A stretch of DNA of 64,000 nt, from positions 1,382,613 to 1,446,612 of the forward strand of contig NZ_LT976853.1 in the NCBI RefSeq assembly GCF_900249755.1. The letters run 5' to 3'. The notes below the pieces were generated by a model. It had not been told where the DNA came from, did not search any database, and was given only the letters and a program-made list of their open reading frames with translations. The DNA is from Cupriavidus taiwanensis (GTDB lineage: Bacteria > Pseudomonadota > Gammaproteobacteria > Burkholderiales > Burkholderiaceae). Position numbers and translations under genes: made by a program. Every line of letters begins with the position of its first letter. The first letter of the stretch is position 1. Of this stretch, positions 1-64,000 are shown in pieces.

Positions 1-48
1 CGGCATACCACCGGCAGTACTTTGTGGAAGCTCCGGCCCTCACCCCGA

Positions 49-72
49 CCCTCTCCCGCAAGCGGGAGAGGG
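49..72. repeat. REP-like palindrome, copy 1
   Basis: Two 11-base arms, CCCTCTCCCGC and its exact complement, flank an AA loop. To the left lies GGCCCTCACCCCGA, a flank shared with the copy near 18577. The element lies just beyond the 3' end of the minus-strand kinase gene. There is no T tract, so termination is possible but not shown. At least six copies occur in the window, all intergenic. Confidence 0.85.
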
Positions 73-91
73 AGTACCCAGGCGGCAGGCC

Positions 92-1168
92 TCAGCCCTT
101 CGCCTTCTTCGCATACTCCCACCCCATCTCAGCCATCGGCCGCGCGCGCTTGCCGGCGTCGGTGGCCTGCGCCGACGACGCGGTGCCGTCGACCACGCGC
201 TTCATGATCCCCTGCAGGATGCCGGCGATGCGGAACATGCTGAAGGCCAGGTAGAAGTTCCAGTCGCCGGTGATGGGGCGGCCGGTGCGCTGCTCGTACT
301 GGCGGCGGTAGCTGGCTTCGTCGGGGATGCCGAGCGCGGCGAAGTCGAGGCCGGCGATGCCGCGGAACTGGCCGGGGGCGATATGCCAGCTCATGCAGTG
401 GTAGCTGAAGTCGGCCATCGGGTGGCCCAGCGTGGACAGCTCCCAGTCCAGCACCGCCAGCACGCGCGGCTCGGTCGGGTGGAACATCAGGTTGTCGAGC
501 CGGTAGTCGCCATGCACGATCGAGGTCAGGTCGGCGTCTTGCTGCGGGATATGCTGCGGTAGCCAGTCCATCAGCGAGTCCATGGCCGGAATCGATTCGG
601 TCTCAGACAGCTTGTACTGCTTGGTCCAGCGCTCGATCTGGCGCTGGAAGTAGTTGCCGGGCTTGCCGTAGTCGCCCAGGCCGATGGCGTTGTAGTCGAC
701 CGAGTGCAGCGCGGCGATGACGCGGTTCATCTCGTCGTAGATGGCGCTGCGCTCGGCGGTGGCCATGCCTGGCAGCGACTGGTCCCACAGCACGCGCCCG
801 GCGACGAATTCCATGATGTAGAAGGCGCGCCCGATCACGGCTTCGTCCTCGCACAGCGCGTACATGCGCGCCACCGGCACGTCGGTGCCGGCCAGCGCGG
901 CCATCACGCGGTATTCGCGCTCGATCGCATGCGCCGACGGCAGCAGCTTGCTCTTGGGGCCGGGCTTGGCGCGCATGACATAGGTCTGTCCCGGCGTGAT
1001 CAGCTTGAAGGTGGGGTTCGACTGGCCGCCCTTGAACTGCTCCACGGTCAGCGGGCCGGCGAAGCCGTCCACGTGCTGGCGCATCCAGGCTTCCAGCGCG
1101 TCGGTGTCGAAACGCTGCTGGTCGGCCACCGGGCGCGTGCCCTCGAAGTGCGATACGTTGCTCGTCAT
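92..1168 (-). CDS. APH-family phosphotransferase (acyl-CoA-linked kinase)
   Basis: The 358-residue product has the aminoglycoside phosphotransferase/choline kinase fold. A nucleotide-site Lys lies near residue 68 (VMRAK), the catalytic loop HGDYRLDN is at 219-226, and the metal-binding DWE is at 241-243. Homologues of this length in Burkholderiales sit next to acyl-CoA dehydrogenase or beta-oxidation genes and resemble the N-terminal kinase domain of eukaryotic ACAD10/11, which phosphorylates 4-hydroxyacyl-CoAs. That substrate is inference here. It is the last gene of a minus-strand run behind hydroxyacyl-CoA dehydrogenase, enoyl-CoA hydratase and a phosphatase (58-base gap), so kinase and phosphatase may act on the same class of compound. 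An antibiotic-resistance role is unlikely in this context. Confidence 0.85.
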   Translation of the reverse strand: MTSNVSHFEGTRPVADQQRFDTDALEAWMRQHVDGFAGPLTVEQFKGGQSNPTFKLITPGQTYVMRAKPGPKSKLLPSAHAIEREYRVMAALAGTDVPVARMYALCEDEAVIGRAFYIMEFVAGRVLWDQSLPGMATAERSAIYDEMNRVIAALHSVDYNAIGLGDYGKPGNYFQRQIERWTKQYKLSETESIPAMDSLMDWLPQHIPQQDADLTSIVHGDYRLDNLMFHPTEPRVLAVLDWELSTLGHPMADFSYHCMSWHIAPGQFRGIAGLDFAALGIPDEASYRRQYEQRTGRPITGDWNFYLAFSMFRIAGILQGIMKRVVDGTASSAQATDAGKRARPMAEMGWEYAKKAKG

Positions 1169-1226
1169 GCTGTCTCCGTTGGTTTTCTGTTCGGGGTTCG
1201 ATGAGGGGAATCCAGCGCCGGCAACG

Positions 1227-1955
1227 TCAGCCGGGTTGCTGGCGTCCCCGCAAATACTGGTGCAGCAGCACTTCCATGGTGGTGTGGCGCGTGCCGCTGT
1301 GCACGGGCGTGGGCGGCGAGAAGTTGGTCATGCGCACGACCCAGTCGAGCGGGCCGTCGCCCATGTCGAGCACGTTGATGCAGCCGGCGGTCTGCAGCAG
1401 CGAGCCGAAGAACACGCGCCGCCCGCAGGTGATGGCCTGCGACAGGATGGCACGGTTGGTGCCGCCGTGCAGCACCATCAGCACGGTATCCCAGTCGGGG
1501 TCGTCGCGCAGTCGCGCCAGCGCGGGCAGCACGCGGTCGAGGAAGGCGCCGATGGTCTCGCCGTTGAGAAAGCGCTTGTCTTCGGGCACCTCGCCTTCGA
1601 AGGCGCCGACGAAGGCGTCGCGCAGGTCTTCGCTGGCAATCGCGGCGAGGTCGCCGCCGCGGATTTCCTGCAGTGCCGGCCAGACTTCGGGGACCATGCC
1701 GTCCATCCCGGGCAGTTCGGCCAGCACGCGTTCCGCGGTCTCGACCGTGCGCGGCAGGCCGCTGACGATGACGCGGTCGAAGCGGATCTGCTCCGCGGCA
1801 AAGGCACGGCCGGCGGCGCTGGCCTGCATGCGGCCGGTCTCGTTCAGCGGCACCAGCTCGGGCAGGGCGGTGCGGCGCCCGTCGTCGTCGAAGTAGGACA
1901 CGGCACCATGCCGCATCAGGTAGATGCGGCGACGCGAGGACGGCGGCAGTTCCAT
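1227..1955 (-). CDS. histidine phosphatase family protein
   Basis: The product is 242 residues. The phosphoglycerate-mutase-like signature RHG is at 15-17 (IYLMRHGAVS), followed by the substrate-contacting SGLPRTVETAE and, near the C-terminus, the second catalytic histidine in LMVLHGGTNRAIL. I chose this start because it is preceded by a good ribosome site (AAGGAG, about 6 bases upstream) and places RHG at the usual distance from the N-terminus; a longer open frame upstream overlaps the enoyl-CoA hydratase gene. It sits between that gene (97-base gap holding two palindromes) and the APH-type kinase. The substrate is unknown. Confidence 0.85.
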   Translation of the reverse strand: MELPPSSRRRIYLMRHGAVSYFDDDGRRTALPELVPLNETGRMQASAAGRAFAAEQIRFDRVIVSGLPRTVETAERVLAELPGMDGMVPEVWPALQEIRGGDLAAIASEDLRDAFVGAFEGEVPEDKRFLNGETIGAFLDRVLPALARLRDDPDWDTVLMVLHGGTNRAILSQAITCGRRVFFGSLLQTAGCINVLDMGDGPLDWVVRMTNFSPPTPVHSGTRHTTMEVLLHQYLRGRQQPG

Positions 1956-2013
1956 GCGTGGTCTCCTTGCTTTGTGGCGGCATGCCCGTCTGTCGCGGGC
2001 TGGCCGTGGGGGT

Positions 2014-2054
2014 GATCCGCGCGCGGATCCGTTGCCATGATCCGCGAGCGGATC
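2014..2054. promoter_or_regulatory. twin 16-bp palindromes (candidate operator)
   Basis: GATCCGCGCGCGGATC at 2014-2029 is a perfect 16-base palindrome. A near-copy, GATCCGCGAGCGGATC, lies at 2039-2054, 25 bases further on, and differs by one central base. The second overlaps the stop codon of the enoyl-CoA hydratase gene, and both precede the histidine phosphatase gene by under 100 bases. Such a pair could be a two-site operator or an RNA-level hairpin pair. No regulator is identified. Confidence 0.45.
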
Positions 2055-2832
2055 AGCGGTATTGCGGCTTGCGCTTCTCCAGGAAGGCGCTGATGCCTTC
2101 GCCGCCGTCGGGGTGGTGCAATGCCGCCACGAAGCTGTCGCGCTCGGCCAGCAGATGCTCGGCGCGCGACGCGGTGGCGGCATGGTTGATCAGCGCCTTG
2201 ATGCGGCCCACCGCGTGCGGCGACTGCCGCGCCAGGCCGGCCGCCAGGCGCAGCGCTTCATCCAGCGCCTGGCCCGGCTCGGTGACGCGGTTGACCAGCC
2301 CGAACTGCGCCAGCCGGCCGGCGTCGGCCGGCTTGCCTTCCATCATCAGTTCGCTGGCCAGCGGCCGCGGCAGTGCGCGCGCAATCTCGTACGAGCCGCC
2401 GCCGTCTGGCGTCAGGCCGACCGAGACGTAGGCCATCACGAACTTGGCATCGCGCGCCGCCACCACGAAATCGCAAGCCAGCACCACCGAGAAGCCCGCG
2501 CCCGCGGCCGCGCCTTCCACCGCCGCGATGATCGGCTTGGGGAAGGCGTGCAGCGACTCGATCCAGCCGTTCAGCAGCGCGATGCTGTCGGCCTGCACTT
2601 GCGGCGGCTGGCTGCGGTTGCCGAGCAGCCGGTTCAGGTTGCCGCCGGCGCAGAAGATGCCGTCGGCGCCGGTGATGACGACCGCGCGCAGCGAGTCATC
2701 GGCAGCGGCCTGGTCCAGCGCCGCTTTCGATGCCGCATAGATGTCCGGGTGCAGCGCATTGCGTGCCTCGGGGTTGGAGATGGTCAGCACCAGCGTCGAA
2801 TCGACGCGTTCGGATAGCAGCTGTGCGGGCAT
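2053..2832 (-). CDS. enoyl-CoA hydratase/isomerase family protein (PaaG-like)
   Basis: The crotonase-family protein has 259 residues. The two oxyanion-hole segments are visible: FCAGGNLNRL near residue 60 and the Gly-rich AAVEGAAAGAGFSVVLACDF near 105. In the next segment, AKFVMAYVSVGLTPDGGGS, the first catalytic Glu of true hydratases (usually P-E-V/I) is replaced by A-Y-V, while an Asp (PDGGGS) sits where E. coli PaaG has its catalytic Asp (IPDCGGTW). This favours delta3-delta2 enoyl-CoA isomerase or PaaG-type chemistry over simple hydration. It follows the hydroxyacyl-CoA dehydrogenase by 36 bases, which is consistent with one operon for ring-cleavage or fatty acyl-CoA oxidation. Confidence 0.85.
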   Translation of the reverse strand: MPAQLLSERVDSTLVLTISNPEARNALHPDIYAASKAALDQAAADDSLRAVVITGADGIFCAGGNLNRLLGNRSQPPQVQADSIALLNGWIESLHAFPKPIIAAVEGAAAGAGFSVVLACDFVVAARDAKFVMAYVSVGLTPDGGGSYEIARALPRPLASELMMEGKPADAGRLAQFGLVNRVTEPGQALDEALRLAAGLARQSPHAVGRIKALINHAATASRAEHLLAERDSFVAALHHPDGGEGISAFLEKRKPQYR

Positions 2833-2868
2833 GGGGGCGCTCTGGTTGGGTGCGGTGCTGTTGCGGGA

Positions 2869-4395
2869 TTACTGCTCTTCGGCCAGCAGCGACAGGCCCA
2901 GGCCGGCACGGCGCCACAGCCACGGGCTGGGGCGGTAGCGCATGTCGCCGGTCAGCGCTTCCATGTTGCGCAGCGTCTCCAGCACCAGCTGCGGGCCGAC
3001 CGCATCGCCGAGCGCCAGCGGGCCCTTCGGGTAGCCCAGGCCGAGGTTCACGGCCAAGTCGATGTCCGACGGCGTGGCGATGCGCTGCTGCGCGATGTCG
3101 CTGGCGATATTGATGATGCAGCAGAGCACGCGCTGCGCGACGAAGCCGGCCGAGTCGCGGATCACCGTGACCGGCACGCCGTCGCTGGCAAAGAGGCCGT
3201 GCGCGGCATCGCGCGCGGCGGCGCTGGTGGCCGGCGTGGTCATCAGCGTGCGGCGCTTGGTGGCCTCGAACGGCAGCAGCGTGTCGATGGCGACGGTGCG
3301 GGCCGGGTCCAGGCCCTGTTGCAGCGCGCTGGTGGTGGCGTCCAGGCCCAGCGGCGTGACGATGATCAGCGCGTCGGCCGACGGCTGGTTGCCGCCTTCC
3401 GGGGTCACGCCCAGCGCGCCCAGCAGCTTGGTGACCATGGCATGGCCGCGCTCGCTGGCGTGGCTGACCCAGACGCTCGACGGGCGCGCGGCCGGCGCCG
3501 CGGCGGCGGCCGGCACCTGCTTCTGGCCATCGGCGTACGAATAGAAACCAGCACCGGCCTTGCGCCCGATCAGCCCGCCGACCGCGCGGATCGCGGTGAT
3601 CGGCGACGGCCGGTAGCGCGGCTCCTGGTAGAACTGGTTGTAGATCGATTCCATCACCGGATGCGACACGTCCAGCCCGGTCAGGTCCATCAGCTCGAAC
3701 GGGCCCATGCGGAAGCCGGCCTGCTCGCGCATGATGTTGTCGATATCGGCAAACGCGGCCACGCCTTCCTGCGCCACCTTCAGCCCTTCGATATTCATGC
3801 CGCGGCCGGCGTGGTTGACGATAAAGCCCGGCATGTCCTTGCAGCGCACCGGCGTATGGCCCATGCGGCGCGACAGCGCCATTAGCGCATCGCCTACCGC
3901 AGGGTTGCCCGACAGGCCGTCGATCACCTCGACCACCTTCATCAGCGGCACCGGGTTGAAGAAGTGGTAGCCGGCGATGCGGCCCGGGTGCTTCGCGCCG
4001 ACGGCGATCGCCGTGATCGACAGCGACGACGTGTTCGAGGCGATGATGGCGTCCTCGCGCAACACGGCTTCGAGCCTGGCGACCAGGTCGCGCTTGACCT
4101 CCAGCTTCTCGACGATGGCTTCGAGCACCATGTCGCAGCCGGCCAGGTCGTCGAGCGCGCCGCAGGGCTTGACGCGGGCCAGCGTGGCCTCGGCGTCGGC
4201 GCTGCTGATCTTGCCCTTGTCGGCCAGCCTGGCGAGCGTGTCCTGCAGGTACTTGCGCGCGGCTTCCACCGCCTGCGGGTTGGCGTCGTACAGGTTGACG
4301 GTCAGGCCTGCCTGCGCGGCGATCTGCGCGATGCCCCGGCCCATGGCGCCGGTGCCGACGATACCCAGCGTATCGATGGTGAAAGTGCTCATCAT
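2869..4395 (-). CDS. 3-hydroxyacyl-CoA dehydrogenase (PaaH-like)
   Basis: The product of about 508 residues oxidises 3-hydroxyacyl-CoA to 3-ketoacyl-CoA with NAD+. The Rossmann motif GIVGTGAMGRG is at 11-21. The catalytic region has SNTSSLSIT and the active-site His in GYHFFNPVPLMKVVEV. Two 3HCDH C-terminal domains follow, the second ending near ITVLRDSAGF-like residues. This duplicated C-terminal layout and a length near 500 match the PaaH/HbdA group rather than short 280-residue 3-hydroxybutyryl-CoA dehydrogenases. Two adjacent ATGs (4395, 4392) are possible starts; the ribosome site is weak. It is the first gene of the minus-strand operon and is divergent from a glutathione S-transferase across 184 bases. 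Confidence 0.9.
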   Translation of the reverse strand: MMSTFTIDTLGIVGTGAMGRGIAQIAAQAGLTVNLYDANPQAVEAARKYLQDTLARLADKGKISSADAEATLARVKPCGALDDLAGCDMVLEAIVEKLEVKRDLVARLEAVLREDAIIASNTSSLSITAIAVGAKHPGRIAGYHFFNPVPLMKVVEVIDGLSGNPAVGDALMALSRRMGHTPVRCKDMPGFIVNHAGRGMNIEGLKVAQEGVAAFADIDNIMREQAGFRMGPFELMDLTGLDVSHPVMESIYNQFYQEPRYRPSPITAIRAVGGLIGRKAGAGFYSYADGQKQVPAAAAAPAARPSSVWVSHASERGHAMVTKLLGALGVTPEGGNQPSADALIIVTPLGLDATTSALQQGLDPARTVAIDTLLPFEATKRRTLMTTPATSAAARDAAHGLFASDGVPVTVIRDSAGFVAQRVLCCIINIASDIAQQRIATPSDIDLAVNLGLGYPKGPLALGDAVGPQLVLETLRNMEALTGDMRYRPSPWLWRRAGLGLSLLAEEQ

Positions 4396-4579
4396 TGGTC
4401 CCAAAAGTTGTGGTTAAATTAGCACGATCGTACGTTTTTTGCACCTTCCGCGACAGACCGGCGGGGCAGGCGGCGTGCGCTGATCGGCCAGCCGGTTCAC
4501 TGCAGACCCCGGATGGTCCACAATGCCCCGATCCACGCCACACGATGCGGGGACCCTTCCCATAACGGAGACAGACGAC

Positions 4580-5221
4580 ATGCTGAAGCTCTGCGGATTT
4601 GCCGCCAGCAACTACTACAACAAAGTGAAGCTGGCGCTGCTGGAAAAGAACGTGCCGTTCGAAGAAGTGCTGGCCTGGATCGGCGAGACCGACCCGGCGG
4701 CGACGCCAGCGGGCAAGGTGCCCTACATCATCACCGAATCCGGCCCGCTATGCGAGTCCGAGGCCATCGCCGAATACGTGGAAGCGGCCTATCCGCAGAC
4801 GCCGCTGCTGCCGGCGGATCCGTACCAGGCCGCCAAGGTGCGCGAGCTCGTTGTGTTCCTGGAACTCTATCTGGAGCTGACCGCGCGCGAGCTGTACCCC
4901 GAGGCCTTCTTCGGCGGCAAGGTCAGCGACGGCGTCAAGGAGCGCCAGCACAAGCTGCTGAGCCGCTATATCCCCGCCTTCGCCAAGCTGGCGAAGTTCT
5001 CCCCGTTCATCGCCGGCGACCGCTTCACGCTGGCCGATTGCGCAGCCGCGGTGCACCTGCCGCTGGTGTCGTCGTGCACCAAGATCATCTACGGCACCGA
5101 CATGCTGGCGGACCTGCCGGTCAAGGACTACCTGAAGACGCTGTCGCAGCGCGAGTCGGTGCAGAAGGTCAATGCCGACCGCAAGGCGAATACGGAGCTG
5201 ATGATGAGCCGGAGGAAGTAA
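4580..5221 (+). CDS. glutathione S-transferase family protein
   Basis: The 213-residue protein has an N-terminal thioredoxin-like domain (MLKLCGFAASNYYNKVKLAL; the usual cis-Pro/ES segment appears as KVPYIITE...LCESEAIAEYVE) and an all-helical C-terminal domain with the GST N-capping motif FTLADCAAAVHLPL near 155. I chose the start at MLKLCGF because GGAG lies about 9 bases upstream and the domain begins there. The gene faces away from the CoA operon and may help with electrophile detoxification; the substrate is unknown. Downstream are a REP-like hairpin and a terminator shared with the convergent aminotransferase. Confidence 0.88.
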   Translation: MLKLCGFAASNYYNKVKLALLEKNVPFEEVLAWIGETDPAATPAGKVPYIITESGPLCESEAIAEYVEAAYPQTPLLPADPYQAAKVRELVVFLELYLELTARELYPEAFFGGKVSDGVKERQHKLLSRYIPAFAKLAKFSPFIAGDRFTLADCAAAVHLPLVSSCTKIIYGTDMLADLPVKDYLKTLSQRESVQKVNADRKANTELMMSRRK

Positions 5222-5240
5222 GCGGTTCGATTTGCCGCAT

Positions 5241-5279
5241 GTGTGCTCCCTCTCCCGCTTGCGGGAGAGGGGAGCACAC
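5241..5279. repeat. REP-like palindrome, copy 2
   Basis: This is the longest hairpin of the family: GTGTGCTCCCTCTCCCGC (5241-5258), loop TT, then the complementary arm 5261-5279 with one extra G as a bulge. It lies 20 bases after the GST stop codon and ahead of the bidirectional terminator. Confidence 0.85.
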
Positions 5280-5304
5280 CGGCAGCTTGGGATAGTCCCC
5301 AGAT

Positions 5305-5340
5305 AAAAAAACGCCCGCGAGTTCATCGCGGGCGTTTACG
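5305..5340 (-). terminator. intrinsic terminator, bidirectional
   Basis: A 10-bp stem, ACGCCCGCGA (5311-5320) with TCGCGGGCGT (5326-5335), encloses the loop GTTCA. On the minus strand it is followed by TTTTTT, a good terminator for the aminotransferase gene that ends at 5348. On the plus strand the tail is TTACGTTT, so it probably also ends GST transcription. Confidence 0.85.
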
Positions 5341-5347
5341 TTTCACT

Positions 5348-6520
5348 TCACAGCTTCCCCAACCGCTCCAGCGCCAGCGCCAGCGTCTCTTCCTTCTTCG
5401 CAAAGCAGAAGCGCACCACGCCCGCTTCACGCGGCTGCGAGTAGAAGGCCGAGACCGGGATCGCGGCCACGCCGATCTCGCGCGTCAGCCACATGGCGAA
5501 GTCGGCCTCGCTCAGGTCAGAGATGGCGGAATAATCGACGCACTGGAAATACGTGCCGTCCGACGGCAGCAGCTTGAAGCGCGAACCGGCCAGCCCCGCG
5601 CGGAAGAAATCGCGTTTGGCCTGGTAGAACGCCGGCAGCTGCAGGTAGGGCGCGGCATCGGCCATGTAGTCGGCCAGGCCGTGCTGCACCGGCGTGTTCA
5701 CCGTGAATACGTTGAACTGGTGCACCTTGCGGAATTCCGCCATCAGCGCGGCGGGCGCGGCCACGTAGCCGACCTTCCAGCCGGTCACGTGGTAGGTCTT
5801 GCCGAAGCTGGAGATGACGAAGCTGCGCCGCGCCAGCTCCGGGTGGCGCGACACCGAGGCATGCGGCTGGCCGTCGTAGACCATATGCTCGTAGACCTCG
5901 TCCGACAGCAGCAGGATGTCGGTGCCGGCGACGATCTGCGCCAGCCGTTCCATGTCGGCCGCGCGCCAGATCGTGCCGGTGGGGTTGTGCGGCGTGTTGA
6001 TCAGGATCATGCGCGTGCGCGGCGTGATCGCGGCGGCGAGCTTGTCGAAGGGCACGCGGAAGGCGGGCGCTTCCAGCGCGACCGGCACCGCGGTGGCGCC
6101 GGCCAGCTCGATCGCGGGCAGGTAGCTGTCGTAGCACGGCTCCAGCACGATCACCTCGTCGCCCGGATGCACCGCGCACAGGATCGCGGTCAGGATGCCC
6201 TGCGTTGCGCCCGCGGTGACCGTGATCTCGGTGTCCCAGCTGTACTGGTGGTCATACAGGCTGGCGATCTTGGCGGCGATGGCCTGGCGCAGGCGCGGCA
6301 CGCCCGCCATCGGCGGGTACTGGTTATGGCCGGCGCGCATGGCGCCGGCCACCGCATCGACGATCCTGGCGTCGCAGTCGAAGTCCGGGAAGCCCTGGCC
6401 CAGGTTGACCGCGTTCTTCTCGGCGGCGAGCGCCGACATCACGGTGAAGATGGTGGTGCCGACGCCGGGCAGGCGCGAGGGCGGCGGCGTCAGGGGAGCG
6501 AGCGTGGTGTCTGCGGACAT
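5348..6520 (-). CDS. PLP-dependent aminotransferase, class I/II (methionine/kynurenine type)
   Basis: The 390-residue fold-type I aminotransferase has NTPHNPTG at 175-182, the PLP-phenol Asp in SDEVYEH (206-212) and the Schiff-base Lys241 in SSFGKTYHVTGWKVGY. The early motif VNLGQGFPDFD and the lysine region match the E. coli YbdL / kynurenine aminotransferase group, which transaminates methionine, glutamine or aromatic amino acids with 2-oxo acids. Exact substrate preference cannot be read from the sequence. The gene ends in a strong terminator and stands alone, with its promoter in the 93-base gap before the PIN-protein gene. Confidence 0.88.
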   Translation of the reverse strand: MSADTTLAPLTPPPSRLPGVGTTIFTVMSALAAEKNAVNLGQGFPDFDCDARIVDAVAGAMRAGHNQYPPMAGVPRLRQAIAAKIASLYDHQYSWDTEITVTAGATQGILTAILCAVHPGDEVIVLEPCYDSYLPAIELAGATAVPVALEAPAFRVPFDKLAAAITPRTRMILINTPHNPTGTIWRAADMERLAQIVAGTDILLLSDEVYEHMVYDGQPHASVSRHPELARRSFVISSFGKTYHVTGWKVGYVAAPAALMAEFRKVHQFNVFTVNTPVQHGLADYMADAAPYLQLPAFYQAKRDFFRAGLAGSRFKLLPSDGTYFQCVDYSAISDLSEADFAMWLTREIGVAAIPVSAFYSQPREAGVVRFCFAKKEETLALALERLGKL

Positions 6521-6613
6521 GGGGCAGGGTGTCGATGCGATGGGAACGGTTGGCGGTCAGCGTGCGGCCGCGCAGGGCAGCGCCGCGAGCCGCCATTCTA
6601 AGGCGGATCGGCC

Positions 6614-7147
6614 CTAAAGCGGATCGGCGGGCGCGTCCAGCGCGGCCAGCCAGGCGCCGAATGCCGGCGGCGTCATCACTTCCACGCCGCTGCTGCGGCG
6701 CAGCCGCGTGCGCAGCTTGAGCACGGCCTTGTCCTTCGAGACCAGGCAGGCGGCGCCGGCAAAGTGGGCCAGCTCGACGAACTTCTGGTCGTCGGTGTCC
6801 TTGCAGCGCGGCAGGCGGATCGCGTCGCAGTCGGCCTGCGGCGGCGCCGCTTCCAGGCTGGCGAGCCGGTCGACGGTGGCCAGCGCCGCGCCGATATCGA
6901 CGTCGAAGCGCGCGAATTGCGGATAGGCCAGCACCCGGCGCAGTTCCTCGCGGCAGTCGGCGCGGATCACCGGGGCGATGGTGCCGGCTTCCAGCGCGGC
7001 GCGGATCGGCTCGACGTGCGGGTCGCGGAACACCAGCAGGTCGACCCAGATATTGGAGTCCAGCACCACGCGCGGCGCGGATGTGATGCCGGCGGGGCAG
7101 TCGGCCGTGCCGGCGGGCGGGTTGGTTGCGGTGGTGTCGAGGCGCAT
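6614..7147 (-). CDS. PIN-domain protein, putative toxin without partner
   Basis: The 177-residue protein is of the COG1569 'PIN family putative toxin' type. The acidic RNase-site residues are visible: Asp30 in [12 protein letters not shown], a Glu in [14 protein letters not shown], the Asp cluster in [13 protein letters not shown], and SKDKAVL near 142. The N-terminal 25 residues are low-complexity, and the true start could be later. In VapBC pairs a small antitoxin gene normally precedes the toxin; here the upstream 50 bases lead straight into divergent yaaA and no antitoxin-sized frame is evident. It may be a solitary PIN RNase or a remnant of a toxin-antitoxin pair. Confidence 0.75.
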
Positions 7148-7196
7148 TCGCTACAATCTGGGCTTGTTTGTCCTTGGCTACTGCCGCGATTTTGCC

Positions 7197-7982
7197 ATGC
7201 TCATCGTTTTGTCTCCCGCCAAGTCGCTGGACTACGAGACTCCCGCCCGCATCAAGACCCACACGCTGCCGCGCTTCATCGACCGTTCCGCCGCGCTGAT
7301 CGAGCGCCTGCGCCGGCTGGCGCCGCAGGACGTGGGCGCGCTGATGGACATCTCGGACAAGCTCGCGGTGCTCAACGTGACGCGCTACGCCGACTGGTCG
7401 CCAACGTTTACCGCGGCCAACAGCAAGCAGGCGGTGCTGGCCTTCAACGGCGATGTCTACGACGGCCTCGACGCCAAATCGCTGTCGGCCGAAGACCTCG
7501 GCTTCGCGCAGAAGCATCTGCGCATCCTGTCCGGCCTGTACGGCGTGCTGCGCCCGCTGGACCGGATGCAGCCCTACCGGCTGGAAATGGGCACGCGGCT
7601 GGACAACGCCGCCGGCAAGGACCTGTACGCGTTCTGGGGCGACGATGTCACGCAGATGCTCAACGCCGACATGTCCGAGCTGAAGCAGGAAGGCGCGCCG
7701 GTGCTGGTCAACCTTGCTTCGGAAGAGTATTTCAAGGTGGTGCGGCCCAAGGTGCTGCAGGCGCGCATCGTCACGCCGGTATTCGAGGACTGGAAGGGCG
7801 GCCGCTACAAGATCATTTCGTTCCACGCCAAGCGGGCCCGCGGCACCATGGCGCGCTACGCGGTGACGCACCGCGTGACCGAGCCGGACAAGCTCAAGCG
7901 CTTCGCCGAGGACGGCTATGCCTTCGACAAGGCGGCGTCGGACGCGACCCGCTGGGTGTTCCGCCGCCGCCTGGAAGACTGA
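7197..7982 (+). CDS. yaaA: peroxide stress protein YaaA (DUF328)
   Basis: The 261-residue protein starts with the family signature [16 protein letters not shown] and ends near a Lys/Arg-rich [16 protein letters not shown] block followed by FRRRLED. In E. coli YaaA lowers free iron and limits oxidative DNA damage under OxyR control; length and motifs agree. The start is set by the family N-terminus. A -10-like TACAAT lies at 7152-7157, 40 bases upstream, but no convincing -35 or OxyR site was seen. It is followed after 37 bases by a metallocarboxypeptidase gene, possibly cotranscribed. Confidence 0.93.
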
Positions 7983-8019
7983 GAACGCGCCCCGCAACCA
8001 TCGCACGAGCCCGCCACCC

Positions 8020-9153
8020 ATGCTGCATATCTCTTCGCATTTCGATTCCGGCGCCATCGAGGTCGAGGCGCTCGACCGCGCCGACGATATCCGCCTGCGC
8101 ATCCGCGCCGATTCGCACGCCGACTTCCGCCAGTGGTTCCATTTCCGCTTGCAGGGCGCGGCCGGGCAGGCGTGCCGCCTGCACTTCCTGAACGCGGGCG
8201 ATTGCACCTATCCGGATGGCTGGCGCGACTACCGCGCGGTGGCGTCCTACGACCGCGCCAACTGGTTCCGCGTGCCGACGCGCTTCGACGGCCAGGTGAT
8301 GACCGTCGAGGTCACGCCCGAGCACGACAGCATCTGGTTCGCGTATTTCGAGCCGTACCCGGATGAGCGCCACCTGTCGCTGCTGGCGAGCTGCCAGCGC
8401 TCGCCGCTGGCGCGGCTGTCGCACCTGGGCAGCACCGTCGACGGGCGCGACATGACGCGCGTCACCGTCGGCGAGCCCGGCCCGGGCAAGTCGACCATCT
8501 GGATGATCGCGCGCCAGCATCCGGGCGAGAGCATGGCCGAATGGTTTGTCGAGGGCGTGCTGCAGCGGCTGACCGGCACCGGCATGTGGGCAGGCGACCC
8601 GGTCGCGCGCAAGCTGCTCGAGCGCGCGGTGTTCCATATCGTGCCGAACATGAACCCCGACGGCTCGGCGCGCGGCAACCTGCGCACCAATGCCGCCGGC
8701 GCCAACCTGAACCGCGAGTGGATGGCGCCGAGCCCCGACACCAGCCCCGAGGTCTACCACGTGCGCCGCGCGATCGAGGCCAGCGGCTGCGACATGTTCT
8801 TCGATATCCATGGCGACGAGGGCCTGCCGTACAACTTCGTCGCCGGCAGCGAGATGCTGCCGGGCTTCACCGAAGCGCGCCGGCGCGAGCAGCAGCGCTT
8901 TATCGAGGCCTTCAAGCGGGCCTCGCCGGACTTCCAGGACGTGCATGGCTATGCCGCCAGCAAGTACAACGCCGATGCGCTCAAGCTGGCGTCGAAGTAC
9001 ATCGGCCATACCTTCGGCTGCCTGGCGCTGACGCTGGAGATGCCGTTCAAGGACAACGCCGACCTGCCGGATCCTGAGGTGGGATGGAATGGTGCGCGCA
9101 GTGCGCTGCTGGGGACGGCGATGCTGCAGGCGATACTGGATTACCTGGGCTGA
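8020..9153 (+). CDS. M14-family zinc carboxypeptidase (cytosolic type)
   Basis: The 377-residue protein has no signal peptide. An N-terminal beta domain (1-125; FRQWFHFRL, RDYRAVASYDR) precedes a peptidase domain with the zinc ligands His167/Glu170 (ARQHPGESMAEW) and His264 (FDIHGDEGLP). Substrate-site NPDG and NREW lie at 212-234 and the catalytic Glu is in LTLEMPF near 339. This layout matches bacterial relatives of the cytosolic carboxypeptidases (AGBL/Nna1 branch), which trim C-terminal residues. The physiological substrate in bacteria is not established. It lies 37 bases behind yaaA. Confidence 0.88.
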   Translation: MLHISSHFDSGAIEVEALDRADDIRLRIRADSHADFRQWFHFRLQGAAGQACRLHFLNAGDCTYPDGWRDYRAVASYDRANWFRVPTRFDGQVMTVEVTPEHDSIWFAYFEPYPDERHLSLLASCQRSPLARLSHLGSTVDGRDMTRVTVGEPGPGKSTIWMIARQHPGESMAEWFVEGVLQRLTGTGMWAGDPVARKLLERAVFHIVPNMNPDGSARGNLRTNAAGANLNREWMAPSPDTSPEVYHVRRAIEASGCDMFFDIHGDEGLPYNFVAGSEMLPGFTEARRREQQRFIEAFKRASPDFQDVHGYAASKYNADALKLASKYIGHTFGCLALTLEMPFKDNADLPDPEVGWNGARSALLGTAMLQAILDYLG

Positions 9154-9169
9154 GGCCGGCGAGGGTTTG

Positions 9170-9199
9170 CTCCCCTCTCCCGCTTGCGGGAGAGGGGAG
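9170..9199. repeat. REP-like palindrome, copy 3
   Basis: CTCCCCTCTCCCGC (9170-9183), loop TT, and the exact complementary arm 9186-9199 give a 14-bp perfect stem. It lies between the convergent carboxypeptidase and BspC-like lipoprotein genes, and no other terminator is visible there. Confidence 0.85.
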
Positions 9200-9230
9200 A
9201 ACCCAAGCGCTGGGCGCGAATGCCTCGGGC

Positions 9231-10025
9231 TTACTGCTTCTTCTTGCTGCTAGCCTTGGCCGAACCCGACGTCGATTTCGCCGACGTCGACCTGGCCGAA
9301 CCCGACTTCACCGACTTCGATGCCGAAGCCTTGCCCGACTTCGCCGCCGTGCTCTTGCCCTTCGCGCTCTTGCGGCTCTTGCTGGCCGACGTGCGCGTGG
9401 CGGTGGGCACCGCCGGCGCGGCGGCGGGCTCGCTGATGGTGGCGCCGCCGCTGTCGAGCAGTTCGTACGCCAGCATCATGCCGTCGTCATAGCCGCAGCG
9501 CACCTTCACCGGCTGCCAGTCGTCGCTGCCGCGGCGCTTGTGCGCGGTGGCGGCGAAGGTGACCACCGAGCTGACCGGCACCGCCTGCTTGCCCGGCGAG
9601 AAACGCCCGCTCCAGGGCTCGGTGGTGGCCTGTCCCGCGGCGAGCGCGCCGGTGGGGATCTTCAACGCGTCGTAGGTGGCCGAGCGCGGCACCACCCAGC
9701 TGGCGTGGGCGGCGCAGTCGGCCACGTCGCTGGTGGCGTTCTCGGTCTTCATCAGCTGTTCGCGCATGCGCGCGCGGTACTCGGCCAGGCTGACGCGGCC
9801 GCGGTCGGGCAGGTTGATGGTCTTGGTGGGGGGCGATGCGGAGACTGCCGGGGCGGGTGCAGGGGCCGGGGCGGCGGCGGGGCGGGCTTGCGCCGCGGCG
9901 GGGGCCGGGGCCGTGCTGGTGGCGCCGGCGCTGCCGGCGGCCTCGTCCGGCAGGTTGGCGCAGCCTGCCAGCGCGATCGCACCGGCCACTGCGGCAGCCA
10001 CCATGCGGAGCCGGCTGCCGAGCAT
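9231..10025 (-). CDS. BspC-like lipoprotein with histone-H1-like tail
   Basis: The 264-residue protein has a lipoprotein signal with lipobox ALAGC (Cys22), an Ala/Pro linker (about 35-70), a compact core (70-205; MREQLMKTENATSDVADC, CGYDDGMMLAYELLD) and a C-terminal tail of about 55 residues made almost only of Ser, Ala, Lys, Thr and Gly. The core reads like the BspC domain family of Burkholderiales, named after a Burkholderia surface adhesin; I place it there with moderate confidence. Conserved cysteines suggest a periplasmic or surface location with disulfides. The basic tail resembles histone H1 and is unusual on a lipoprotein; it may bind polyanions or cell wall. An upstream ATG (10091) would lengthen the N-terminus and spoil the signal. 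Confidence 0.7.
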   Translation of the reverse strand: MLGSRLRMVAAAVAGAIALAGCANLPDEAAGSAGATSTAPAPAAAQARPAAAPAPAPAPAVSASPPTKTINLPDRGRVSLAEYRARMREQLMKTENATSDVADCAAHASWVVPRSATYDALKIPTGALAAGQATTEPWSGRFSPGKQAVPVSSVVTFAATAHKRRGSDDWQPVKVRCGYDDGMMLAYELLDSGGATISEPAAAPAVPTATRTSASKSRKSAKGKSTAAKSGKASASKSVKSGSARSTSAKSTSGSAKASSKKKQ

Positions 10026-10288
10026 TGCGGAGATTCGTCGGATCACGGTGTGAGCGGTGTGTGCTTGCCTGGGATTGCCTGCCGGCGCCATGGGCCGGCA
10101 GCCAGGATGGGTTCGCAAAGGATTGCCATGATAGAGGAAACCCACCTGCCAAAGTTCCTAAATCTTGTTACCCATTCTTCTAAAGCATGGCGAGCACGCC
10201 ACCGCCCGCGCGAAGTGATTCCGGCGCGGACGGGAATTCTCCGAGCGCGGCCCCGGCGGCGAAGCCGCCCCCCGGGCCGCGGCGGATT

Positions 10289-11176
10289 TCAGGCCACGCG
10301 CGATGGCATCGCGCGCGTAAAGCGCAGCAGTTCGTCGAGCAGGCTGTTCAGGTCGTGCCGCAGCTTGGCAAAGCCGGCGCTGTGCGTCAGGCCCGCTTCG
10401 TCCATGTAGAGCTTGCGGTTGACTTCCAGCTGCAGGCTGTGGCGGCCGGCCTGCGGCTGGCCGACCACGCGCACGATCTCGACGCCCTTGTACGGGTGGT
10501 TGCGCCAGACCTCGTAGCCCATCTCCTTGAGCAGGCCCTCGACCCGGTCGGTAAAGCGCTTGTCGCAGGTGGTGCCGTCGCGGTCGCCGACGACGAAATC
10601 CGGATGCTCCAGGCCGGGGAACTCGGTCGCGAAGGGCGCGGCGTGGCTGGGCATCGAATGGCAGTTGATGTGCCACGCGCTGCCATGGCTGGCAACGGCA
10701 TGCTCGGCCAGCTTCTGCAGCTGCGCGTAGTAGGGCAGGTAGCAGCGCTCGATGCGGGCCTGCACCTCGGCCACGCTCAGCTTGCGGTCGTAGATGGCTT
10801 CGCCGGTGTCCAGCACGCGCCAGACCAGGCCCTTGCCCAGCCGGGTCTTGGAAGTTTCCTGCTTCGCGCCGGGCCAGGGCGCGTCGAGCAGGGCTTCGTC
10901 GATTTCCTCGAGCGCGCGGTTGGCGTCGAGGTAGCTGCGCGGAAAGCCCGCGCACAGCAGCGGGATGCCGCGCGCCGGGGCGCCTGCGTAAAGCTCGTCG
11001 ACAAAGGTGTCCTCGGCCTGGCGCAGCAGCGGCAGCGGCAGCGCGGGATCGGGGCGGAAGTCCGTCGGGTACGTGGTCGCGCTGTGCGGCGAGTCCAGGA
11101 ACAGCGCCGCGGGCTCGCCCTCGGGCTGGTACAGGCAGAACGGACTATCCGCGGTGGTTCGGTCGGTGTCGGTCAT
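10289..11176 (-). CDS. N-formylglutamate amidohydrolase family protein
   Basis: The 295-residue product belongs to the HutG/FGase family, which hydrolyses N-formyl-L-glutamate in histidine breakdown. Visible landmarks are LFLDSPHSATTYP near 25, DTFVDELY, RSYLDANRA, and the metal-binding WHINCHSMPSH near 165-177. No hut genes lie nearby, so the substrate may be another N-acyl amino acid. The gene follows the Bug receptor gene by 15 bases on the same strand, so receptor and hydrolase probably form one operon. Confidence 0.85.
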   Translation of the reverse strand: MTDTDRTTADSPFCLYQPEGEPAALFLDSPHSATTYPTDFRPDPALPLPLLRQAEDTFVDELYAGAPARGIPLLCAGFPRSYLDANRALEEIDEALLDAPWPGAKQETSKTRLGKGLVWRVLDTGEAIYDRKLSVAEVQARIERCYLPYYAQLQKLAEHAVASHGSAWHINCHSMPSHAAPFATEFPGLEHPDFVVGDRDGTTCDKRFTDRVEGLLKEMGYEVWRNHPYKGVEIVRVVGQPQAGRHSLQLEVNRKLYMDEAGLTHSAGFAKLRHDLNSLLDELLRFTRAMPSRVA

Positions 11177-11191
11177 GGTGATGCTGTGGGG

Positions 11192-12178
11192 TCAGTCGAG
11201 CGAGATCTTGGCGGCGGCGGCGACGCGCTTGTTCTTGGCCACTTCGGTCTTGATCTGGGCGGCAAAGTGCGCCGGGGTGTCGCCCACCGGGGTTGCGCCC
11301 AGCTTCTCCAGCTTGGCCTTGACCTCCGGCAGCGCCAGCACCTTGAGCGCGGCGGCATGCAGCTTGTTCTGCAAGTCGGCCGGCAGGTTGGCCGGCGCGA
11401 TCAGGCCGAACCAGGCGGCGTCGTTGACTTCGCCCAGGCCGAGTTCGGCGAAGGTCGGCACATTGGGCAGCGCGGCCACGCGCTTGGGCGCCGCCACTGC
11501 GAGCGCGCGCAGCTTGCCGGCTTCGATGAACGGCAGCGACGACGGCAGGTTGTCGAACAGCACCTGCACCTGGCCGGCCAGCGCGTCGTTCAGCGCCGGG
11601 CCCACGCCCTTGTACGGCACGTGCAGCAGTTCGGTCTTGCTGCTCATCTTGAACAGTTCCCCCATCATGTGCGAGACGCTGCCGTTGCCGGCCGAGCCAT
11701 AGGCCAGCTTGTTCGGCTGCGACTGCGCCAGCGCGATGAAGGACTTCATGTCGGTGGCCTTGACCGCCGGGTTGATGCTCATCACGTTCGGCACCGAGGC
11801 CAGGTTGGTGATGGTGGTGAAGTCCTTGGTGGCATCGTAGGACAGGCGCGGGTAGACCGCCGGGTTGATGCCATGGGTCGACGCCGTGGCGATGCCGAGC
11901 GTGTAGCCGTCCGGCGCGGCCTTGGACAGGAAGGTGGTGCCGATGCTGCCGCCGGCGCCGCCGCGGTTATCGACCACCACGGGCTGGCCCAGCTGCTGGC
12001 CGAGCTTGTCGGCGACGATGCGCGCGACGATGTCGGTGGTGCCGCCGGCCGGGAACGGCACGACCAGCGTGATCGGCTTGCTAGGGTAGCCGGGCTGCGC
12101 GGCGGCGCTGAAGGAAATGCCGGCGGCGACGGTGGCCGTCGCGGCGGCCAGGATTCGGAGAAGGTGGCGACGTTGCAT
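11192..12178 (-). CDS. Bug-family (TctC) periplasmic solute-binding receptor
   Basis: The 328-residue protein has an RRH signal peptide (MQRRHLLRILAAATATVAAG, cleaved near AAA-QPGYPSKPI). The Bug signature runs through YPSKPITLVVPFPAGGTTD, VVVDNRGGAGGSIGT, YGSAGNGSVSHMMGE and LLHVPYKGVGPALND. Bug receptors bind carboxylates or amino acids by backbone contacts; the ligand cannot be read. It is divergent from a LysR regulator (124-base gap) and is followed by the N-formylglutamate hydrolase-like gene, hinting at an N-acylated amino acid as ligand. TctA/TctB membrane genes are absent, as is usual for orphan Bug receptors. Confidence 0.92.
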   Translation of the reverse strand: MQRRHLLRILAAATATVAAGISFSAAAQPGYPSKPITLVVPFPAGGTTDIVARIVADKLGQQLGQPVVVDNRGGAGGSIGTTFLSKAAPDGYTLGIATASTHGINPAVYPRLSYDATKDFTTITNLASVPNVMSINPAVKATDMKSFIALAQSQPNKLAYGSAGNGSVSHMMGELFKMSSKTELLHVPYKGVGPALNDALAGQVQVLFDNLPSSLPFIEAGKLRALAVAAPKRVAALPNVPTFAELGLGEVNDAAWFGLIAPANLPADLQNKLHAAALKVLALPEVKAKLEKLGATPVGDTPAHFAAQIKTEVAKNKRVAAAAKISLD

Positions 12179-12212
12179 GGGGGAATCCAGGGCAAGAGGA
12201 AGAATTAAGCGG

Positions 12213-12291
12213 ACTTCACGATTCTGCGCGCCCGAGCAAGGGCGCCGCAAACGAAATAAAATCCCTAGCTCATTCCATCTGGTCGTGAAGT
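12213..12291. promoter_or_regulatory. divergent promoter region with 9-bp inverted repeat
   Basis: ACTTCACGA at 12213-12221 and its exact complement TCGTGAAGT at 12283-12291 lie 70 bases apart, centre to centre, between the Bug and LysR genes. LysR tetramers often contact two separated sites. A -10-like TAAAAT lies at 12257-12262 and GAGGTGA (ribosome site of the LysR gene) at 12293-12299. Function is inferred from position only. Confidence 0.35.
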
Positions 12292-12302
12292 AGAGGTGAT
12301 TT

Positions 12303-13211
12303 ATGCGACGCCTATGTCCGTCGCTGACCGAGTTGCACGCCTTCGAGGCGGCGGCGCGCCATAACAGTTTTACCGTAGCCGCCCGCGAGCTGCATGTCAC
12401 GCAGGGCGCGGTCAGCAAGCAGGTGCGCAGCCTGGAGGCCTACCTTGGGGTGGAGCTGTTCCAGCGGGTGCGCCAGCGGCTGGTGCTGACCCCGGCGGGC
12501 GAGCGCTACCTGGAGCGCATCGGCCCCAGCCTGAACGAACTCGAGGCCGCCACCGTTGAGCTGATGGCGGGGCAGGGGCGCGGCGGCGTGCTGCATATCG
12601 CCAGCATGCCGACGCTGGGCGCCAAGTGGCTGATCCCGCGCCTGCCGCAGTTCTTCGCGCGCCATCCGGAGGTCACGCTGGAGTTCGTGCCGCATGCCCA
12701 GGGCTACGATTTCTCCGAGCCAGACCTCGATGCCGCGATCCGTTTCGGCGACGGCGTCTGGCCCGGCAGCCTGGCCGACTACATGACCGGGCGCGAAGTC
12801 TTGCCGGTGTGCCGGCCGGGCCTGCTGGCGTCAGAGCCCGATGGCGTGGCGCCGACGCCGGCGGCGCTGCTGCGCTATCCGCTGCTGCACCACACGACGG
12901 TGCCCGAGGCCTGGCCCGACTGGTTCGCGACGCTGGGCCTGCCCACGCGCGACGCCTGGAGCGGCGCGCGCTTCGACCAGTTCTCGCTGCTGACGCAGGC
13001 GGCGCTGTCGGGGCTGGGCATCGCGCTGATCCCGCGCTGCCTGATCGAGCAAGAGCTGGCCACCGGCGCGCTGGTGGTGGCGCATCCCGCGCAGGTGCTG
13101 GCCAAGAAGGGCTATTACCTGTGCTATCCGGAGCAGAAGCAGCACCTGCCGGCGCTGCGCACGTTCCGGGCGTGGGTGATGGAGGGGGCGGACCTGGCGC
13201 GGCCCGCCTGA
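12303..13211 (+). CDS. LysR-family regulator (GcvA-like)
   Basis: The 302-residue protein has an N-terminal winged helix-turn-helix (LTELHAFEAAARHNSFTVAARELHVTQ..VS, residues 8-40; key pattern AA-E-L-VTQGAVSKQV) and a periplasmic-binding-like effector domain ending in YLCYPEQ and RTFRAWV, which is typical of the GcvA/AmpR subgroup. A good ribosome site, GAGGTGA, lies just upstream. By position it controls the divergent Bug-hydrolase operon. Confidence 0.9.
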   Translation: MRRLCPSLTELHAFEAAARHNSFTVAARELHVTQGAVSKQVRSLEAYLGVELFQRVRQRLVLTPAGERYLERIGPSLNELEAATVELMAGQGRGGVLHIASMPTLGAKWLIPRLPQFFARHPEVTLEFVPHAQGYDFSEPDLDAAIRFGDGVWPGSLADYMTGREVLPVCRPGLLASEPDGVAPTPAALLRYPLLHHTTVPEAWPDWFATLGLPTRDAWSGARFDQFSLLTQAALSGLGIALIPRCLIEQELATGALVVAHPAQVLAKKGYYLCYPEQKQHLPALRTFRAWVMEGADLARPA

Positions 13212-13221
13212 TGGTTGATGG

Positions 13222-14130
13222 TCAGCCGTTGCCCGATGTCAGCTGGCGCAGTTGCTCCAGCAGCTTCGCTGCCGGCGCCGGCAGGATGCCCTGGCGGCGC
13301 CGGTACACCGACAGCCGGCGCGGCATCCGGGCGCCTTCAATGGGCAGCGGCAGGATCAAGCCGGCCTTTTGCTCGGCCTCGTACATCGGCGCCGCCATCC
13401 AGCTGAGGAAACCCGCGCGGGCCACCAGCGCCTTGAGCGCAATGATCGAGCGGGTTTCGGCGACGATGTCCGGCGGCGCCAGCCCGGCCCGCGCGAACAG
13501 CCGCTGCAGTTCGTCGAATGGCGCCGTGCCGCGCGGCGGCATGACCCAGCGGCAGCCGGCGGTATCCGCCAGCCGCAGCGCCGTCCGGCCCATCAGCGCA
13601 TGCCCGGCCGCGGCGACCACGAAGCTGCTGTCGCTCCAGCCCACGTCCGCCACGGCGCAGATTTCCTCGTTCTCCGGCAGCGCGATGCCGATGGCCAAGT
13701 CGATCTCGCGGCGCAGCAGCGCATCGGCGAGGAAATCTCCCACCCCTTCGACGATGCGCACGCGCAGCCCGGGCCAGCGGGCCAGCACCGCCTCGATCGC
13801 CTCCGGCAGCACCACGCTGGCCACGCTGGCGACGGCGCCGACGCGGATGGTGCCGGCGGCCAGCCCGCGCAGCGCGCGCACGGCCTCGGTGGCGTGCTCG
13901 GCTTCGTGGCGCAACAGGTTGGCGTGCGGCAGCAGGGCCTCGCCGCAGGCGGTCAGCACCATGCCGGTGGCATAGCGTTCGAACAGCGGCGCGCCCAGCT
14001 GGGCTTCCAGCCGCTGGATGGTGCGGCTCAGGGCCGGCTGGGTGACATTCAGCTGGGCGGCGGCGCGGCCCAGGCTGCCGTGTTCGCACACCGCAAGGAA
14101 GGCAAGGAGCTGTCGCAGGTCGAGGGTCAT
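13222..14130 (-). CDS. LysR-family regulator (of the mdlC operon)
   Basis: The 302-residue LysR protein has the HTH at MTLDLRQLLAFLAVCEHGSL..AAAQLNVTQPALSRTIQRLE (1-45) and an effector domain with IRVGAVASVASVVLP. It is transcribed divergently from the benzoylformate decarboxylase gene with 109 bases between start codons, so it is the likely regulator of that operon, perhaps with a phenylglyoxylate-like inducer. The longer upstream open frame overlaps mdlC and was rejected. Its 3' end faces the other LysR gene across 10 bases. Confidence 0.9.
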   Translation of the reverse strand: MTLDLRQLLAFLAVCEHGSLGRAAAQLNVTQPALSRTIQRLEAQLGAPLFERYATGMVLTACGEALLPHANLLRHEAEHATEAVRALRGLAAGTIRVGAVASVASVVLPEAIEAVLARWPGLRVRIVEGVGDFLADALLRREIDLAIGIALPENEEICAVADVGWSDSSFVVAAAGHALMGRTALRLADTAGCRWVMPPRGTAPFDELQRLFARAGLAPPDIVAETRSIIALKALVARAGFLSWMAAPMYEAEQKAGLILPLPIEGARMPRRLSVYRRRQGILPAPAAKLLEQLRQLTSGNG

Positions 14131-14147
14131 GCCGAATCGTAATGACT

Positions 14148-14164
14148 TTGCCCCAAAACGGCAA
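14148..14164. promoter_or_regulatory. candidate LysR-type binding dyad
   Basis: TTGCC-N7-GGCAA is a 5-bp dyad spanning 17 bases, 18 bases before the LysR start and about 76 before mdlC. Its size and position fit a LysR recognition site that also represses its own gene. This is inference from symmetry only. Confidence 0.4.
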
Positions 14165-14239
14165 TTTCCGGGCAAGGGCTGGCTGTCCATACTGGTCGGC
14201 AAGCTTAGTCCCCGATTCCGCACCGGAGCCTCCACCACC

Positions 14240-15862
14240 ATGGCCAGTTCTGCCTCGCCTGCCGCCTCCGCCACTCCCGCCTCCTCCACCACCGTGCGCA
14301 GCGCCGTGCTGGACCTGCTGCGCGCGTTCGGCATGACCACCATCTTCGGCAATCCCGGCTCGACCGAGCTGCCGCTGTTCCTCGATTTCCCCGACGACTT
14401 CCGCTACATCCTCGGCCTGCAGGAATCCGTGGTGGTGGGCATGGCCGATGGCTATGCGCAGGCCACCCGCAACGCGGCCTTCGTCAACCTGCACTCGGCG
14501 GCCGGAGTCGGCCATGCCATGGGCAGCATCTTCACCGCGCACAAGAACCGCACCCCGATGGTGATCACGGCCGGGCAGCAGGCGCGCTCGATCCTGCCGT
14601 TCGAGCCCTTCCTGTTCTCGGCCCAGGCCACCGAGCTGCCCAGGCCGTATGTGAAGTGGAGTTGCGAGCCGGCGCGCGCCGAAGACGTGCCGCTGGCGCT
14701 TGCGCGCGGCTACTACATCGCCATGCAGCCGCCGCGCGGGCCGGTGCTGATTTCGATTCCCGCCGATGACTGGGCCCGTCCGTGCGAGCCGGTGCTGCCG
14801 CGCACGGTCAGCACGGAAAGCCGCGTGCAGCCCGAGCTGCTGGCGCAGGTCGGCGCAGCCCTTGATGCCAGCCGCCGGCCGGCGTTCGTGGTGGGCGCGG
14901 CGGTGGACCGCGATGGCGCCTGGGACGATGTGGTGCGCCTGGCGGAACGGCACCAGGCGGCGGTGTGGGTAGCGCCGATGTCGGGGCGCTGCGGCTTTCC
15001 GGAAGACCATCCGCTGTTTGCCGGCTTCTTGCCGGCGATGCGCGAGAAGATCGTCGCGCTGCTGACGGGCCACGACCTCGTGTTCGCGCTGGGCGCGGCG
15101 GCCTTCACCTATCACGTCGAGGGGTTTGGCCCCCATGCGCCGCCCGGCGCGGAGGTGGTGCAGCTGATCGACGACCCGAATATCGCCGCATGGGCGCCGG
15201 TGGGCACGGCCGCGGTCGGCAGCATCCGCCAGGGGGTGGCCGACCTGCTGGCGCGCCCGGCGCCGCCGCGGCGCGAAGCCCCGCGCCCGCGCGTGCCGGC
15301 GCCGCGCGCCGAGCCCGGCGCGCCCGGTGCGCCGATCAGCGTCGCCTATGTCCTGCAGACGCTGGCGCAGCTGCGCGACCCCGATTCCATCGTGGTCGAG
15401 GAAGCGCCCAGCGCGCGCCCGGTGATGCATCGCTACCTGCCCATCCTGCGCAGCGAGACCTTCTATACGATGTGCAGCGGCGGGCTTGGCTACGGGCTGC
15501 CCGCGGCTGTCGGCGTCGCGCTGGGCAAGCCGGGGCGCAAGGTGATCGGCCTGGTCGGCGACGGCTCCAGCATGTATTCGATCCAGGCGCTGTGGAGCGC
15601 CGCGCAACTGGGCCTGCCGATCACGTTCATCGTGCTCAACAACCGGCGCTACGCCGCGCTGCAGGAGTTCGCGCCGACCTTCGGCTTCGGCAGCGCCGAT
15701 GCGCTGGTCGGCACCGCCTTGCCCGACCTCGATTTCGTGTCGATCGCGCTCGGGCACGGCTGCGAGGCGGCGCGGGTGACCGACGCCTCTGCATTGCGCG
15801 AAACGCTGGCCGCGGCCCTGCGCATGCGCGTGCCGACCGTGGTGGAGATCGAGGTGGCCTGA
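14240..15862 (+). CDS. mdlC: benzoylformate decarboxylase (ThDP enzyme)
   Basis: The 540-residue thiamine-diphosphate enzyme would convert benzoylformate (phenylglyoxylate) to benzaldehyde and CO2. Residues matching those known to matter in the Pseudomonas putida enzyme are all present with a constant offset of about 11-15: Ser41 (GNPGSTELP), Glu62 (GLQESVVVGMADGYA), His85 (LHSAAGVGHAMG) and His292 (FTYHVEG). The ThDP/Mg motif is GDGSS (440-444) followed by NN at 467-468. The start follows the family N-terminus after a Ser/Ala-rich stretch; its ribosome site is weak. It is the first gene of a three-gene operon with an aldehyde dehydrogenase and a Bug receptor, which supports aryl 2-oxoacid use. 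Confidence 0.9.
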   Translation: MASSASPAASATPASSTTVRSAVLDLLRAFGMTTIFGNPGSTELPLFLDFPDDFRYILGLQESVVVGMADGYAQATRNAAFVNLHSAAGVGHAMGSIFTAHKNRTPMVITAGQQARSILPFEPFLFSAQATELPRPYVKWSCEPARAEDVPLALARGYYIAMQPPRGPVLISIPADDWARPCEPVLPRTVSTESRVQPELLAQVGAALDASRRPAFVVGAAVDRDGAWDDVVRLAERHQAAVWVAPMSGRCGFPEDHPLFAGFLPAMREKIVALLTGHDLVFALGAAAFTYHVEGFGPHAPPGAEVVQLIDDPNIAAWAPVGTAAVGSIRQGVADLLARPAPPRREAPRPRVPAPRAEPGAPGAPISVAYVLQTLAQLRDPDSIVVEEAPSARPVMHRYLPILRSETFYTMCSGGLGYGLPAAVGVALGKPGRKVIGLVGDGSSMYSIQALWSAAQLGLPITFIVLNNRRYAALQEFAPTFGFGSADALVGTALPDLDFVSIALGHGCEAARVTDASALRETLAAALRMRVPTVVEIEVA

Positions 15863-15911
15863 GCCGCGCCGCCGCAAGACCGACGAAGTATCCCTTTCAG
15901 GAGACGCCAGG

Positions 15912-17363
15912 ATGCAAAGCATCACCATGCTGATCAACGGCGAGCACACGCACGCCGCCAACGGTGCCACCTTCGAGCGCCGCAACCCGCTTGACCACAG
16001 CGTGGCCACGCGGGCGCCCGCGGCCACCGCCGCCGATGCGCTGGCCGCGGCCGACGCTGCCGCGCGCGCCTTCCCGGCCTGGCGCGACACCGGTCCGGGC
16101 GAACGGCGCGCCTTGCTGATGCGTGCGGCGCAGGCACTAGAAGGCAAGGCCGGGGCGCTCACCGCCGCGATGGCGGCAGAAACCGGTGCGTCGGCAATGT
16201 GGGCCGGCTTCAATGTGCACCTTGCCGTCGGCATGCTGCAGGAAGCGGCCGCGCTGACCACGCAGATCAACGGCGAGGTGATTCCCTCCGACGTGCCGGG
16301 CAGCCTGGCCATGGCGGTGCGGCAGGGCGCGGGCGTGGTGCTGGGCATCGCGCCTTGGAACGCACCGGTGATCCTGGGCGTGCGCGCCGTGGCCACGGCG
16401 CTGGCCTGCGGCAATACGGTCATCCTGAAGGGCTCGGAGATCTGCCCGGCCACGCATGGCCTGATCGTCGATGCGCTGGCGGAAGCGGGCTTCCCGGCGG
16501 GCGTGGTCAACTTTGTCACCAACGCCTCCGCCGATGCCGCCGCGGTGGTCGAGGCCATCATCGCTCACCCGGCCGTGCGCCGCATCAACTTCACCGGCTC
16601 CACGCGCGTGGGGAGGCTGATTGCGCAGACCTGCGCGCGCCACCTCAAGCCAGTGGTGCTGGAACTGGGCGGCAAGGCGCCGCTGGTGGTGCTCGACGAT
16701 GCGGACCTGGACGCCGCGGTGGACGGTGCCATCTTCGGCGCCTTTGCCAACTCGGGCCAGATCTGCATGTCCACCGAGCGCATCGTGGTGGATGCCAGCA
16801 TCGCGGACGCCTTCGTGGCGCGCTTTGCCGCGCGCGCCGGCGCCTTGCCGCTGGCGGATCCGCGCACCGGCCCGGCGGTGCTGGGTTCGGTGGTCGACAT
16901 GAGCACCGTCGAGCGCTGCAACGCGATGATCGACGACGCGCTGGCCAAGGGCGCGCGGCTGGTCTGCGGCGGCAAGGCAACCGACACGCTGATGCGGGCC
17001 ACGGTGCTGGATCACGTGACGCCGGACATGGAGATCTATCGCGAGGAATCGTTCGGGCCGGTCAAGGCGGTGGTGCGCGTGGATGGCGTGGAGGCGGCCA
17101 TTGCCTGCGCCAATGATTCCGCCTATGGCTTGTCGGCGGCCGTGTTCGGCGGCGATGTGGCGCGCGCGATGCGGGTGGCCGGCCGCATCGAATCGGGCAT
17201 CTGCCACGTCAATGGCCCGACCGTGCACGACGAGGCGCAGATGCCGTTCGGCGGCGTCAAGGCGAGTGGCTATGGCCGCTTCGGCGGCAAGGCCGGGATC
17301 GATGCCTTCACCGAACTGCGCTGGATCACGGTGCAGACCACGCCACGGCAATATCCGTTCTGA
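15912..17363 (+). CDS. aldehyde dehydrogenase (likely benzaldehyde dehydrogenase)
   Basis: The 483-residue NAD(P)-dependent ALDH shows the complete active site: Asn150 (APWNAP), Lys173 (ILKGSE), Glu251 (ELGGKAP) and Cys285 (GQICMS). Sequence style (INFTGSTRVGR, QMPFGGVKASGYGRFGG) resembles vanillin, salicylaldehyde and benzaldehyde dehydrogenases. It lies 49 bases after mdlC with a CAGGAG ribosome site, so the obvious role is oxidation of the benzaldehyde made by MdlC to benzoate. Other aromatic aldehydes are possible. Confidence 0.9.
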   Translation: MQSITMLINGEHTHAANGATFERRNPLDHSVATRAPAATAADALAAADAAARAFPAWRDTGPGERRALLMRAAQALEGKAGALTAAMAAETGASAMWAGFNVHLAVGMLQEAAALTTQINGEVIPSDVPGSLAMAVRQGAGVVLGIAPWNAPVILGVRAVATALACGNTVILKGSEICPATHGLIVDALAEAGFPAGVVNFVTNASADAAAVVEAIIAHPAVRRINFTGSTRVGRLIAQTCARHLKPVVLELGGKAPLVVLDDADLDAAVDGAIFGAFANSGQICMSTERIVVDASIADAFVARFAARAGALPLADPRTGPAVLGSVVDMSTVERCNAMIDDALAKGARLVCGGKATDTLMRATVLDHVTPDMEIYREESFGPVKAVVRVDGVEAAIACANDSAYGLSAAVFGGDVARAMRVAGRIESGICHVNGPTVHDEAQMPFGGVKASGYGRFGGKAGIDAFTELRWITVQTTPRQYPF

Positions 17364-17422
17364 GTGGCGCCGCGCAGCGCTGCGGCAGGCATTGCCACAA
17401 CGCAAGACAGGAGACAACCATC

Positions 17423-18412
17423 ATGCGATTCCCCCACCGTATCGCGCGCGCCCGTTGCGCCGCACTGTGCGCACTGGGCCTGCTGGCTGGCGCGAGCGCG
17501 CCGGCTGCCGCGCAGCCGTGGCCGTCCAAGCCGATCCGGCTGGTCGTCAACTTCCCGGCCGGCGGGGCCGCGGATACGCTGGCGCGCGGCATCTCGCCCG
17601 GGCTGTCCGAGGCGCTGAAGCGTCCGGTGGTGATCGACAACCGCCCCGGCGCCAACGGCATCGTCGGCGGCGATGCCGTGGCCAAGGCGCCTGCCGATGG
17701 CTATACCTTCCTGCTGACCTCGGGCGGCGCGGTGGCCATCGATCCCTTCCTGTACAAGAAGATGCCGTACGACCCGCTCAGGGACCTGACCCCGGTCGCG
17801 TCGGTGGCGCTGGTGCGGGTCTACCTGCTGGTGCATCCGTCGGTGCCGGCGAAGACGCTGGACGAGTTCATCGGCTATGTGCGCGCGCATCCCGGCAAGC
17901 TCAGCTACGGCTCGGCCGGCAACGGCAGCACGCCGCATATCGCTGCCGAGATGTTCAAGCGTGCCGGCAAGCTGGACGCCATGCACGTGCCGTACAAGGG
18001 CGCGGCACCGGCCCTGAGCGACCTGCTGGCAGGGCAGGTGCAGTTCATGTTCGATCCCGGCCCCGGCCTGCAGCACGTGGCCAGCGGCAAGCTCAGGCTG
18101 CTGGCGGTGGCCAGCGCGAAGCGCGCGGCGCAATACCCGGACGTGCCGACGCTGGCCGAAGCCGGCCTGCAGGACGTCGACGGCGACTCGACCTTCGGCG
18201 TCTATGCGCCCGCCGGCACGCCGCCGGCCATCGTCGAGCGCATGAACCGCGAGATCAACCGCACGCTCGCCGGCGCGCAGCTGCAGGAAAACGTCAGCAA
18301 GCTGGGCGGCGCCGTGGCGCCGCTGAGCATCCAGGCGTTTGCCGAGCGGCAGAACGCGGATCGGGCGCGCTATGGTGGGTTTATCCGGCAGGCGGGGATT
18401 ACGGTGGATTGA
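17423..18412 (+). CDS. Bug-family (TctC) periplasmic solute-binding receptor
   Basis: The 329-residue protein has a signal peptide (about 1-31, ending AAA-QPWPSKPI) and Bug landmarks NFPAGGAAD, VVIDNRPGANGIVGGD, YGSAGNGSTPHIAAEMF and MHVPYKGAAPALSD. AGGAGA lies ahead of the ATG. As third gene of the mdlC operon (59-base gap) it may capture benzoylformate, mandelate or a related carboxylate in the periplasm; no matching membrane permease is present. Confidence 0.9.
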   Translation: MRFPHRIARARCAALCALGLLAGASAPAAAQPWPSKPIRLVVNFPAGGAADTLARGISPGLSEALKRPVVIDNRPGANGIVGGDAVAKAPADGYTFLLTSGGAVAIDPFLYKKMPYDPLRDLTPVASVALVRVYLLVHPSVPAKTLDEFIGYVRAHPGKLSYGSAGNGSTPHIAAEMFKRAGKLDAMHVPYKGAAPALSDLLAGQVQFMFDPGPGLQHVASGKLRLLAVASAKRAAQYPDVPTLAEAGLQDVDGDSTFGVYAPAGTPPAIVERMNREINRTLAGAQLQENVSKLGGAVAPLSIQAFAERQNADRARYGGFIRQAGITVD

Positions 18413-18416
18413 AGCA

Positions 18417-18446
18417 TGAAAAAGGGCGGCATGTTGATGCCGCCCG
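18417..18446 (-). terminator. intrinsic terminator for the minus strand
   Basis: GGGCGGCAT (18424-18432), loop GTTG, and ATGCCGCCC (18437-18445) form a 9-bp stem followed, on the minus strand, by CTTTTTC. It serves transcripts coming from the VWA/MoxR operon; on the plus strand there is no T tract. Confidence 0.65.
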
Positions 18447-18481
18447 AATTCGCTGAATGGCGTCGCCAGCGCCGGTTTGCT

Positions 18482-18507
18482 CCCCTCTCCCGCTTGCGGG
18501 AGAGGGG
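18482..18507. repeat. REP-like palindrome, copy 4
   Basis: The 12-bp arms are CCCCTCTCCCGC and its complement around TT, flanked left by TTTGCT and right by CAGGGGGTGAGGGC. It forms an inverted pair (BIME-like) with copy 5, whose sequence including flanks is nearly its reverse complement. Confidence 0.88.
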
Positions 18508-18576
18508 CAGGGGGTGAGGGCAGGCACTGGCATACCACTGGCCGGATTTCATGGATACGCCCGGCCCTCACCCCAG

Positions 18577-18600
18577 CCCTCTCCCGCAAGCGGGAGAGGG
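18577..18600. repeat. REP-like palindrome, copy 5
   Basis: CCCTCTCCCGC (18577-18587), loop AA, and the exact complement at 18590-18600 are preceded by GGCCCTCACCCCAG and followed by AGCAAAC. It is in opposite orientation to copy 4, about 70 bases away, so both flanks define an element of about 44 bases. Confidence 0.88.
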
Positions 18601-18616
18601 AGCAAACAAGCAGTCC

Positions 18617-19792
18617 TTACTTCGACAACACCTTCATCGCCTGTTCCAGCCCCGCCAGCGTCACCGGATACATCCGCCCCTTCATCAGCTGGTTGATCAC
18701 CGTGATCGACTGCCGGTACTGCCACAGCCCTTCCGGCTCCGGGTTGAGCCAGACGAAGTGCGGGAACTGCTCGGTCATCCGGTTCAGCCACACCGCGCCG
18801 GGCTCGGCGTTGTTGTACTCGACCGAGCCCCCGGGCTGCAGGATCTCGTACGGGCTCATGGTGGCGTCGCCGACGAAGATGATCTTGTAGTCGGGCGTGT
18901 ACTTGTGCAGCAGGTCCCACGTCGCCAGCTTCTCGGCGTGGCGGCGGCGGTTGTTCTTCCACACGTAGTCGTACAGGCAGTTGTGGAAGTAGTAGTACTC
19001 CAGGTGCTTGAATTCGGTCTTGGTGGCCGAGAACAGCTCTTCCACGCGCTTGATGTGGTCGTCCATCGAGCCGCCCACGTCCATCAGCATCAGCACCTTG
19101 ACCTTGTTGTGGCGCTCGGGCCGCAGCTTGATGTCGAGCAGGCCGGCGTTGGCCGCGGTGGAATGGATGGTGTCGTCCAGGTCCAGCTCGGTGTCGGCGC
19201 CTTCGCGGGCGAAGCGGCGCAGCCGGCGCAGCGCGACCTTGATGTTGCGCGTGCCCAGTTCGACCTGATCGTCATAGTCCTTGTAGGCGCGCGCCTCCCA
19301 CACCTTGATCGCGGTGCGGTTGCCCTTGGACGGGCCGCCGATGCGGATGCCCTCGGGGTTGTAGCCGCCATGGCCGAACGGCGAGGTGCCGCCGGTGCCG
19401 ATCCACTTGTTGCCGCCCTCGTGCTTTTCCTTCTGCTCCTCGAGCAATTGCTTGAGGCGCTCCATCAGCTTGTCGAGGCCGCCCATGGCCTCGATCTTGG
19501 CTTTTTCCTCGGGCGACAGTTCGCGCTCCAGCGTCTTCTGCAGCCAGTCGAGCGGGATGTCGGACTTCCAGTCGACCAGGCTCTCAACGCCCTTGAAATA
19601 GGCGGCGAAGGTCTGGTCGAACTTGTCGAAGTGCTTCTCGTCCTTGACCAGCGTCATCCGCGACAGGTAGTAGAACTCGTCGATGGACGGCGAGATGACC
19701 TGCGCCTTGAGCGCTTCCAGCATGGTCAGGTATTCCTTGACCGAGACCGGCAGCTTGGCGTGGCGCAGCGAGAAGAAGAAATCGATCAGCAT
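18617..19792 (-). CDS. VWA-domain protein (CoxE-like), MoxR partner
   Basis: The 391-residue protein begins MLIDFFFSLRHAKLPVSVKEYL, typical of the CoxE-like/DUF444-related VWA group. A charged helical stretch (LMERLKQLLEEQKEKHEGG) lies near 110-128. The C-terminal von Willebrand A domain has the metal-adhesion motif as DVGGSMDDH, with Gly replacing the first Ser of the usual DxSxS. Such proteins work with MoxR AAA+ ATPases to insert cofactors or remodel protein complexes. The MoxR gene lies upstream on the same strand, separated only by a GNAT gene, so all three are probably one operon. Confidence 0.88.
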   Translation of the reverse strand: MLIDFFFSLRHAKLPVSVKEYLTMLEALKAQVISPSIDEFYYLSRMTLVKDEKHFDKFDQTFAAYFKGVESLVDWKSDIPLDWLQKTLERELSPEEKAKIEAMGGLDKLMERLKQLLEEQKEKHEGGNKWIGTGGTSPFGHGGYNPEGIRIGGPSKGNRTAIKVWEARAYKDYDDQVELGTRNIKVALRRLRRFAREGADTELDLDDTIHSTAANAGLLDIKLRPERHNKVKVLMLMDVGGSMDDHIKRVEELFSATKTEFKHLEYYYFHNCLYDYVWKNNRRRHAEKLATWDLLHKYTPDYKIIFVGDATMSPYEILQPGGSVEYNNAEPGAVWLNRMTEQFPHFVWLNPEPEGLWQYRQSITVINQLMKGRMYPVTLAGLEQAMKVLSK

Positions 19793-19820
19793 GGTGCCTC
19801 GCTTTCAGTCGGCGGCCGCT

Positions 19821-20414
19821 TCAGCGCGGACGGTCGAGCTGGAATTGCAGGTGTTGCCGCACCGCCGGCCATTCGCTGGCGATGATCGAAAACACCACGG
19901 TGTCGCGCAACGAGCCATCCGGCATGCGCATGTGGTTGCGCAGCACGCCGTCCTGCCTGGCGCCCAGGCGCGCGATCGCGGCGCGGCTCTGCTGGTTCAT
20001 CCAGTGCGTGCGGAATTCCACGGCGATGCAGTCGAGATGGTCGAAGGCATGGCCCAGCAGCATCAGCTTGCATTCCGTGTTCAGCGGCGTGCGCTGGACC
20101 CGGCGCGCATACCAGGTCGAGCCGATCTCCACGCGCCGGTTGTTCGCGTCGATATTCATGTAGGTGGTCATGCCGGCCAGTTCGCCGGCAGCATCGCGCA
20201 CCACGAACGGCAGCATCGAGCCCTGTTCCTGCAGCGCCAGGCGCCGCGCGATCTCGGCTTCCATGCGCTCGGGCGCGGGCACGCTGGTGTACCAGAGCTT
20301 CCACAGCTCGCCGTCGGCGCAGGCGGCGCGCAGGCCCTCGGCATGCTCGGCGCGCAGCGGCTCCAGCGTGACGTGCCGGCCCACCAGCGTGACGGGTTTG
20401 ACGAACGCAGTCAT
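19821..20414 (-). CDS. GNAT-family N-acetyltransferase (RimJ/RimL type)
   Basis: The 197-residue protein begins with the RimL-like segment VTLVGRHVTLEPLRAEHAEGL and has the EIGSTWYARRVQRTPLNTECKLMLL core and an acetyl-CoA loop near ARLGARQDGVLRNH (RLGxRxDG), as in RimJ/RimL-like N-acetyltransferases of amino groups. It is wedged between moxR (13-base gap) and the VWA gene (28-base gap). Whether it modifies a partner in that complex is unknown. Confidence 0.85.
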   Translation of the reverse strand: MTAFVKPVTLVGRHVTLEPLRAEHAEGLRAACADGELWKLWYTSVPAPERMEAEIARRLALQEQGSMLPFVVRDAAGELAGMTTYMNIDANNRRVEIGSTWYARRVQRTPLNTECKLMLLGHAFDHLDCIAVEFRTHWMNQQSRAAIARLGARQDGVLRNHMRMPDGSLRDTVVFSIIASEWPAVRQHLQFQLDRPR

Positions 20415-20427
20415 GACGGGCGGTGCC

Positions 20428-21315
20428 TCAGCGGTTGGCGCGGTTCATGAACACCAGGCGCTCGAACAGGTGCACGTCCTGCTCGTTCTTCAGCAGCGCG
20501 CCATGCAGCGGCGGGATCGCGGCCTTCTTGTCCGGGCTCTTGAGGGCCTCGGGCGGGATGTCCTCGGCCATCAGCAGCTTGAGCCAGTCGATCAGCTCGG
20601 ACGTGGACGGCTTCTTCTTCAGGCCCGGCAGGTTGCGCATCTCGTAGAACGATTCCAGCGCGGCGGCGACCAGCTCGCGCTTGATGCCGGGGTAGTGCAC
20701 GTCGACGATCTGCTGCATCGTCTCGGCATCGGGGAACTTGATGTAGTGGAAGAAGCAGCGGCGCAGGAAGGCGTCGGGCAGCTCCTTTTCATTGTTCGAG
20801 GTGATGATCACCAGCGGGCGATGCTTCGCCTTGACCAGTTCGCGGGTCTCGTAGACATAGAACTCCATGCGGTCGAGTTCGCGCAGCAGGTCGTTGGGGA
20901 ATTCGATATCGGCCTTGTCGATCTCGTCGATCAGCAGCACCACCTGCTCGTCGGCCTCGAAGGCCTGCCACAGCACGCCCTTGACGATGTAGTTGCGGAT
21001 GTCGTGCACGCGGTCGTCGCCCAGCTGCGAGTCGCGCAGGCGCGAAACCGCGTCGTACTCGTACAGGCCCTGCTGCGCCTTGGTGGTCGACTTGATATGC
21101 CACTGCAGCAGCGGCATGCCCAGCGCGGCGGCGACTTCCTCGGCCAGCATGGTCTTGCCGGTACCGGGCTCGCCCTTGATCAGCAGCGGGCGCTGCAGCG
21201 TGCGCGCGGCATTGACGGCGAGCTTGAGGTCGTCGGTGGCAACGTACTGGTCGCTGCCTTCGAAGCGGACCGGCTGGGTGGAGGCTTGGGCGGAAGCGTT
21301 GGCGGTGTTTGACAT
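20428..21315 (-). CDS. MoxR-family AAA+ ATPase
   Basis: The 295-residue AAA+ chaperone-like ATPase has Walker A GEPGTGKT at 48-55, Walker B VVLLIDEIDKAD near 121-132, sensor 1 ITSNNEKELPDAFLRRC, and an arginine finger region. It pairs with the VWA protein downstream. MoxR/VWA pairs act in maturation of metalloenzymes or membrane complexes; the target is unknown. The start chosen is the ATG at 21315, which gives the normal length; the ribosome site is poor, and an upstream extension to 21450 is less likely. Two cytochrome c genes and the nos cluster start just behind its promoter. Confidence 0.88.
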   Translation of the reverse strand: MSNTANASAQASTQPVRFEGSDQYVATDDLKLAVNAARTLQRPLLIKGEPGTGKTMLAEEVAAALGMPLLQWHIKSTTKAQQGLYEYDAVSRLRDSQLGDDRVHDIRNYIVKGVLWQAFEADEQVVLLIDEIDKADIEFPNDLLRELDRMEFYVYETRELVKAKHRPLVIITSNNEKELPDAFLRRCFFHYIKFPDAETMQQIVDVHYPGIKRELVAAALESFYEMRNLPGLKKKPSTSELIDWLKLLMAEDIPPEALKSPDKKAAIPPLHGALLKNEQDVHLFERLVFMNRANR

Positions 21316-21848
21316 GAGGCAACCTGAGGTGACGGCCTCGGATCGAGGGCCGGGTTGGCGTGCTTGGCGCGGTCTCTTCGCGCTGTCCTGCGCGCTTTCG
21401 TTATGGAAACAGGGTTCGGGGCAGGGTGCGCGCGCTGCCGGAGGCAGCATTCGCGAACGGTCGTGCGGATTCCCGGAATGGGCCAGTATAAAAGACCTTT
21501 GCGGTTCGTGTTGGCGCGCGCTGACAGGCCGCCGGCGGCCCGGGCCGTTTGCTGGACTGGCAGGTGCCGGCTGCGGTACAATGCGGCGGTTTGACGCGCC
21601 CCCACGTCCAGTTCTCCAGTATCCGGCAGTCCGCGTTCAGAAGTCCCAGCGGCCCTTCCGGGTCGCGGCGATTGCGCGAGGTGGTTCCAGAATGGTGTTC
21701 CACACCCCGGCAAACCGACCGGATGCGACATCTCTGGCGGGTTGCACCTCGGCCGGCTGGCTGCCCTGGTTGCCCCGCAGAAGCATTCTGAAACCGTCTC
21801 CGCCCGGCAGGGCAGGTCACACGGTTTAACTTCCAATCCGCAAAGACA
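21316..21848. other. 533-base divergent intergenic region
   Basis: No gene-like frame is seen in this gap between moxR (minus) and the first cytochrome gene (plus). It holds a plausible plus-strand promoter, TGGACT-18-TACAAT, at 21553-21582, which would leave an untranslated leader of about 260 bases before the cytochrome ATG. On the minus strand TATACT (complement of 21485-21490) could be a -10 for moxR, but no matching -35 was found. Several short GC-rich inverted repeats lie in the leader, none followed by a T tract. Confidence 0.5.
21553..21582 (+). promoter_or_regulatory. candidate sigma70 promoter for the cytochrome pair
   Basis: The -35 candidate TGGACT (21553-21558) and -10 TACAAT (21577-21582) are 18 bases apart. 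It is the best sigma70-like match in the gap. The long leader that would follow is unusual and lowers confidence. Confidence 0.4.
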
Positions 21849-22196
21849 ATGAAAAAGCTCCTCACGATGGTGGTGCTGGGCGCGGCTGCAACGGCCGTGC
21901 AGGCACAGGAAGTCAAGGGCAATGGAGACGCTGCCAAGGACAAGGTTGCAATGTGCATCGGATGCCACGGCATTCCGGGCTACCGTGCGTCCTTCCCCGA
22001 GATCTATGAAGTGCCGCTGCTGGGCGGCCAGAGCGCCAAGTACATCGAGAACGCGCTGAAGGCCTACCAGAAGGGCGAGCGCAAGCACCCCACCATGCGC
22101 AGCATCGCCGCGACGCTGACCGAGCAGGACATCGCCAACGTGGCGGCGTACTACTCGCAGCAGAACGCCGGCACGCAGAACAATTCCCTCAAGTAA
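21849..22196 (+). CDS. class I cytochrome c (c553-like), periplasmic
   Basis: The 115-residue protein has a signal peptide (1-20, ending AVQA-QE) and one haem site CIGCH at 36-40; the likely sixth ligand Met lies in HPTMRSIAATLTEQDIANVAAYY, a standard c553 ending. The mature protein of about 95 residues is a soluble electron carrier. It is followed after 10 bases by a second small cytochrome gene. The pair lies 1.8 kb upstream of nosZ and could feed electrons to it or to an oxidase. Confidence 0.92.
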   Translation: MKKLLTMVVLGAAATAVQAQEVKGNGDAAKDKVAMCIGCHGIPGYRASFPEIYEVPLLGGQSAKYIENALKAYQKGERKHPTMRSIAATLTEQDIANVAAYYSQQNAGTQNNSLK

Positions 22197-22206
22197 GAGA
22201 CCCCAC

Positions 22207-22605
22207 ATGAAGACGCTCAAGACGCTTTCGTTCGCGCTCGGCGCACTCGTGCTGGGTGCTGCCGCCATGCCGGCCTTTGCCGCCGACCTTGCCAACGGCA
22301 AGACGCTGGTCGAAAAGGGCAACTGCGTGGCCTGCCACGGCGCCGGCATGAACAAGCCGATCTCGCCGGACTATCCCAAGCTGGCCGGCCAGCATGCCGA
22401 CTACCTGTACCACGCGCTGATGTCCTACCAGGTGTCGGGCAATGCGCTGGTGGGCCGCTCCAACGCGATCATGGCCGGTCAGGTCAACGCCAACCCGGCG
22501 GTCACCGACAAGGAAGGCAAGCCGCGTCCGTTCACGCGCAAGGAGCTGAAGGACATGGCCGCCTACATCGAGTCGCTGCCGGGCGACCTGGTGCTGAAGA
22601 AGTAA
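22207..22605 (+). CDS. class I cytochrome c, periplasmic
   Basis: The 132-residue protein has a signal peptide (1-26, AFA-ADLANG) and a single haem motif CVACH at 40-44; a Met in the AIMAGQV or DMAAYIES segments may be the axial ligand. Such tandem c4/c553-like pairs are common in betaproteobacteria. It is cotranscribed with the preceding cytochrome and ends in a strong terminator. Confidence 0.92.
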   Translation: MKTLKTLSFALGALVLGAAAMPAFAADLANGKTLVEKGNCVACHGAGMNKPISPDYPKLAGQHADYLYHALMSYQVSGNALVGRSNAIMAGQVNANPAVTDKEGKPRPFTRKELKDMAAYIESLPGDLVLKK

Positions 22606-22636
22606 GGGCCGGCGGCGCCGGCCGCCTGCGCGCAAG

Positions 22637-22668
22637 AAAACCGCTTCGCTGGAAGCGGTTTTTTTTCG
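22637..22668 (+). terminator. strong intrinsic terminator
   Basis: A 9-bp stem, AACCGCTTC (22639-22647) with GAAGCGGTT (22652-22660), loop GCTG, is followed by an eight-T tract. It ends the cytochrome operon. The A-rich left side also gives a shorter U tract on the minus strand for nosX. Confidence 0.92.
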
Positions 22669-22683
22669 CCCGCGGCCAGGTGT

Positions 22684-23751
22684 TCAGGCCAGCCGCAGCC
22701 TTTGCGCCATGCCTGCGGACATCCATCGGCCGCCATCGCCCACGATCAGCCCGTCGACGCCGGCGTTGCCGCCGGTCAGCCGCGCCCAGGCCGGCTGGCC
22801 GGCCACCATCAGCGCGGCGCCCAGCCCGTTGACCGCCGCCACGGTCGGTGCCACCAGCGTGACGCCGTGCGGGCCGGCCGACGGCAGCCCGGTGGCGGGA
22901 TCGAGCACATGGTGATAGCGCCGGCCGCCGGCGACAAAGCAGCGCTCGTAGTCGCCCGACGACGCCACCACGGCGTCGCTCACCTGCAGCACGCCCAGCA
23001 GCCGGGCCGGCGCGAGCGGGTCGCGCACGCCGATGCGCCAGTCGCGCCCTTGCAGCTGGCCCATGGCCAGCACATCGCCGCCGCCGTTGATCATCGCATT
23101 GCGCAGGCCGTGGTGCCGCAGCACCCGCATGCCCGCGTCAAGGATCGGCAGCTTGGCAATGCCGCCGAGGTCCAGGCGCATGCCCGGGCGGGCCAGCATG
23201 GCCTCGCTACGGCGGGCGTCGAGCCGCACGTGCCGGTAGTCCACCAGCGGGCGCTCGCGCGCCAGTTCGGCGGCGTCGGGAACCCGGTTGCCATCCGCGC
23301 CGAAGCGCCAGCCGGCGAACGCGCCCACCGTGATATCGAACGCGCCGCCGCACCGTGTGGAAACCGCCGCGGCGGCCTGCAGCACCGCCATCAGTTCGGG
23401 CGCGACGCGCACCGGTTGTCGGCCCGCCGCGCGCTGCAAGGCGCTGACCTGGCTGTCGGGCCGGTAGCGGCTCATCAACTGCTCCAGCCGCGCCATCTCG
23501 GCAAAGGCTGCGGCGATGGCGGCCTGCACCGCGCCGCGGCCGTTGTCCTGCACGACGATGTCCACGCGCGTGCCCAGCAAGCGGCGCGATGCGTGCGTGA
23601 CGGCGGCGTCGGCCAGCGCGGGCCGCACGAACATTCCGATGGCGAGCAGCGGCACGCTCGCGGCGCCGCGCACGATGGCGCGGCGCCGGCGGTCGATGTG
23701 CCGCAGGCGGGGAAGGGAAGACTGTGTGGGCAGTAGGGTCTTGAAGCGCAT
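22684..23751 (-). CDS. nosX: FAD:protein FMN transferase, NosX/ApbE type
   Basis: The 355-residue ApbE-family enzyme has an N-terminal Arg-rich signal (RRRRAIVRGAASVPLLAIG, Tat-like) for export. Family landmarks are THASRRLLGTRVDI, FAEMARLEQLMSRYRPDS, CGGAFDITVGAF, RLDLGGIAKLPILD, INGGGDVLA and HVLDPATGLPS. These transferases attach FMN to a Ser/Thr; NosX is the version dedicated to NosR, whose SGAT acceptor site is encoded just across the divergent nosZ gene. I use the ATG at 23751, where the signal begins; the frame stays open far upstream but that part is antisense to nosZ. Confidence 0.88.
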   Translation of the reverse strand: MRFKTLLPTQSSLPRLRHIDRRRRAIVRGAASVPLLAIGMFVRPALADAAVTHASRRLLGTRVDIVVQDNGRGAVQAAIAAAFAEMARLEQLMSRYRPDSQVSALQRAAGRQPVRVAPELMAVLQAAAAVSTRCGGAFDITVGAFAGWRFGADGNRVPDAAELARERPLVDYRHVRLDARRSEAMLARPGMRLDLGGIAKLPILDAGMRVLRHHGLRNAMINGGGDVLAMGQLQGRDWRIGVRDPLAPARLLGVLQVSDAVVASSGDYERCFVAGGRRYHHVLDPATGLPSAGPHGVTLVAPTVAAVNGLGAALMVAGQPAWARLTGGNAGVDGLIVGDGGRWMSAGMAQRLRLA

Positions 23752-23859
23752 GACGAGGGTGGTGTCGATCGCGAAAGCGGCGGTAAGCCTTGCCGTGCCG
23801 CCATTCTGTCCGCGCCGCCGGCGAAAAACATGCATCGTTAATGAATATTCAAGAGAACC

Positions 23860-23907
23860 ATGACGATCATCAACCTCGATTGCGTCAACTGCTTCGACCA
23901 TCTGTAG
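23860..23907 (+). CDS. 15-residue leader ORF with CXXC, upstream of nosZ
   Basis: ATG at 23860 to TAG at 23907 encodes MTIINLDCVNCFDHL. It has an A/G-rich site (AAGAGAA) 3-9 bases ahead and lies 87 bases before the nosZ start. The C-V-N-C pair plus Asp and His residues suit metal binding, and NosZ is a copper enzyme. In Bordetella a copper-sensing upstream ORF with CXXC (CruR) is known; similarity in function is inference. It could be a chance frame; nothing proves translation. Confidence 0.45.
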   Translation: MTIINLDCVNCFDHL

Positions 23908-23949
23908 CCGGCAGCAGCAAGCCACCACAACACCAACACGCAGCAAGCC

Positions 23950-23970
23950 GGCGGAGCGGACTCCGCCTTT
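23950..23970 (+). promoter_or_regulatory. GC hairpin between leader ORF and nosZ
   Basis: GGCGGAG (23950-23956), loop CGGA, and CTCCGCC (23961-23967) are followed by TTTG. The 7-bp stem ends 27 bases before the nosZ ATG. The T tract is short, so it may be a weak attenuator, a ribosome-access hairpin, or nothing. Confidence 0.4.
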
Positions 23971-23994
23971 GCCATGACGGTTCGAGGAACGAAG

Positions 23995-25929
23995 ATGACC
24001 AGGCCCACGCAGCACCCACTGCCACCCCACGACGCACCGGCCGCGCCCGCGCGGCGGCGCTTCATCAACACCGCGGCGCTCGCCGGCCTTGCCGGCGTGG
24101 CGGCCTGCACCGACAAAGGCGGCGCGCCGGTTGCGGCCACGCCGGCCAGCGGCGCCCATGCCGCGCATGCGGACAACGCCGGCCCCGCAATACACCTGAA
24201 GCCGGGCGAACTGGATACCTACTACGGCCTGTGGAGCGGCGGCCATGCCGGCGACGTGCGCGTGCTGGGCCTGCCCTCCGGGCGCGAACTGCACAGGATC
24301 CCGTGCTTCGTGCCGGATGCGCTGACCGGGTGGGGCATCACCAATGAATCGAAGCGCGTGATGGGCACGCGCGCCGACGGCAGCCTGCAATACACCGTAG
24401 GCGATACCCACCACGTGCATGCCTCGTACAAGGACGGCAACTACGACGGCCGCTATGCCTGGATCAACGACAAGATCAACGCCCGGCTGGCGCGCATCCG
24501 GCTCGACTACTTCATCTGCGACAAGATCACCGAGCTGCCCAATGTGCAGGGCTTCCACGGCATCTTCCCCGACAAGCGCGATCCCGTCGACGCCAGCATC
24601 AACTACACCACGCGCGTGTTCTGCGGCGCCGAGTTCGGCGTGCCGCTGCCCAATACGCCGACCGAGGACGGCAGCAAGTACCGCTCGCTGTTCACCTGCG
24701 TCGACGCCGAATCGATGGCGGTGCGCTGGCAGGTGCTGATCGACGGCAACTGCGACCTGGTGGCGAGCTCGTACGACGGCAAGCTGGCCGCGACCAACCA
24801 GTACAACGTGGAAATGGGCGTGCGCTTCGAGGACATGATGTCGGCCGAGCGCGATGCCTGCCTGTTCTTCAACATCGCCCGCATCGAGGCCGCGGTCAAG
24901 GCCGGCAAGTTCAGGACCATCGGCGACTCGAAGGTGCCGGTGGTCGACGGCACGCATGCCGCCAACCAGGACCCGAAGACCGCGCTGACCGCGTATGTGT
25001 CGGTGCCCAAGAACCCGCACGGCGTCAATGCCAGCCCGGACCAGAAGTACTTCATCTGCGCCGGCAAGCTGTCGCCCACGGCCACGGTGATCGACCTGGC
25101 CAGGGTGCTCGACTGGTTCGACGGCAAGCTGGCGCGGCTCGACGACGCCATCGTCGCCGAGGTCGAGCTGGGGCTGGGGCCGCTGCATACCGCCTTCGAC
25201 GGCCGCGGCAACGCCTACACCACGCTGTTTCTCGACAGCCAGGTGGTCAAGTGGAACATCGACGCGGCGATCCGCTTCCACCGTGGCGACAAGAGCGCCA
25301 AGTACGTGGTCGACCGGCTCGACGTGCAGTACCAGCCCGGCCACCTCAATGCCTCGCAATCCGAGACCGTGGCTGCGGACGGCAAGTTCCTGGCGGTGGG
25401 CTGCAAGTTCTCGAAAGACCGCTTCCTGCCGGTGGGCCCGCTGCACGCCGAGAACGAGCAGCTGATCGATATCTCCGGCGACAAGATGGTGCTGCTGGCG
25501 GACCACCCGGTGCACAGCGAACCGCACGACTTCATCATCTTCCGGCGCGAGCTGCTGCGGCCGAAGCAGGTCTACGCGCTCGACGATTTCCCGCTGGCGA
25601 TCAAGGACTCGCAGCAGTCCGGCGTGTTCCGCAACGGGCGCAAGGTGACGGTGAAGCTCACCTCGCAGGCGCCGGTGTTCAGCCTGCGCGAGATCAGGCT
25701 GAAGCGGGGCGACGAGGTCACGCTGATCCTGACCAACCTGGACAAGATCGAGGACCTGACGCACGGCTTCGCCATCCCCAAGTACAACATCAACTTCATC
25801 GTCAATCCGCAGGAGACGGCGTCGGTGACCTTCGTCGCCGACAAGCCCGGCGTGTTCTGGTGCTATTGCACCCACTTCTGCCATGCGCTGCATCTCGAGA
25901 TGCGCAGCCGCATGATCGTCGAGGCCTGA
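23995..25929 (+). CDS. nosZ: nitrous-oxide reductase NosZ (clade I, Tat-exported)
   Basis: The 644-residue periplasmic copper enzyme reduces N2O to N2. A Tat signal (PARRRFINTAALAG, 18-31) indicates export in folded form, as in clade I. The CuZ ligands are visible at spacings matching the P. stutzeri enzyme: His139, His140 (DTHHVH), His188 (GFHG), His342 (NPHGVN), His398 (GPLHT), His450 (GHLNAS) and His511 (SEPHD). The CuA cupredoxin domain has His590 and C625-x3-C629-x3-H633-x2-M636 (CTHFCHALHLEM). The residue at the position of the P. stutzeri CuA Trp is His627 here. I chose the ATG at 23995 because GAGG lies 7 bases upstream; an ATG at 23974 has no ribosome site. Confidence 0.97.
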   Translation: MTRPTQHPLPPHDAPAAPARRRFINTAALAGLAGVAACTDKGGAPVAATPASGAHAAHADNAGPAIHLKPGELDTYYGLWSGGHAGDVRVLGLPSGRELHRIPCFVPDALTGWGITNESKRVMGTRADGSLQYTVGDTHHVHASYKDGNYDGRYAWINDKINARLARIRLDYFICDKITELPNVQGFHGIFPDKRDPVDASINYTTRVFCGAEFGVPLPNTPTEDGSKYRSLFTCVDAESMAVRWQVLIDGNCDLVASSYDGKLAATNQYNVEMGVRFEDMMSAERDACLFFNIARIEAAVKAGKFRTIGDSKVPVVDGTHAANQDPKTALTAYVSVPKNPHGVNASPDQKYFICAGKLSPTATVIDLARVLDWFDGKLARLDDAIVAEVELGLGPLHTAFDGRGNAYTTLFLDSQVVKWNIDAAIRFHRGDKSAKYVVDRLDVQYQPGHLNASQSETVAADGKFLAVGCKFSKDRFLPVGPLHAENEQLIDISGDKMVLLADHPVHSEPHDFIIFRRELLRPKQVYALDDFPLAIKDSQQSGVFRNGRKVTVKLTSQAPVFSLREIRLKRGDEVTLILTNLDKIEDLTHGFAIPKYNINFIVNPQETASVTFVADKPGVFWCYCTHFCHALHLEMRSRMIVEA

Positions 25930-25978
25930 GACGGCTGGCGCGGAGCGTTGCGCGCGGCGCTCCGCCTGCCGCCTTTCC

Positions 25979-28588
25979 ATGATGCACGCAATCTTCAAAC
26001 GACTCGTGGCCGTGCTGGCCGCGTGGCTGCTGGCGCTCGGCCTGGTTTCGTGCGCGCATGCGGGCGCCTACGAGGCCGAGCTGCCGCCGCAACTGGCCAC
26101 CGCGTCCGACCTGTGCGCGCTGGTGCCGTGCGCGCAGGTGCTGCCCGGCGCCACGCAGTTCTCGGCGCGCATGGGCCAGCCGCCCTATGTCGAGGGCTAT
26201 CGCACCGGTCCTGACGGCAAGCGCGAGCTGCTTGGCTACGTCATGCTGTCCACCGACATCACCGATACGCCGGCGTATTCCGGCAAGCCGGTGGTGACGC
26301 TGATCGGCATGGACACGCAGGGGCGCTATGCCGGCGTCAAGGTGCTGAAGCATTCGGAGCCGATCCTGCTGCTCGGCATCCCGGAATCGGCGCTGCTCGA
26401 TTTCAACCGGCAGTACGTCGGCAAGTCCGTTGCCGACAAGATCGAAGTGGGGCAGTCGCGACCCGACGAAGGCGTGGTCGGGATCGATGCCATTTCCGGG
26501 GCGACGGTGACGGTGATCGCGCAGAACCAGGTGCTGACTACGTCAGGCGCGGCGGTGGCGCGGCAGGTCGGCCTGCTGGCGCCGGCGCAGCGCGCGCCGG
26601 CGCGGTTCGCCGAACACGGCACGCACTACAGCTGGGCGCAGCTGGTGGCGCTGGGCGCGGTGCAGCGCCTGCTGGTGCAGCCGGCGCAGGTGGGGCTGGC
26701 GGGCGGCGGCGTGCCGTTCATCGAGTTGTGGTTCGGCGACCTCAACCATGCCGATATCGGGCGCAGCGTGCTGGGCGATGCCGGCTGGCAGGGGCTGCGC
26801 GCGCAGCTGCGGCCGGGCGAGCACGCCATCTTCGTGATCCGCACCGCGGGCACGGAATCGTTCAAGGGCTCGGGCTTCGTGCGGGGCGGCATCTATGACC
26901 GGGTGCAGGTGCGCCAGGACACGGACGCGTTCACCTTCCGCGACCTGGACTACCTGAACCTCTATGGCGTGGCCGCGCCGGGCGCGCCCGCGCCGACCGA
27001 GTCGGCGATCTTCGTGATCCGCTCGCCCGCGTTTTCCGCGGCGTATCCGTGGAAGCTGTCGTTCCTCGGCAACCGGGTCGACCGCGCCACCGGCACGCGC
27101 AGCTTTGCCAGCTTCGACGCGCCGTACTGGCTGCCGGCGGCGCTGCTGCAAGGTGGCCGCCCCCATATCGACGTGCCCGAGGCGCCGTGGCGCAAGGTCT
27201 GGCGCCGCCAGGCCGGCGCCATCGCGCTGTTCGCCGCGCTGCTGGGCGCCGTCACGCTGGTCTACGCGCTGCGCGACCGCCTGACGCGGCGTGCCACCCA
27301 CCGGCGCAAGTGGCCGGTGAATGCGTTCAAGTACACGGCCTGGGCCATCAGCATCGTGTTCGTCGGCTTTGGCGCGATGGCGCAGCCTTCGGTGACGCAG
27401 GTGCTGACCTGGTTCCATGCGCTGCTGCTGCGCTGGGACTGGGCGCTGTTCCTGAGCGATCCCTTCATCTTCTGCTTCTGGATCTTCATCATCGCCACGG
27501 TGCTGCTGTTCGGGCGCGGGCTGTTCTGCGGCTGGCTGTGCCCGTTCGGCTCGCTGTCCGAGGCGCTCTACAAGCTGGGCCGCGTGGCGGGGCTGAAGCG
27601 ATGGCAGCGGCAGTTGCCGCGGCGCTGGCATGACCGGCTCAAGTGGGTCAAGTATGGCGTGTTCTTCGCGCTGCTGGCGGTGTCGGTGTTCTCGATGGGG
27701 CTGGCCGAGCGGCTGGCCGAGATCGAGCCGTTCAAGACCACCTTCCTGGTCGGCATCGGCAACCGCGCGTGGCCTTACGGGCTGTTCGCGTGCGCGCTGC
27801 TGGCGCTGTCGCTGTTCATCGAACGGCCTTACTGCAAGTACCTGTGCCCGCTCGGTGCGGCGCTGGCGATGCCAAGCACGTTCCGCTGGTTCGGGCTGCG
27901 GCGCAAGCCCGACTGCAACCGTTGCAAGGCTTGCGCGGCGGGCTGCGGCGCGCAGGCGATCGATGCCGACGGCCGCATCGACCAGCGCGAATGCCTGCAT
28001 TGCCTCGACTGCATGGTGCTCTATACCGATATGCACGGGTGCCCGCCGCTGGCGCGCGAGCGCAAGCGGCGCGAGCGCGACGGGCTGCCAATGACGCCGG
28101 TGGCGCGCAACGGGTACTTCATTCCGCTGGTGCCGGTGCAGACCGAAGCCGTGCCGCCATCGGGACCTGATCCGCGCATGCCGACCGATGCCGTGGCACC
28201 GCCTTACGCCGCCATGACCGGCGCGGCGCGCTGCTTCGCCGAGCTGTGGGACCACCTGTGGCCATGGAGCGGGCAGGGCTGGCGCTCCGCCGCCGCGTTG
28301 CAGCTGGCAGGGGCAGCGCTGGCGCTGGCGGCAACCGTGGCATGGGCGCTGGCGGCCGGCGGGCAGCTGCGCGCCGGCGCGGTGATCGGCTGGTGGCTGG
28401 GCTGGAGCCTCTACGAGGTGCTGATCCGGCTGTCGGCAAAGCGCTACGTCAAGGACGGCCCATGGTGGCGCGGGCGCTTCCGGCACGCCACCGTGATGGA
28501 CATGCTCAGCTATGTCGGCTTCAAGAACCTGCTGGTCGGTGCCGCGCTGTTCCTGGCGCTGAAGGCGATGGGGATGCTGGTCGCATGA
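25979..28588 (+). CDS. nosR: NosR, membrane flavo-iron-sulfur protein for N2O reduction
   Basis: The 869-residue protein has a signal/TM segment (1-29), a periplasmic FMN-binding domain with the flavinylation site SGAT at 173-176 (target of NosX), and a long periplasmic stretch. Several membrane helices follow from about 410, with CxxxCP motifs (FCGWLCPFGS, YCKYLCPLGA) in the membrane part, and two [4Fe-4S] ferredoxin motifs (CNRCKACAAGCG and CLHCLDCMVLY) are on the cytoplasmic side. NosR supplies electrons to NosZ and is needed for its expression. It lies 49 bases after nosZ; length matches the family. Confidence 0.95.
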   Translation: MMHAIFKRLVAVLAAWLLALGLVSCAHAGAYEAELPPQLATASDLCALVPCAQVLPGATQFSARMGQPPYVEGYRTGPDGKRELLGYVMLSTDITDTPAYSGKPVVTLIGMDTQGRYAGVKVLKHSEPILLLGIPESALLDFNRQYVGKSVADKIEVGQSRPDEGVVGIDAISGATVTVIAQNQVLTTSGAAVARQVGLLAPAQRAPARFAEHGTHYSWAQLVALGAVQRLLVQPAQVGLAGGGVPFIELWFGDLNHADIGRSVLGDAGWQGLRAQLRPGEHAIFVIRTAGTESFKGSGFVRGGIYDRVQVRQDTDAFTFRDLDYLNLYGVAAPGAPAPTESAIFVIRSPAFSAAYPWKLSFLGNRVDRATGTRSFASFDAPYWLPAALLQGGRPHIDVPEAPWRKVWRRQAGAIALFAALLGAVTLVYALRDRLTRRATHRRKWPVNAFKYTAWAISIVFVGFGAMAQPSVTQVLTWFHALLLRWDWALFLSDPFIFCFWIFIIATVLLFGRGLFCGWLCPFGSLSEALYKLGRVAGLKRWQRQLPRRWHDRLKWVKYGVFFALLAVSVFSMGLAERLAEIEPFKTTFLVGIGNRAWPYGLFACALLALSLFIERPYCKYLCPLGAALAMPSTFRWFGLRRKPDCNRCKACAAGCGAQAIDADGRIDQRECLHCLDCMVLYTDMHGCPPLARERKRRERDGLPMTPVARNGYFIPLVPVQTEAVPPSGPDPRMPTDAVAPPYAAMTGAARCFAELWDHLWPWSGQGWRSAAALQLAGAALALAATVAWALAAGGQLRAGAVIGWWLGWSLYEVLIRLSAKRYVKDGPWWRGRFRHATVMDMLSYVGFKNLLVGAALFLALKAMGMLVA

Positions 28589-29871
28589 AGCTGGTGCCCG
28601 CTATCGCGCTGCTATGGCTGGCCTGCGGAACGGCAGTTGCGCACGCCGCCATCTGGCGCGTGCAGCCCGGCCAGTCGCTGCAGGCGGCGATCGATGCCGC
28701 AGGCGCGGGCGACACCATCGAGGTCGCGCGCGGCCACTATACCGGCAACTTTACCGTCGGCAAGCCGCTGGTGCTGCGCGGCATCGCGCGGCCGACGCTG
28801 TCCGGTGCGCTGCGCGGCGATACGCTGCGCATCGCCGCGCCCGACGTGGTGGTCGAGGGGCTGATCGTGCGCGACTCCGGCGACAGCCTGAAGGACCAGA
28901 ACGCCGGCATCTACATCCAGCCCGGCGCGCACCGCGCCGTGGTGCGCCGCTGCGAGCTGACCTACAACCTGTTCGGCCTGTGGATCGAAAAGGCCGACGA
29001 CGTGCGCGTCGAGGCCAACACCATCACCGGCAAGCGCGACTACAACTCGGCGCAGCGCGGCAACGGCGTGCAGCTCTACAACACGCGCGGCGCGCGCATC
29101 GTCGACAACCACATCAGCTTCGTGCGCGACGCGCTCTACGTCGACGTCTCGCACCATGCCGTCTTTCGCGGCAACCGGCTGCACCACAGCCGCTATGGCA
29201 CCCATTACATGAACTCGTACCACAACCTGTGGGAAGGCAACGACAGCTACCGCAACCGCGGCGGGCTGGCGCTGATGGAAGTGCGCGACCAGGTCGTGCG
29301 CAACAACCGCACCTGGGCCAATGCCGACCACGGCATCATGCTGCGCACGCTGCAGGACTCGGTGATCGAAGGGAACGTGGTCGCCGATAACGCGCGCGGC
29401 TTTTTTATCTACGACGTCGAGTATGCGCAGCTGCGCGGCAACCTGGTGCTCGGCAACGACGTCGGCGTGCACCTGTCGGCGGGCTCGACCCGCAACGTGG
29501 TGCAGGGCAACGACTTCATCGGCAACCGCGAGCCGGTGCGCTATGTCGGCGCGCGCGACGAGACCTGGGGCGCGCGCGGTCCGTCCGAGCGCCGGCAGGG
29601 CAACTACTGGAGCAACTACCTGGGCTGGGACCGCGATGGCGACGGCGTGGGCGATCTCCCGTACCGGGCCAACGACCTGGTCGACCGGCTCAGCTGGCGC
29701 TATCCGGGCGTGGCGCTGCTGCTGGGCAGCCCGGCGCTGCAGGCGCTGCGGCTGGCCGGGAGGCAGTTTCCGGTGATCCGGGCGCCGGGCGTGGTCGACC
29801 CGTATCCGCGCATGCGCCCGGCGCGCGCCAACTGGAGGCAATGGCATGAAACGGCCGACGCCAGCCACTGA
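28585..29871 (+). CDS. nosD: NosD, periplasmic copper-site assembly protein
   Basis: The 428-residue protein has a signal peptide (1-22, AHA-AIWRV) and right-handed parallel beta-helix (CASH) repeats rich in N/G-I/V ladders, including RGNGVQLYNTRGARIVDN and ADHGIMLRTLQDSVIEGN; GNYWSNYLGWDRDGDGVGD is the usual NosD C-terminal mark. NosD works with the NosFY ABC transporter to build the CuZ sulfide site. The start overlaps the nosR stop (ATGA), implying translational coupling. Confidence 0.95.
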   Translation: MKLVPAIALLWLACGTAVAHAAIWRVQPGQSLQAAIDAAGAGDTIEVARGHYTGNFTVGKPLVLRGIARPTLSGALRGDTLRIAAPDVVVEGLIVRDSGDSLKDQNAGIYIQPGAHRAVVRRCELTYNLFGLWIEKADDVRVEANTITGKRDYNSAQRGNGVQLYNTRGARIVDNHISFVRDALYVDVSHHAVFRGNRLHHSRYGTHYMNSYHNLWEGNDSYRNRGGLALMEVRDQVVRNNRTWANADHGIMLRTLQDSVIEGNVVADNARGFFIYDVEYAQLRGNLVLGNDVGVHLSAGSTRNVVQGNDFIGNREPVRYVGARDETWGARGPSERRQGNYWSNYLGWDRDGDGVGDLPYRANDLVDRLSWRYPGVALLLGSPALQALRLAGRQFPVIRAPGVVDPYPRMRPARANWRQWHETADASH

Positions 29872-30784
29872 TCCGGCCATGGGCACCATCGTGCTGTCCC
29901 ACGTCAGCAAGCACTTCGGCGCGCTGCGCGCGGTCGACGATGTCAGCCTGAGAGTCGGGCAGGGCGAGCTGCTCGGGCTGATCGGCCATAACGGCGCGGG
30001 CAAGAGCACGCTGTTCCGGATGATGCTGGGCCTGCTGCCGCCCACGCGCGGCACGCTGGCCGTTGCCGGTGCCGCGGTGGGCACGCGTGCGTTCCGCGCC
30101 GCGCGCCGAAGCATCGGCTACCTGCCCGAGCACCTGGTGCTGTACGACAACCTGAGCGGACTCGAAACCCTGCGCTTCTTTGCACGGCTCAAGGGCGTGC
30201 CGGCGCAGGCGTGCCTGCCGATGCTGGCACAGGTGGGGCTGTCAGATGCCGCCGCGCGGCCGGTGCGCGAGTACTCGAAGGGCATGCGGCAACGGCTGGG
30301 GTTTGCGCAGGCGCTGCTGGGCGCGCCGCGCGTGCTGTTCCTGGACGAGCCGACCAACGGCCTGGACCCCGCCGCGATCCGCGACTTCTACGCCATGCTC
30401 AATGCGCTGCGCGCGCGTGGGGTGACCATCGTCATCACCTCGCACATCCTGGCCGAGCTGCAGCAGCGCATCGACCGCTTTGCCATCCTGTCCGCGGGCC
30501 GGTTGCAGGCCGCCGGCAGCCTGGAGGCGCTGCGCGCGCGGGCTGGGCTGCCGCTGACGCTGTTGCTGCGGGTCGAGGCGGGTGCGCGTGACGAGGCGTT
30601 GCGCAGGTTGCGCGCGTTGCCTGCGCTGGAGGTCGACAGTGCGCCGGGCGACCTGACCGTGCGCTGTGCGCCCGCCGCCAAGATGGCCGTGCTGGCCGCC
30701 GTGCAGCCGCTGGCAGGCCGGCTGCTGGACCTGCAGATCCGCGAGCCGTCGCTCGAGGACCTGTTTCTCGGGATGGGGGAATAA
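29846..30784 (+). CDS. nosF: NosF, ABC transporter ATPase
   Basis: The 312-residue ABC ATPase has Walker A GHNGAGKST near 48-56, signature YSKGMRQRLG, and Walker B VLFLDEPTNGLDP with the switch His in ITSHIL. With NosY it powers NosD-dependent maturation of NosZ. Its start lies 26 bases inside the nosD end, so the two are coupled. A start at the internal Met12 (AMGTIVLSHV) is also possible. Confidence 0.95.
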   Translation: MKRPTPATDPAMGTIVLSHVSKHFGALRAVDDVSLRVGQGELLGLIGHNGAGKSTLFRMMLGLLPPTRGTLAVAGAAVGTRAFRAARRSIGYLPEHLVLYDNLSGLETLRFFARLKGVPAQACLPMLAQVGLSDAAARPVREYSKGMRQRLGFAQALLGAPRVLFLDEPTNGLDPAAIRDFYAMLNALRARGVTIVITSHILAELQQRIDRFAILSAGRLQAAGSLEALRARAGLPLTLLLRVEAGARDEALRRLRALPALEVDSAPGDLTVRCAPAAKMAVLAAVQPLAGRLLDLQIREPSLEDLFLGMGE

Positions 30785-30786
30785 AC

Positions 30787-31623
30787 ATGGGCGCGTGGTT
30801 CGACGCCAGGCAGGTGGCCGCGCTGGCCGGCAAGGAGTTTCGCGACCGGCTGCGCAACCGCTGGGTGCTGGCGGTGGCGGTGGTGTTCACCGCGCTGTCG
30901 CTGGCGATCGGCTACTTCGGCGGCGCGGAGCAGGGCGTGCTGGGGCCGCGCTCGCTGGAGTTCGTCATCACCAGCCTGGCCAGCCTGGTGATCTACCTGG
31001 TGCCGATGATCGCGCTGCTGCTCGGCTTCGACGCCGTGGTGGGCGAGCGCGAGCGCGGCTCGCTGGACCTGCTGCTGTCCCTGCCGCTGACGCGTGGCGA
31101 GCTGCTGCTGGGCAAGTATCTCGGCCTGGCCGCCGCGCTGGTGCTGGCCACCGCCGGCGGCTTTGCGCTGATGGCGCTGCTGCTGACGCGGCAGTTCGGC
31201 TGGGCGGGGCTGTATCACTACCTGGGTTTCGTCGCGAGCGCGGTGCTGCTCGGGCTGGCGTTCCTGAGCCTGGCGCTGTGGCTGTCGGTGCTGAGCCGCG
31301 ACCGCGCGCAGGCATCTGGGCTGGCGATCGGGCTGTGGTTCTTCTTCGTGCTGGTGTTCGACCTGGTGCTGCTCGGCATGCTGGTCGCCGGCAGCGGCAG
31401 CGGCGACCAGCACGCCGCCACCGACTGGATCGCGTGGCTGCTGTTGCTCAACCCCGCCGACCTGTTCCGCATCGTCAATGCCTTTTCACTGGACCAGCTG
31501 CGCAGCGCCGCAGGCGTTGCCAGCATCGTGCCGCCCGCGCTGGCCAGCCCCTGGCTGAGCGGCGCCGCGCTGCTGGCGTGGATCGCCGCGCCGCTGGGCC
31601 TTGCCGCCAGGAGTTTCCGCTGA
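30787..31623 (+). CDS. nosY: NosY, ABC transporter permease
   Basis: The 278-residue membrane protein of the ABC-2 type has about six hydrophobic helices: one near 30-50, pairs near 55-75 and 105-130, two near 140-185, and a last near 255-272. The cytoplasmic loop has GFDAVVGERERGSLDLLLSLPL, typical of NosY. It begins 2 bases after nosF, and its stop overlaps the nosL start. Confidence 0.93.
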   Translation: MGAWFDARQVAALAGKEFRDRLRNRWVLAVAVVFTALSLAIGYFGGAEQGVLGPRSLEFVITSLASLVIYLVPMIALLLGFDAVVGERERGSLDLLLSLPLTRGELLLGKYLGLAAALVLATAGGFALMALLLTRQFGWAGLYHYLGFVASAVLLGLAFLSLALWLSVLSRDRAQASGLAIGLWFFFVLVFDLVLLGMLVAGSGSGDQHAATDWIAWLLLLNPADLFRIVNAFSLDQLRSAAGVASIVPPALASPWLSGAALLAWIAAPLGLAARSFR

Positions 31624-32156
31624 TGTGTGCTCATTTCTCATGCCATCGCCGCCGGCTGTTGCTGACGCTTGCCGGCAGCGCCGTGCTGATCGCCGGTTGC
31701 GGCCGCAAGCCGGAAGCCGCGGCACAGCCGCAAGAATTCGACGTTGCCACCGCCTGCTCGCTCGACGGCATGCTGCTGGCCGACTACGCCGGGCCCAAGG
31801 CACAGGTGTTCTATGCCGGCGAGGCGCGCCCGCACTGGTTTTGCGATACGGTGGAGATGTTCGACGCGCTGCTAAGCCCGGAGCAGCAGCGGCCGGTGCG
31901 CGCGGCCTTCGTGCAGGACATGGCGCGCGCCGACTGGGAGCAGCCGCGCGGCCACTGGTTCGATGCCACCACCGGCATCTACGTGGCTGGCAGCCGACGG
32001 CACGGCTCGATGGGGCCGACGCTGGCGAGCTTCCGGACGGAAAGCGACGCGGCCGCCTTTGCCGCCCGCCATGGCGGGAAAGTGCTGCGCTACGCGGAAG
32101 TCACGCCGGAACTGGCCGACCTCAGCGGCGGCGCGATGCATGACAGCCGGATGTAG
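31623..32156 (+). CDS. nosL: NosL, copper chaperone lipoprotein
   Basis: The 177-residue protein has a lipoprotein signal ending LIAGC. The mature part carries ATACSLDGMLLADYAGPKAQVFY, matching the NosL Cu(I)-binding region (C-x-x-D/C-G-M), and FRTESDAAAFAARHGG near the end. NosL delivers Cu(I) to NosD/NosZ from the outer membrane's inner face. Its start ATG overlaps the nosY stop (ATGA type). It is the last gene of the nosZRDFYL operon. Confidence 0.92.
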   Translation: MCAHFSCHRRRLLLTLAGSAVLIAGCGRKPEAAAQPQEFDVATACSLDGMLLADYAGPKAQVFYAGEARPHWFCDTVEMFDALLSPEQQRPVRAAFVQDMARADWEQPRGHWFDATTGIYVAGSRRHGSMGPTLASFRTESDAAAFAARHGGKVLRYAEVTPELADLSGGAMHDSRM

Positions 32157-32169
32157 GCGGCTGCCATGC

Positions 32170-32190
32170 CGGCGGGCTCAGCGCCCGCCG
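32170..32190. terminator. hairpin between convergent nosL and aroG
   Basis: CGGCGGGC (32170-32177), loop TCAGC, and GCCCGCCG (32183-32190) form a perfect 8-bp GC stem with no T tract on either side. It is probably a barrier or weak terminator for both operons. Confidence 0.45.
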
Positions 32191-32210
32191 TCATTGCTTC
32201 GGTGTGCGCC

Positions 32211-33290
32211 TCAGTTGCCGCTGCCCGACACCAGCCGGCGCTGGCGCACCGACTCGGCCAGGCCTTCGAGCACCTTGACCGAATCGTCCCAGCCGATGCA
32301 GGCATCGGTCACGGACTGGCCGTAGGTCAGTTCCTCGACCGGCTGGCCCTGCACGTGGTCCTGGCGGCCCGCCACCAGGTGCGATTCGACCATCACGCCG
32401 ATGATGCGCTGGTCGCCGCCGGCGATCTGGCGGCCGATCTCGGCGCACACCGGGATCTGGTTCTCATGCTTCTTGCTGCTGTTGGCGTGCGAGGCGTCGA
32501 TCATCAGGCGCGACGCCAGCCCGGACTTGGCGATGGCATCGCACGCTTCCTGCACGCTGGCGGCGTCGTAGTTGGGCGCCTTGCCGCCGCGCAGGATCAC
32601 GTGGCAGTCCTCGTTGCCCGAGGTCGACACGATCGCCGAATGCCCGCCCTTGGTCACCGACAGGAAATGGTGCGGCTGCGACGCGGCCTTGATCGCGTCG
32701 ACCGCGATCTTGACGTTGCCGTCGGTGCCGTTCTTGAAGCCCACCGGGCACGACAGTCCCGACGCCAGCTCGCGGTGCACCTGCGACTCGGTCGTGCGCG
32801 CGCCGATCGCGCCCCAGCTGACCAGGTCGGCGATGTACTGCGGGCTGATCATGTCGAGGTACTCGGTGCCGGTCGGCACGCCCATTTCGCTGATGGTCAG
32901 CAGCAGCTCGCGCGCGGTGCGCAGGCCGTCGTTGATCTTGAAGCTGCCGTCCATGTGCGGGTCGTTGATCAGCCCCTTCCAGCCCACGGTGGTGCGCGGT
33001 TTTTCGAAGTACACCCGCATCACCACCTCCAGCTCGCCGGCGAAGCGCTCGCGCTGCACCTTGAGCAGCTTGGCGTATTCGAGCGCGGCGCGGGTATCGT
33101 GGATCGAGCACGGGCCGATGATGACGATCAGGCGGTCATCCATGCCGTGCAGGATGCGGTGCATGGCCTGGCGCGCGCCGTAGATCACGTCCGATGCCTG
33201 TTCGGAGCAGCCGAACTCGCGGATCAGGTGCGCGGGCGGCAGCAGCTCCTTGAGTTCGCGAATGCGCAGGTCGTCGGTGTTCTTCAGCAT
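32211..33290 (-). CDS. aroG: 3-deoxy-7-phosphoheptulonate synthase (DAHP synthase, class I)
   Basis: The 359-residue enzyme carries out the first step of the shikimate pathway, condensing phosphoenolpyruvate and erythrose 4-phosphate. Class I features are RLIVIIGPCSIHD near 55, VYFEKPRTTVGWKGLINDP, GARTTESQVHRELASGLS, GFKNGTDGNV, and the metal-site Cys61/His region with DASHANSSKKHENQ. The N-terminal extension LRIRELKELLPPAHL carries feedback-inhibitor binding in E. coli AroF/AroG. Transcription starts behind a Phe/Tyr-rich leader peptide and terminator (33345-33467), so expression appears to be controlled by charged tRNA-Phe/Tyr. Confidence 0.95.
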   Translation of the reverse strand: MLKNTDDLRIRELKELLPPAHLIREFGCSEQASDVIYGARQAMHRILHGMDDRLIVIIGPCSIHDTRAALEYAKLLKVQRERFAGELEVVMRVYFEKPRTTVGWKGLINDPHMDGSFKINDGLRTARELLLTISEMGVPTGTEYLDMISPQYIADLVSWGAIGARTTESQVHRELASGLSCPVGFKNGTDGNVKIAVDAIKAASQPHHFLSVTKGGHSAIVSTSGNEDCHVILRGGKAPNYDAASVQEACDAIAKSGLASRLMIDASHANSSKKHENQIPVCAEIGRQIAGGDQRIIGVMVESHLVAGRQDHVQGQPVEELTYGQSVTDACIGWDDSVKVLEGLAESVRQRRLVSGSGN

Positions 33291-33344
33291 GATGGCTCCA
33301 GGGTTCTTGTGAGGTCGTGAGTGTGTGGGGAAAACAAACAGGTA

Positions 33345-33373
33345 TAAAAAAACCGCCAGGGTCGCTGGCGGTC
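33345..33373 (-). terminator. aroG attenuator terminator
   Basis: On the minus strand ACCGCCAG, loop CGACC, and CTGGCGGT are followed by a run of T. The stem occupies 33352-33372 and the T run corresponds to 33346-33352. It lies between the leader peptide and the aroG start (about 55 bases before the ATG). Its 5' arm CCGCCAGCG (33363-33371) can instead pair over 9 bases with CGCTGGCGG (33416-33424) inside the leader ORF, giving an antiterminator. Confidence 0.88.
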
Positions 33374-33395
33374 TTTTTTGTATTCGGGGCGCTGC

Positions 33396-33467
33396 TTACA
33401 GCCGTCCCTCCCTATCCGCCAGCGGTGTGAGATCGCTAAAAAAGTAAAAGTAAAACTTAGCGGACAT
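33396..33467 (-). CDS. aroG leader peptide (Phe/Tyr attenuator)
   Basis: A 23-codon frame starts MSAKFYFYFF and ends ...ADREGRL before TAA. Codons 5-10 read Phe-Tyr-Phe-Tyr-Phe-Phe: four Phe and two Tyr codons in a row, just ahead of the antiterminator segment at codons 15-18. Stalling at these codons when charged tRNA is short would leave CGCTGGCGG free and open the aroG transcript; full translation to the stop would mask it and allow termination. The ribosome site is weak (no clear AGGAG), the main doubt. Confidence 0.85.
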   Translation of the reverse strand: MSAKFYFYFFSDLTPLADREGRL

Positions 33468-33802
33468 GGCGGGAAAGGGCGTTGGCTTGGGTCAGCTTGA
33501 AACGATTTTCTTCGCGGGCGCCGGATTTATGCTGCACTGCGTGGCAGAAAGGCAGGAAATTGCGCGCCGCTTGGTTAATTTTCGTTGCGCATCGGCTGCT
33601 TGCCGCGCGACGAAGCATCTTTATAGCGCCTTTTATCAGGGTTGGCAAGTGTCGTCGTCGCCATGCCGTGCCCTGGAACATTGGCTCTCCTCGCTTTCCC
33701 GCGCCGCCCGGGAAGCCGGGTGCCGCTGTCGCTTCCAGCTTTGCGCTGCTTATGCGGCGCCTATATTGGAAGCGGGGAGCAGTGCGCACGGGGAGGTGCA
33801 TC
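33468..33802. other. intergenic region between aroG leader and methyltransferase gene
   Basis: No convincing gene is seen. The region must hold the minus-strand promoter for the aroG leader (no clear -35/-10 found; CATAAA near 33528 is the best -10-like box) and the plus-strand promoter of the methyltransferase gene. Open frames on both strands here have no motif support. Confidence 0.5.
33600..33627 (+). promoter_or_regulatory. candidate sigma70 promoter
   Basis: TTGCCG (33600-33605), 16 bases, then TATAGC (33622-33627), set in a locally AT-richer stretch, about 175 bases before the methyltransferase ATG. It matches four of six bases at each box. Confidence 0.35.
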
Positions 33803-34858
33803 ATGAGCGTCGATGAAGCGAGGCTGAATGCCTTTATGGAAAAATTCGTCGGCGATATCGGCGCGGTGATGCATGCCGCGACCGTGGTCGTCGGCGATGA
33901 ACTCGGGCTGTACAAGGCGCTGGCGGAAAAACCGATGACCGTCGCCGTGCTGGCGGCCAAGACCCATACCGACGAGCGCTACCTGCGCGAATGGCTGTCG
34001 GCGCAGGCGGCCAGCGGCTACGTCGACTATGACGCGGATTCCGCGCAGTTCAGCCTGAACGAGGAACAGGCCTATGCGCTGGCGCAGGAAGGCAGCCCGG
34101 CCTTTATCCCGGGCGCGTTCCAGATCGCCGTGGCGCAGTTCCGCGCGATTCCGAAGATGATCGACATCTTCCGCAATGGCCGCGGGCTGGGCTGGCATGA
34201 GCATGATCCCGCGCTGTTCCATGGCACCGAGCGTTTCTTCCGGCCGGGCTATGCGGCGCATTTGGTCTCCGAATGGATTCCCGCGCTCGACGGCATGGCG
34301 GCGCGGCTCACGGCGGGGGCCACGGTCGCCGACGTCGGCTGCGGCCATGGCGCGTCGACCATCATCATGGCGCAGGCGTTTCCGGCGTCGCGCTTTGTCG
34401 GCTTCGACTACCACGAGCCTTCGGTGCGCCATGCCGCCGAGGCCGCGCGCCGCGCCGGCGTGGCCGAGCGCGTGCGCTTCGAGGTGGCCAGCGCCAAGGA
34501 CTATGGCGGCAGGGACTATGACCTGGTGGCGGTGTTCGACTGCCTGCACGACATGGGCGACCCGGTCGGCGCGGCGCGCCACGTGCGCGAGACCCTGCGC
34601 GCCGACGGCGCGTGGATGATCGTCGAGCCCTTTGCCAACGATGCGCTGGAGCAGAACCTGAACCCGGTGGGCCGGGTGTTCTATTCCGCGTCGACCTTCA
34701 TCTGCACGCCGGCGTCGCGCTCGCAGGAAGTGGGCCTGTGCCTGGGCGCGCAGGCGGGCGAGGCGCGCATGCACGCGGTGGCGGAGCAGGCGGGTTTTCG
34801 CAGCTTCCGGCGGGCGGCGCAGACGCCGTTCAATCTGGTGTATGAGGTGCGGCCCTGA
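33803..34858 (+). CDS. class I SAM-dependent methyltransferase
   Basis: The 351-residue protein has an N-terminal winged-helix dimerisation domain (about 1-110; AVLAAKTHTDERYLREWLSAQAA) and a C-terminal Rossmann methyltransferase with motif I VADVGCGHGAS near 174, GFDYHEPSV, and motif III-like VAVFDCLHDMGDP. It resembles the large family related to plant O-methyltransferases and to mammalian METTL27/rRNA-like 'winged helix-SAM' proteins; the substrate is not evident. The start is supported by GGGGAGGTG 6 bases upstream. The gene stands alone and ends at a REP-like element. Confidence 0.82.
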   Translation: MSVDEARLNAFMEKFVGDIGAVMHAATVVVGDELGLYKALAEKPMTVAVLAAKTHTDERYLREWLSAQAASGYVDYDADSAQFSLNEEQAYALAQEGSPAFIPGAFQIAVAQFRAIPKMIDIFRNGRGLGWHEHDPALFHGTERFFRPGYAAHLVSEWIPALDGMAARLTAGATVADVGCGHGASTIIMAQAFPASRFVGFDYHEPSVRHAAEAARRAGVAERVRFEVASAKDYGGRDYDLVAVFDCLHDMGDPVGAARHVRETLRADGAWMIVEPFANDALEQNLNPVGRVFYSASTFICTPASRSQEVGLCLGAQAGEARMHAVAEQAGFRSFRRAAQTPFNLVYEVRP

Positions 34859-34900
34859 GGTGCGGCCTTGGGGGGGCGTCCTGGATGCTGATTGAGCGCT

Positions 34901-34923
34901 CCTCTCCCAGCAAGCGGGAGAGG
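34901..34923. repeat. REP-like palindrome, copy 6 (degenerate)
   Basis: CCTCTCCC (34901-34908) and GGGAGAGG (34916-34923) flank AGCAAGC; the usual CCCGC/GCGGG centre has an A inserted. The right flank GGAGCAAAC matches the other copies. It lies between convergent methyltransferase and tldD genes. Confidence 0.8.
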
Positions 34924-34952
34924 GGAGCAAACCGCCTGATTAGACAGCGGCC

Positions 34953-36413
34953 TCAGGCAGTCCCGCCCACCGTCATATTCTCGATGCGCAGCGTCGGCTG
35001 GCCCACGCCCACCGGCACGCTCTGGCCTTCCTTGCCGCACACGCCGACGCCGGAATCGAGCCGCATGTCGTTGCCGATCATGGTCACGTCCTTGAGCGAT
35101 TCCGGGCCGTTGCCGACCAGCGTCGCGCCCTTGACCGGGTAGGTGATCTTGCCGTCCTCGATCATGTAGGCCTCGCTGGCCGAGAACACGAACTTGCCGT
35201 TGGTGATGTCGACCTGGCCGCCGCCGAAATTAACCGCATACAGGCCGCGCTTGACGCTGGCGATGATCTCCTGCGGGTCCTTGTCGCCGTTGAGCATGTA
35301 GGTGTTGGTCATGCGCGGCATCGGCAGCGCGGCATAGCTTTCGCGGCGCGCGTTGCCGGTGACCGGCATCTTCATCAGGCGCGCGTTGAGCGTGTCCTGG
35401 ATATAGCCGCGCAGGATGCCGTCCTCGATCAGCGTGGTGCACTGGGTCGGGTTGCCTTCGTCGTCGAGGTTGAGCGAGCCGCGGCGGTTGGCCAGCGTGC
35501 CGTCGTCGACCACGGTCACGCCCCGGGCCGCGACGCGTTCGCCCATGCGGCCGGCAAACGCCGACGAGCCCTTGCGGTTGAAGTCGCCCTCCAGCCCGTG
35601 GCCGACGGCTTCATGCAGCAGCACGCCGGGCCAGCCCGGGCCCAGCACCACGGTCATCGCGCCGGCCGGGGCCGGGCGCGCGTCCAGGTTGACCAGCGCC
35701 GACGACACCGCTTCGTCCACGTACTGCTGCAGCAGGTCGTCGGTGAAATAGCCATAGGCATAGCGGCCGCCGCCGCCCGACGAGCCGATCTCGCGGCGCC
35801 CGCCCTGTTCGGCGATCACCGTGACCGAGACCCGCACCAGCGGGCGCACGTCGGCGGCGATCACGCCATCGCTGCGCGCCACCAGCACCACGTCGTACTC
35901 GCCGGCCAGGCCTGCCATGACCTGGACCACGCGCGGGTCCTTGGCGCGCGCCATGCGTTCGATGCGCTCCAGCAGCGCGACCTTTTCCGCCGCGCTCATG
36001 GAGTCGAGCGGGTCGTTGGGGGTGTACAGGTTGCGCCCGGCGTGCGTGGCCAGCTCGCCGGCCACCTTGACCCGGCCGCTGCCGGCGCGGCCGATGGTGC
36101 GCGTCGCCGCGGCGGCCTGCGACAGCGCCGCCAGGCTGATGTCGTCCGAATAGGCAAAGGCGGTGCGGTCGCCCGAGACCGCGCGCACGCCCACGCCCTG
36201 GTCGATGCTGAAGCTGCCCGACTTGACGATGCCTTCCTCGAGGCTCCAGGCCTCGTTGCGGGTGTACTGGAAGTACAGGTCGGCGTAGTCGACCTTGTGC
36301 GTGAAGATATCGGCCAGCACGCGCTGGAGCCTGGCTTCGTCCAGGCCGTATGGCGCCAGCAGTAGTTGCTGCGCGGTGGCCAGGTTGCGGATTCCGAGAT
36401 CGCCGGCGTTCAT
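34953..36413 (-). CDS. tldD: metalloprotease TldD
   Basis: The 486-residue protein is a subunit of the TldD/TldE (PmbA) zinc protease, which processes small modified peptides and CcdA antitoxin in E. coli. The zinc motif HEAVGH is at 267-272 (HExxxH) and the conserved Cys lies in [20 protein letters not shown] near 465. Length equals the E. coli protein. It is last in a minus-strand run behind the nitrilase-like gene and yhdP, a neighbourhood conserved in many proteobacteria. The pmbA partner is not in this window. Confidence 0.95.
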
Positions 36414-36509
36414 GAGAGGTCCTTTTTTTCCTTGGGCCGCGCGGGCTGGCCGGCGCGGCAGACAATCCTGTGGGCGGGGGCGCCATGGGCCCCCGCGCTT
36501 GCGTACATG

Positions 36510-37346
36510 CTACAGCACCCGGTGCCGCAGTGCCGGCAGGTTCTGCCGGACTTCCTCCAGCCGCGCCGGGTCGATCACGCCGCCGACCACGCCTTCGCCT
36601 TCGGGCAGCATCGCCAGCACTTCGCCCCACGGGTCGACCAGCATCGAATGGCCCCAGGTGCGGCGGCCGTTCTCGTGCTTGCCGCCCTGCGCCGCCGCCA
36701 GCACATAGCACTGGTTCTCGATGGCGCGGGCGCGCAGCAGGATTTCCCAGTGGGCCTGCCCGGTGGTGTAGGTGAAGGCGGCCGGCATCAGAATCAGGCT
36801 GGTGCCGCCGTCGGCGGCGAGGCCGCGGTACAGCTCCGGGAAGCGCAGGTCGTAGCACACCGACATCGCCACCCGGCCGCACGGCGCATCGAAGCTGACC
36901 GGCGTGCGCCCGGCCAGGATGGTGCGCGACTCGTCATAGCTTTCGGTGCCGCGGGTAAAGCCGAACAGGTGGATCTTGTCGTAGCGCGCGATGCGCTCGC
37001 CGCGCGGGTTGAACGCGAGCGAGGTGTTGTACACGCGCTGCGGGTCGTCGCACCACATCGGCAGCGTGCCGCCGACCAGCCAGATGCCATGGCGGCGCGC
37101 GGTGTCGGCCAGGAACTGCTGCACCGGGCCGTCGCCGTCGTGCTCGCGCACCGCGACCTTGTCGGATTCGGCGCGGCCCATGATGCAGAAATACTCGGGC
37201 AGCAGCACCAGTTCGGCACCGCCGGCGGCGGCCTCGGCGATGCGCGCCTCGGCGCGCGCCAGGTTGGCATCGAGCGAGGTGCCGGTCACGGTCTGGACCG
37301 CGGCAACGCGGAACGGGGCAGGGCTGGCTGGCTTGGCTGGGCTCAT
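36510..37346 (-). CDS. carbon-nitrogen hydrolase (Nit-like amidase)
   Basis: The 278-residue nitrilase-superfamily enzyme has the complete triad Glu51 (LLPEYF), Lys124 (YDKIHLFGF) and Cys164 (SVCYDLRFPEL). It is in the Nit1/NitA branch; members of this branch repair deaminated glutathione. It sits between yhdP (17 bases upstream) and tldD (96 bases downstream) on the same strand. Substrate assignment is inference from family. Confidence 0.9.
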   Translation of the reverse strand: MSPAKPASPAPFRVAAVQTVTGTSLDANLARAEARIAEAAAGGAELVLLPEYFCIMGRAESDKVAVREHDGDGPVQQFLADTARRHGIWLVGGTLPMWCDDPQRVYNTSLAFNPRGERIARYDKIHLFGFTRGTESYDESRTILAGRTPVSFDAPCGRVAMSVCYDLRFPELYRGLAADGGTSLILMPAAFTYTTGQAHWEILLRARAIENQCYVLAAAQGGKHENGRRTWGHSMLVDPWGEVLAMLPEGEGVVGGVIDPARLEEVRQNLPALRHRVL

Positions 37347-37363
37347 GGGGGCGGCATCTTCTT

Positions 37364-40300
37364 CTAGCGCGGGAAGGCCGGGTCCGCGCGGTTCTGGAAG
37401 GTCGGGCCTTGCGCCTTATTGTCCTCCACTTTGCCGACCTGTGGGTTGGCCCAGCTGCCCGAGATCCGGTAGTGCTGGGTGAACATCTTGGAGAACTCGT
37501 CGGCGAACAGCAGCTGCGCGGCGAGCGTGCCGATGCCCAGCGCCGGGTTGATGAAGGCCGCCGCGATCGAGGTGGTGGTGGCGTTGATGCGCGGCACCAC
37601 CGCCACGTGCAGGTCCTGGGTCTCGCGCAGCAGATTGGCGGTGCCGCTCATGCTGGCGATGATCTGCGGGCTGCGCAGCTGGAAGTCCTGGATCGTGCCG
37701 ACGCCGTTCTCGATGGTGCCGCTGCCGGTGATGCGGTCGAACAGCAGCCCGCGGCCCGACAGCGTGCGGAAGTCCAGCGTGGCAAAGCGCAGCAGGCCCT
37801 GCAGGCTGAGCACGCCCAGCAGGCGCGCCGCGCCCGGCTCGACGCTGAGGATCTGGCCGTTTTCCAGGTCCAGCGCCAGCTTGCCGGTCAGCGTGGGATA
37901 GTCGATCGACAGCGGCGAGCCGCGCCACGCCACGCGGCCCTCGAGCTTGCCCTTGCCGTCGCTGAGCGTATGCGGCAGCCCGAGCCGGTCCAGCGTCGCG
38001 CCGGCATCGCGCATGTCGATGGCGAAGGACAGCAGCGTGCGGCGCTCGGCGCTGGCATCCGCGCGCAGGCGGCGCGGCACGCGCCAGCTGCCGTTGCCGG
38101 TCAGGGTCGCGCCGGGCTGTTCGATCTGCAGCTTGTCCAGGGTCCAGACCGGGTCGGCGCCGCCAGCGCCGGTGTCGGTATGCGCCTTGACCTCGAGCTT
38201 GCCGAAGTCGTGGCCGCGCAGCATGAACTGGTCGGCGACCAGGTCGATCGCGGGCAAGGTGTCGATGCTGCTGGCCAGCGCATCGACCACGTTGTGCTCG
38301 TCGTTGGCATCGGGCACGTTCAGGCGCGCCAGCCGCAGCCGCAGCGAGCCGGCTGCCGACGGCCCGGCCGGGCGCCATTGCACCGCGCCGGCGATCTGGC
38401 GCGAGTCGACCTTTGCGTTCCAGCCGTCGGCTTCGCGGCTGGCGTCGAGCGCGACCTCGTCGAGCGTGCGGCCCATGCCGTGCAGCGTGCGCGCGCGCAG
38501 CGCGATGCGGTTCGGCAGGAACGGCGAGGGCGGCTCGGCCGCGCCCGCGCTGCCGGCGTTGCTGCCGCTGCCACCGCTGCCACCCGCAAAGGCCGCGCGC
38601 CAGGCATCGATATCGAGCTGGTCGAAGGTGGCCGCGGCACTGACGCCGGCCGCCGGCAGCGGCGCCGCCTGCTGCACGCCGATGCCGCCCGCGAGCACGT
38701 CGAAGCCGTTGCTGCCGTTGCCGCCGCCATCGCGGCGCAGCAGGTAGCGGGCGTTGAGCACATTGCCCAGCTGCACGGTCAGTTCGTCGGTGCCGGGGCG
38801 CGCATTGGCGGTGGTGGCCGGCCGCAGTTCCACGCGCAGCGGCAGCGCGGGCGCGGCTGCCTTGGCCAGCGGCGCCGGCAGCTGCAGCGCCATGCCGTTG
38901 AGCTCGGTGTTCAGCTGGAGCTGCAACTGCCGTTCGCGCACGCCGATCACCGCGCTGTAGCCGGTGGCGCCTTCCAGCCGCGCCGCCAGCGGCGCCAGCG
39001 CCGTGCCAGCGGCGGCCTCGCGCAGCCCGGCGGCGGAAGCCTGGCCGCTGGCGCTGACGCGCGTGGCGCCGTCCGGCTGGGTGCCGCCGGCCAGGCGCAG
39101 CTCGCCGCCGAGGAAACGGGCGCGCAGGTTCTCCAGCCCGAAGCCGTGCTCGTTGAAGGTGATGGTGCCGCTGGCATTGCCCAGCGCCGGCAGTTGCGGG
39201 TGGAGCACGACATCGTTGCCGGGAAAGCGGAAGCGGCCGTCGACCCTGGCCGCGTCGGCGTGCTCCAGCGGCATCTCGAGCCTGAGCTTCAGTTCGCCGT
39301 TGCCGCTGGCCTTGGCGGCGTCGGCCACGTGCGCGGTCCATTCGCGCACCGGCGAGGCGTTGATGTAGCGCACGAAGCCTTGCACCGGCCCGGTGGCGCT
39401 GCCGTCGATGGCGAGCTTGCCGCGCGGGCTCAGGTCGTCGATGCGGCCGCTGACATCGTGCAGCGTGACGCCGGCAATGTCCTGCACCGTGGCCCGGCGC
39501 GCCAGGAAGGTCATGCTGCCGCGGTCGAACACTACGCGCCCGGCGATATCCGTGAACACCGGCCATGACGCTGCGACGGCGGGGGTGCCGTGCGCCGCCG
39601 CGTGCGTGGCTTGCGGGGAGTCATGCGGCGCGATCTGGTAGCTGACGTGTTCGATCGGCACCTCGACGCGGAACTCGCCGGCCTTTTCGTGCGGCGCCTG
39701 GAACGGGAAGTGCGCCAGGTCGCCGCGCAGCACGAAGCTGACTCCCGCGGCTTCGCCGCCCGCCAGCGCGCCGGCCAGGTAGTGGCGGGTGGCGGCGGGA
39801 ATATCCAGCGGCAGGTAGCGCGGCACGCGCGCCACCGTGGCGCGCGTCATCTCGCCGGCCAGGTCGGCGATGCCCGACTTGCCATCGCCGCCTTCGCGCC
39901 AGGTGCCGCGCACCGAGCCGGCGGCGTCGGCATTGGCAAAGCGCAGGTTGTCCAGCGTCACGGCGAGCTTGCCGTCGCGATGCTGCCAGCGCACGTCGCC
40001 GCCGATCTGGTCGAACGCCAGGCGCGGGTCTTCGAACAGCCCCGGCAGCATCAGCGCCGCGTCGTTGCCCTCGAAGCGTGCGGTGCCCTGCTGGTCGTCG
40101 AAGGCGAAGGTGCCGGACAGGCGCGAGAAGCCCGGCGTGCCCAGGCGCGCATGGCCGGCGGCGTCCTGCGCCGGCACGGCGGGCTGGCCGTTGACCGAGA
40201 CTTCGCGCAGCGTGCCCTGGATGCTGTAGTGCGGCTTGCCGCTGCCGCGCTCGAGCATGCCGGCGCGCGCGCGGGTCCAGCTGACATTGAGGTTGTCGAG

Positions 40301-41734
40301 GTGGCCGGCCGGCTGCAGCGCGCGCAGCTTGCGCAGCACCGCGGTGTCGATCGGCATCGACGCAGCCACCGCGCGCACCGTGTTCAGGTCCAGCGTCGGC
40401 GCTTTCAGCGAGAACTGGCTCAGGGTGCCGTCCTTGGCCCGGGCCCAGCCGATGGCGACCTTGCGCATGCCTTCGCGCCAGCTGCCGTCGGCCACCGCAG
40501 GCGCGTGGCTGTCGTCGGGCACGGCCGGCTGCTGGGCCTGCAGCGGCTGCCACAGCAGCGTGTCGACGGTCAGCAGGTTGCTGCCGTCGCGCTCGGTTCG
40601 GTGCAGCAGCAGCGCCTGCGCATTGGCCAGCCGCAGCGGCGCGGCCGCGCCGGCCAGCTGCAGGTCGACGCCGCTGGCGCGCAGCCGGGTCTGGCTGCGC
40701 ACGATGCGCCCCTGGCGGAATTCGATGCTGCCGTCGGTGCTGAAGGTGCCGCTGGCGACCCGCTCGAATATCGCCAGGTAGCGCTGCAGCACCGGCAGCT
40801 GCAGCTGGCCGAGGTCCCAGGTGGCCTGGCCGGCCCAGTGGCGCCAGTTGCCGGCGCTGTGCAGGTAGTCGTCGCGGAAGGTGGAGCGCACCTCCAGCGG
40901 GCGCGGGCCCAGTGCCGGCGAGCGCGCTTCGAGGTGGAAGCTGTGGCGCGCGCCGTCGCGGCGCGTGTCGAGGCGGATCTCGCCGATGTCGAGCTGGGGC
41001 AGGCGCGCCTTTTCGTCGAGCCAGCGCAGCTTGCCGTCGGACAGCGCCACTCGCCCCTGCGACATCAGCCAGCCCAGGAAGCGGTCGTCGTCCTGCTGGC
41101 CGCCGGTGGCGTCGACCACCATGCCGGCGACCAGCAGCCGGCCCTCGGGGGTGCGGCGCACCAGGATGTCGGTGCCGGCGGCGCTGAGGCTGACAAACTG
41201 CAGGTTCATGCTGATGAGCGAACGCCACGCCAGCTTGCCGTCGAGCGTGGCGGTCGACAGCAGCGCGCGCTGCTGGGCGTCGATCGCGCTCAGGCCGCGG
41301 GCGCGGAAGGCGGGATGCCAGCCGTCCCAGTACGTCTCCAGCGAACCGATGCTGACCTGCGCCGACAGCGCCTGCGAGCCGCGCTGTTCCAGCCACTCGC
41401 GCGCGGCGGCGGCCTGCGGCCACAGCACGAAGCGGATCAGCAGACCCGCCGCCAGCGCCAGCACGGCCAGCACCAGCGCCAGCCGCACCAGCGCGCGGCC
41501 CAGGCCGCGCCAGAACGGATGGCGCACGCCCGCCGCGGCGGCGCGGGCACCGGCGCGGCCCCATGCCGCGGCACGCGCCCAGGCGGAGGGCCGGCGCGGG
41601 GCGTCAGCGGTTTCGGGGGTTTCGATGCCGAGGGAGCCGGTGGGCCGGGCCGGCAGCATGGTGGCGGCCTCGTGCCCGCCCGCGCCGCCATTGGGGGGAG
41701 AACCGTGAGCGGGTTGTGGGGCGCGGCTGGACAT
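37364..41734 (-). CDS. yhdP: YhdP-family AsmA-like envelope protein
   Basis: The 1456-residue protein has a single N-terminal membrane anchor near residues 82-104 (ALVRLALVLAVLALAAGLLI) after a Pro/Ala-rich cytoplasmic part, then a very long periplasmic beta-rich body (DUF3971) and an AsmA-like C-terminal region (ITGSGTIENGVGTIQDFQL, VAVVPRINATTTSIAAAFINP). YhdP/TamB-type bridge proteins carry phospholipids to the outer membrane in E. coli. A Ser/Gly stretch (GGSGGSGSNAGSAG) interrupts the body near 1055. The start at 41734 is the first ATG with the usual N-terminal layout. It is first in the yhdP-nit-tldD run and divergent from glnE. Confidence 0.88.
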   Translation of the reverse strand: MSSRAPQPAHGSPPNGGAGGHEAATMLPARPTGSLGIETPETADAPRRPSAWARAAAWGRAGARAAAAGVRHPFWRGLGRALVRLALVLAVLALAAGLLIRFVLWPQAAAAREWLEQRGSQALSAQVSIGSLETYWDGWHPAFRARGLSAIDAQQRALLSTATLDGKLAWRSLISMNLQFVSLSAAGTDILVRRTPEGRLLVAGMVVDATGGQQDDDRFLGWLMSQGRVALSDGKLRWLDEKARLPQLDIGEIRLDTRRDGARHSFHLEARSPALGPRPLEVRSTFRDDYLHSAGNWRHWAGQATWDLGQLQLPVLQRYLAIFERVASGTFSTDGSIEFRQGRIVRSQTRLRASGVDLQLAGAAAPLRLANAQALLLHRTERDGSNLLTVDTLLWQPLQAQQPAVPDDSHAPAVADGSWREGMRKVAIGWARAKDGTLSQFSLKAPTLDLNTVRAVAASMPIDTAVLRKLRALQPAGHLDNLNVSWTRARAGMLERGSGKPHYSIQGTLREVSVNGQPAVPAQDAAGHARLGTPGFSRLSGTFAFDDQQGTARFEGNDAALMLPGLFEDPRLAFDQIGGDVRWQHRDGKLAVTLDNLRFANADAAGSVRGTWREGGDGKSGIADLAGEMTRATVARVPRYLPLDIPAATRHYLAGALAGGEAAGVSFVLRGDLAHFPFQAPHEKAGEFRVEVPIEHVSYQIAPHDSPQATHAAAHGTPAVAASWPVFTDIAGRVVFDRGSMTFLARRATVQDIAGVTLHDVSGRIDDLSPRGKLAIDGSATGPVQGFVRYINASPVREWTAHVADAAKASGNGELKLRLEMPLEHADAARVDGRFRFPGNDVVLHPQLPALGNASGTITFNEHGFGLENLRARFLGGELRLAGGTQPDGATRVSASGQASAAGLREAAAGTALAPLAARLEGATGYSAVIGVRERQLQLQLNTELNGMALQLPAPLAKAAAPALPLRVELRPATTANARPGTDELTVQLGNVLNARYLLRRDGGGNGSNGFDVLAGGIGVQQAAPLPAAGVSAAATFDQLDIDAWRAAFAGGSGGSGSNAGSAGAAEPPSPFLPNRIALRARTLHGMGRTLDEVALDASREADGWNAKVDSRQIAGAVQWRPAGPSAAGSLRLRLARLNVPDANDEHNVVDALASSIDTLPAIDLVADQFMLRGHDFGKLEVKAHTDTGAGGADPVWTLDKLQIEQPGATLTGNGSWRVPRRLRADASAERRTLLSFAIDMRDAGATLDRLGLPHTLSDGKGKLEGRVAWRGSPLSIDYPTLTGKLALDLENGQILSVEPGAARLLGVLSLQGLLRFATLDFRTLSGRGLLFDRITGSGTIENGVGTIQDFQLRSPQIIASMSGTANLLRETQDLHVAVVPRINATTTSIAAAFINPALGIGTLAAQLLFADEFSKMFTQHYRISGSWANPQVGKVEDNKAQGPTFQNRADPAFPR

Positions 41735-41907
41735 GCGCAGATTATCCGACAATACTAGCCGCTCTCCAATCTGGTGCCCGGCCGGCTGATACAAGTATGC
41801 GCAAGCTGCGCGCACCGCAGCGGCGATGGCGCGTCCGCGGCGCGAGCGGCAGGGCGCAGGCAGCGGGATGCCCCTGGCCGCACCTTTCTCGCATTTCAAA
41901 TACTGGA

Positions 41908-44898
41908 ATGACTGCCTCTGATCCGACGAGTTCCGCCGCCGGCGGCGCTGCAGACCAACATGGCGCGCGCGCCACGCCGGAAGCCGCCCACGCGGCGTCC
42001 GCCGCACCGGGGCAGGGCCCCGGCACCATGGCTGCCGGCGCCTTTGCCGTCACCGCGGCGCAGGCGCTGCCGCCGCACGGCGAAGGCGCCCGGGCAGGCG
42101 GCGACGTATTGTACTCGGCCGCGTACTCTCACTACGCACGGCGCGTGCTGCAGGCCCGCCCCGACCTGCCGGAGATACTGGCCGCCGCGGTGGCGCAGCC
42201 GCTCACGCGCGCCTGGATGGCGGCGCGGCTGCAGGCGCTGCACACACCGTCGGCCGACGCCGAAGACGCCGCCAAGCGCGCGCTGCGCCGACTGCGCGCC
42301 GAGGTCATGTGCGCGGTGATCGAGCGCGACCTGCGCGGCCTGGCGACGCTGGGCGAGGTCACCGGCGCCATGACCGACCTGGCCGAACTGGCGATCCAGC
42401 ATGGCCTGGCGATGCTCGGCGACGATCTTGCCGCCACCTTCGGCCGCCCGGTCGGCGCGCACAGCGGCGAGGTGCAGGAACTGGTGGTGGTGGGCATGGG
42501 CAAGCTGGGCGGGCGCGAGCTCAATGTCTCGTCCGACATCGACCTGATCTTCCTCTACGACGAAGACGGCGAAACCCAGGGCGGGCCGCGCACCCTGTCC
42601 AACCACGAGTACTTCATCCGCCTGGGCCGCCGGCTGATCAACCTGCTGGCCGACGTGACCGCCGACGGCTACGTGTTCCGCGTCGACATGCGGCTGCGCC
42701 CCAATGGCGATGCCGGCCCGCTGGCGTGCAGCCTGGGCATGCTCGAGGAATACCTGGTAGTGCAGGGCCGCGAGTGGGAGCGCTATGCCTGGATCAAGGG
42801 CCGCGTGGTGTCGGCGCTGGACTCGCCCCATGCGCAGCGTACCGCCGGCCTGCTGGCGCGGCTGACCACGCCGTTCGTGTTCCGGCGCTACCTGGACTAC
42901 GGCGTGATCGCGGCGATCCGCTCGCTGCACGCGCAGATCCGCAGCGAGGCCGCCAAGCGCAGCGGCGGGCTGGCGGGGCATGGAGTCAACCAGCGCTCGT
43001 TCAATATCAAGCTGGGCCGCGGCGGCATCCGCGAGATCGAATTCATGGCGCAGGTGTTCCAGCTGATCCGCGGCGGACAGGACCCCGCGCTGCGCATCCG
43101 GCCGACGCTTGAGGTGCTGGCGGTGGCGGTCGAGCGGGGCCTGCTGCCGGCCGGCCAGGCCGCGCAGCTGGGCGACGCCTATCGTTTCCTGCGCCAGCTC
43201 GAACACCGGCTGCAATACCGCGACGACGCCCAGACCCACCACCTGCCGACGTCACCGGACGAGCAGCAGGCGGTGGCGCAGATGATGGGTTGCGCCGACT
43301 GGCCGGCATTGCTGGCGCGGCTGGCCGAGTTGCAGGAGCCGGTCGCGCAGCAGTTCGAGGCCACCTTCTCCGACCCGGATGCCGGCCCCTGCGAGGCCCT
43401 GTGGCCGGACATCGTGATCCACGACAGCGCCGCGCGCGCGCAGGACAACCCGCGCCAGGACGCGCAGCAAGGCGAAGCCGACAGCGCGGTGCCGTGCCAG
43501 CGGCTGCAGGCCGCCGGCTTTACCGACTGCAATGCGCTGCTGGACCGCCTGCGCGCGATCGCGGCGTCGCTGCGCTACCGCGCGCTGTCCGAATCCAGCC
43601 GCGCGCGCTTCGACCAGCTGGTCAACCGCGCGCTCGACCTCGCCGCGCGCCAGGACGATCCCGACAGCACCATCGGCCGCTTTATCGATTTCCTCGAAGC
43701 GATCAGCCGCCGCGCCTCGTACCTGTCGCTGTTGTCGGAGTACCCGCAGGCGATGGACCGCGTTGCGCAGACGCTGCATGCCTCGCGCTGGGCCGCGGCC
43801 TACCTGACGCGCCATCCGCAACTGCTCGACGAGCTGCTCGACAGCGACGCGCTGGCCGGCGCGCCCGACTGGGCCGCGTTCCGCAAGCGCCTGCATGAGC
43901 GGCTGCTGGCTGCGGAAGGCCAGGTCGAGCAGCAGATGGACATCCTGCGCCGCGAGCACCATGCCGAGACCTTCCGCGTGCTGCTGCAGGACCTGCAGGG
44001 CATGCTGACGGTGGAGCAGGTGGCCGACCGCCTGTCGGACCTGGCCGATGCCATGCTCGACGCGACGCTGGAAACGGTCTGGCGCCAGCTGGCCACGCGC
44101 CACCGCGAGGTGCCGCGCTTCGCCGTGATCGCGTATGGGCGGCTGGGCGGCAAGGAGCTGGGCTATGCCTCGGACCTGGACATCATCTTCCTGTACGACG
44201 ACGAGCACGAGCGCGCCCCCGAGGTCTATGCCGCGTATGCGCGCCGGCTGATCACCTGGCTGACCAGCCATACCGCGGCCGGCGCGCTGTTCGACGTCGA
44301 CACGCGGCTGCGCCCCAATGGCGCGGCCGGCCTGCTGGTGACCAGCTTCGACGCGTTCCGCCGCTACCAGCTGCGCGAGGGCGACAACACCGCCTGGGTC
44401 TGGGAACACCAGGCGCTGACGCGCGCGCGCTTCTGCGCCGGCGATGCCGCCATCGGCGCGCGCTTCGAGGCGCTGCGCGGCGAGGTGCTGTGCCACGAGC
44501 GCGACGCCGCGGCACTGCGTGGCGAGATCGCGCAGATGCGCCGCAAGGTGGCCGAAGGCCATCCCAACCCGACCGACCTGTTCGACCTGAAGCACGACCG
44601 CGGCGGCATGGTCGATATCGAATTCACGGTGCAGTACCTGGTGCTGCTGCACAGCCGCGCCCATCCGCAGCTGACGCGCAACGCCGGCAATATCGCGCTG
44701 CTGCGCGAAGCCGGCGCGCTGGGCCTGATCGATGCCACGCTGGCGCTGGCAGTGGGCGACGCCTACCGGCTGTTCCGCGCGCGCCAGCACCAGCTGCGCC
44801 TCGACGGCCAGGCCCACGCGCGCGTGGCGCCGGCGTCGATGGCCGACCAGACCGCGGCGGTGCGCACGCTGTGGCGCGCCGTGTTCGGTGAGGACTGA
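41908..44898 (+). CDS. glnE: glutamine synthetase adenylyltransferase/deadenylase
   Basis: The 996-residue bifunctional enzyme adenylylates and de-adenylylates glutamine synthetase in response to PII and glutamine. It has two nucleotidyltransferase domains, each with the GxGKLGG...SDxDL signature: VGMGKLGGRELNVSSDIDL near 195 (de-adenylylation half) and YGRLGGKELGYASDLDI near 750 (adenylylation half), each followed by its GlnD-type helical domain (GRGGIREIEF; DRGGMVDIEF). The Ala-rich N-terminus of about 65 residues is not conserved and the start could be later. The following rhombosortase gene overlaps its end. Confidence 0.95.
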   Translation: MTASDPTSSAAGGAADQHGARATPEAAHAASAAPGQGPGTMAAGAFAVTAAQALPPHGEGARAGGDVLYSAAYSHYARRVLQARPDLPEILAAAVAQPLTRAWMAARLQALHTPSADAEDAAKRALRRLRAEVMCAVIERDLRGLATLGEVTGAMTDLAELAIQHGLAMLGDDLAATFGRPVGAHSGEVQELVVVGMGKLGGRELNVSSDIDLIFLYDEDGETQGGPRTLSNHEYFIRLGRRLINLLADVTADGYVFRVDMRLRPNGDAGPLACSLGMLEEYLVVQGREWERYAWIKGRVVSALDSPHAQRTAGLLARLTTPFVFRRYLDYGVIAAIRSLHAQIRSEAAKRSGGLAGHGVNQRSFNIKLGRGGIREIEFMAQVFQLIRGGQDPALRIRPTLEVLAVAVERGLLPAGQAAQLGDAYRFLRQLEHRLQYRDDAQTHHLPTSPDEQQAVAQMMGCADWPALLARLAELQEPVAQQFEATFSDPDAGPCEALWPDIVIHDSAARAQDNPRQDAQQGEADSAVPCQRLQAAGFTDCNALLDRLRAIAASLRYRALSESSRARFDQLVNRALDLAARQDDPDSTIGRFIDFLEAISRRASYLSLLSEYPQAMDRVAQTLHASRWAAAYLTRHPQLLDELLDSDALAGAPDWAAFRKRLHERLLAAEGQVEQQMDILRREHHAETFRVLLQDLQGMLTVEQVADRLSDLADAMLDATLETVWRQLATRHREVPRFAVIAYGRLGGKELGYASDLDIIFLYDDEHERAPEVYAAYARRLITWLTSHTAAGALFDVDTRLRPNGAAGLLVTSFDAFRRYQLREGDNTAWVWEHQALTRARFCAGDAAIGARFEALRGEVLCHERDAAALRGEIAQMRRKVAEGHPNPTDLFDLKHDRGGMVDIEFTVQYLVLLHSRAHPQLTRNAGNIALLREAGALGLIDATLALAVGDAYRLFRARQHQLRLDGQAHARVAPASMADQTAAVRTLWRAVFGED

Positions 44899-45532
44899 CG
44901 CCGCCGGCCTGCCGGCGCCGGCGGGCGCATCGTGGCCGGGGCTGCTGGCGGCGCTGGCGCTGGTGTGGGCGCTGTCGGCGGCCTTCACCTTCCTGCCCTG
45001 GTGGCACGCGCATGGCCTGTACCTGCGCGACGCGGTGCTGCACGACAGGCAGTGGTGGCGCCTGGCCACGGCGATGTGGGTGCACCTGGACGGGCATCAC
45101 TGGCTGGCCGACATGCTTGCCGCCACCGGCGTGCTGGCGATCTGCGCGCGCGTGGCGCGGGCGCGCAGCCTGTTGCTGGTGCTGGTGGCGTGCGGCATCG
45201 CGGTGCAGCTGGTGCTGCTGCGGGTGCCGGCGATTGCCTGGTACGGCGGGCTCTCGGGCGCGCTGCACGGGCTGGCGCTGTGGGGCGCGCTGGGGCTGCT
45301 GCGCATGCCGGGACTGGCGCGTGCCACCGGCGTGCTGCTGTGCCTGGGCGTGCTGGCCAAGGTCTGGGTGGAACAGTCGTGGCTGGCGCCGGTGGTGTTC
45401 GACCCGGCGTGGGGCTTCGGCGTGGTGCGCGTGGCGCACGCGGCCGGCGCGGTGGCCGGCCTGCTGTGCTGGGTCCTGCAGGAGTGGTGGCTGGCGCGGC
45501 GGCCGGCGCGCAACGGCGCTGGCGCCGCCTGA
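44888..45532 (+). CDS. rrtA: rhombosortase (rhomboid-family GlyGly-CTERM peptidase)
   Basis: The roughly 214-residue intramembrane serine protease has about six helices. The catalytic Ser123 lies in YGGLSGALHG (GxSG) and the partner His near 183 in VRVAHAAGAVAG. TAMWVHLDGHHWLADM (HLDxxHxxxN-like, Asp/Leu in place of Asn) fits rhomboids. The small size and the adjacent GlyGly-CTERM protease identify it as a rhombosortase, which cleaves that C-terminal tag. The start is inferred as GTG at 44888, 11 bases inside glnE; no ATG fits. Its stop lies 3 bases from the convergent protease gene. Confidence 0.85.
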   Translation: MRTDAAGLPAPAGASWPGLLAALALVWALSAAFTFLPWWHAHGLYLRDAVLHDRQWWRLATAMWVHLDGHHWLADMLAATGVLAICARVARARSLLLVLVACGIAVQLVLLRVPAIAWYGGLSGALHGLALWGALGLLRMPGLARATGVLLCLGVLAKVWVEQSWLAPVVFDPAWGFGVVRVAHAAGAVAGLLCWVLQEWWLARRPARNGAGAA

Positions 45533-45535
45533 GTG

Positions 45536-47194
45536 CTAGCCGCGGCGCCGCAGCGCGAAGCCGGACAGGCCCGCCACGGCGAGCAGCATCGCGCTCCACA
45601 GCGGCACCGCGCCGCCGCCACCGCCGTCGTCCGCAGCCGGCGCCGGCGCGGGCTGCGCCGGCGGCATGCCCACCGCGGTCAGCAGCGCGCCGTCGGCATC
45701 GAGCATGCCCGCGCCGCACACGCCCTGGTTGGTGGTGCAGAAGGTGCCGGACGGATGCGGACGCGCCGAACTCTTCAGCGCCGCGGTGACCTGCGCCGGC
45801 GTCAGCGAGCCGTTCAGCGTGAACATCATCGACACCACGCCCGAGACCATCGGCGCGGCGAAACTGGTGCCCGCGGACGATGCCACCACGTAGTTGCCGA
45901 GCGCGGTCTTGCCGTCGTTGCTGAGCGTGCGGATCACCGAGGGCGTGACCGTGCAGCGGCCGTCGACCACCTGCGAGTTGCCGCAGCCCCCGCCCGGCGC
46001 GCTGATCGCCACCTGCGGGCCGACGTTGGCATAGCTGGCGTTCTCGCCGCCGTTGGCATGGGCCGTGACCGCGATCACGCCGCTGCAGTCGCCCGGCGCT
46101 TCGACCGCGCCGCGGTTGTTGCCGGCCGCGGCCACCACCACCACGCCGCGCGCATTGAGGTCGTTGACGGCCTGCTGTTCGATGCTGCTGCAGGTGCCGC
46201 CGCCCAGGCTGATATTGACCACGCGCGCCGGCGTCGGATTGTCCGGCACGTTGGGGACCGGCAGCCCGCCGGCCCAGCGCATGCCGTCGACGGTGTCGGA
46301 CAGCAGCGCGCCGCAGCGTCCCGAGACCCGCACCGGCAGGATGCGCGCATTCCAGTCCACCCCCGCGATGTCGCGCGCGTTGCCGGTCAGCGCCCCCAGC
46401 ACGCCGGCCACGCGCGTGCCGTGCCAGCTGTTGTTGGTGGGCTCGGTGGTGGGCGTGCTGCTGCCCGGGCAGGTGAAGCCGGCCGGCAGGTTGTCGCCGG
46501 CATCGGTCGGGTCGCCGTCGCGGCCGTCGCCGTCGTTGGAGACCGTGGTGGTGCTGATGAAGTCAAAGCCGGACAGCAGCCGTCCCTGCAGGTCGGGGTG
46601 GGGCAGGATGCCGGTGTCGACCACCGCCACCACCATGCCTGTGCTGCCGCGGGTGCGGTCCCACGCGCGCGGCAGGTTGACGCCGCCGACGGCGGTGCCG
46701 GTGCCCTTCAGGTAGGGCTGGTTGACCTGGAACTCGGGATCGTCGGGCAGGGTGTCGTGCAGCCGCAGCCAGCGGTCGGGCACGGCATCGGCGACGCGCG
46801 GGTCCTGGCGCAGCCGTGCCGCCGCGGCTTCGGGGTCGGCGGCGAAGGCGTCGGCGACTTGCAGCAGTTGCAGGTTGCCGCCCATGGCGCGGCGTGCCGA
46901 GACCGCGATGCCGGTGCGTTCGCTCAGCTGCTTCAGGGCTTCGGCGGCGGCGGGCGACTTGGCGCTGCCGTTGCCGTCGACCGCGGTGGTGCCGTCGCGC
47001 CAGCGCACGATGATGTGGCCAGTATAGGCTGGCGCGGACTGCGCGCCCGCTGCGAGCGCCGCGCCGGTCGGGACCGCGCCGCACGCAGCGGCGGCGGCCA
47101 GGGCGAGGGCCCGCCAGCGGCGGCCCGCGAAGCTGCGGCAAGAAACGGACAGCGTGGAAAGCACGGGCAACGCGGACAGCGCGGATTGCGGCAT
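45536..47194 (-). CDS. S8 subtilisin-like protease with GlyGly-CTERM
   Basis: The 552-residue exported protease has a signal peptide (about 1-49), a propeptide (57-145, HIIVRWRDG ... DPRVADAVPDRW), and a catalytic domain with Asp193 (VVDTGI), His258 (NSWHGTRVAG), oxyanion Asn near 359 and Ser444 (AGTSFAAPM). The C-terminus is a Pro/Ala linker, GGGGG (524-528), a hydrophobic helix and RRRG: the GlyGly-CTERM tag recognised by rhombosortase. It is therefore secreted by type II secretion, then trimmed and anchored at the cell surface. Start: GGAGGAGA 7-14 bases upstream. The matching rhombosortase gene is adjacent and convergent. Confidence 0.95.
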   Translation of the reverse strand: MPQSALSALPVLSTLSVSCRSFAGRRWRALALAAAAACGAVPTGAALAAGAQSAPAYTGHIIVRWRDGTTAVDGNGSAKSPAAAEALKQLSERTGIAVSARRAMGGNLQLLQVADAFAADPEAAAARLRQDPRVADAVPDRWLRLHDTLPDDPEFQVNQPYLKGTGTAVGGVNLPRAWDRTRGSTGMVVAVVDTGILPHPDLQGRLLSGFDFISTTTVSNDGDGRDGDPTDAGDNLPAGFTCPGSSTPTTEPTNNSWHGTRVAGVLGALTGNARDIAGVDWNARILPVRVSGRCGALLSDTVDGMRWAGGLPVPNVPDNPTPARVVNISLGGGTCSSIEQQAVNDLNARGVVVVAAAGNNRGAVEAPGDCSGVIAVTAHANGGENASYANVGPQVAISAPGGGCGNSQVVDGRCTVTPSVIRTLSNDGKTALGNYVVASSAGTSFAAPMVSGVVSMMFTLNGSLTPAQVTAALKSSARPHPSGTFCTTNQGVCGAGMLDADGALLTAVGMPPAQPAPAPAADDGGGGGAVPLWSAMLLAVAGLSGFALRRRG

Positions 47195-47345
47195 GGATGT
47201 CTCCTCCCTGGGGCGTAGCGCGCTCGGGCCGGGCCGGCGCGTGGGCATCTTATGTAGCGAATACGATCCCGCCGGCTTGTGCAAGGGCGGCTTTGGGGTC
47301 GTTCGCGTGCGTTAATGCGGCATTCCGTACAGATGCAATCGCGTC

Positions 47346-47795
47346 CTAGCGCGCCGGCATGTCGCGGCTGGTGGGGATATTGCGGCTGGGCTTGAGCAGC
47401 CGGTCGGGTTCGGCGGTGTCGATGCGCGGCGTAGCGCGCAGCGTGTCGACGGCCTGGTCGAGGGTGGCATCGGCCGACGGCGAGATCGCCGTGACCAGCC
47501 AGACCCCGCCCGACATCGGCCGCTTGACCACGTAGCGGATCGGGCCCTTGATCTCGGCCAGCAGCTTGCCGGCGTCTTCGGACATGTCCACCGCGGGCGG
47601 CTTGAAGCGGACCATGATGTCGCCGAGCGCACGGTCGTCGGTGATGCTGCCCGGCGGCGGCGCCGAGGCCTTGGGCTGGGCCTGGCAGGCGGACAGTGCC
47701 AGCAGTGCGGCCGAGGCGGCGGTGGCGACGGCCAGCAGGGCGCGCAGCGAGGCGCGCTGGCGGGGCCGGTGGCCGGTGGGCGCTGGGCGGGTCAT
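47346..47795 (-). CDS. lipoprotein resembling the subtilase propeptide
   Basis: The 149-residue protein has a lipoprotein signal ending ALSAC (Cys37). The body (58-135) lines up with the propeptide of the neighbouring subtilase: GDIMVRF against GHIIVRW, KRPMSGGVWLV against RRAMGGNLQLL, and TPRIDTAEPDRLL against DPRVADAVPDRWL. Free-standing I9-type propeptides can act as folding chaperones or inhibitors. It lies about 150 bases upstream of the protease gene on the same strand. I do not recognise a named family. Confidence 0.75.
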   Translation of the reverse strand: MTRPAPTGHRPRQRASLRALLAVATAASAALLALSACQAQPKASAPPPGSITDDRALGDIMVRFKPPAVDMSEDAGKLLAEIKGPIRYVVKRPMSGGVWLVTAISPSADATLDQAVDTLRATPRIDTAEPDRLLKPSRNIPTSRDMPAR

Positions 47796-47864
47796 GGGGA
47801 AGCTCCTGTCAATGGATGGGATTGGCGCGCGATGCAACGCAATGCCGCGCAATGTGGCGCGACG

Positions 47865-49616
47865 TCAGCCGGCGGCGGCGCGGCGGCTGCGCTTGCCGTC
47901 CTTGCCCGCGCGCGCGGGCTGGCCGGCGCCGCTGTCGGCCATGCCCTGCGCCAGCATCTCCTGCGCATGCTGCAGCGTGGTGGCCGTGACGGTGGCGCCG
48001 CCCAGCATGCGCGCGGTCTCGACCACGCGGCCGGCCGGGTCCAGCACGCGGATACGCGAACGCGTCACCGACGCGTCGGCCTCGGCCGTGGTTTCCTTGC
48101 TGACCAGCAGGTGGGTGCCGGCCTGCGCCGCCACTTGCGGCAGGTGAGTCACGCACAGCACCTGGCGCGCGCGGCCCAGTTCCTGCAGGCGCCGGCCCAC
48201 CACCTCGGCGACCGCGCCGCCGATGCCGGTATCGACTTCGTCGAAGATCAGCGTGGGCGTGGGCGAGGCCTCGCTGGTGATCACCGAGATCGCCAGGCTG
48301 ATGCGCGCGAGCTCGCCGCCGGAAGCCACCCGGGCCAGCGGCCGCGCGCTCACGCCGGCGTGGCCGGCAACCAGGAATTCGACCTGCTCGAGGCCGTAGC
48401 TCTGACCTTCGTCGAGCGCATTGAGCGCCGCGACGAAGCTGCCGCCCGCCATCGACAGGCCCTGCATGGCCTCGGTGACGGCTGCGGACAGTGCCTGCGC
48501 GGCTTGCTTGCGCGCGTGGCTGAGGTGCTGCGCCAGCGTCAGGTAGGCGGCCTTGGCCGCGGCCTCGCGCGCCATCACCTTGTTCAGGTCCTGCGCGGCC
48601 TGCAGGTCATCGAGCTGCTGGCGGCGCGCGATCAGTTCGTCGGGCAGCTGCTCGGGCGGCAGGCGGTACTTGCGCGCGGTGGCGTGCAGCGCCTGCATGC
48701 GTTCTTCCACCGCCTGCAACCGCTCGGGGTCGAGTTCGAGCCGGTCGACATAGCGCGTCAGTGAATGCGCGGCTTCCTCGGCCTGCACCTGCGCCGGCTC
48801 GAGCGCGGCCAGCACGTCGCGCAGCGCGGGATCGACATCGGCCAGTTGCTGCAGCTTGTGCACGATGCCGTTGAGCGCCGACAGCACCGACCCGTCGGCC
48901 TCGGACAGCGCTTCGAGCGCGGCGCGGCTGCCGTCGATCAGGCCGGCGGCATGCGAGAGCCGGTTGTACTCCGACTGGATCTCTTCCCACTCGCCCGGCT
49001 GCGGGTTGAGCTTGTCGAGCTCGCCCACCTGCCATTCGAGCCGCTCGCGCTCCAGCTGCATCTCGCGCGATTGTTGCTCGACCGCTTCGCGCTGGCGCAC
49101 GCAGGCACGCCAGGCGCGCCAGGCCTCGGCCACCGCAGCGGCCTGCTGCGTCAGGCCGGCGTGGGCGTCGAACAGCAGCCGCTGGGCATCGGGGCGCAGC
49201 AGTTGCTGGTGCGCATGCTGACCATGGATGTCGACCAGCTGGTCGCCCACTTCGCGCAGCTGCGCCAGCGTGGCGGCGGCGCCGTTGATAAAGGCCTTGC
49301 TGCGGCCGCCGGCATCGACGGTGCGGCGCAGCAGCACGGTCGGCACGCCGCCGTCGTCTTCGCTGTTGAGCTCGCGCTCGGCCAGCCAGGCATCGAGCGC
49401 GGGATGGGTCGAGAACGTAGCGCTGACGCTGGCGCGCGGCGCGCCTTCGCGCACCACGCCGGCATCGGCGCGCTCGCCCAGCACCAGCGCCAGGGCGTCG
49501 ATCAGGATCGACTTGCCGGCGCCGGTCTCGCCGGTGAAGACGGTAAAGCCGGAGGCGAAGTCCAGGTCGAGGGTGTCGACGATGACGAAATCACGGATGG
49601 ACAGGCTGCGCAGCAT
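47865..49616 (-). CDS. recN: DNA repair protein RecN
   Basis: The 583-residue SMC-like ATPase starts MLRSLSIRDFVIVD, has Walker A GETGAGKS near 29-36, a long helical coiled region (about 160-370), signature LARVASGGELARISLAI, Walker B TPTLIFDEVDTGIGG and the D-loop-to-H-loop VLCVTHLPQVAA. It acts in double-strand break repair. It follows nadK after 87 bases, the usual order in proteobacteria. No clear LexA box was recognised ahead of it. Confidence 0.96.
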   Translation of the reverse strand: MLRSLSIRDFVIVDTLDLDFASGFTVFTGETGAGKSILIDALALVLGERADAGVVREGAPRASVSATFSTHPALDAWLAERELNSEDDGGVPTVLLRRTVDAGGRSKAFINGAAATLAQLREVGDQLVDIHGQHAHQQLLRPDAQRLLFDAHAGLTQQAAAVAEAWRAWRACVRQREAVEQQSREMQLERERLEWQVGELDKLNPQPGEWEEIQSEYNRLSHAAGLIDGSRAALEALSEADGSVLSALNGIVHKLQQLADVDPALRDVLAALEPAQVQAEEAAHSLTRYVDRLELDPERLQAVEERMQALHATARKYRLPPEQLPDELIARRQQLDDLQAAQDLNKVMAREAAAKAAYLTLAQHLSHARKQAAQALSAAVTEAMQGLSMAGGSFVAALNALDEGQSYGLEQVEFLVAGHAGVSARPLARVASGGELARISLAISVITSEASPTPTLIFDEVDTGIGGAVAEVVGRRLQELGRARQVLCVTHLPQVAAQAGTHLLVSKETTAEADASVTRSRIRVLDPAGRVVETARMLGGATVTATTLQHAQEMLAQGMADSGAGQPARAGKDGKRSRRAAAG

Positions 49617-49703
49617 CGTGGCGGGAAGGGTGGTCGGTCCGATAACGGTCGGGCTCGGGCTGAGGGGCGGCTGGATGACGCTCGGAGGCGGCTCGGAGGC
49701 GGC

Positions 49704-50621
49704 TCAAAGGCGATTGTCTTCGGACGGGTATTCGTGCCAGTGCAGCTTCTTGCGCAGCGTGGCGTAGTAGTTGTAGCCCACCGGGTGCAGCAGGTTGATG
49801 GTCTTCTCCGAGCGCCGCACCACGATGCGGTCGCCCGGCAGGAGCGAGGTCAGCGACTGCATGTCGAAGTTGACGCTGGCATCGCGCGCGCTGGCCACCT
49901 CGATGGTGACCTCGGCGTCGTGCGGCAGCACGATCGGCCGGTTCGACAGCGCGTGCGGGGCGATCGGCACCAGCACCACGCCCGACAGCGTCGGATGCAG
50001 GATCGGGCCGCCGGCCGACAGCGCGTAGGCGGTCGAGCCGGTGGCGGTCGACACGATCAGGCCGTCGGAACGCTGGTTGTACATGAAGTGCCCGTCGACC
50101 GAAACCGCCAGCTCGACCATGCCGGAAATGCCGGAGCGGTTCACCACCACATCGTTGAGCGCCAGCGCGGCGAAGATGTCCATGTCGTCGCGCACCACGC
50201 GCGAGGCCAGCAGCAGCCGGGTCTCGGATTCGTAGCGGCCGTCGAGCATGTCGGGCAGCACGGTGTGCGCGTCTTCCAGCGCAATATCGGTCATGAAGCC
50301 GAGCCGCCCGTGGTTCACCCCGATCAAGGGCACGTCATAGCCGGCGAGCTGGCGCGCGATGCCCAGCAGCGTGCCGTCGCCGCCCAGCACCACGGCCACG
50401 TCGGCCTGCCTGCCGATCTCTTCGGCGGACAGCGCGGGGTAGGCGGTCAGCCCGGTGGCAAGCGCGGTCTCGCGCTCGAACACCACGTCCTGGCCGTTGC
50501 GCAGGATGTAGGAGGCGATCTCCTCCAGCGGCCCTTCGATGCCGGCGGTGGAGTACCGGCCCACCAGGGCGACGGTCTTGAATGGAGTGCGCACGGCGCT
50601 GGCTTTGGGTGGGGCGGACAT
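49704..50621 (-). CDS. nadK: NAD kinase
   Basis: The 305-residue ATP-NAD kinase makes NADP. Family motifs: [14 protein letters not shown] (GGDGT at 80-84), [21 protein letters not shown], and the Gly/Thr-rich [21 protein letters not shown]. Size is normal. It is divergent from hrcA across 114 bases and upstream of recN. Confidence 0.96.
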
Positions 50622-50735
50622 GCCGGGATTAGACCATACCGCCGTGACGGTTGTCAGCAGGCGCCGGCGGCCCCTCCCCGGGCACATCGGGCCGGGCCGC
50701 CAGAAGGTCCAAAACTTGCGTAAAATCGGGGCATC

Positions 50736-51770
50736 ATGGATGAACGTTCCAAAACGCTGCTCAAGACTCTGATCGAGCGCTACATCGCCGAAGGCCAGCC
50801 GGTCGGCTCCCGCACCCTGTCGAAGTACTCGGGGCTGGACCTGTCGCCGGCGACGATCCGCAATGTGATGTCCGATCTCGAGGAAATGGGTTTTATCTCC
50901 AGCCCGCACACGTCGGCCGGCCGGATCCCCACGCCGCGCGGCTACCGGCTGTTCGTCGACTCGATGCTGACCGCCAAGCCGCTCGAGCGCAACGCCGACC
51001 TGGCCGAGCTGACCGGGCAGATCCAGGACCAGCTGGGCGGCCAGCAGCTGGGGCCGCAGCGCATGATCACCGCGGCCGCGCGCACGCTGTCGAACCTGTC
51101 GCACTTTGCCGGCGTGGTGATGACGCCGCGCCGCGCGCAGGCGTTCCGGCAGATCGAGTTCATGCGGCTGTCGGACAAGCGCATCCTGCTGATCATCGTC
51201 AGCCCCGAGGGCGACGTGCAGAACCGTATCATCCAGACGGAACTCTCGTACACGCCGGCGCAGCTGATCGAGGCGGCCAATTTCTTCAACTCGCACTATG
51301 CCGGCATGAGCTTCGACACCGTGCGCAGCCACCTGCGGCTCGAGCTGCAGGACCTGCGCCGCGACATGTCGCAGCTGATGCAGGCCGCGGTCGAGGCGGG
51401 CAGCACCGCCGAAGACGAGGACGACGACCACGTCTATATCAGCGGCGAGCGCAAGCTGCTCGAAGTCGACGACCTGGCTTCCAGCATGGACAAGCTGCGG
51501 CGCCTGTTCGACGTGTTCGAGCACAAGACCAGCCTGCTGCAGCTGCTCGACGTGTCCAGCCATGCGCAGGGCGTGCAGATCTTTATCGGCGGCGAAAGCC
51601 GGCTGGTGCCGATCGAAGACATGGCGGTCATCACCGCCCCGTACGAGGTCGACGGCCAGATCGTCGGCACGCTGGGCGTGATCGGCCCGACGCGCATGGC
51701 TTACGAGCGCGTGATCCCGATCGTCGACATTACCGCGCGGCTGCTGTCCAGCGCGCTGAGCCAGAACTAG
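50736..51770 (+). CDS. hrcA: heat-shock repressor HrcA
   Basis: The 344-residue repressor binds CIRCE operators of chaperone genes. An N-terminal winged helix ([38 protein letters not shown] near 45-63; [12 protein letters not shown]) is followed by a GAF-like core and the C-terminal [22 protein letters not shown] -10-like TAAAAT lies at 50721-50726. No CIRCE element was found in its upstream gap, so autoregulation is not evident; targets such as groESL lie outside the window. Confidence 0.97.
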
Positions 51771-51876
51771 TGGTCCGGCGTTCCGGCCTGGCCAGCGGCT
51801 CCCTCCCTGGCCCGCGTGGCTGGCGCCGGCGCGCCGCGCCCGCCCCATCCCGGCATCGCGCCAACCCGGAAGCGAC

Positions 51877-52992
51877 ATGACGTTTTCTCCCGAACCGGCC
51901 TACCAGCACGGCCAGGCGCCGCGCACGGCGATCCTGCTGGTCAACCTGGGCACCCCCGACGCCCCCACGCCCAAGGCGGTGGGGCGCTACCTGAAGGAAT
52001 TCCTGTCCGACCCGCGCGTGGTGGAGATCCCGCGCGCGGCGTGGCTGCCGCTGCTGTACGGGGTGATCCTGCCGCTGCGCTCGCGCGCGTCGGCGCTCAA
52101 GTACGAATCGATCTGGCTGCGCGAGGCCCATATGACGGGCTCGCCGCTGCTGGTCTACAGCGAGCGCCAGGCGCACGCGCTGCAGCGGCTGCTGCACCAG
52201 AACGGCCACGACGTGACGGTGGCGTGCGCGATGCGCTACGGCAATCCGTCGATCGCCTCGGTGATGGAAGCGCTGCGCCGCCAGGGCTGCGAGCAGGTGC
52301 TGGTGCTGCCGATGTATCCGCAGTACTCGGGCACCACCACGGCCACCGCCTTCGACGAGGTGTTCCGGGTGCTGGGGCAGTGGCGCAACCAGCCCGAGCT
52401 GCGGCTGGTCAGGCATTTCCATGACCACCCCGCGTATATCTCGGCGCTGCGGCAGCAGGTCGGCGCCTACTGGAGCCGGCACGGCATGCCGGATTTCGGC
52501 CAGGGCGACAAGCTGATCCTGTCGTTCCACGGCGTGCCGCGGCGCACCCTGGAACTGGGCGATCCCTACCACTGCGAGTGCGTGAAGACCGGCCGCCTGC
52601 TGGGCGAGGCGCTGGGCCTGCAGCCCGGGCAGTACCAGGTGACGTTCCAGTCCCGCTTCGGCAAGGCCGAGTGGCTGCAGCCCTATACCGCGCCGACGCT
52701 GGCCGAGCTGGGCAAGGTCGGCGCGGGGCGCGTCGACGTGTTCTGCCCGGGCTTTCCGGCGGACTGCATCGAAACGCTGGAAGAAATCGCGATGGAGGGC
52801 CAGACTGAGTTCAAGGTCGCGGGCGGCAAGGACTTCCACTTCATTCCATGCATGAACGATGCCGCGCCGTGGGTTGCGGCCATGGCGGAGATCGCGCTGC
52901 AGCACCTGCAAGGCTGGCCGCTCGCCACGCCGCATCCGCATGAACTGGAGGCGCGGCGCACGCGGGCGCAGGCGCGGGGAGCGGCGGCATGA
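51877..52992 (+). CDS. hemH: ferrochelatase
   Basis: The 371-residue enzyme inserts iron into protoporphyrin IX, the last step of haem synthesis. Motifs: [50 protein letters not shown], and the catalytic His in [22 protein letters not shown]; the Glu-rich C-terminal site is [10 protein letters not shown]. Length is normal for proteobacteria without the [2Fe-2S] tail. Confidence 0.96.
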
Positions 52993-53384
52993 ACGTGGAT
53001 TTCGACGCGGATGCGCGCCAGCGCATCGACAAGTGGCTGTGGTGCGCGCGCTTCTTCAAGACGCGCTCGCTGGCGGCCGAAGCGGTGGAGCGCGGCAAGG
53101 TCACGGTCAACGGCCAGCTGTGCAAGAACTCGCGCGAGGTCAAGCCTGGCGACAAGGTTGCGTTGGAAGCACACCAGCAGCGCTGGGAGCTTGAGGTGAA
53201 GGGCATCGCCGCGGCGCGCGGTCCCGCGCCGGTGGCGCAGACGCTGTATCAGGAAAGTGCCGAAAGCCAGTCGCGCCGGGCCGCCGACGCCGAGCGCCGG
53301 CGCCTGCAGCCGGAACCCTCCGCGCAGATCCAGGGGCGTCCGACCAAGCGCGACCGCCGCCGCATCGACGACTTCAAGGGCTGA
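52989..53384 (+). CDS. hslR: Hsp15-like S4 RNA-binding protein
   Basis: The 131-residue protein has an N-terminal S4 domain ([27 protein letters not shown].. with VNG and KPGD turn, residues 11-60) and a basic C-terminal tail ([16 protein letters not shown]), as in E. coli Hsp15, which binds stalled 50S subunits carrying nascent chains after heat shock. Coupled to hemH by an ATGA overlap; heat-shock genes hrcA and grpE flank the unit. Confidence 0.92.
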
Positions 53385-53390
53385 CATGCA

Positions 53391-53422
53391 GCGCGGCGGC
53401 ACCGTTTCCGGTGCCGCCGCGC
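53391..53422. terminator. 13-bp perfect hairpin between convergent genes
   Basis: GCGCGGCGGCACC (53391-53403), loop GTTTCC, and the exact complement 53410-53422. It is very stable but no T tract follows on either strand. It lies between hslR and the convergent 57-residue gene and may block read-through or stabilise 3' ends. Confidence 0.6.
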
Positions 53423-53457
53423 AATGGACAGCCAGGCGAACGGGACAGGCAGCAGGC

Positions 53458-53631
53458 TTATTCCTGCGAGACGTCCGGGCTGACGAAGGGAACGATGTAG
53501 TGCTTGAACACCGCCTTGCCGCTGCCATACTCCGTATCGCGCGGCGTGAAGGCGCCGGACAGGCAGATAAAGACGGTCATGACCGCCAGGGCGGCCACGA
53601 GGCACAGCGTGACGACTGGGAGCTTATGCAT
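53458..53631 (-). CDS. small membrane-anchored protein, 57 residues
   Basis: MHKLPVVTLCLVAALAVMTVFICLSGAF forms a single hydrophobic helix (4-27), followed by about 30 polar residues (TPRDTEYGSGKAVFKHYIVPF). AAAGG lies 7 bases ahead of the ATG. I do not recognise the family. It could be a one-pass inner-membrane protein with a periplasmic tail. It is read away from grpE; the 275-base gap between them contains a palindrome and a sigma32-like promoter. Confidence 0.65.
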   Translation of the reverse strand: MHKLPVVTLCLVAALAVMTVFICLSGAFTPRDTEYGSGKAVFKHYIVPFVSPDVSQE

Positions 53632-53701
53632 GGCCAACCTTTCGGAAGCGGAACAAAAATGAACCATCTCCTGGGCCCTCGACATTTTTGTCATTTTTCT
53701 T

Positions 53702-53716
53702 ACTAAGAATCTTAGT
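53702..53716. promoter_or_regulatory. 15-bp palindrome, candidate operator
   Basis: ACTAAGA-A-TCTTAGT has 7-bp perfect arms. It lies in an AT-rich stretch unusual for this GC-rich window, about 70 bases upstream of the 57-residue gene and 190 upstream of grpE. It is too short for CIRCE and does not match its sequence (TTAGCACTC-N9-GAGTGCTAA). Confidence 0.5.
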
Positions 53717-53802
53717 GAGCGCGCTGACGCAAAGCAATAAGCCGTCGATGGCGGTGGGGCAGGCTTTGTAACCGTGTGTTTCGGCGTCGCGCCGGCGCCA
53801 CT

Positions 53803-53830
53803 CTTGAAATGCGGCGAGCAGCCACCACCT
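53803..53830 (+). promoter_or_regulatory. candidate sigma32 (RpoH) promoter for grpE
   Basis: CTTGAAA (53803-53809) equals the sigma32 -35 consensus; 15 bases on, CCACCT (53825-53830) agrees with four of six bases of CCCCAT. It is 77 bases before the grpE ATG, a reasonable position for a heat-shock gene. Confidence 0.55.
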
Positions 53831-53906
53831 GCATCGGACACACGCCGATTTACCACCCGCGGCCACGCCCATGGCGGGCCGCGACACTGCATTGATACGG
53901 ATCGAC

Positions 53907-54476
53907 ATGGAAGAACAGAAGCAGACGCCATCCAACCAGACTGCGACGCCTGCGGGCGATGAGGCGGCCACCGCCGCCAGCGCCAGCCCGGAGACCGGCG
54001 CGCCGGAAACCGCGGCCGTGGACGACGTGGCGGCCCAGCTGGCCGCACTGGAAGCCAAGGCGAGCGAGCATTACGACCTGTATATGCGCGCCGTTGCCGA
54101 AGGCGAGAACATCCGCCGCCGGGCGCAGGAAGATGTCGCCAAGGCGCACAAGTTCGCCATCGAAAACTTTGCCGACAACCTGCTGCCGGTGATGGACAGC
54201 CTGCAGGCCGCGCTGGCCGACGGCTCCGGCGATATCGCCAAGCTGCGCGAAGGCGTGGAACTGACCGCGCGCCAGCTGGCCGCCGCCTTCGAGCGCGGCA
54301 AGATCGTCGAACTGAACCCGGTGGGCGAGAAGTTCGACCCGCATCGCCACCAGGCCATCTCCATGGTGCCGGCGGAGCAGGAGCCCAACACCGTGGTGAG
54401 CGTGCTCCAGCGCGGCTACACCATTGCCGACCGCGTGCTGCGGCCGGCGCTGGTCACGGTGGCGGCACCGAAGTAA
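53907..54476 (+). CDS. grpE: nucleotide exchange factor GrpE
   Basis: The 189-residue co-chaperone of DnaK has an acidic/Thr-Ala N-terminus, a long helical coiled coil (about 45-100; [28 protein letters not shown]), and the C-terminal beta domain with [29 protein letters not shown]. The start is the ATG giving MEEQKQTPS; its ribosome site is weak. dnaK and dnaJ do not follow within the window. Confidence 0.96.
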
Positions 54477-54595
54477 GCTGCTGCCGGTTGCAGGGCCCGG
54501 ACGCCCGGTGCCTGCCGGCCCGGGCGTTTGCCGTTGGCAGCGCGCCGCATCGGCGGTGGACCGCATCGCCGGGTGAACCGCTTCAGGAGCAAAGC

Positions 54596-55027
54596 ATGAG
54601 CACCGAACCGCAAGCCGGCGCGCCGGACCCGTCCGCGGCCCCGCATCTCGACCACCGCGCCTTTGACGCATTTGCCATGCGCGAGGTCGACGACGCCACC
54701 ATCGATGCCGCCATCGCCGCGGCCGGGGACGCCCTGGTGTGCGTGTTCTTCTGGGGCGTGGACTGCTTCAACTGCGAGATGGCCAAGAAGGCCATGCTGG
54801 CCAATCCCGAACCGGTGCGGGCGCTGGAACTGCACTGGCTGCACGCCAACGTCTATGCGCACCCGGAGCTGGGGCGGCGCTTCGGCCTGCACGGCATTCC
54901 GGTGTTCATGTTCTTCCAGAACGGCAAGAAACTGGGCCGGGCCACCGGCTGGCACGGCCACGGGCAGTTTGCCGCGGCCGTCGCCAACGCAAGGTTGAAG
55001 GCCAGCGGCAAGCCGCTGACAGGCTAA
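54596..55027 (+). CDS. thioredoxin-family protein with CFNC
   Basis: The 143-residue thioredoxin-fold protein lacks a signal peptide. The active site is WGVDCFNCEMAKK (Cys57, Cys60), unlike the WCGPC of classical thioredoxin, and the cis-Pro is in GIPVFMFFQNGKKLGRATGW. AGGAG lies 8 bases upstream. It follows grpE by 119 bases and may belong to the same heat-shock transcript as a cytosolic redox helper; the exact role is unknown. Confidence 0.85.
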   Translation: MSTEPQAGAPDPSAAPHLDHRAFDAFAMREVDDATIDAAIAAAGDALVCVFFWGVDCFNCEMAKKAMLANPEPVRALELHWLHANVYAHPELGRRFGLHGIPVFMFFQNGKKLGRATGWHGHGQFAAAVANARLKASGKPLTG

Positions 55028-55033
55028 TTCACT

Positions 55034-56326
55034 TCAGCGCGTCAGCGCGTAGCCGATGCGGAACTGCCACGGCAGCTTGTGGTTGTAGTCGAGCAGGCTC
55101 TCGCCATAGCCGACGAAATATCCCGCCATCAGGTACCCGGCCGTGCCGGGGATCAGCCGCGCCATCGGGTAGGTCAGCTGCGCGTCGACGCTGCCGTACC
55201 ACTTGCGCGTGCCCTTGCGCAGCGTCGCCGAGAACTCCCAGGAATCCGGTCGCCCGTAGGCGATGCCCAGGTCCATGTAGCCGCGGTAATGGGCGATGTC
55301 CGGGTTGTCGGCCTTTTCCACATAGGCATAGAGCTTGGGCGCGACGCGCCAGTGCCAGTCGTTCTGGTCGCCGAAATAGAAGGTCGGCTTGATGAACGCG
55401 GTATTGATGCTGCGCGAGTCCAGGCCGCTGCGGCCGTTGGATTCATGCTCCAGGCCCGCGGCCAGCGACAACCGGCTGATCACGTTGTTGCGCACGCCGG
55501 TATCCGACAGGTAGTAGAACAGGCTGGGCCGGTAGTTGGTGTCGCGGAACGGCGCCGAGTCCTCGCTCAGGTCCCACAACGAGAACTGGGTGTAGCTGAA
55601 GTAGAGGTTGTCGAACAGGCTTTTCGAGGCAGGATCCTCGCCCTCGAAGATGCGGTACTTGAAGCTGAACTGGAACTTGGCATTGGCGCCGTCGTGCGCG
55701 CCGACCATGAAGTACATCGGGTCGTGGAACGACAAGCGGGCGCTGTCGCGAATGTCGGCCGGCGCGAGGGCCGCGGCCTCGGCCGTGGTGACCGGGGTCA
55801 CCGGCACGGGGGCGCTTTCCGCGCTTTCCGTGCTTTCGGCGGCCGGCGCCTGGCCCGCAAGCGGCGGCGCCGCGGTGGCGGTTTCGCCCGGCTGCGGCAG
55901 CCGGTTCAGCGTGACCAGCACCGGCGCGGCGTCGATGCCGGTGGCGTCGAGCCGCACCTGGCCACGCAGCACGGGCGGCAGCGTCACCGTGTAGTGGATG
56001 GCGCGATGTTCGCCGCGGCGCAGGTTGACCACGGCGGGGCCCGAGACTTCGCGCCACAGTACCAGCCGCACCGGCGCCTGCAGGTCGCCGGAGGCGGTCA
56101 CTTCGAGTGTGTCGGGAATACGGTAGCGGCGCGTGGTGTTGTCGGCCGATACCACCAGCGTGAGCGTGAGCGGCTGGTTGGCGTCGATCACGCGCGGCGG
56201 CTGCAGCAGCGCCACGCCGGCATGGCCGGCGAGCGGCCACGCCAGCAGCAGCGACAGGCAGAGCGGGGCGACGGCACGTCTGGCTGGCGCCAGGCGCTGC
56301 CGCCGAAAAAGGGCAGTAGGGGGCAT
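55034..56326 (-). CDS. pldA: outer-membrane phospholipase A (OMPLA)
   Basis: The 430-residue protein has a signal peptide (about 1-35), an N-terminal domain of about 160 residues with a Pro/Ala/Ser linker (absent in E. coli), and then the 12-strand beta barrel. Catalytic residues appear in the OMPLA motif GLEHESNGRSG...SRSIN (His, Ser, Asn), and the barrel ends IGYALTR. It cleaves phospholipids that reach the outer leaflet. The start at 56326 is uncertain because no strong ribosome site is seen. Its stop is 6 bases from the convergent thioredoxin gene. Confidence 0.92.
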   Translation of the reverse strand: MPPTALFRRQRLAPARRAVAPLCLSLLLAWPLAGHAGVALLQPPRVIDANQPLTLTLVVSADNTTRRYRIPDTLEVTASGDLQAPVRLVLWREVSGPAVVNLRRGEHRAIHYTVTLPPVLRGQVRLDATGIDAAPVLVTLNRLPQPGETATAAPPLAGQAPAAESTESAESAPVPVTPVTTAEAAALAPADIRDSARLSFHDPMYFMVGAHDGANAKFQFSFKYRIFEGEDPASKSLFDNLYFSYTQFSLWDLSEDSAPFRDTNYRPSLFYYLSDTGVRNNVISRLSLAAGLEHESNGRSGLDSRSINTAFIKPTFYFGDQNDWHWRVAPKLYAYVEKADNPDIAHYRGYMDLGIAYGRPDSWEFSATLRKGTRKWYGSVDAQLTYPMARLIPGTAGYLMAGYFVGYGESLLDYNHKLPWQFRIGYALTR

Positions 56327-56455
56327 GAAGATGCGCGACGTTGCCAGGTGATGGCAACGCAACTAGGGGAAAACTCGGAGCCCAAAGCCTACCACGCACG
56401 CCCGCAAGGGTTGTGAGGAATTGTACGCTGCACTTTTTGCGCGTACCGGCGGGGC

Positions 56456-56887
56456 TCAGCGGTTGGCGCGGCGCCTGACGCAGTCGACGTAGTGGTCGCC
56501 GTCCGGGGGCTGGCCGCTGCGCTGCGCTTGCCACAGCATTTCGCCCAGGCATTCCATTACCTGGTGCTGGGCTTCGTGCGGGGAATCGAGCCGGCGCGCC
56601 AGCGCCTCGTAGGCCTGGCGGATGCCGCGCGGCTGGTCGACCGAGACCTGCTCCGAAATCGACAGGTGCATCGCCAGATGCAGGAAGGGATTGGTCTGGC
56701 CCTGCTCGGGGGTGTAGTCCTGCGCCAGCGCGCCTTCGGTGTCGCGCAGCAGGTCGTGGTACTCGGGGTGCTCGCCGATCCAGTCGACGGCGATGGCTTC
56801 CAGCGGGGTCAGCACGCCGCCTGCGATCTGCTTCTGCCAGGCATCGCAGAAGAACCGGCGGACTTCTTCTCGTGAGGGATTGAACAT
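56456..56887 (-). CDS. DUF1841 family protein
   Basis: The 143-residue protein begins MFNPSREEVRRFFCDAWQK and contains HPEYHDLL and NPFLHLAMHLSISEQVSVDQPRGI, the hallmarks of DUF1841, a family widespread in beta/gammaproteobacteria with no known function. The two His in LHLAMHLSI could bind metal. It lies 129 bases upstream of pldA on the same strand. Confidence 0.9.
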   Translation of the reverse strand: MFNPSREEVRRFFCDAWQKQIAGGVLTPLEAIAVDWIGEHPEYHDLLRDTEGALAQDYTPEQGQTNPFLHLAMHLSISEQVSVDQPRGIRQAYEALARRLDSPHEAQHQVMECLGEMLWQAQRSGQPPDGDHYVDCVRRRANR

Positions 56888-56988
56888 GGTGGCGCCATTG
56901 TAAACGACGGGCGCTGCCCTTGCCGGCGGCCGCGTCCGCGGCGATGGCGCCAAGTAGAATGCGGGATCGCCGACTCGCCGCCTGCCCG

Positions 56989-57927
56989 ATGACCGCTTCC
57001 GCCCCCACCGCCCCGACCGCTGCCCGCGACAAGCTGGCCGGCGTGCTGCTGATCGCGGTCTCGGCCAGCGCCTTCGGCGCCATGGCGATCTTCGCGCGCT
57101 TTGCCTACGCCGCCGGCGCGGACGTGTACGGGCTGCTGCTGGTGCGCTTCATGCTGGCCGCCGCGGCGCTGGCGTGGGTGATGCGCACGCGCGGCATCGC
57201 GCTGCCGCCGTGGCGCCGCGTGCTGGCGCTCGCGGCGATGGGCGGCATCGGCTATGTCGGCCAGTCGTTCTGCTTCTTCAGCGCGCTCAACCATGCGCAG
57301 GCCAGCCTGGTGGCGCTGCTGCTGTACCTGTACCCGCTGTTCGTGACCATCCTCGCGGCCGTCTTCCTGAAGGAGCGGCTGACCACCGCCGCGGTGGTGA
57401 CGGTGGTGCTGTGCTCGGTCGGCGCCGGGCTGACGGTGGGCGGCGGCGTGGGTTCGCCGCTGGGGATCGCGCTGGGGCTGGCGGCGGCGGTGATCTATTC
57501 GGTCTACATCATCGTCGGCGCGCGCCTGACCGCGGGCGTCAACCCGATCGCCACCACCACCGTGATCTGCACCGCGGCGGCGCTGGTCTACGGCGCCGTC
57601 GGCCTGCTGCGCGCCGGCGCGGGCACGCCGCCGCAGTTTCCGGCCGATGCCGGCGGCTGGCTGGCGCTGGCGGGGATCGCGCTGTTGTCGACCGTGCTGG
57701 CGATCCTGACCTTCTTTGCCGGCTTGCAGCGGCTGGGCGCGGCGCAGGCGTCGATGCTGTCGACGCTGGAGCCGGTGGTCACCGTGGTGCTGGCGGCCTT
57801 GCTGCTGGGCGAGCAGATCGGCGCGGCGCAGGCCGTGGGCGGCGGCCTGATCCTGGCCGGGGTGCTGTGGCTGACCCGCCGCGGCAACGCCCCCGCGCCG
57901 GCGCGGGCCGACATGCAAGGGAATTGA
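56989..57927 (+). CDS. EamA/DMT-family transporter
   Basis: The 312-residue membrane protein has ten predicted helices in two EamA repeats (the first ending near [15 protein letters not shown], the second ending [33 protein letters not shown]). These transporters export metabolites or amino acids; the substrate cannot be assigned. An in-frame ATG 30 bases earlier (56959) is an alternative start. Confidence 0.88.
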
Positions 57928-58015
57928 ACGGGTTGCTCAAAGGCGCTGTCGTGGGGCGCGCCGGCCGTTGGGTACAATCGCGCCTTCTTTCACCTTCCGT
58001 ACAGAAAGGACGCGC

Positions 58016-58603
58016 ATGTCCCAGATCGACCAAGCCGCGCTGGCGCAACTGTTCACCGAAGCCCGCACCCACAACGTGTGGCAGGACCGCCATGTGGACG
58101 ACGCCGTGCTGCACCAGATCTATGAAGCGATGAAGTTCGGCCCGACCGCTGCCAACAGCAGCCCGGCGCGCATCGTGTTCGTCAAGAGCGCCGCCGGGAA
58201 GGCGCGCCTGGTGGACTGCGTCTCGGCCGGCAACGTCGACAAGACGCGTTCGGCGCCGGTGACCGCGATCATCGCCTTCGACACCGCCTTCCACGACCAG
58301 CTGCCCAGGCTGTTCCCGCATGCCGACGCGCGCTCCTGGTATGCCGGCAACGACGAAAAGATTGCCCGCGACGCGCTGATGAACAGTTCCTTGCAAGGCG
58401 GCTACTTCATCCTGGCGGCGCGCGCGTTCGGGCTGGACTGCGGCCCGATGGGCGGCTTCGACGCCGACAAGGTCAACGCGGCGTTCTTCCCCGACGGCAA
58501 GTGGAAGGTCAACTTCCTGTGCAACCTGGGCTATGGCGTCGCCGACAAGCTGTTCCCGCGCTGCCCGCGCCTGTCGTTCGACGAAGCCTGCCGCATCGTC
58601 TGA
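58016..58603 (+). CDS. nitroreductase-family NADH reductase (RutE/malonic semialdehyde reductase type)
   Basis: The 195-residue flavin reductase matches RutE-like proteins: [48 protein letters not shown] and FLCNLGYG. RutE reduces malonic semialdehyde in pyrimidine breakdown, but no rut genes are near, so it may act on other aldehydes, nitro compounds or quinones. AGAAAGGA precedes the ATG, and a -10-like TACAAT is at 57973-57978. It ends in a strong terminator. Confidence 0.88.
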
Positions 58604-58625
58604 ACCTGCTGCGTTGCCAGCCAAT

Positions 58626-58656
58626 AAAAAAGCGACCCGCGTGGTCGCTTTTTTTA
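58626..58656 (+). terminator. intrinsic terminator, bidirectional
   Basis: AGCGACC (58631-58637), loop CGCGT, and GGTCGCT (58643-58649) are flanked by AAAAA on the left and TTTTTT on the right. It serves the reductase gene (plus) and the Coq4-like gene (minus). Confidence 0.9.
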
Positions 58657-58681
58657 TCGGGGTTTGCCGGGTGCGGCGCCA

Positions 58682-59407
58682 TCAGGCGGTCCATTGCTGC
58701 ATCGGCTTGCAGGCCAGGTAGCGGCGCGGCTCGCCGATGCCCAGGCGCGCGCGCGCCGCGTCGATCGGTTCGTGCAGCAGCTTCTCGTAGTCCTCGCCCA
58801 GCAGCCAGCCGGCGCGGCGGCCCAGCCGGTAGCCTTCCAGCACGGCGCGCGCAAAGGCCAGGCTGCCGCTGACGCGCAGGCTCTTCAGCGACGCCGCGAT
58901 GGCGATAAAGGCCCAGCCCTTGCCGCCGGTCTGCGCATAGCTGAACGCCACCAGCGCGGCTTCGCCCAGGCTTTCGTCGGCGCGGTAGCCGGTCAGCACG
59001 TGCCATATATCGTGGATGTCGCGCGTGCGCCGGCCGAACCACAGGTAGGCGTCTTCGAGCACCGGTTCCTGGTCCAGGTTCGACACCTTGGCCAGCCCGT
59101 CCGCGCTGTACCCGGTCTGTTCGAGGAAGGCGCGATAGGCGGCGCCGACCGTGCCCGGCGCGAAGCGCGCCACGTAGGCGGGGTCGGACAGGCGCTCGGC
59201 CAGTTCGATGCGCTGGTAGACCATGCGGCGCCCGTCGTGCGTGGCCAGCAGGCGGCTGAAGTTGCGCGGCATCGACGGGCCGTTGAGCGCGCGCATGATG
59301 CGGAATACCTGCTCGGTGTCGTTGCCGTCCGCCATCAGCTTGCGCACCGCGCGGAACGCGGCGAAGACATCCTGCTTGTAGGGGTCGGAACCCGTCGTGG
59401 TGGCCAT
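58682..59407 (-). CDS. Coq4-family protein
   Basis: The 241-residue protein has the Coq4 signature RDIHDIWHVLTGYRADESLGEAAL (His-Asp-x-x-His plus Glu), a metal site found in COQ4 of ubiquinone synthesis. Eukaryotic COQ4 removes the ring carboxyl group during CoQ synthesis; bacterial homologues are less well studied. It lies 17 bases downstream of the alpha/beta hydrolase gene on the same strand and so may be read with the BVMO operon. Confidence 0.85.
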   Translation of the reverse strand: MATTTGSDPYKQDVFAAFRAVRKLMADGNDTEQVFRIMRALNGPSMPRNFSRLLATHDGRRMVYQRIELAERLSDPAYVARFAPGTVGAAYRAFLEQTGYSADGLAKVSNLDQEPVLEDAYLWFGRRTRDIHDIWHVLTGYRADESLGEAALVAFSYAQTGGKGWAFIAIAASLKSLRVSGSLAFARAVLEGYRLGRRAGWLLGEDYEKLLHEPIDAARARLGIGEPRRYLACKPMQQWTA

Positions 59408-59423
59408 GGGCAGTCTCCGGGAA

Positions 59424-60407
59424 TCAAGCGAACTGGGCCGGCCGCGGCTCGGACACCTGCATCCGCGCGGCGGCGGCGCGCACGAAATCGACGCTGGTGG
59501 CGACGTCGGTCACCGGCAGCATATGCCCGCCGCTGACCAGGGTCAGCGTGGCGCCCGGCACCCTGGCGACCAGCGCTTCGCCATGCTCGGCAAAGTCGAG
59601 GATGCGGTCGTCGCGGCCGAACAGCACGCTGACGGGCACGCGCAGCGTGCCGTAGTCGCGCAGCAGCGCCGGCAGGCTCTGCGCGGCACCGCGCAGGTCT
59701 TCCGACGCCGCCAGGAAGTGGCGCGGGCGCAAGGCCAGCAGGCCGCCGCCACGCGTGGGGAAGTCGTCAGGCACCGGGTCGGGGCCGAACACGATGTCCA
59801 TGACCTCGGCGCGGTGCCGTATCGACATCGGCACCACCACGGTCCAGGCCATCAGCCGGCGCAGCCAGGCGTGCGGCACCGTCATGGCCCTGAACACCGG
59901 CGAGATCGCCGTGGGCGGATGCGTCAGCGGCGCGATCAGCGCCAGGCCGCCGACGCATTCCGGATGGCGCACGGCCAGCGCCAGCGCGATCGCGCCGCCC
60001 AGCGAATGGCCCACCACCAGCGGCCGCTCCAGGCCCAGCCGGTCGCACAGCGCGGCGAGCGCGTCGGCCTGCGCGGGCAGGTCGGCGGCGCTGCCGGGCG
60101 TGCGCGTGGAATGGCCAGCGCCGGGGCGGTCGACGGCGATGACGCGGAAGTTCTCGGCCAGCGGCGCGATCATGCCGTAGCCGAAGTTCTCGAGTTGTCC
60201 CGACAAGCCGTGCACCAGCAGCAGCGCCGGCCCTCGCCCGCGCTCCACCACATGCAGCCGAGCGCCGGGCACGTCGATAAAGCGGCCGGGCGGCGGCATC
60301 GCGGCCTCGATGCGCCGGGCGGTGCGCCAGGTGTACAGACATAGCGCGGCGCCGGACAGCAGGACCAGTGCGATCAGCACGGCCAGTACGATGAGGAGGG
60401 AAGTCAT
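59424..60407 (-). CDS. alpha/beta hydrolase, membrane-anchored
   Basis: The 327-residue protein has an N-terminal membrane helix (2-26) followed by an alpha/beta hydrolase domain with oxyanion HGLSG near 66-70, nucleophile Ser135 in VVGHSLGGAIAL, acid in LFGRDDRIL and His in SGGHMLPVTD. Its ATG overlaps the stop of the monooxygenase gene (ATGA), so the two are coupled. A Baeyer-Villiger enzyme makes esters or lactones; a paired hydrolase would open them. Confidence 0.9.
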   Translation of the reverse strand: MTSLLIVLAVLIALVLLSGAALCLYTWRTARRIEAAMPPPGRFIDVPGARLHVVERGRGPALLLVHGLSGQLENFGYGMIAPLAENFRVIAVDRPGAGHSTRTPGSAADLPAQADALAALCDRLGLERPLVVGHSLGGAIALALAVRHPECVGGLALIAPLTHPPTAISPVFRAMTVPHAWLRRLMAWTVVVPMSIRHRAEVMDIVFGPDPVPDDFPTRGGGLLALRPRHFLAASEDLRGAAQSLPALLRDYGTLRVPVSVLFGRDDRILDFAEHGEALVARVPGATLTLVSGGHMLPVTDVATSVDFVRAAAARMQVSEPRPAQFA

Positions 60408-61948
60408 GGCTGCACCTCGCTGGCGGCGACCGGATTGCCGGCCGTGGCGTCCTGGTGGCGGCGCGCCTCGCGCGGCGCCGGCGGGGCGTCGAACTGCAGC
60501 ACGCCATCGGCGATGCGGCCATGGCGGATCGTCAGCAGGTCCTTCAGATAGTTCTGGTGCACGCGCCACGGCTTGCGGTCGCCCTGCCGCGGCAGCACGC
60601 CGGCGGCACGCTGCACATAGCCCGAGGTGAAATCCAGGAACGGTGTCGGCTGCACCGCGGCGGGCGCGCGCGGCACGGCGATGCGGTGGCCGTGGTGGTC
60701 CATGTGGCGCAGCAGGCGGCAGACGTACTCGGCCGTCAGGTCGGCCTTGAGCGTCCATGACGCATTGGTGTAGCCGAACGCCAGCACCAGGTTGGGCACG
60801 TCGCTGAGCATCATGCCCTTGTAGGCCAGGCAGTCGGCGGGGCGGCGCGGCTGGCCGTCGACGCTGAGGGCAATGTCGCCCAGCATGTTCAGCTTCAGGC
60901 CGGTGGCCGTCACCACGATATCCGCGGCCAGCGTCTTGCCGCTGGCGAGCACGATGCCGTCTTCGGTGAAGCGCTCGATGGTATCGGTGACCACCGCGGC
61001 ACGGCCCTCGCGCAGGGCACGGAACAGGTCGCCGTCGGGCACCAGGCACAGGCGCTGGTCCCACGGTTTGTAGCGCGGCGTGAAATGCGTCGCCACGTCG
61101 AAGCCCGCTGGCAGCTGCGCCGCGGCCATGCCGACCAGGCGCGCCTTGACGCGTTCGGGCCGGCGCCGCGCCAGCTGGAAGAAGGTCATGCCGAGCAGCA
61201 CGTTCTTCCAGCGCGTGGCGGCGTAGGCCAGCCGTTCCGGCAGCACGCGGCGCAGCGTGCGCGCGATGGCGTCTTCGCCGGGGCGCGTGACGATATAGGT
61301 GGGCGAGCGCTGCAGCATGGTCACGTGCGCCGCGCGGCCGGCCATCGCCGGCACCAGCGTGACCGCGGTGGCGCCGCTGCCGATCACCACCACGCGCTTG
61401 CCGGCGTAGTCCAGCGTTTCGTCCCAGAACTGCGGATGCACGATGCGGCCGCGAAAACGGTCCTCGCCGTCGAACGCGGGACGGTGGGCCTCGGCATAGC
61501 TGTAGTAGCCGGCGCAGACATAGAGCAGCCGCGCGCGCAGCCGCAGCCGGCTGCGGTCGGCGCTGTGTTCGGCTTCGACGGTCCAGCAGGCGTCGGCGCT
61601 GTCCCACGCCGCGCTGACCACGCGGTGGCCGAAGCGGATCTGGCGCGTGATGCCGGCTTCTTCGGCGGTTTCACGGATATAGGCGCGGATCGACGGACCG
61701 TCGGCGATGGCCCTGGCGCCGCGCCAGGGCTTGAAGCGGTAGCCCAGCGTGTACATGTCCGAATCCGAGCGGATGCCGGGGTAGCGGAACAGGTCCCAGG
61801 TGCCGCCGATGGCGTCGCGCGCCTCGAGGATGGCGTAGCGCTTGCCGGGGCAGCGCCGTTGCAGCTGGCGCGCGGCGCCGATGCCGGACAAGCCGGCGCC
61901 TACGATCAGGACATCGAGTACGGCGTCATCGGCACTGGCATCGCGCAT
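60404..61948 (-). CDS. Baeyer-Villiger-type flavin monooxygenase
   Basis: The protein of about 514 residues has an FAD Rossmann motif GAGLSGIGAA near 18-27, the type I BVMO fingerprint FRGRIVHPQFW (FxGxxxHxxxW) near 155-165, and the NADPH motif VVIGSGATAV just after it. It would insert oxygen next to a ketone using NADPH and O2. The start is uncertain: an ATG at 61984 lies inside the TetR operator, while 61948 gives the family's usual short N-terminus; I use 61948. It is followed by a coupled hydrolase and is divergent from a TetR regulator. Confidence 0.9.
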   Translation of the reverse strand: MRDASADDAVLDVLIVGAGLSGIGAARQLQRRCPGKRYAILEARDAIGGTWDLFRYPGIRSDSDMYTLGYRFKPWRGARAIADGPSIRAYIRETAEEAGITRQIRFGHRVVSAAWDSADACWTVEAEHSADRSRLRLRARLLYVCAGYYSYAEAHRPAFDGEDRFRGRIVHPQFWDETLDYAGKRVVVIGSGATAVTLVPAMAGRAAHVTMLQRSPTYIVTRPGEDAIARTLRRVLPERLAYAATRWKNVLLGMTFFQLARRRPERVKARLVGMAAAQLPAGFDVATHFTPRYKPWDQRLCLVPDGDLFRALREGRAAVVTDTIERFTEDGIVLASGKTLAADIVVTATGLKLNMLGDIALSVDGQPRRPADCLAYKGMMLSDVPNLVLAFGYTNASWTLKADLTAEYVCRLLRHMDHHGHRIAVPRAPAAVQPTPFLDFTSGYVQRAAGVLPRQGDRKPWRVHQNYLKDLLTIRHGRIADGVLQFDAPPAPREARRHQDATAGNPVAASEVQP

Positions 61949-61970
61949 GGGAGGCATCCGGACGAGTGGG

Positions 61971-61998
61971 GCTTCTGACAACATAGATTGTCAGAAGC
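61971..61998. promoter_or_regulatory. TetR operator O1
   Basis: GCTTCTGACAA (61971-61981) and its exact complement TTGTCAGAAGC (61988-61998) are separated by CATAGA. The core is TGACA-N8-TGTCA. It lies between the divergent BVMO and TetR genes and overlaps a possible BVMO start codon. Confidence 0.85.
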
Positions 61999-62012
61999 GA
62001 TCCGGCAAGTTT

Positions 62013-62034
62013 TCTGACAATAGGGAATGTCATA
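62013..62034. promoter_or_regulatory. TetR operator O2
   Basis: TGACA (62015-62019), 8 bases, TGTCA (62028-62032): the same core and spacing as O1, 39 bases away centre to centre. It ends 2 bases before the TetR ATG and contains AGGGAA, the likely ribosome site, so bound repressor would block its own gene. Confidence 0.8.
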
Positions 62035-62709
62035 ATGGCGCGCATGACCCCCGAGCTGACTCCCGCGCGCCGCTACCGCGGCGCCGAAGCCGAAGAGCGC
62101 CGCGCCCAGCGCCGCGCGCAACTGATTGCCGCGGCCGTGCAGGTCTACGGCGAGCGCGGTTACCAGAATGCCACCGTCAAGGCCGTGTGCGAGGCCGCAG
62201 GGCTGACCGAGCGCTATTTCTACGAGTCATTCGCCAACAGCGAGGCCTTGCTGCTGGCATCGTTTCAAACGGTGACCCAGCGCTTGCTGCACACGCTGGT
62301 GCAGGCGGGCGAGGCGGCCGGCAACGATGGCGCGCAACGGGCGCTGGCGATGCTGCGCGCGTACTTCGGCGCGCTGCAGCGCGAACCGCGTTCGGCGCGC
62401 GTGTTCCTGGTGGAGATCCGCGGCGTCAGCAAGCTGGTCGACGGCGCGCTGGCCGACTCGCTGGATGCATTCGGCGGGCTGCTGGCGCAGGCGCTGCTGC
62501 CGCCGGGGCGCGCGCGTGATCCGCTGCTGACCGCGGGCGTAGCGGGCGGCGTGGTGCACCTTGCCGTGCGCTGGATCCGCCAGGGCTACAGCCCCGATGT
62601 CGACGTGGTCGCGCACACCGCGCTGCAGCTGGCGCTGGTGCTGGCGCAACAAGACGAAGGGCCCGAACCGGCCGCGGCTACAGCTGCGGTGCCGGGGTTT
62701 TCTCCCTGA
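62035..62709 (+). CDS. TetR/AcrR-family regulator
   Basis: The 224-residue repressor has an N-terminal HTH with RAQLIAAAVQVYGERGYQNATVKAVCEAAGLTERYFYESFANSEALL (residues 22-66; key pattern AGLTERYFYESF) and a variable ligand-binding C-terminal part. Divergent from the BVMO-hydrolase genes with two matching operators between them, it almost surely controls that unit. Its last 32 bases overlap the 3' end of nth on the opposite strand. A start at 62044 is possible but would lose the ribosome site. Confidence 0.92.
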   Translation: MARMTPELTPARRYRGAEAEERRAQRRAQLIAAAVQVYGERGYQNATVKAVCEAAGLTERYFYESFANSEALLLASFQTVTQRLLHTLVQAGEAAGNDGAQRALAMLRAYFGALQREPRSARVFLVEIRGVSKLVDGALADSLDAFGGLLAQALLPPGRARDPLLTAGVAGGVVHLAVRWIRQGYSPDVDVVAHTALQLALVLAQQDEGPEPAAATAAVPGFSP

Positions 62710-63322
62710 ACTCGCACAGCGGCTCGATCGCGCAATGCCAGCATTCCGGCTTGCGCGCCTTGCATACGTAGCGGCCGTGCAGGATCAGCCAGTGATGGGC
62801 GTCGTGCAGGAATTCATGCGGCACGCACTTGAGCAGCTTCTGCTCGACGATATCGACGTTCTTGCCCGGCGCCAGGCCGGTGCGGTTCGAGACCCGGAAG
62901 ATATGCGTGTCGACCGCGATGGTGGGCTGGCCGAACGCGGTGTTGAGCACCACGTTGGCGGTCTTGCGGCCCACGCCCGGCAGCGCTTCCAGCGCGGCGC
63001 GCTCCGCCGGCACCTTGCCGCCATGGCGCTCGACCAGGATGCGGCAGGTCTCGATCACATGCTTGGCCTTGGTCTTGTACAGGCCGATGGTCTTGATGTA
63101 TTCGCTCAGGCCGGCTTCGCCCAGCTCCAGCATCTGGCGCGGGGTATGCGCAACCGGGAACAGGCGGCGCGTGGCCTTGTTCACGCCGACGTCGGTGGCC
63201 TGCGCCGACAGCAGCACGGCGATCAGCAGCTCGAACGGCGAGCTGTATTCGAGTTCCGTGGCCGGGGCCGGGTTGACTTCGCGCAGCGTCTCGAAGATGG
63301 CACGGCACTTGGCGGCGTTCAT
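62678..63322 (-). CDS. nth: endonuclease III
   Basis: The 214-residue DNA glycosylase/AP lyase removes oxidised pyrimidines. The helix-hairpin-helix with catalytic Lys is in [13 protein letters not shown], the Asp in AVDTHIFRV, and the [4Fe-4S] site C-x6-C-x2-C-x5-C in [17 protein letters not shown] near the C-terminus. The ATG overlaps the rsxB stop (ATGA), the conserved rsx-nth arrangement. Confidence 0.96.
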
Positions 63323-64000
63323 TGCTCTGGTTCCCCGTCGTTGGCCGGATCCCGGGCGGTATCGGGATCGTCCGGCTGCGGCGCCAGCCCGGCGCGCGCA
63401 CGGCGCGCTTCGGCGGCGTCGATCTGCGCCTGCACCGCGGGCGACACGTTCTCGGTATTGCGCGGCCTGGCGGCCTGCTGTTTCTGCCGGGCGCGTTCGA
63501 TCGCGGCCTGGATGATGGCGCGCTTGCGTTCCTGCGCGGCGCGCTCGGCATCGTCCTGCGGCGCTTCGGCCTGCACCGCGGCCAGCTTGGCCGCGGCCTT
63601 GGCGGCCAGGCGCGCGTCGTTCTCCTCGCGCTCGCGCACCAGCCGCGCATTGCGTGCCAGGTAGCGCGCCTGCGCGGCATCGGCCTGCGCCTGCGACCAC
63701 GCGTCCCAGCCGGTGCGCGTGCCGGTGACGGGAACCATGTCGATGCAGTCGACCGGGCAGGGCGGCACGCACAGATCGCAGCCGGTGCACAGCCCGGGGA
63801 TCACGGTATGCATCTGCTTGGCGGCGCCGGCGATGGCGTCGACCGGGCAGGCCTGGATGCACAGCGTGCAGCCGATGCACAGGCTCTCGTCGATGCGGGC
63901 GACCGCGCGCGGCTGCTCGATGCCGCGTTCCGGATCGAGCGGCAGGACTTCGGTGCCCAGCAGCGCTGCCAGGCGCGCGATGCCCTGCGCTCCGCCCGGC
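63319..64000 (-). CDS. rsxB: electron transport complex protein RsxB (5' end outside window)
   Basis: At least 226 codons are present; the gene is cut by the window edge. The visible part starts [15 protein letters not shown] (end of the four-cysteine Fe-S domain), then two [4Fe-4S] motifs, [12 protein letters not shown] and [12 protein letters not shown], and a long charged Ala/Arg/Glu coiled tail (about 110 residues) ending EPEQ. RsxB/RnfB passes electrons in the Rnf/Rsx membrane complex, which reduces SoxR in E. coli. The stand-alone RsxB-Nth pair with a long tail is typical of betaproteobacteria lacking a full rnf operon, but neighbours beyond the edge are unseen. Confidence 0.9.

Follow-up and report, generated by a model that had tools for sequence, protein, structure and literature searches.

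What controls the entry gate of aromatic biosynthesis in Cupriavidus taiwanensis? DAHP synthase forms this gate, and the DAHP synthase genes of Escherichia coli are known for repression by TyrR and TrpR. In the window, the whole 64,000-nucleotide stretch of C. taiwanensis DNA analyzed here, the gene aroG for 3-deoxy-7-phosphoheptulonate (DAHP) synthase (32211..33290, minus strand) is preceded by a short reading frame rich in phenylalanine and tyrosine, which an earlier note had read as the leader of a ribosome-stalling attenuator. We consider it very probable that the element is a ribosome-mediated transcription attenuator of aroG, so that the gate is apparently controlled by translation of a Phe/Tyr leader. 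The promoter, the stalling, the read-through, and the relevant amino acids are what we infer.

The identity of the regulated gene is clear. AroG matches the NCBIfam AroG equivalog NF006723 with 590.8 bits (cut-off 568) and is 98% identical to AroG of Cupriavidus lacunae (L002). A genome search reveals this one AroG only and no type II DAHP synthase, and the second DAHP_synth_1 match of the genome was rejected as a DAHP synthase, being KDO-8-phosphate synthase. Thus, the sole DAHP synthase gene found stands behind the leader element. Searches with the HTH_50 and TyrR models recognize no TyrR in this genome: the single HTH_50 (TyrR-type) match was discarded as an NtrC-type response regulator, which reaches 213.9 bits with the TyrR model (cut-off 576). 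The leader element would gate the one DAHP synthase gene that the search revealed, in a genome with no recognized TyrR.

All parts in front of aroG are encoded on the minus strand. The leader ORF comprises 23 codons and a stop codon (MSAKFYFYFFSDLTPLADREGRL; 33396..33467) and carries the control codons Phe-Tyr-Phe-Tyr-Phe-Phe at positions 5-10 (TTT TAC TTT TAC TTT TTT; 33438..33455), the sole run of at least six F/Y/W residues in all six frames of the window. Within this ORF lies segment 2 (CGCTGGCGG; 33416..33424), the potential antiterminator partner and exact reverse complement of segment 3 (CCGCCAGCG; 33363..33371), which can pair either with segment 2 or, through its first seven bases, with segment 4. 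Segment 3 forms the 5′ arm of the terminator hairpin (33352..33372), which has an 8-pair core stem and a loop of five bases and runs into seven T (33352-33346), the first of which is paired. In the minus-strand fold, this terminator appears as a 14-pair stem that extends into the A and T runs, and the leader as a whole folds better than 200 of 200 shuffled sequences (z -3.7). From the last T (33346) to the aroG ATG (33290), 55 bases intervene, and GGAG (33296..33299) is the likely Shine-Dalgarno sequence of aroG. The earlier note had thus placed the 23-codon ORF and its aromatic run correctly, to the base; the nine-base complementarity is exact, the terminator with its 8-bp stem and T run is borne out by sequence and fold, and the distance to aroG agrees with the count.

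A consensus terminator scan lists the hairpin on the plus strand only. On that strand, too, a T run follows the hairpin, which could terminate both ways; within the window, no evident plus-strand gene reads into it. Rfam covariance models run over 32800-34000 yield no family at its gathering score.

In the proposed mechanism, the transcript would begin 5′ of the leader ATG (in many relatives, at this ATG or only a short distance from it), and a ribosome would translate the leader in close pursuit of RNA polymerase. A shortage of charged tRNA-Phe or tRNA-Tyr would make the ribosome stall in the aromatic run, with segment 2 free just ahead of its leading edge. Segments 2 and 3 would then pair while segment 4 has yet to be transcribed, no terminator would form, and aroG would be transcribed. 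When aromatic amino acids are sufficient, the ribosome would proceed to the stop codon and segment 2 would be covered or cleared, such that 3:4 forms and transcription terminates before aroG.

Are these parts kept among relatives? In the named-relative set, the best 80 of 587 confirmed aroG loci, an aromatic-rich short leader ORF precedes aroG in 78. The genera include Cupriavidus, Ralstonia, Burkholderia, Paraburkholderia, Caballeronia, Trinickia, Pandoraea, Mycetohabitans, Robbsia, Herminiimonas, Massilia, Undibacterium, Bordetella, Achromobacter, and others. The aromatic leader is absent before aroG at the other two of these 80 loci (L077 and L080). A T-rich stretch about 45 bases 5′ of aroG in L080 resembles a decayed Phe/Tyr run. 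An automatic scan detects a terminator in 75 of the 78 leader loci, and the remaining three have one by eye (L047 and L059, with a G-U pair, and L062). The peptides of the named loci fall into three types, namely those of Burkholderiaceae (mostly with a PLAD tail), Oxalobacteraceae (AVE), and Alcaligenaceae (KPLAEEG). The earlier note had named the loss of leader codons and alternative pairing among relatives as the observation that would speak against an attenuator; instead, the parts are kept together in Cupriavidus, Ralstonia, Burkholderia and its relatives, Oxalobacteraceae, Alcaligenaceae, and further families. Frameshifts in or after the aromatic run occur in L043 and L045 (Caballeronia megalochromosomata and Candidatus Burkholderia humilis). 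Both loci have GGCGG and the terminator despite the frameshift; stalling could persist there, or the frameshifts could reflect sequencing errors or decay.

Beyond the named relatives, we followed the element with a covariance model (R1) built from 55 leaders. In the window's genome, R1 detects the aroG leader with E 6.9e-22, and the next match (0.011) is a terminator by eye. Among 399 genomes of the order, 146 have an R1 match at E <= 0.01 and 295 have an AroG at E <= 1e-60. We inspected 89 R1-match loci, comprising the 29 best besides the window's own and 60 chosen further down the list. In 80 of these, aroG lies within the stretch, and all 80 hold a short ORF with at least four F/Y/W in nine codons (at least five in 78 of them); they are spread over 14 families of the order, the window's own included. 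The other nine have no aroG and were rejected as leaders, as they look like plain terminators near other genes. Since two such aroG-less terminators scored E 8.1e-6 and 3.2e-5, R1 matches alone are no proof of a leader. The counter-sample consisted of 60 aroG upstream regions, one of them (L205) of only 261 bases, from genomes whose best R1 match was weaker than 1e-4 or that had none. Here, the leader-terminator combination is absent in 58 of 60; as a background level, six of these 58 hold an ORF with at least four aromatics in nine codons, with no fitting terminator behind it. The two others (L227 and L234) carry an aromatic leader, and R1 thus misses a few.

Outside the order, 274 genomes of the class contain five R1 matches below 0.001. 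Two of them are real and belong to family f63 (L241, MNAARASFYFWYYFPKPLAEEG...; L242, with a GTG start), and the matches at L245-L247 were rejected as leaders, having no aroG. In a quick tree of 122 AroGs, 82 with a leader and 40 without (the leaderless set being hand-chosen), the f63 AroGs fall into a group of 17 (SH-aLRT 99) that otherwise contains f4 and four f20 AroGs. Moreover, the tail of the f63 leaders is Alcaligenaceae-like and matches f4 leaders. Both features together suggest that gene and leader moved as one, in what looks like a joint transfer of aroG and its attenuator into another order of the class. On the same tree, the leader requires at least 11 gains or losses (five forced by starred branches) versus 33.9 for shuffled labels; its distribution is clustered, with repeated losses or gains.

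For the analyses below, the window, 75 named loci, and the 80 R1-match loci were combined into a set of 156 leaders. The set omits L047, L059, and L062, whose terminator the first scan missed, the leader-less loci L077 and L080, and the later additions L227, L234, L241, and L242. Leader counts are not independent, as the sequences are related and a few are present twice (L093 equals L022 and L094 equals L056); L105 was taken as the same contig as L062. Folds with a placed ribosome were computed on the 150 distinct sequences, and the neighboring-pair, codon, and swap tests also used 53 hand-picked representatives.

The aromatic run recurs throughout the leader peptides. The 121 distinct peptides have a mean of 6.7 F/Y/W in their best nine codons; phenylalanine occurs in 121 of them, tyrosine in 115, and tryptophan in 54. 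With Phe and Tyr nearly always present and Trp in under half, part of the group may sense all three end products. Besides this run, the peptides share little across families. Codon choice sets the leaders apart from the gene they precede. In Burkholderiaceae, leaders use TTT 207 times and TTC 36 times for phenylalanine, compared to 29 and 342 in their own aroG genes; in Oxalobacteraceae and Alcaligenaceae, the corresponding counts are 69 and 13 in leaders versus 31 and 91 in aroG. Across 39 Burkholderiaceae leaders, CTG GCG does not vary at its third positions, but several Tyr and Phe codons do. Peptide and RNA levels are each under separate constraint, as judged from these sequences.

At the RNA level, the recurrent part is the GGCGG of segment 2. 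It lies between the aromatic run and the terminator in 148 of the 156 leaders (shuffled expectation 12%), and the remaining eight carry related G-rich stretches, e.g., GGTGG or GGCGA. GGCGG is read in frame 2 of the ORF in 129 leaders, in frame 0 in 12, and in frame 1 in seven, with the frameshifted L045 and L043 contributing one each to the last two. Thus, differing residues are written over one RNA motif in all three codon frames. The CCGCC...GGCGG terminator persists among diverged leaders as well. GGCGG starts 8-17 nt past the last aromatic codon in 143 of 148 leaders and ends 0-17 nt ahead of the stop codon in 109 of 148. The usual ribosome footprint extends some 12-15 nt to either side of the decoding site. 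In our model, a ribosome stalled in the run would leave GGCGG free, or almost free if it stands at the last codon, and on reaching the stop codon it would cover or touch GGCGG. When a ribosome with a leading edge of 12 nt is set in the middle of the run, all 150 distinct leaders are predicted to have segment 3 paired upstream, its partner being GGCGG itself in 141 of 142. Sequences and folds hence point to a mutually exclusive 2:3 antiterminator that a stalled ribosome would leave free.

Covariation was examined on alignment A1 (55 sequences). The extended terminator stem displays double changes in 4 of 12 pairs (16 cells), compared to 1.4 pairs and 2.6 cells in shuffles. The 2:3 helix, in contrast, has no excess of double changes on A1 (1 cell versus 0.9 in shuffles), and its core is nearly invariant. 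The conservation across relatives that the earlier note had proposed to check holds for the aromatic codons; the nine-base pairing is conserved mostly by invariance. A signal appears at the pair adjoining the 2:3 core, where 52 of the 53 representatives can be scored: U-A occurs in 17, C-G in 17, U-G in four, and non-pairing combinations in 14 (C-A 4, A-A 6, G-A 2, A-G 1, and C-C 1). The association of U/C with A/G has a Fisher value of 1.4e-4, calculated over lineages that are not independent. Further, own 2:3 duplexes of the 53 representatives beat swapped ones, with 19 of 20000 permutations as good (4270 and 1750 for reversed controls). As segment 2 resembles segment 4, this swap signal is indistinguishable from co-change with the whole terminator, and the mechanism predicts the same. 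Support from co-change for 2:3 comes mainly from the one adjoining pair, the core being invariant.

Two further structures were noted. Around segment 2, RNAalifold places a small stem between A1 columns 54-56 and 75-77 (about 33432-33430 and 33411-33409 in the window), in which 7-8 of 55 sequences differ on both sides, probably through a single evolutionary event in the Oxalobacteraceae-like set. In the Oxalobacteraceae-like leaders L063, L064, and L069, the bases just past the leader stop look complementary to codons 3-6 by eye, e.g., CTGCGCTT with AAGCGCAG in L063, and an extra lineage-specific helix is possible in these three.

In which respect does the element depart from the textbook design? 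The earlier note had credited it with every part of a classical attenuator, and all the parts listed there are present and conserved, but the protector helix formed by a segment 1 is unsupported. The window and Burkholderiaceae have the potential for a classical 1:2 helix, which does not appear to be general; its z of -1.65 compares to -1.48 for the reversed control and gives no support beyond base composition, and in Burkholderiaceae this helix has no double change. Own 1:2 duplexes do beat swapped ones over 140 distinct leaders (1/20000), in a run that had no composition control. Without a ribosome, segment 3 is still predicted to pair upstream in 106 of 150 leaders, which implies that the off state must depend on translation or that the untranslated state reads through. 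In the window, folded with 30 bases of 5′ sequence, GGCGG is 66-73% paired with the five bases directly 5′ of the start codon and about 23% paired with codons 2-3. These five bases may hence sequester segment 2 in the window. In L002, which has an identical leader and was folded with 10 bases of its own 5′ sequence, segment 3 keeps its upstream pairing, so the prediction depends on the length of 5′ sequence given. In the complete window transcript, the terminator is favored at equilibrium at every ribosome position modeled. Consequently, read-through needs kinetic trapping of 2:3, formed first and persisting.

Initiation of the leader appears to differ between lineages. A recognizable Shine-Dalgarno sequence precedes 10 of 149 leaders versus 80 of 149 aroG genes, whose starts are approximate, and the leader ORF of the window has none. 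In many families, extended -10 boxes such as TGTGCTAGAGT end 6-8 nt before the leader ATG (L073, L117, L138, L159, and others). We counted TANNNT boxes in 67 distinct upstream sequences, with Burkholderiaceae and the leaders with AVE, AVK, or AVGRR tails set aside. In 47 of 67, the leader start lies 5-13 nt past the end of such a box, compared to 7.2 in shuffles; the distance is 6-8 nt for 41 of the 47, and 34 have a TG before the box, as in TGTGCTAGAGT. The corresponding counts are 0 of 56 in Burkholderiaceae and 2 of 24 in the Oxalobacteraceae-like set. With the box adjoining the leader start, many such leaders would be leaderless mRNAs; the leader of the window would not. A consensus scan for the promoter of the window leader returned none at threshold. 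By eye, after the TATAAA-like boxes of relatives, CATAAAT (33525..33531, minus strand), 57 bases 5′ of the leader ATG, is a weak candidate for its -10 region.

Could the arrangement be explained without attenuation? If the hairpin were an ordinary terminator and the ORF a product of chance, the aroG promoter would lie downstream of the hairpin. The hairpin is good, and the 55 bases from the T run to aroG leave room for a start site; in three loci, however, the GGCGG arm ends just 27-30 bases before the approximate aroG start. Moreover, the next large upstream ORF in the window (a methyltransferase by eye) is on the other strand, and there is no evident gene to terminate. Against chance stands the co-occurrence of leader, GGCGG, and terminator before aroG in 14 families, a combination that 58 of the 60 aroGs lacking a strong R1 match do not have. 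This explanation is highly improbable in our view. That the leader RNA is terminated but acts mainly in trans, with control of aroG being secondary, we judge equally remote. In Sinorhizobium, the leader RNA rnTrpL and its peptide peTrpL are described as trans-acting. Attenuators do release short leader RNAs, and the leader here would, in many lineages, resemble trpL of S. meliloti in being a leaderless mRNA. Yet 80 of the 89 inspected R1 matches are linked to aroG, the peptide is not conserved between families, and a trans role would be an addition that leaves the cis role in place.

A further alternative keeps the stalled ribosome and changes what it senses: the leader could encode a TnaC-like nascent-chain arrest peptide, which would respond to free phenylalanine or tyrosine in the ribosome tunnel and not to uncharged tRNA. 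Such a peptide, if short, conserved, and followed by a terminator, would present a similar picture, and in Burkholderiaceae conservation of the peptide does continue past the aromatic run (PLADREG). The PLAD part, however, encodes the GGCGG segment, which is read elsewhere in another frame as other residues, and in the 39 Burkholderiaceae leaders it is the third positions of CTG GCG that are fixed and those of the Tyr/Phe codons that vary. Across families, the 121 distinct peptides have little in common but the aromatic run. We therefore regard an arrest peptide as very unlikely. The conserved parts, their spacing, and their pairing potential are consistent with the attenuator proposed in the earlier note, in which the levels of charged tRNA-Phe and tRNA-Tyr would set DAHP synthase expression.

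A more comprehensive picture can be drawn tentatively, and we have considerable doubts that it holds in all its parts. The window's element would belong to an ancient betaproteobacterial family of aroG attenuators, which on one or more occasions would have passed, together with the gene, into another order of the class. The family would pool Phe and Tyr, joined by Trp in many lineages, and would be leaderless in most lineages outside Burkholderiaceae and Oxalobacteraceae. It would work with three RNA segments and not four, and an untranslated leader would read through.

For aromatic regulation in these genera, the leader is a concrete and conserved cis element, useful for engineering Cupriavidus, and it is a candidate Rfam family. 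Its occurrences also form a natural series for comparison: the logic stays constant, and the leader codons, the hairpins, and the distance to the promoter vary.

How does the aroG leader relate to known systems? E. coli pheL encodes a Phe-rich leader peptide and forms alternative antiterminator and terminator hairpins. The aroG leader shares a Phe-rich leader and alternative hairpins with pheL-pheA and pheM-pheST. It differs from pheL in its target, in the Tyr and often Trp residues of the run, in the position of segment 2 inside the ORF, and in the mostly missing recognizable Shine-Dalgarno sequence. The Rfam model Phe_leader (RF01859) scores 18.5 bits on the plus strand, below its gathering score of 55. 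Control of E. coli pheA and pheST by attenuation is cited as background in PMC11802643, and, according to PMC8632094, a comparable mechanism has been hypothesized for E. coli aroF. For the trp operon, trpL of the alphaproteobacterium Sinorhizobium meliloti is described as a leaderless attenuator peptide RNA beginning at the ATG (PMC7298713); this resembles our prediction for many relatives and not for the window, and target and class differ.

Leader-peptide attenuation is thus already known as a kind, and a member before aroG in this group seems undescribed: in the open-access literature that we searched, we found no description of an aroG leader in Burkholderiales relatives, a statement that does not extend to print at large. 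The main text of the attenuator survey by Naville and Gautheret contains no aroG, phenylalanine, or Ralstonia (PMC2965389). Related predictions exist before genes of the same pathway. A screen of five genomes, as reported, lists two uORF candidates that contain Phe and Tyr and stand before shikimate-pathway genes (PMC6429828); they are similar to the leaders found here but come from genomes with no betaproteobacterium among the five. In Acholeplasma, the uORFC-13-1 motif before aroF combines a predicted uORF, holding one Phe codon or more, with a terminator (PMC8632094). Like the aroG leader, it precedes a DAHP synthase gene; it differs in that its 24 representatives are described from Acholeplasma and unplaced environmental sequences only and have a ribosome-binding site and further substructure. 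Closest in function is aroR, the leader of the Corynebacterium glutamicum aroF operon; its peptide, described as containing Phe-Tyr-Phe, precedes a gene for DAHP synthase (PMC11802643). The likeness, drawn from this description, is one of type of function only. C. glutamicum belongs to a different phylum (Actinobacteria); in both systems, a leader peptide with Phe and Tyr stands before the gene for DAHP synthase.
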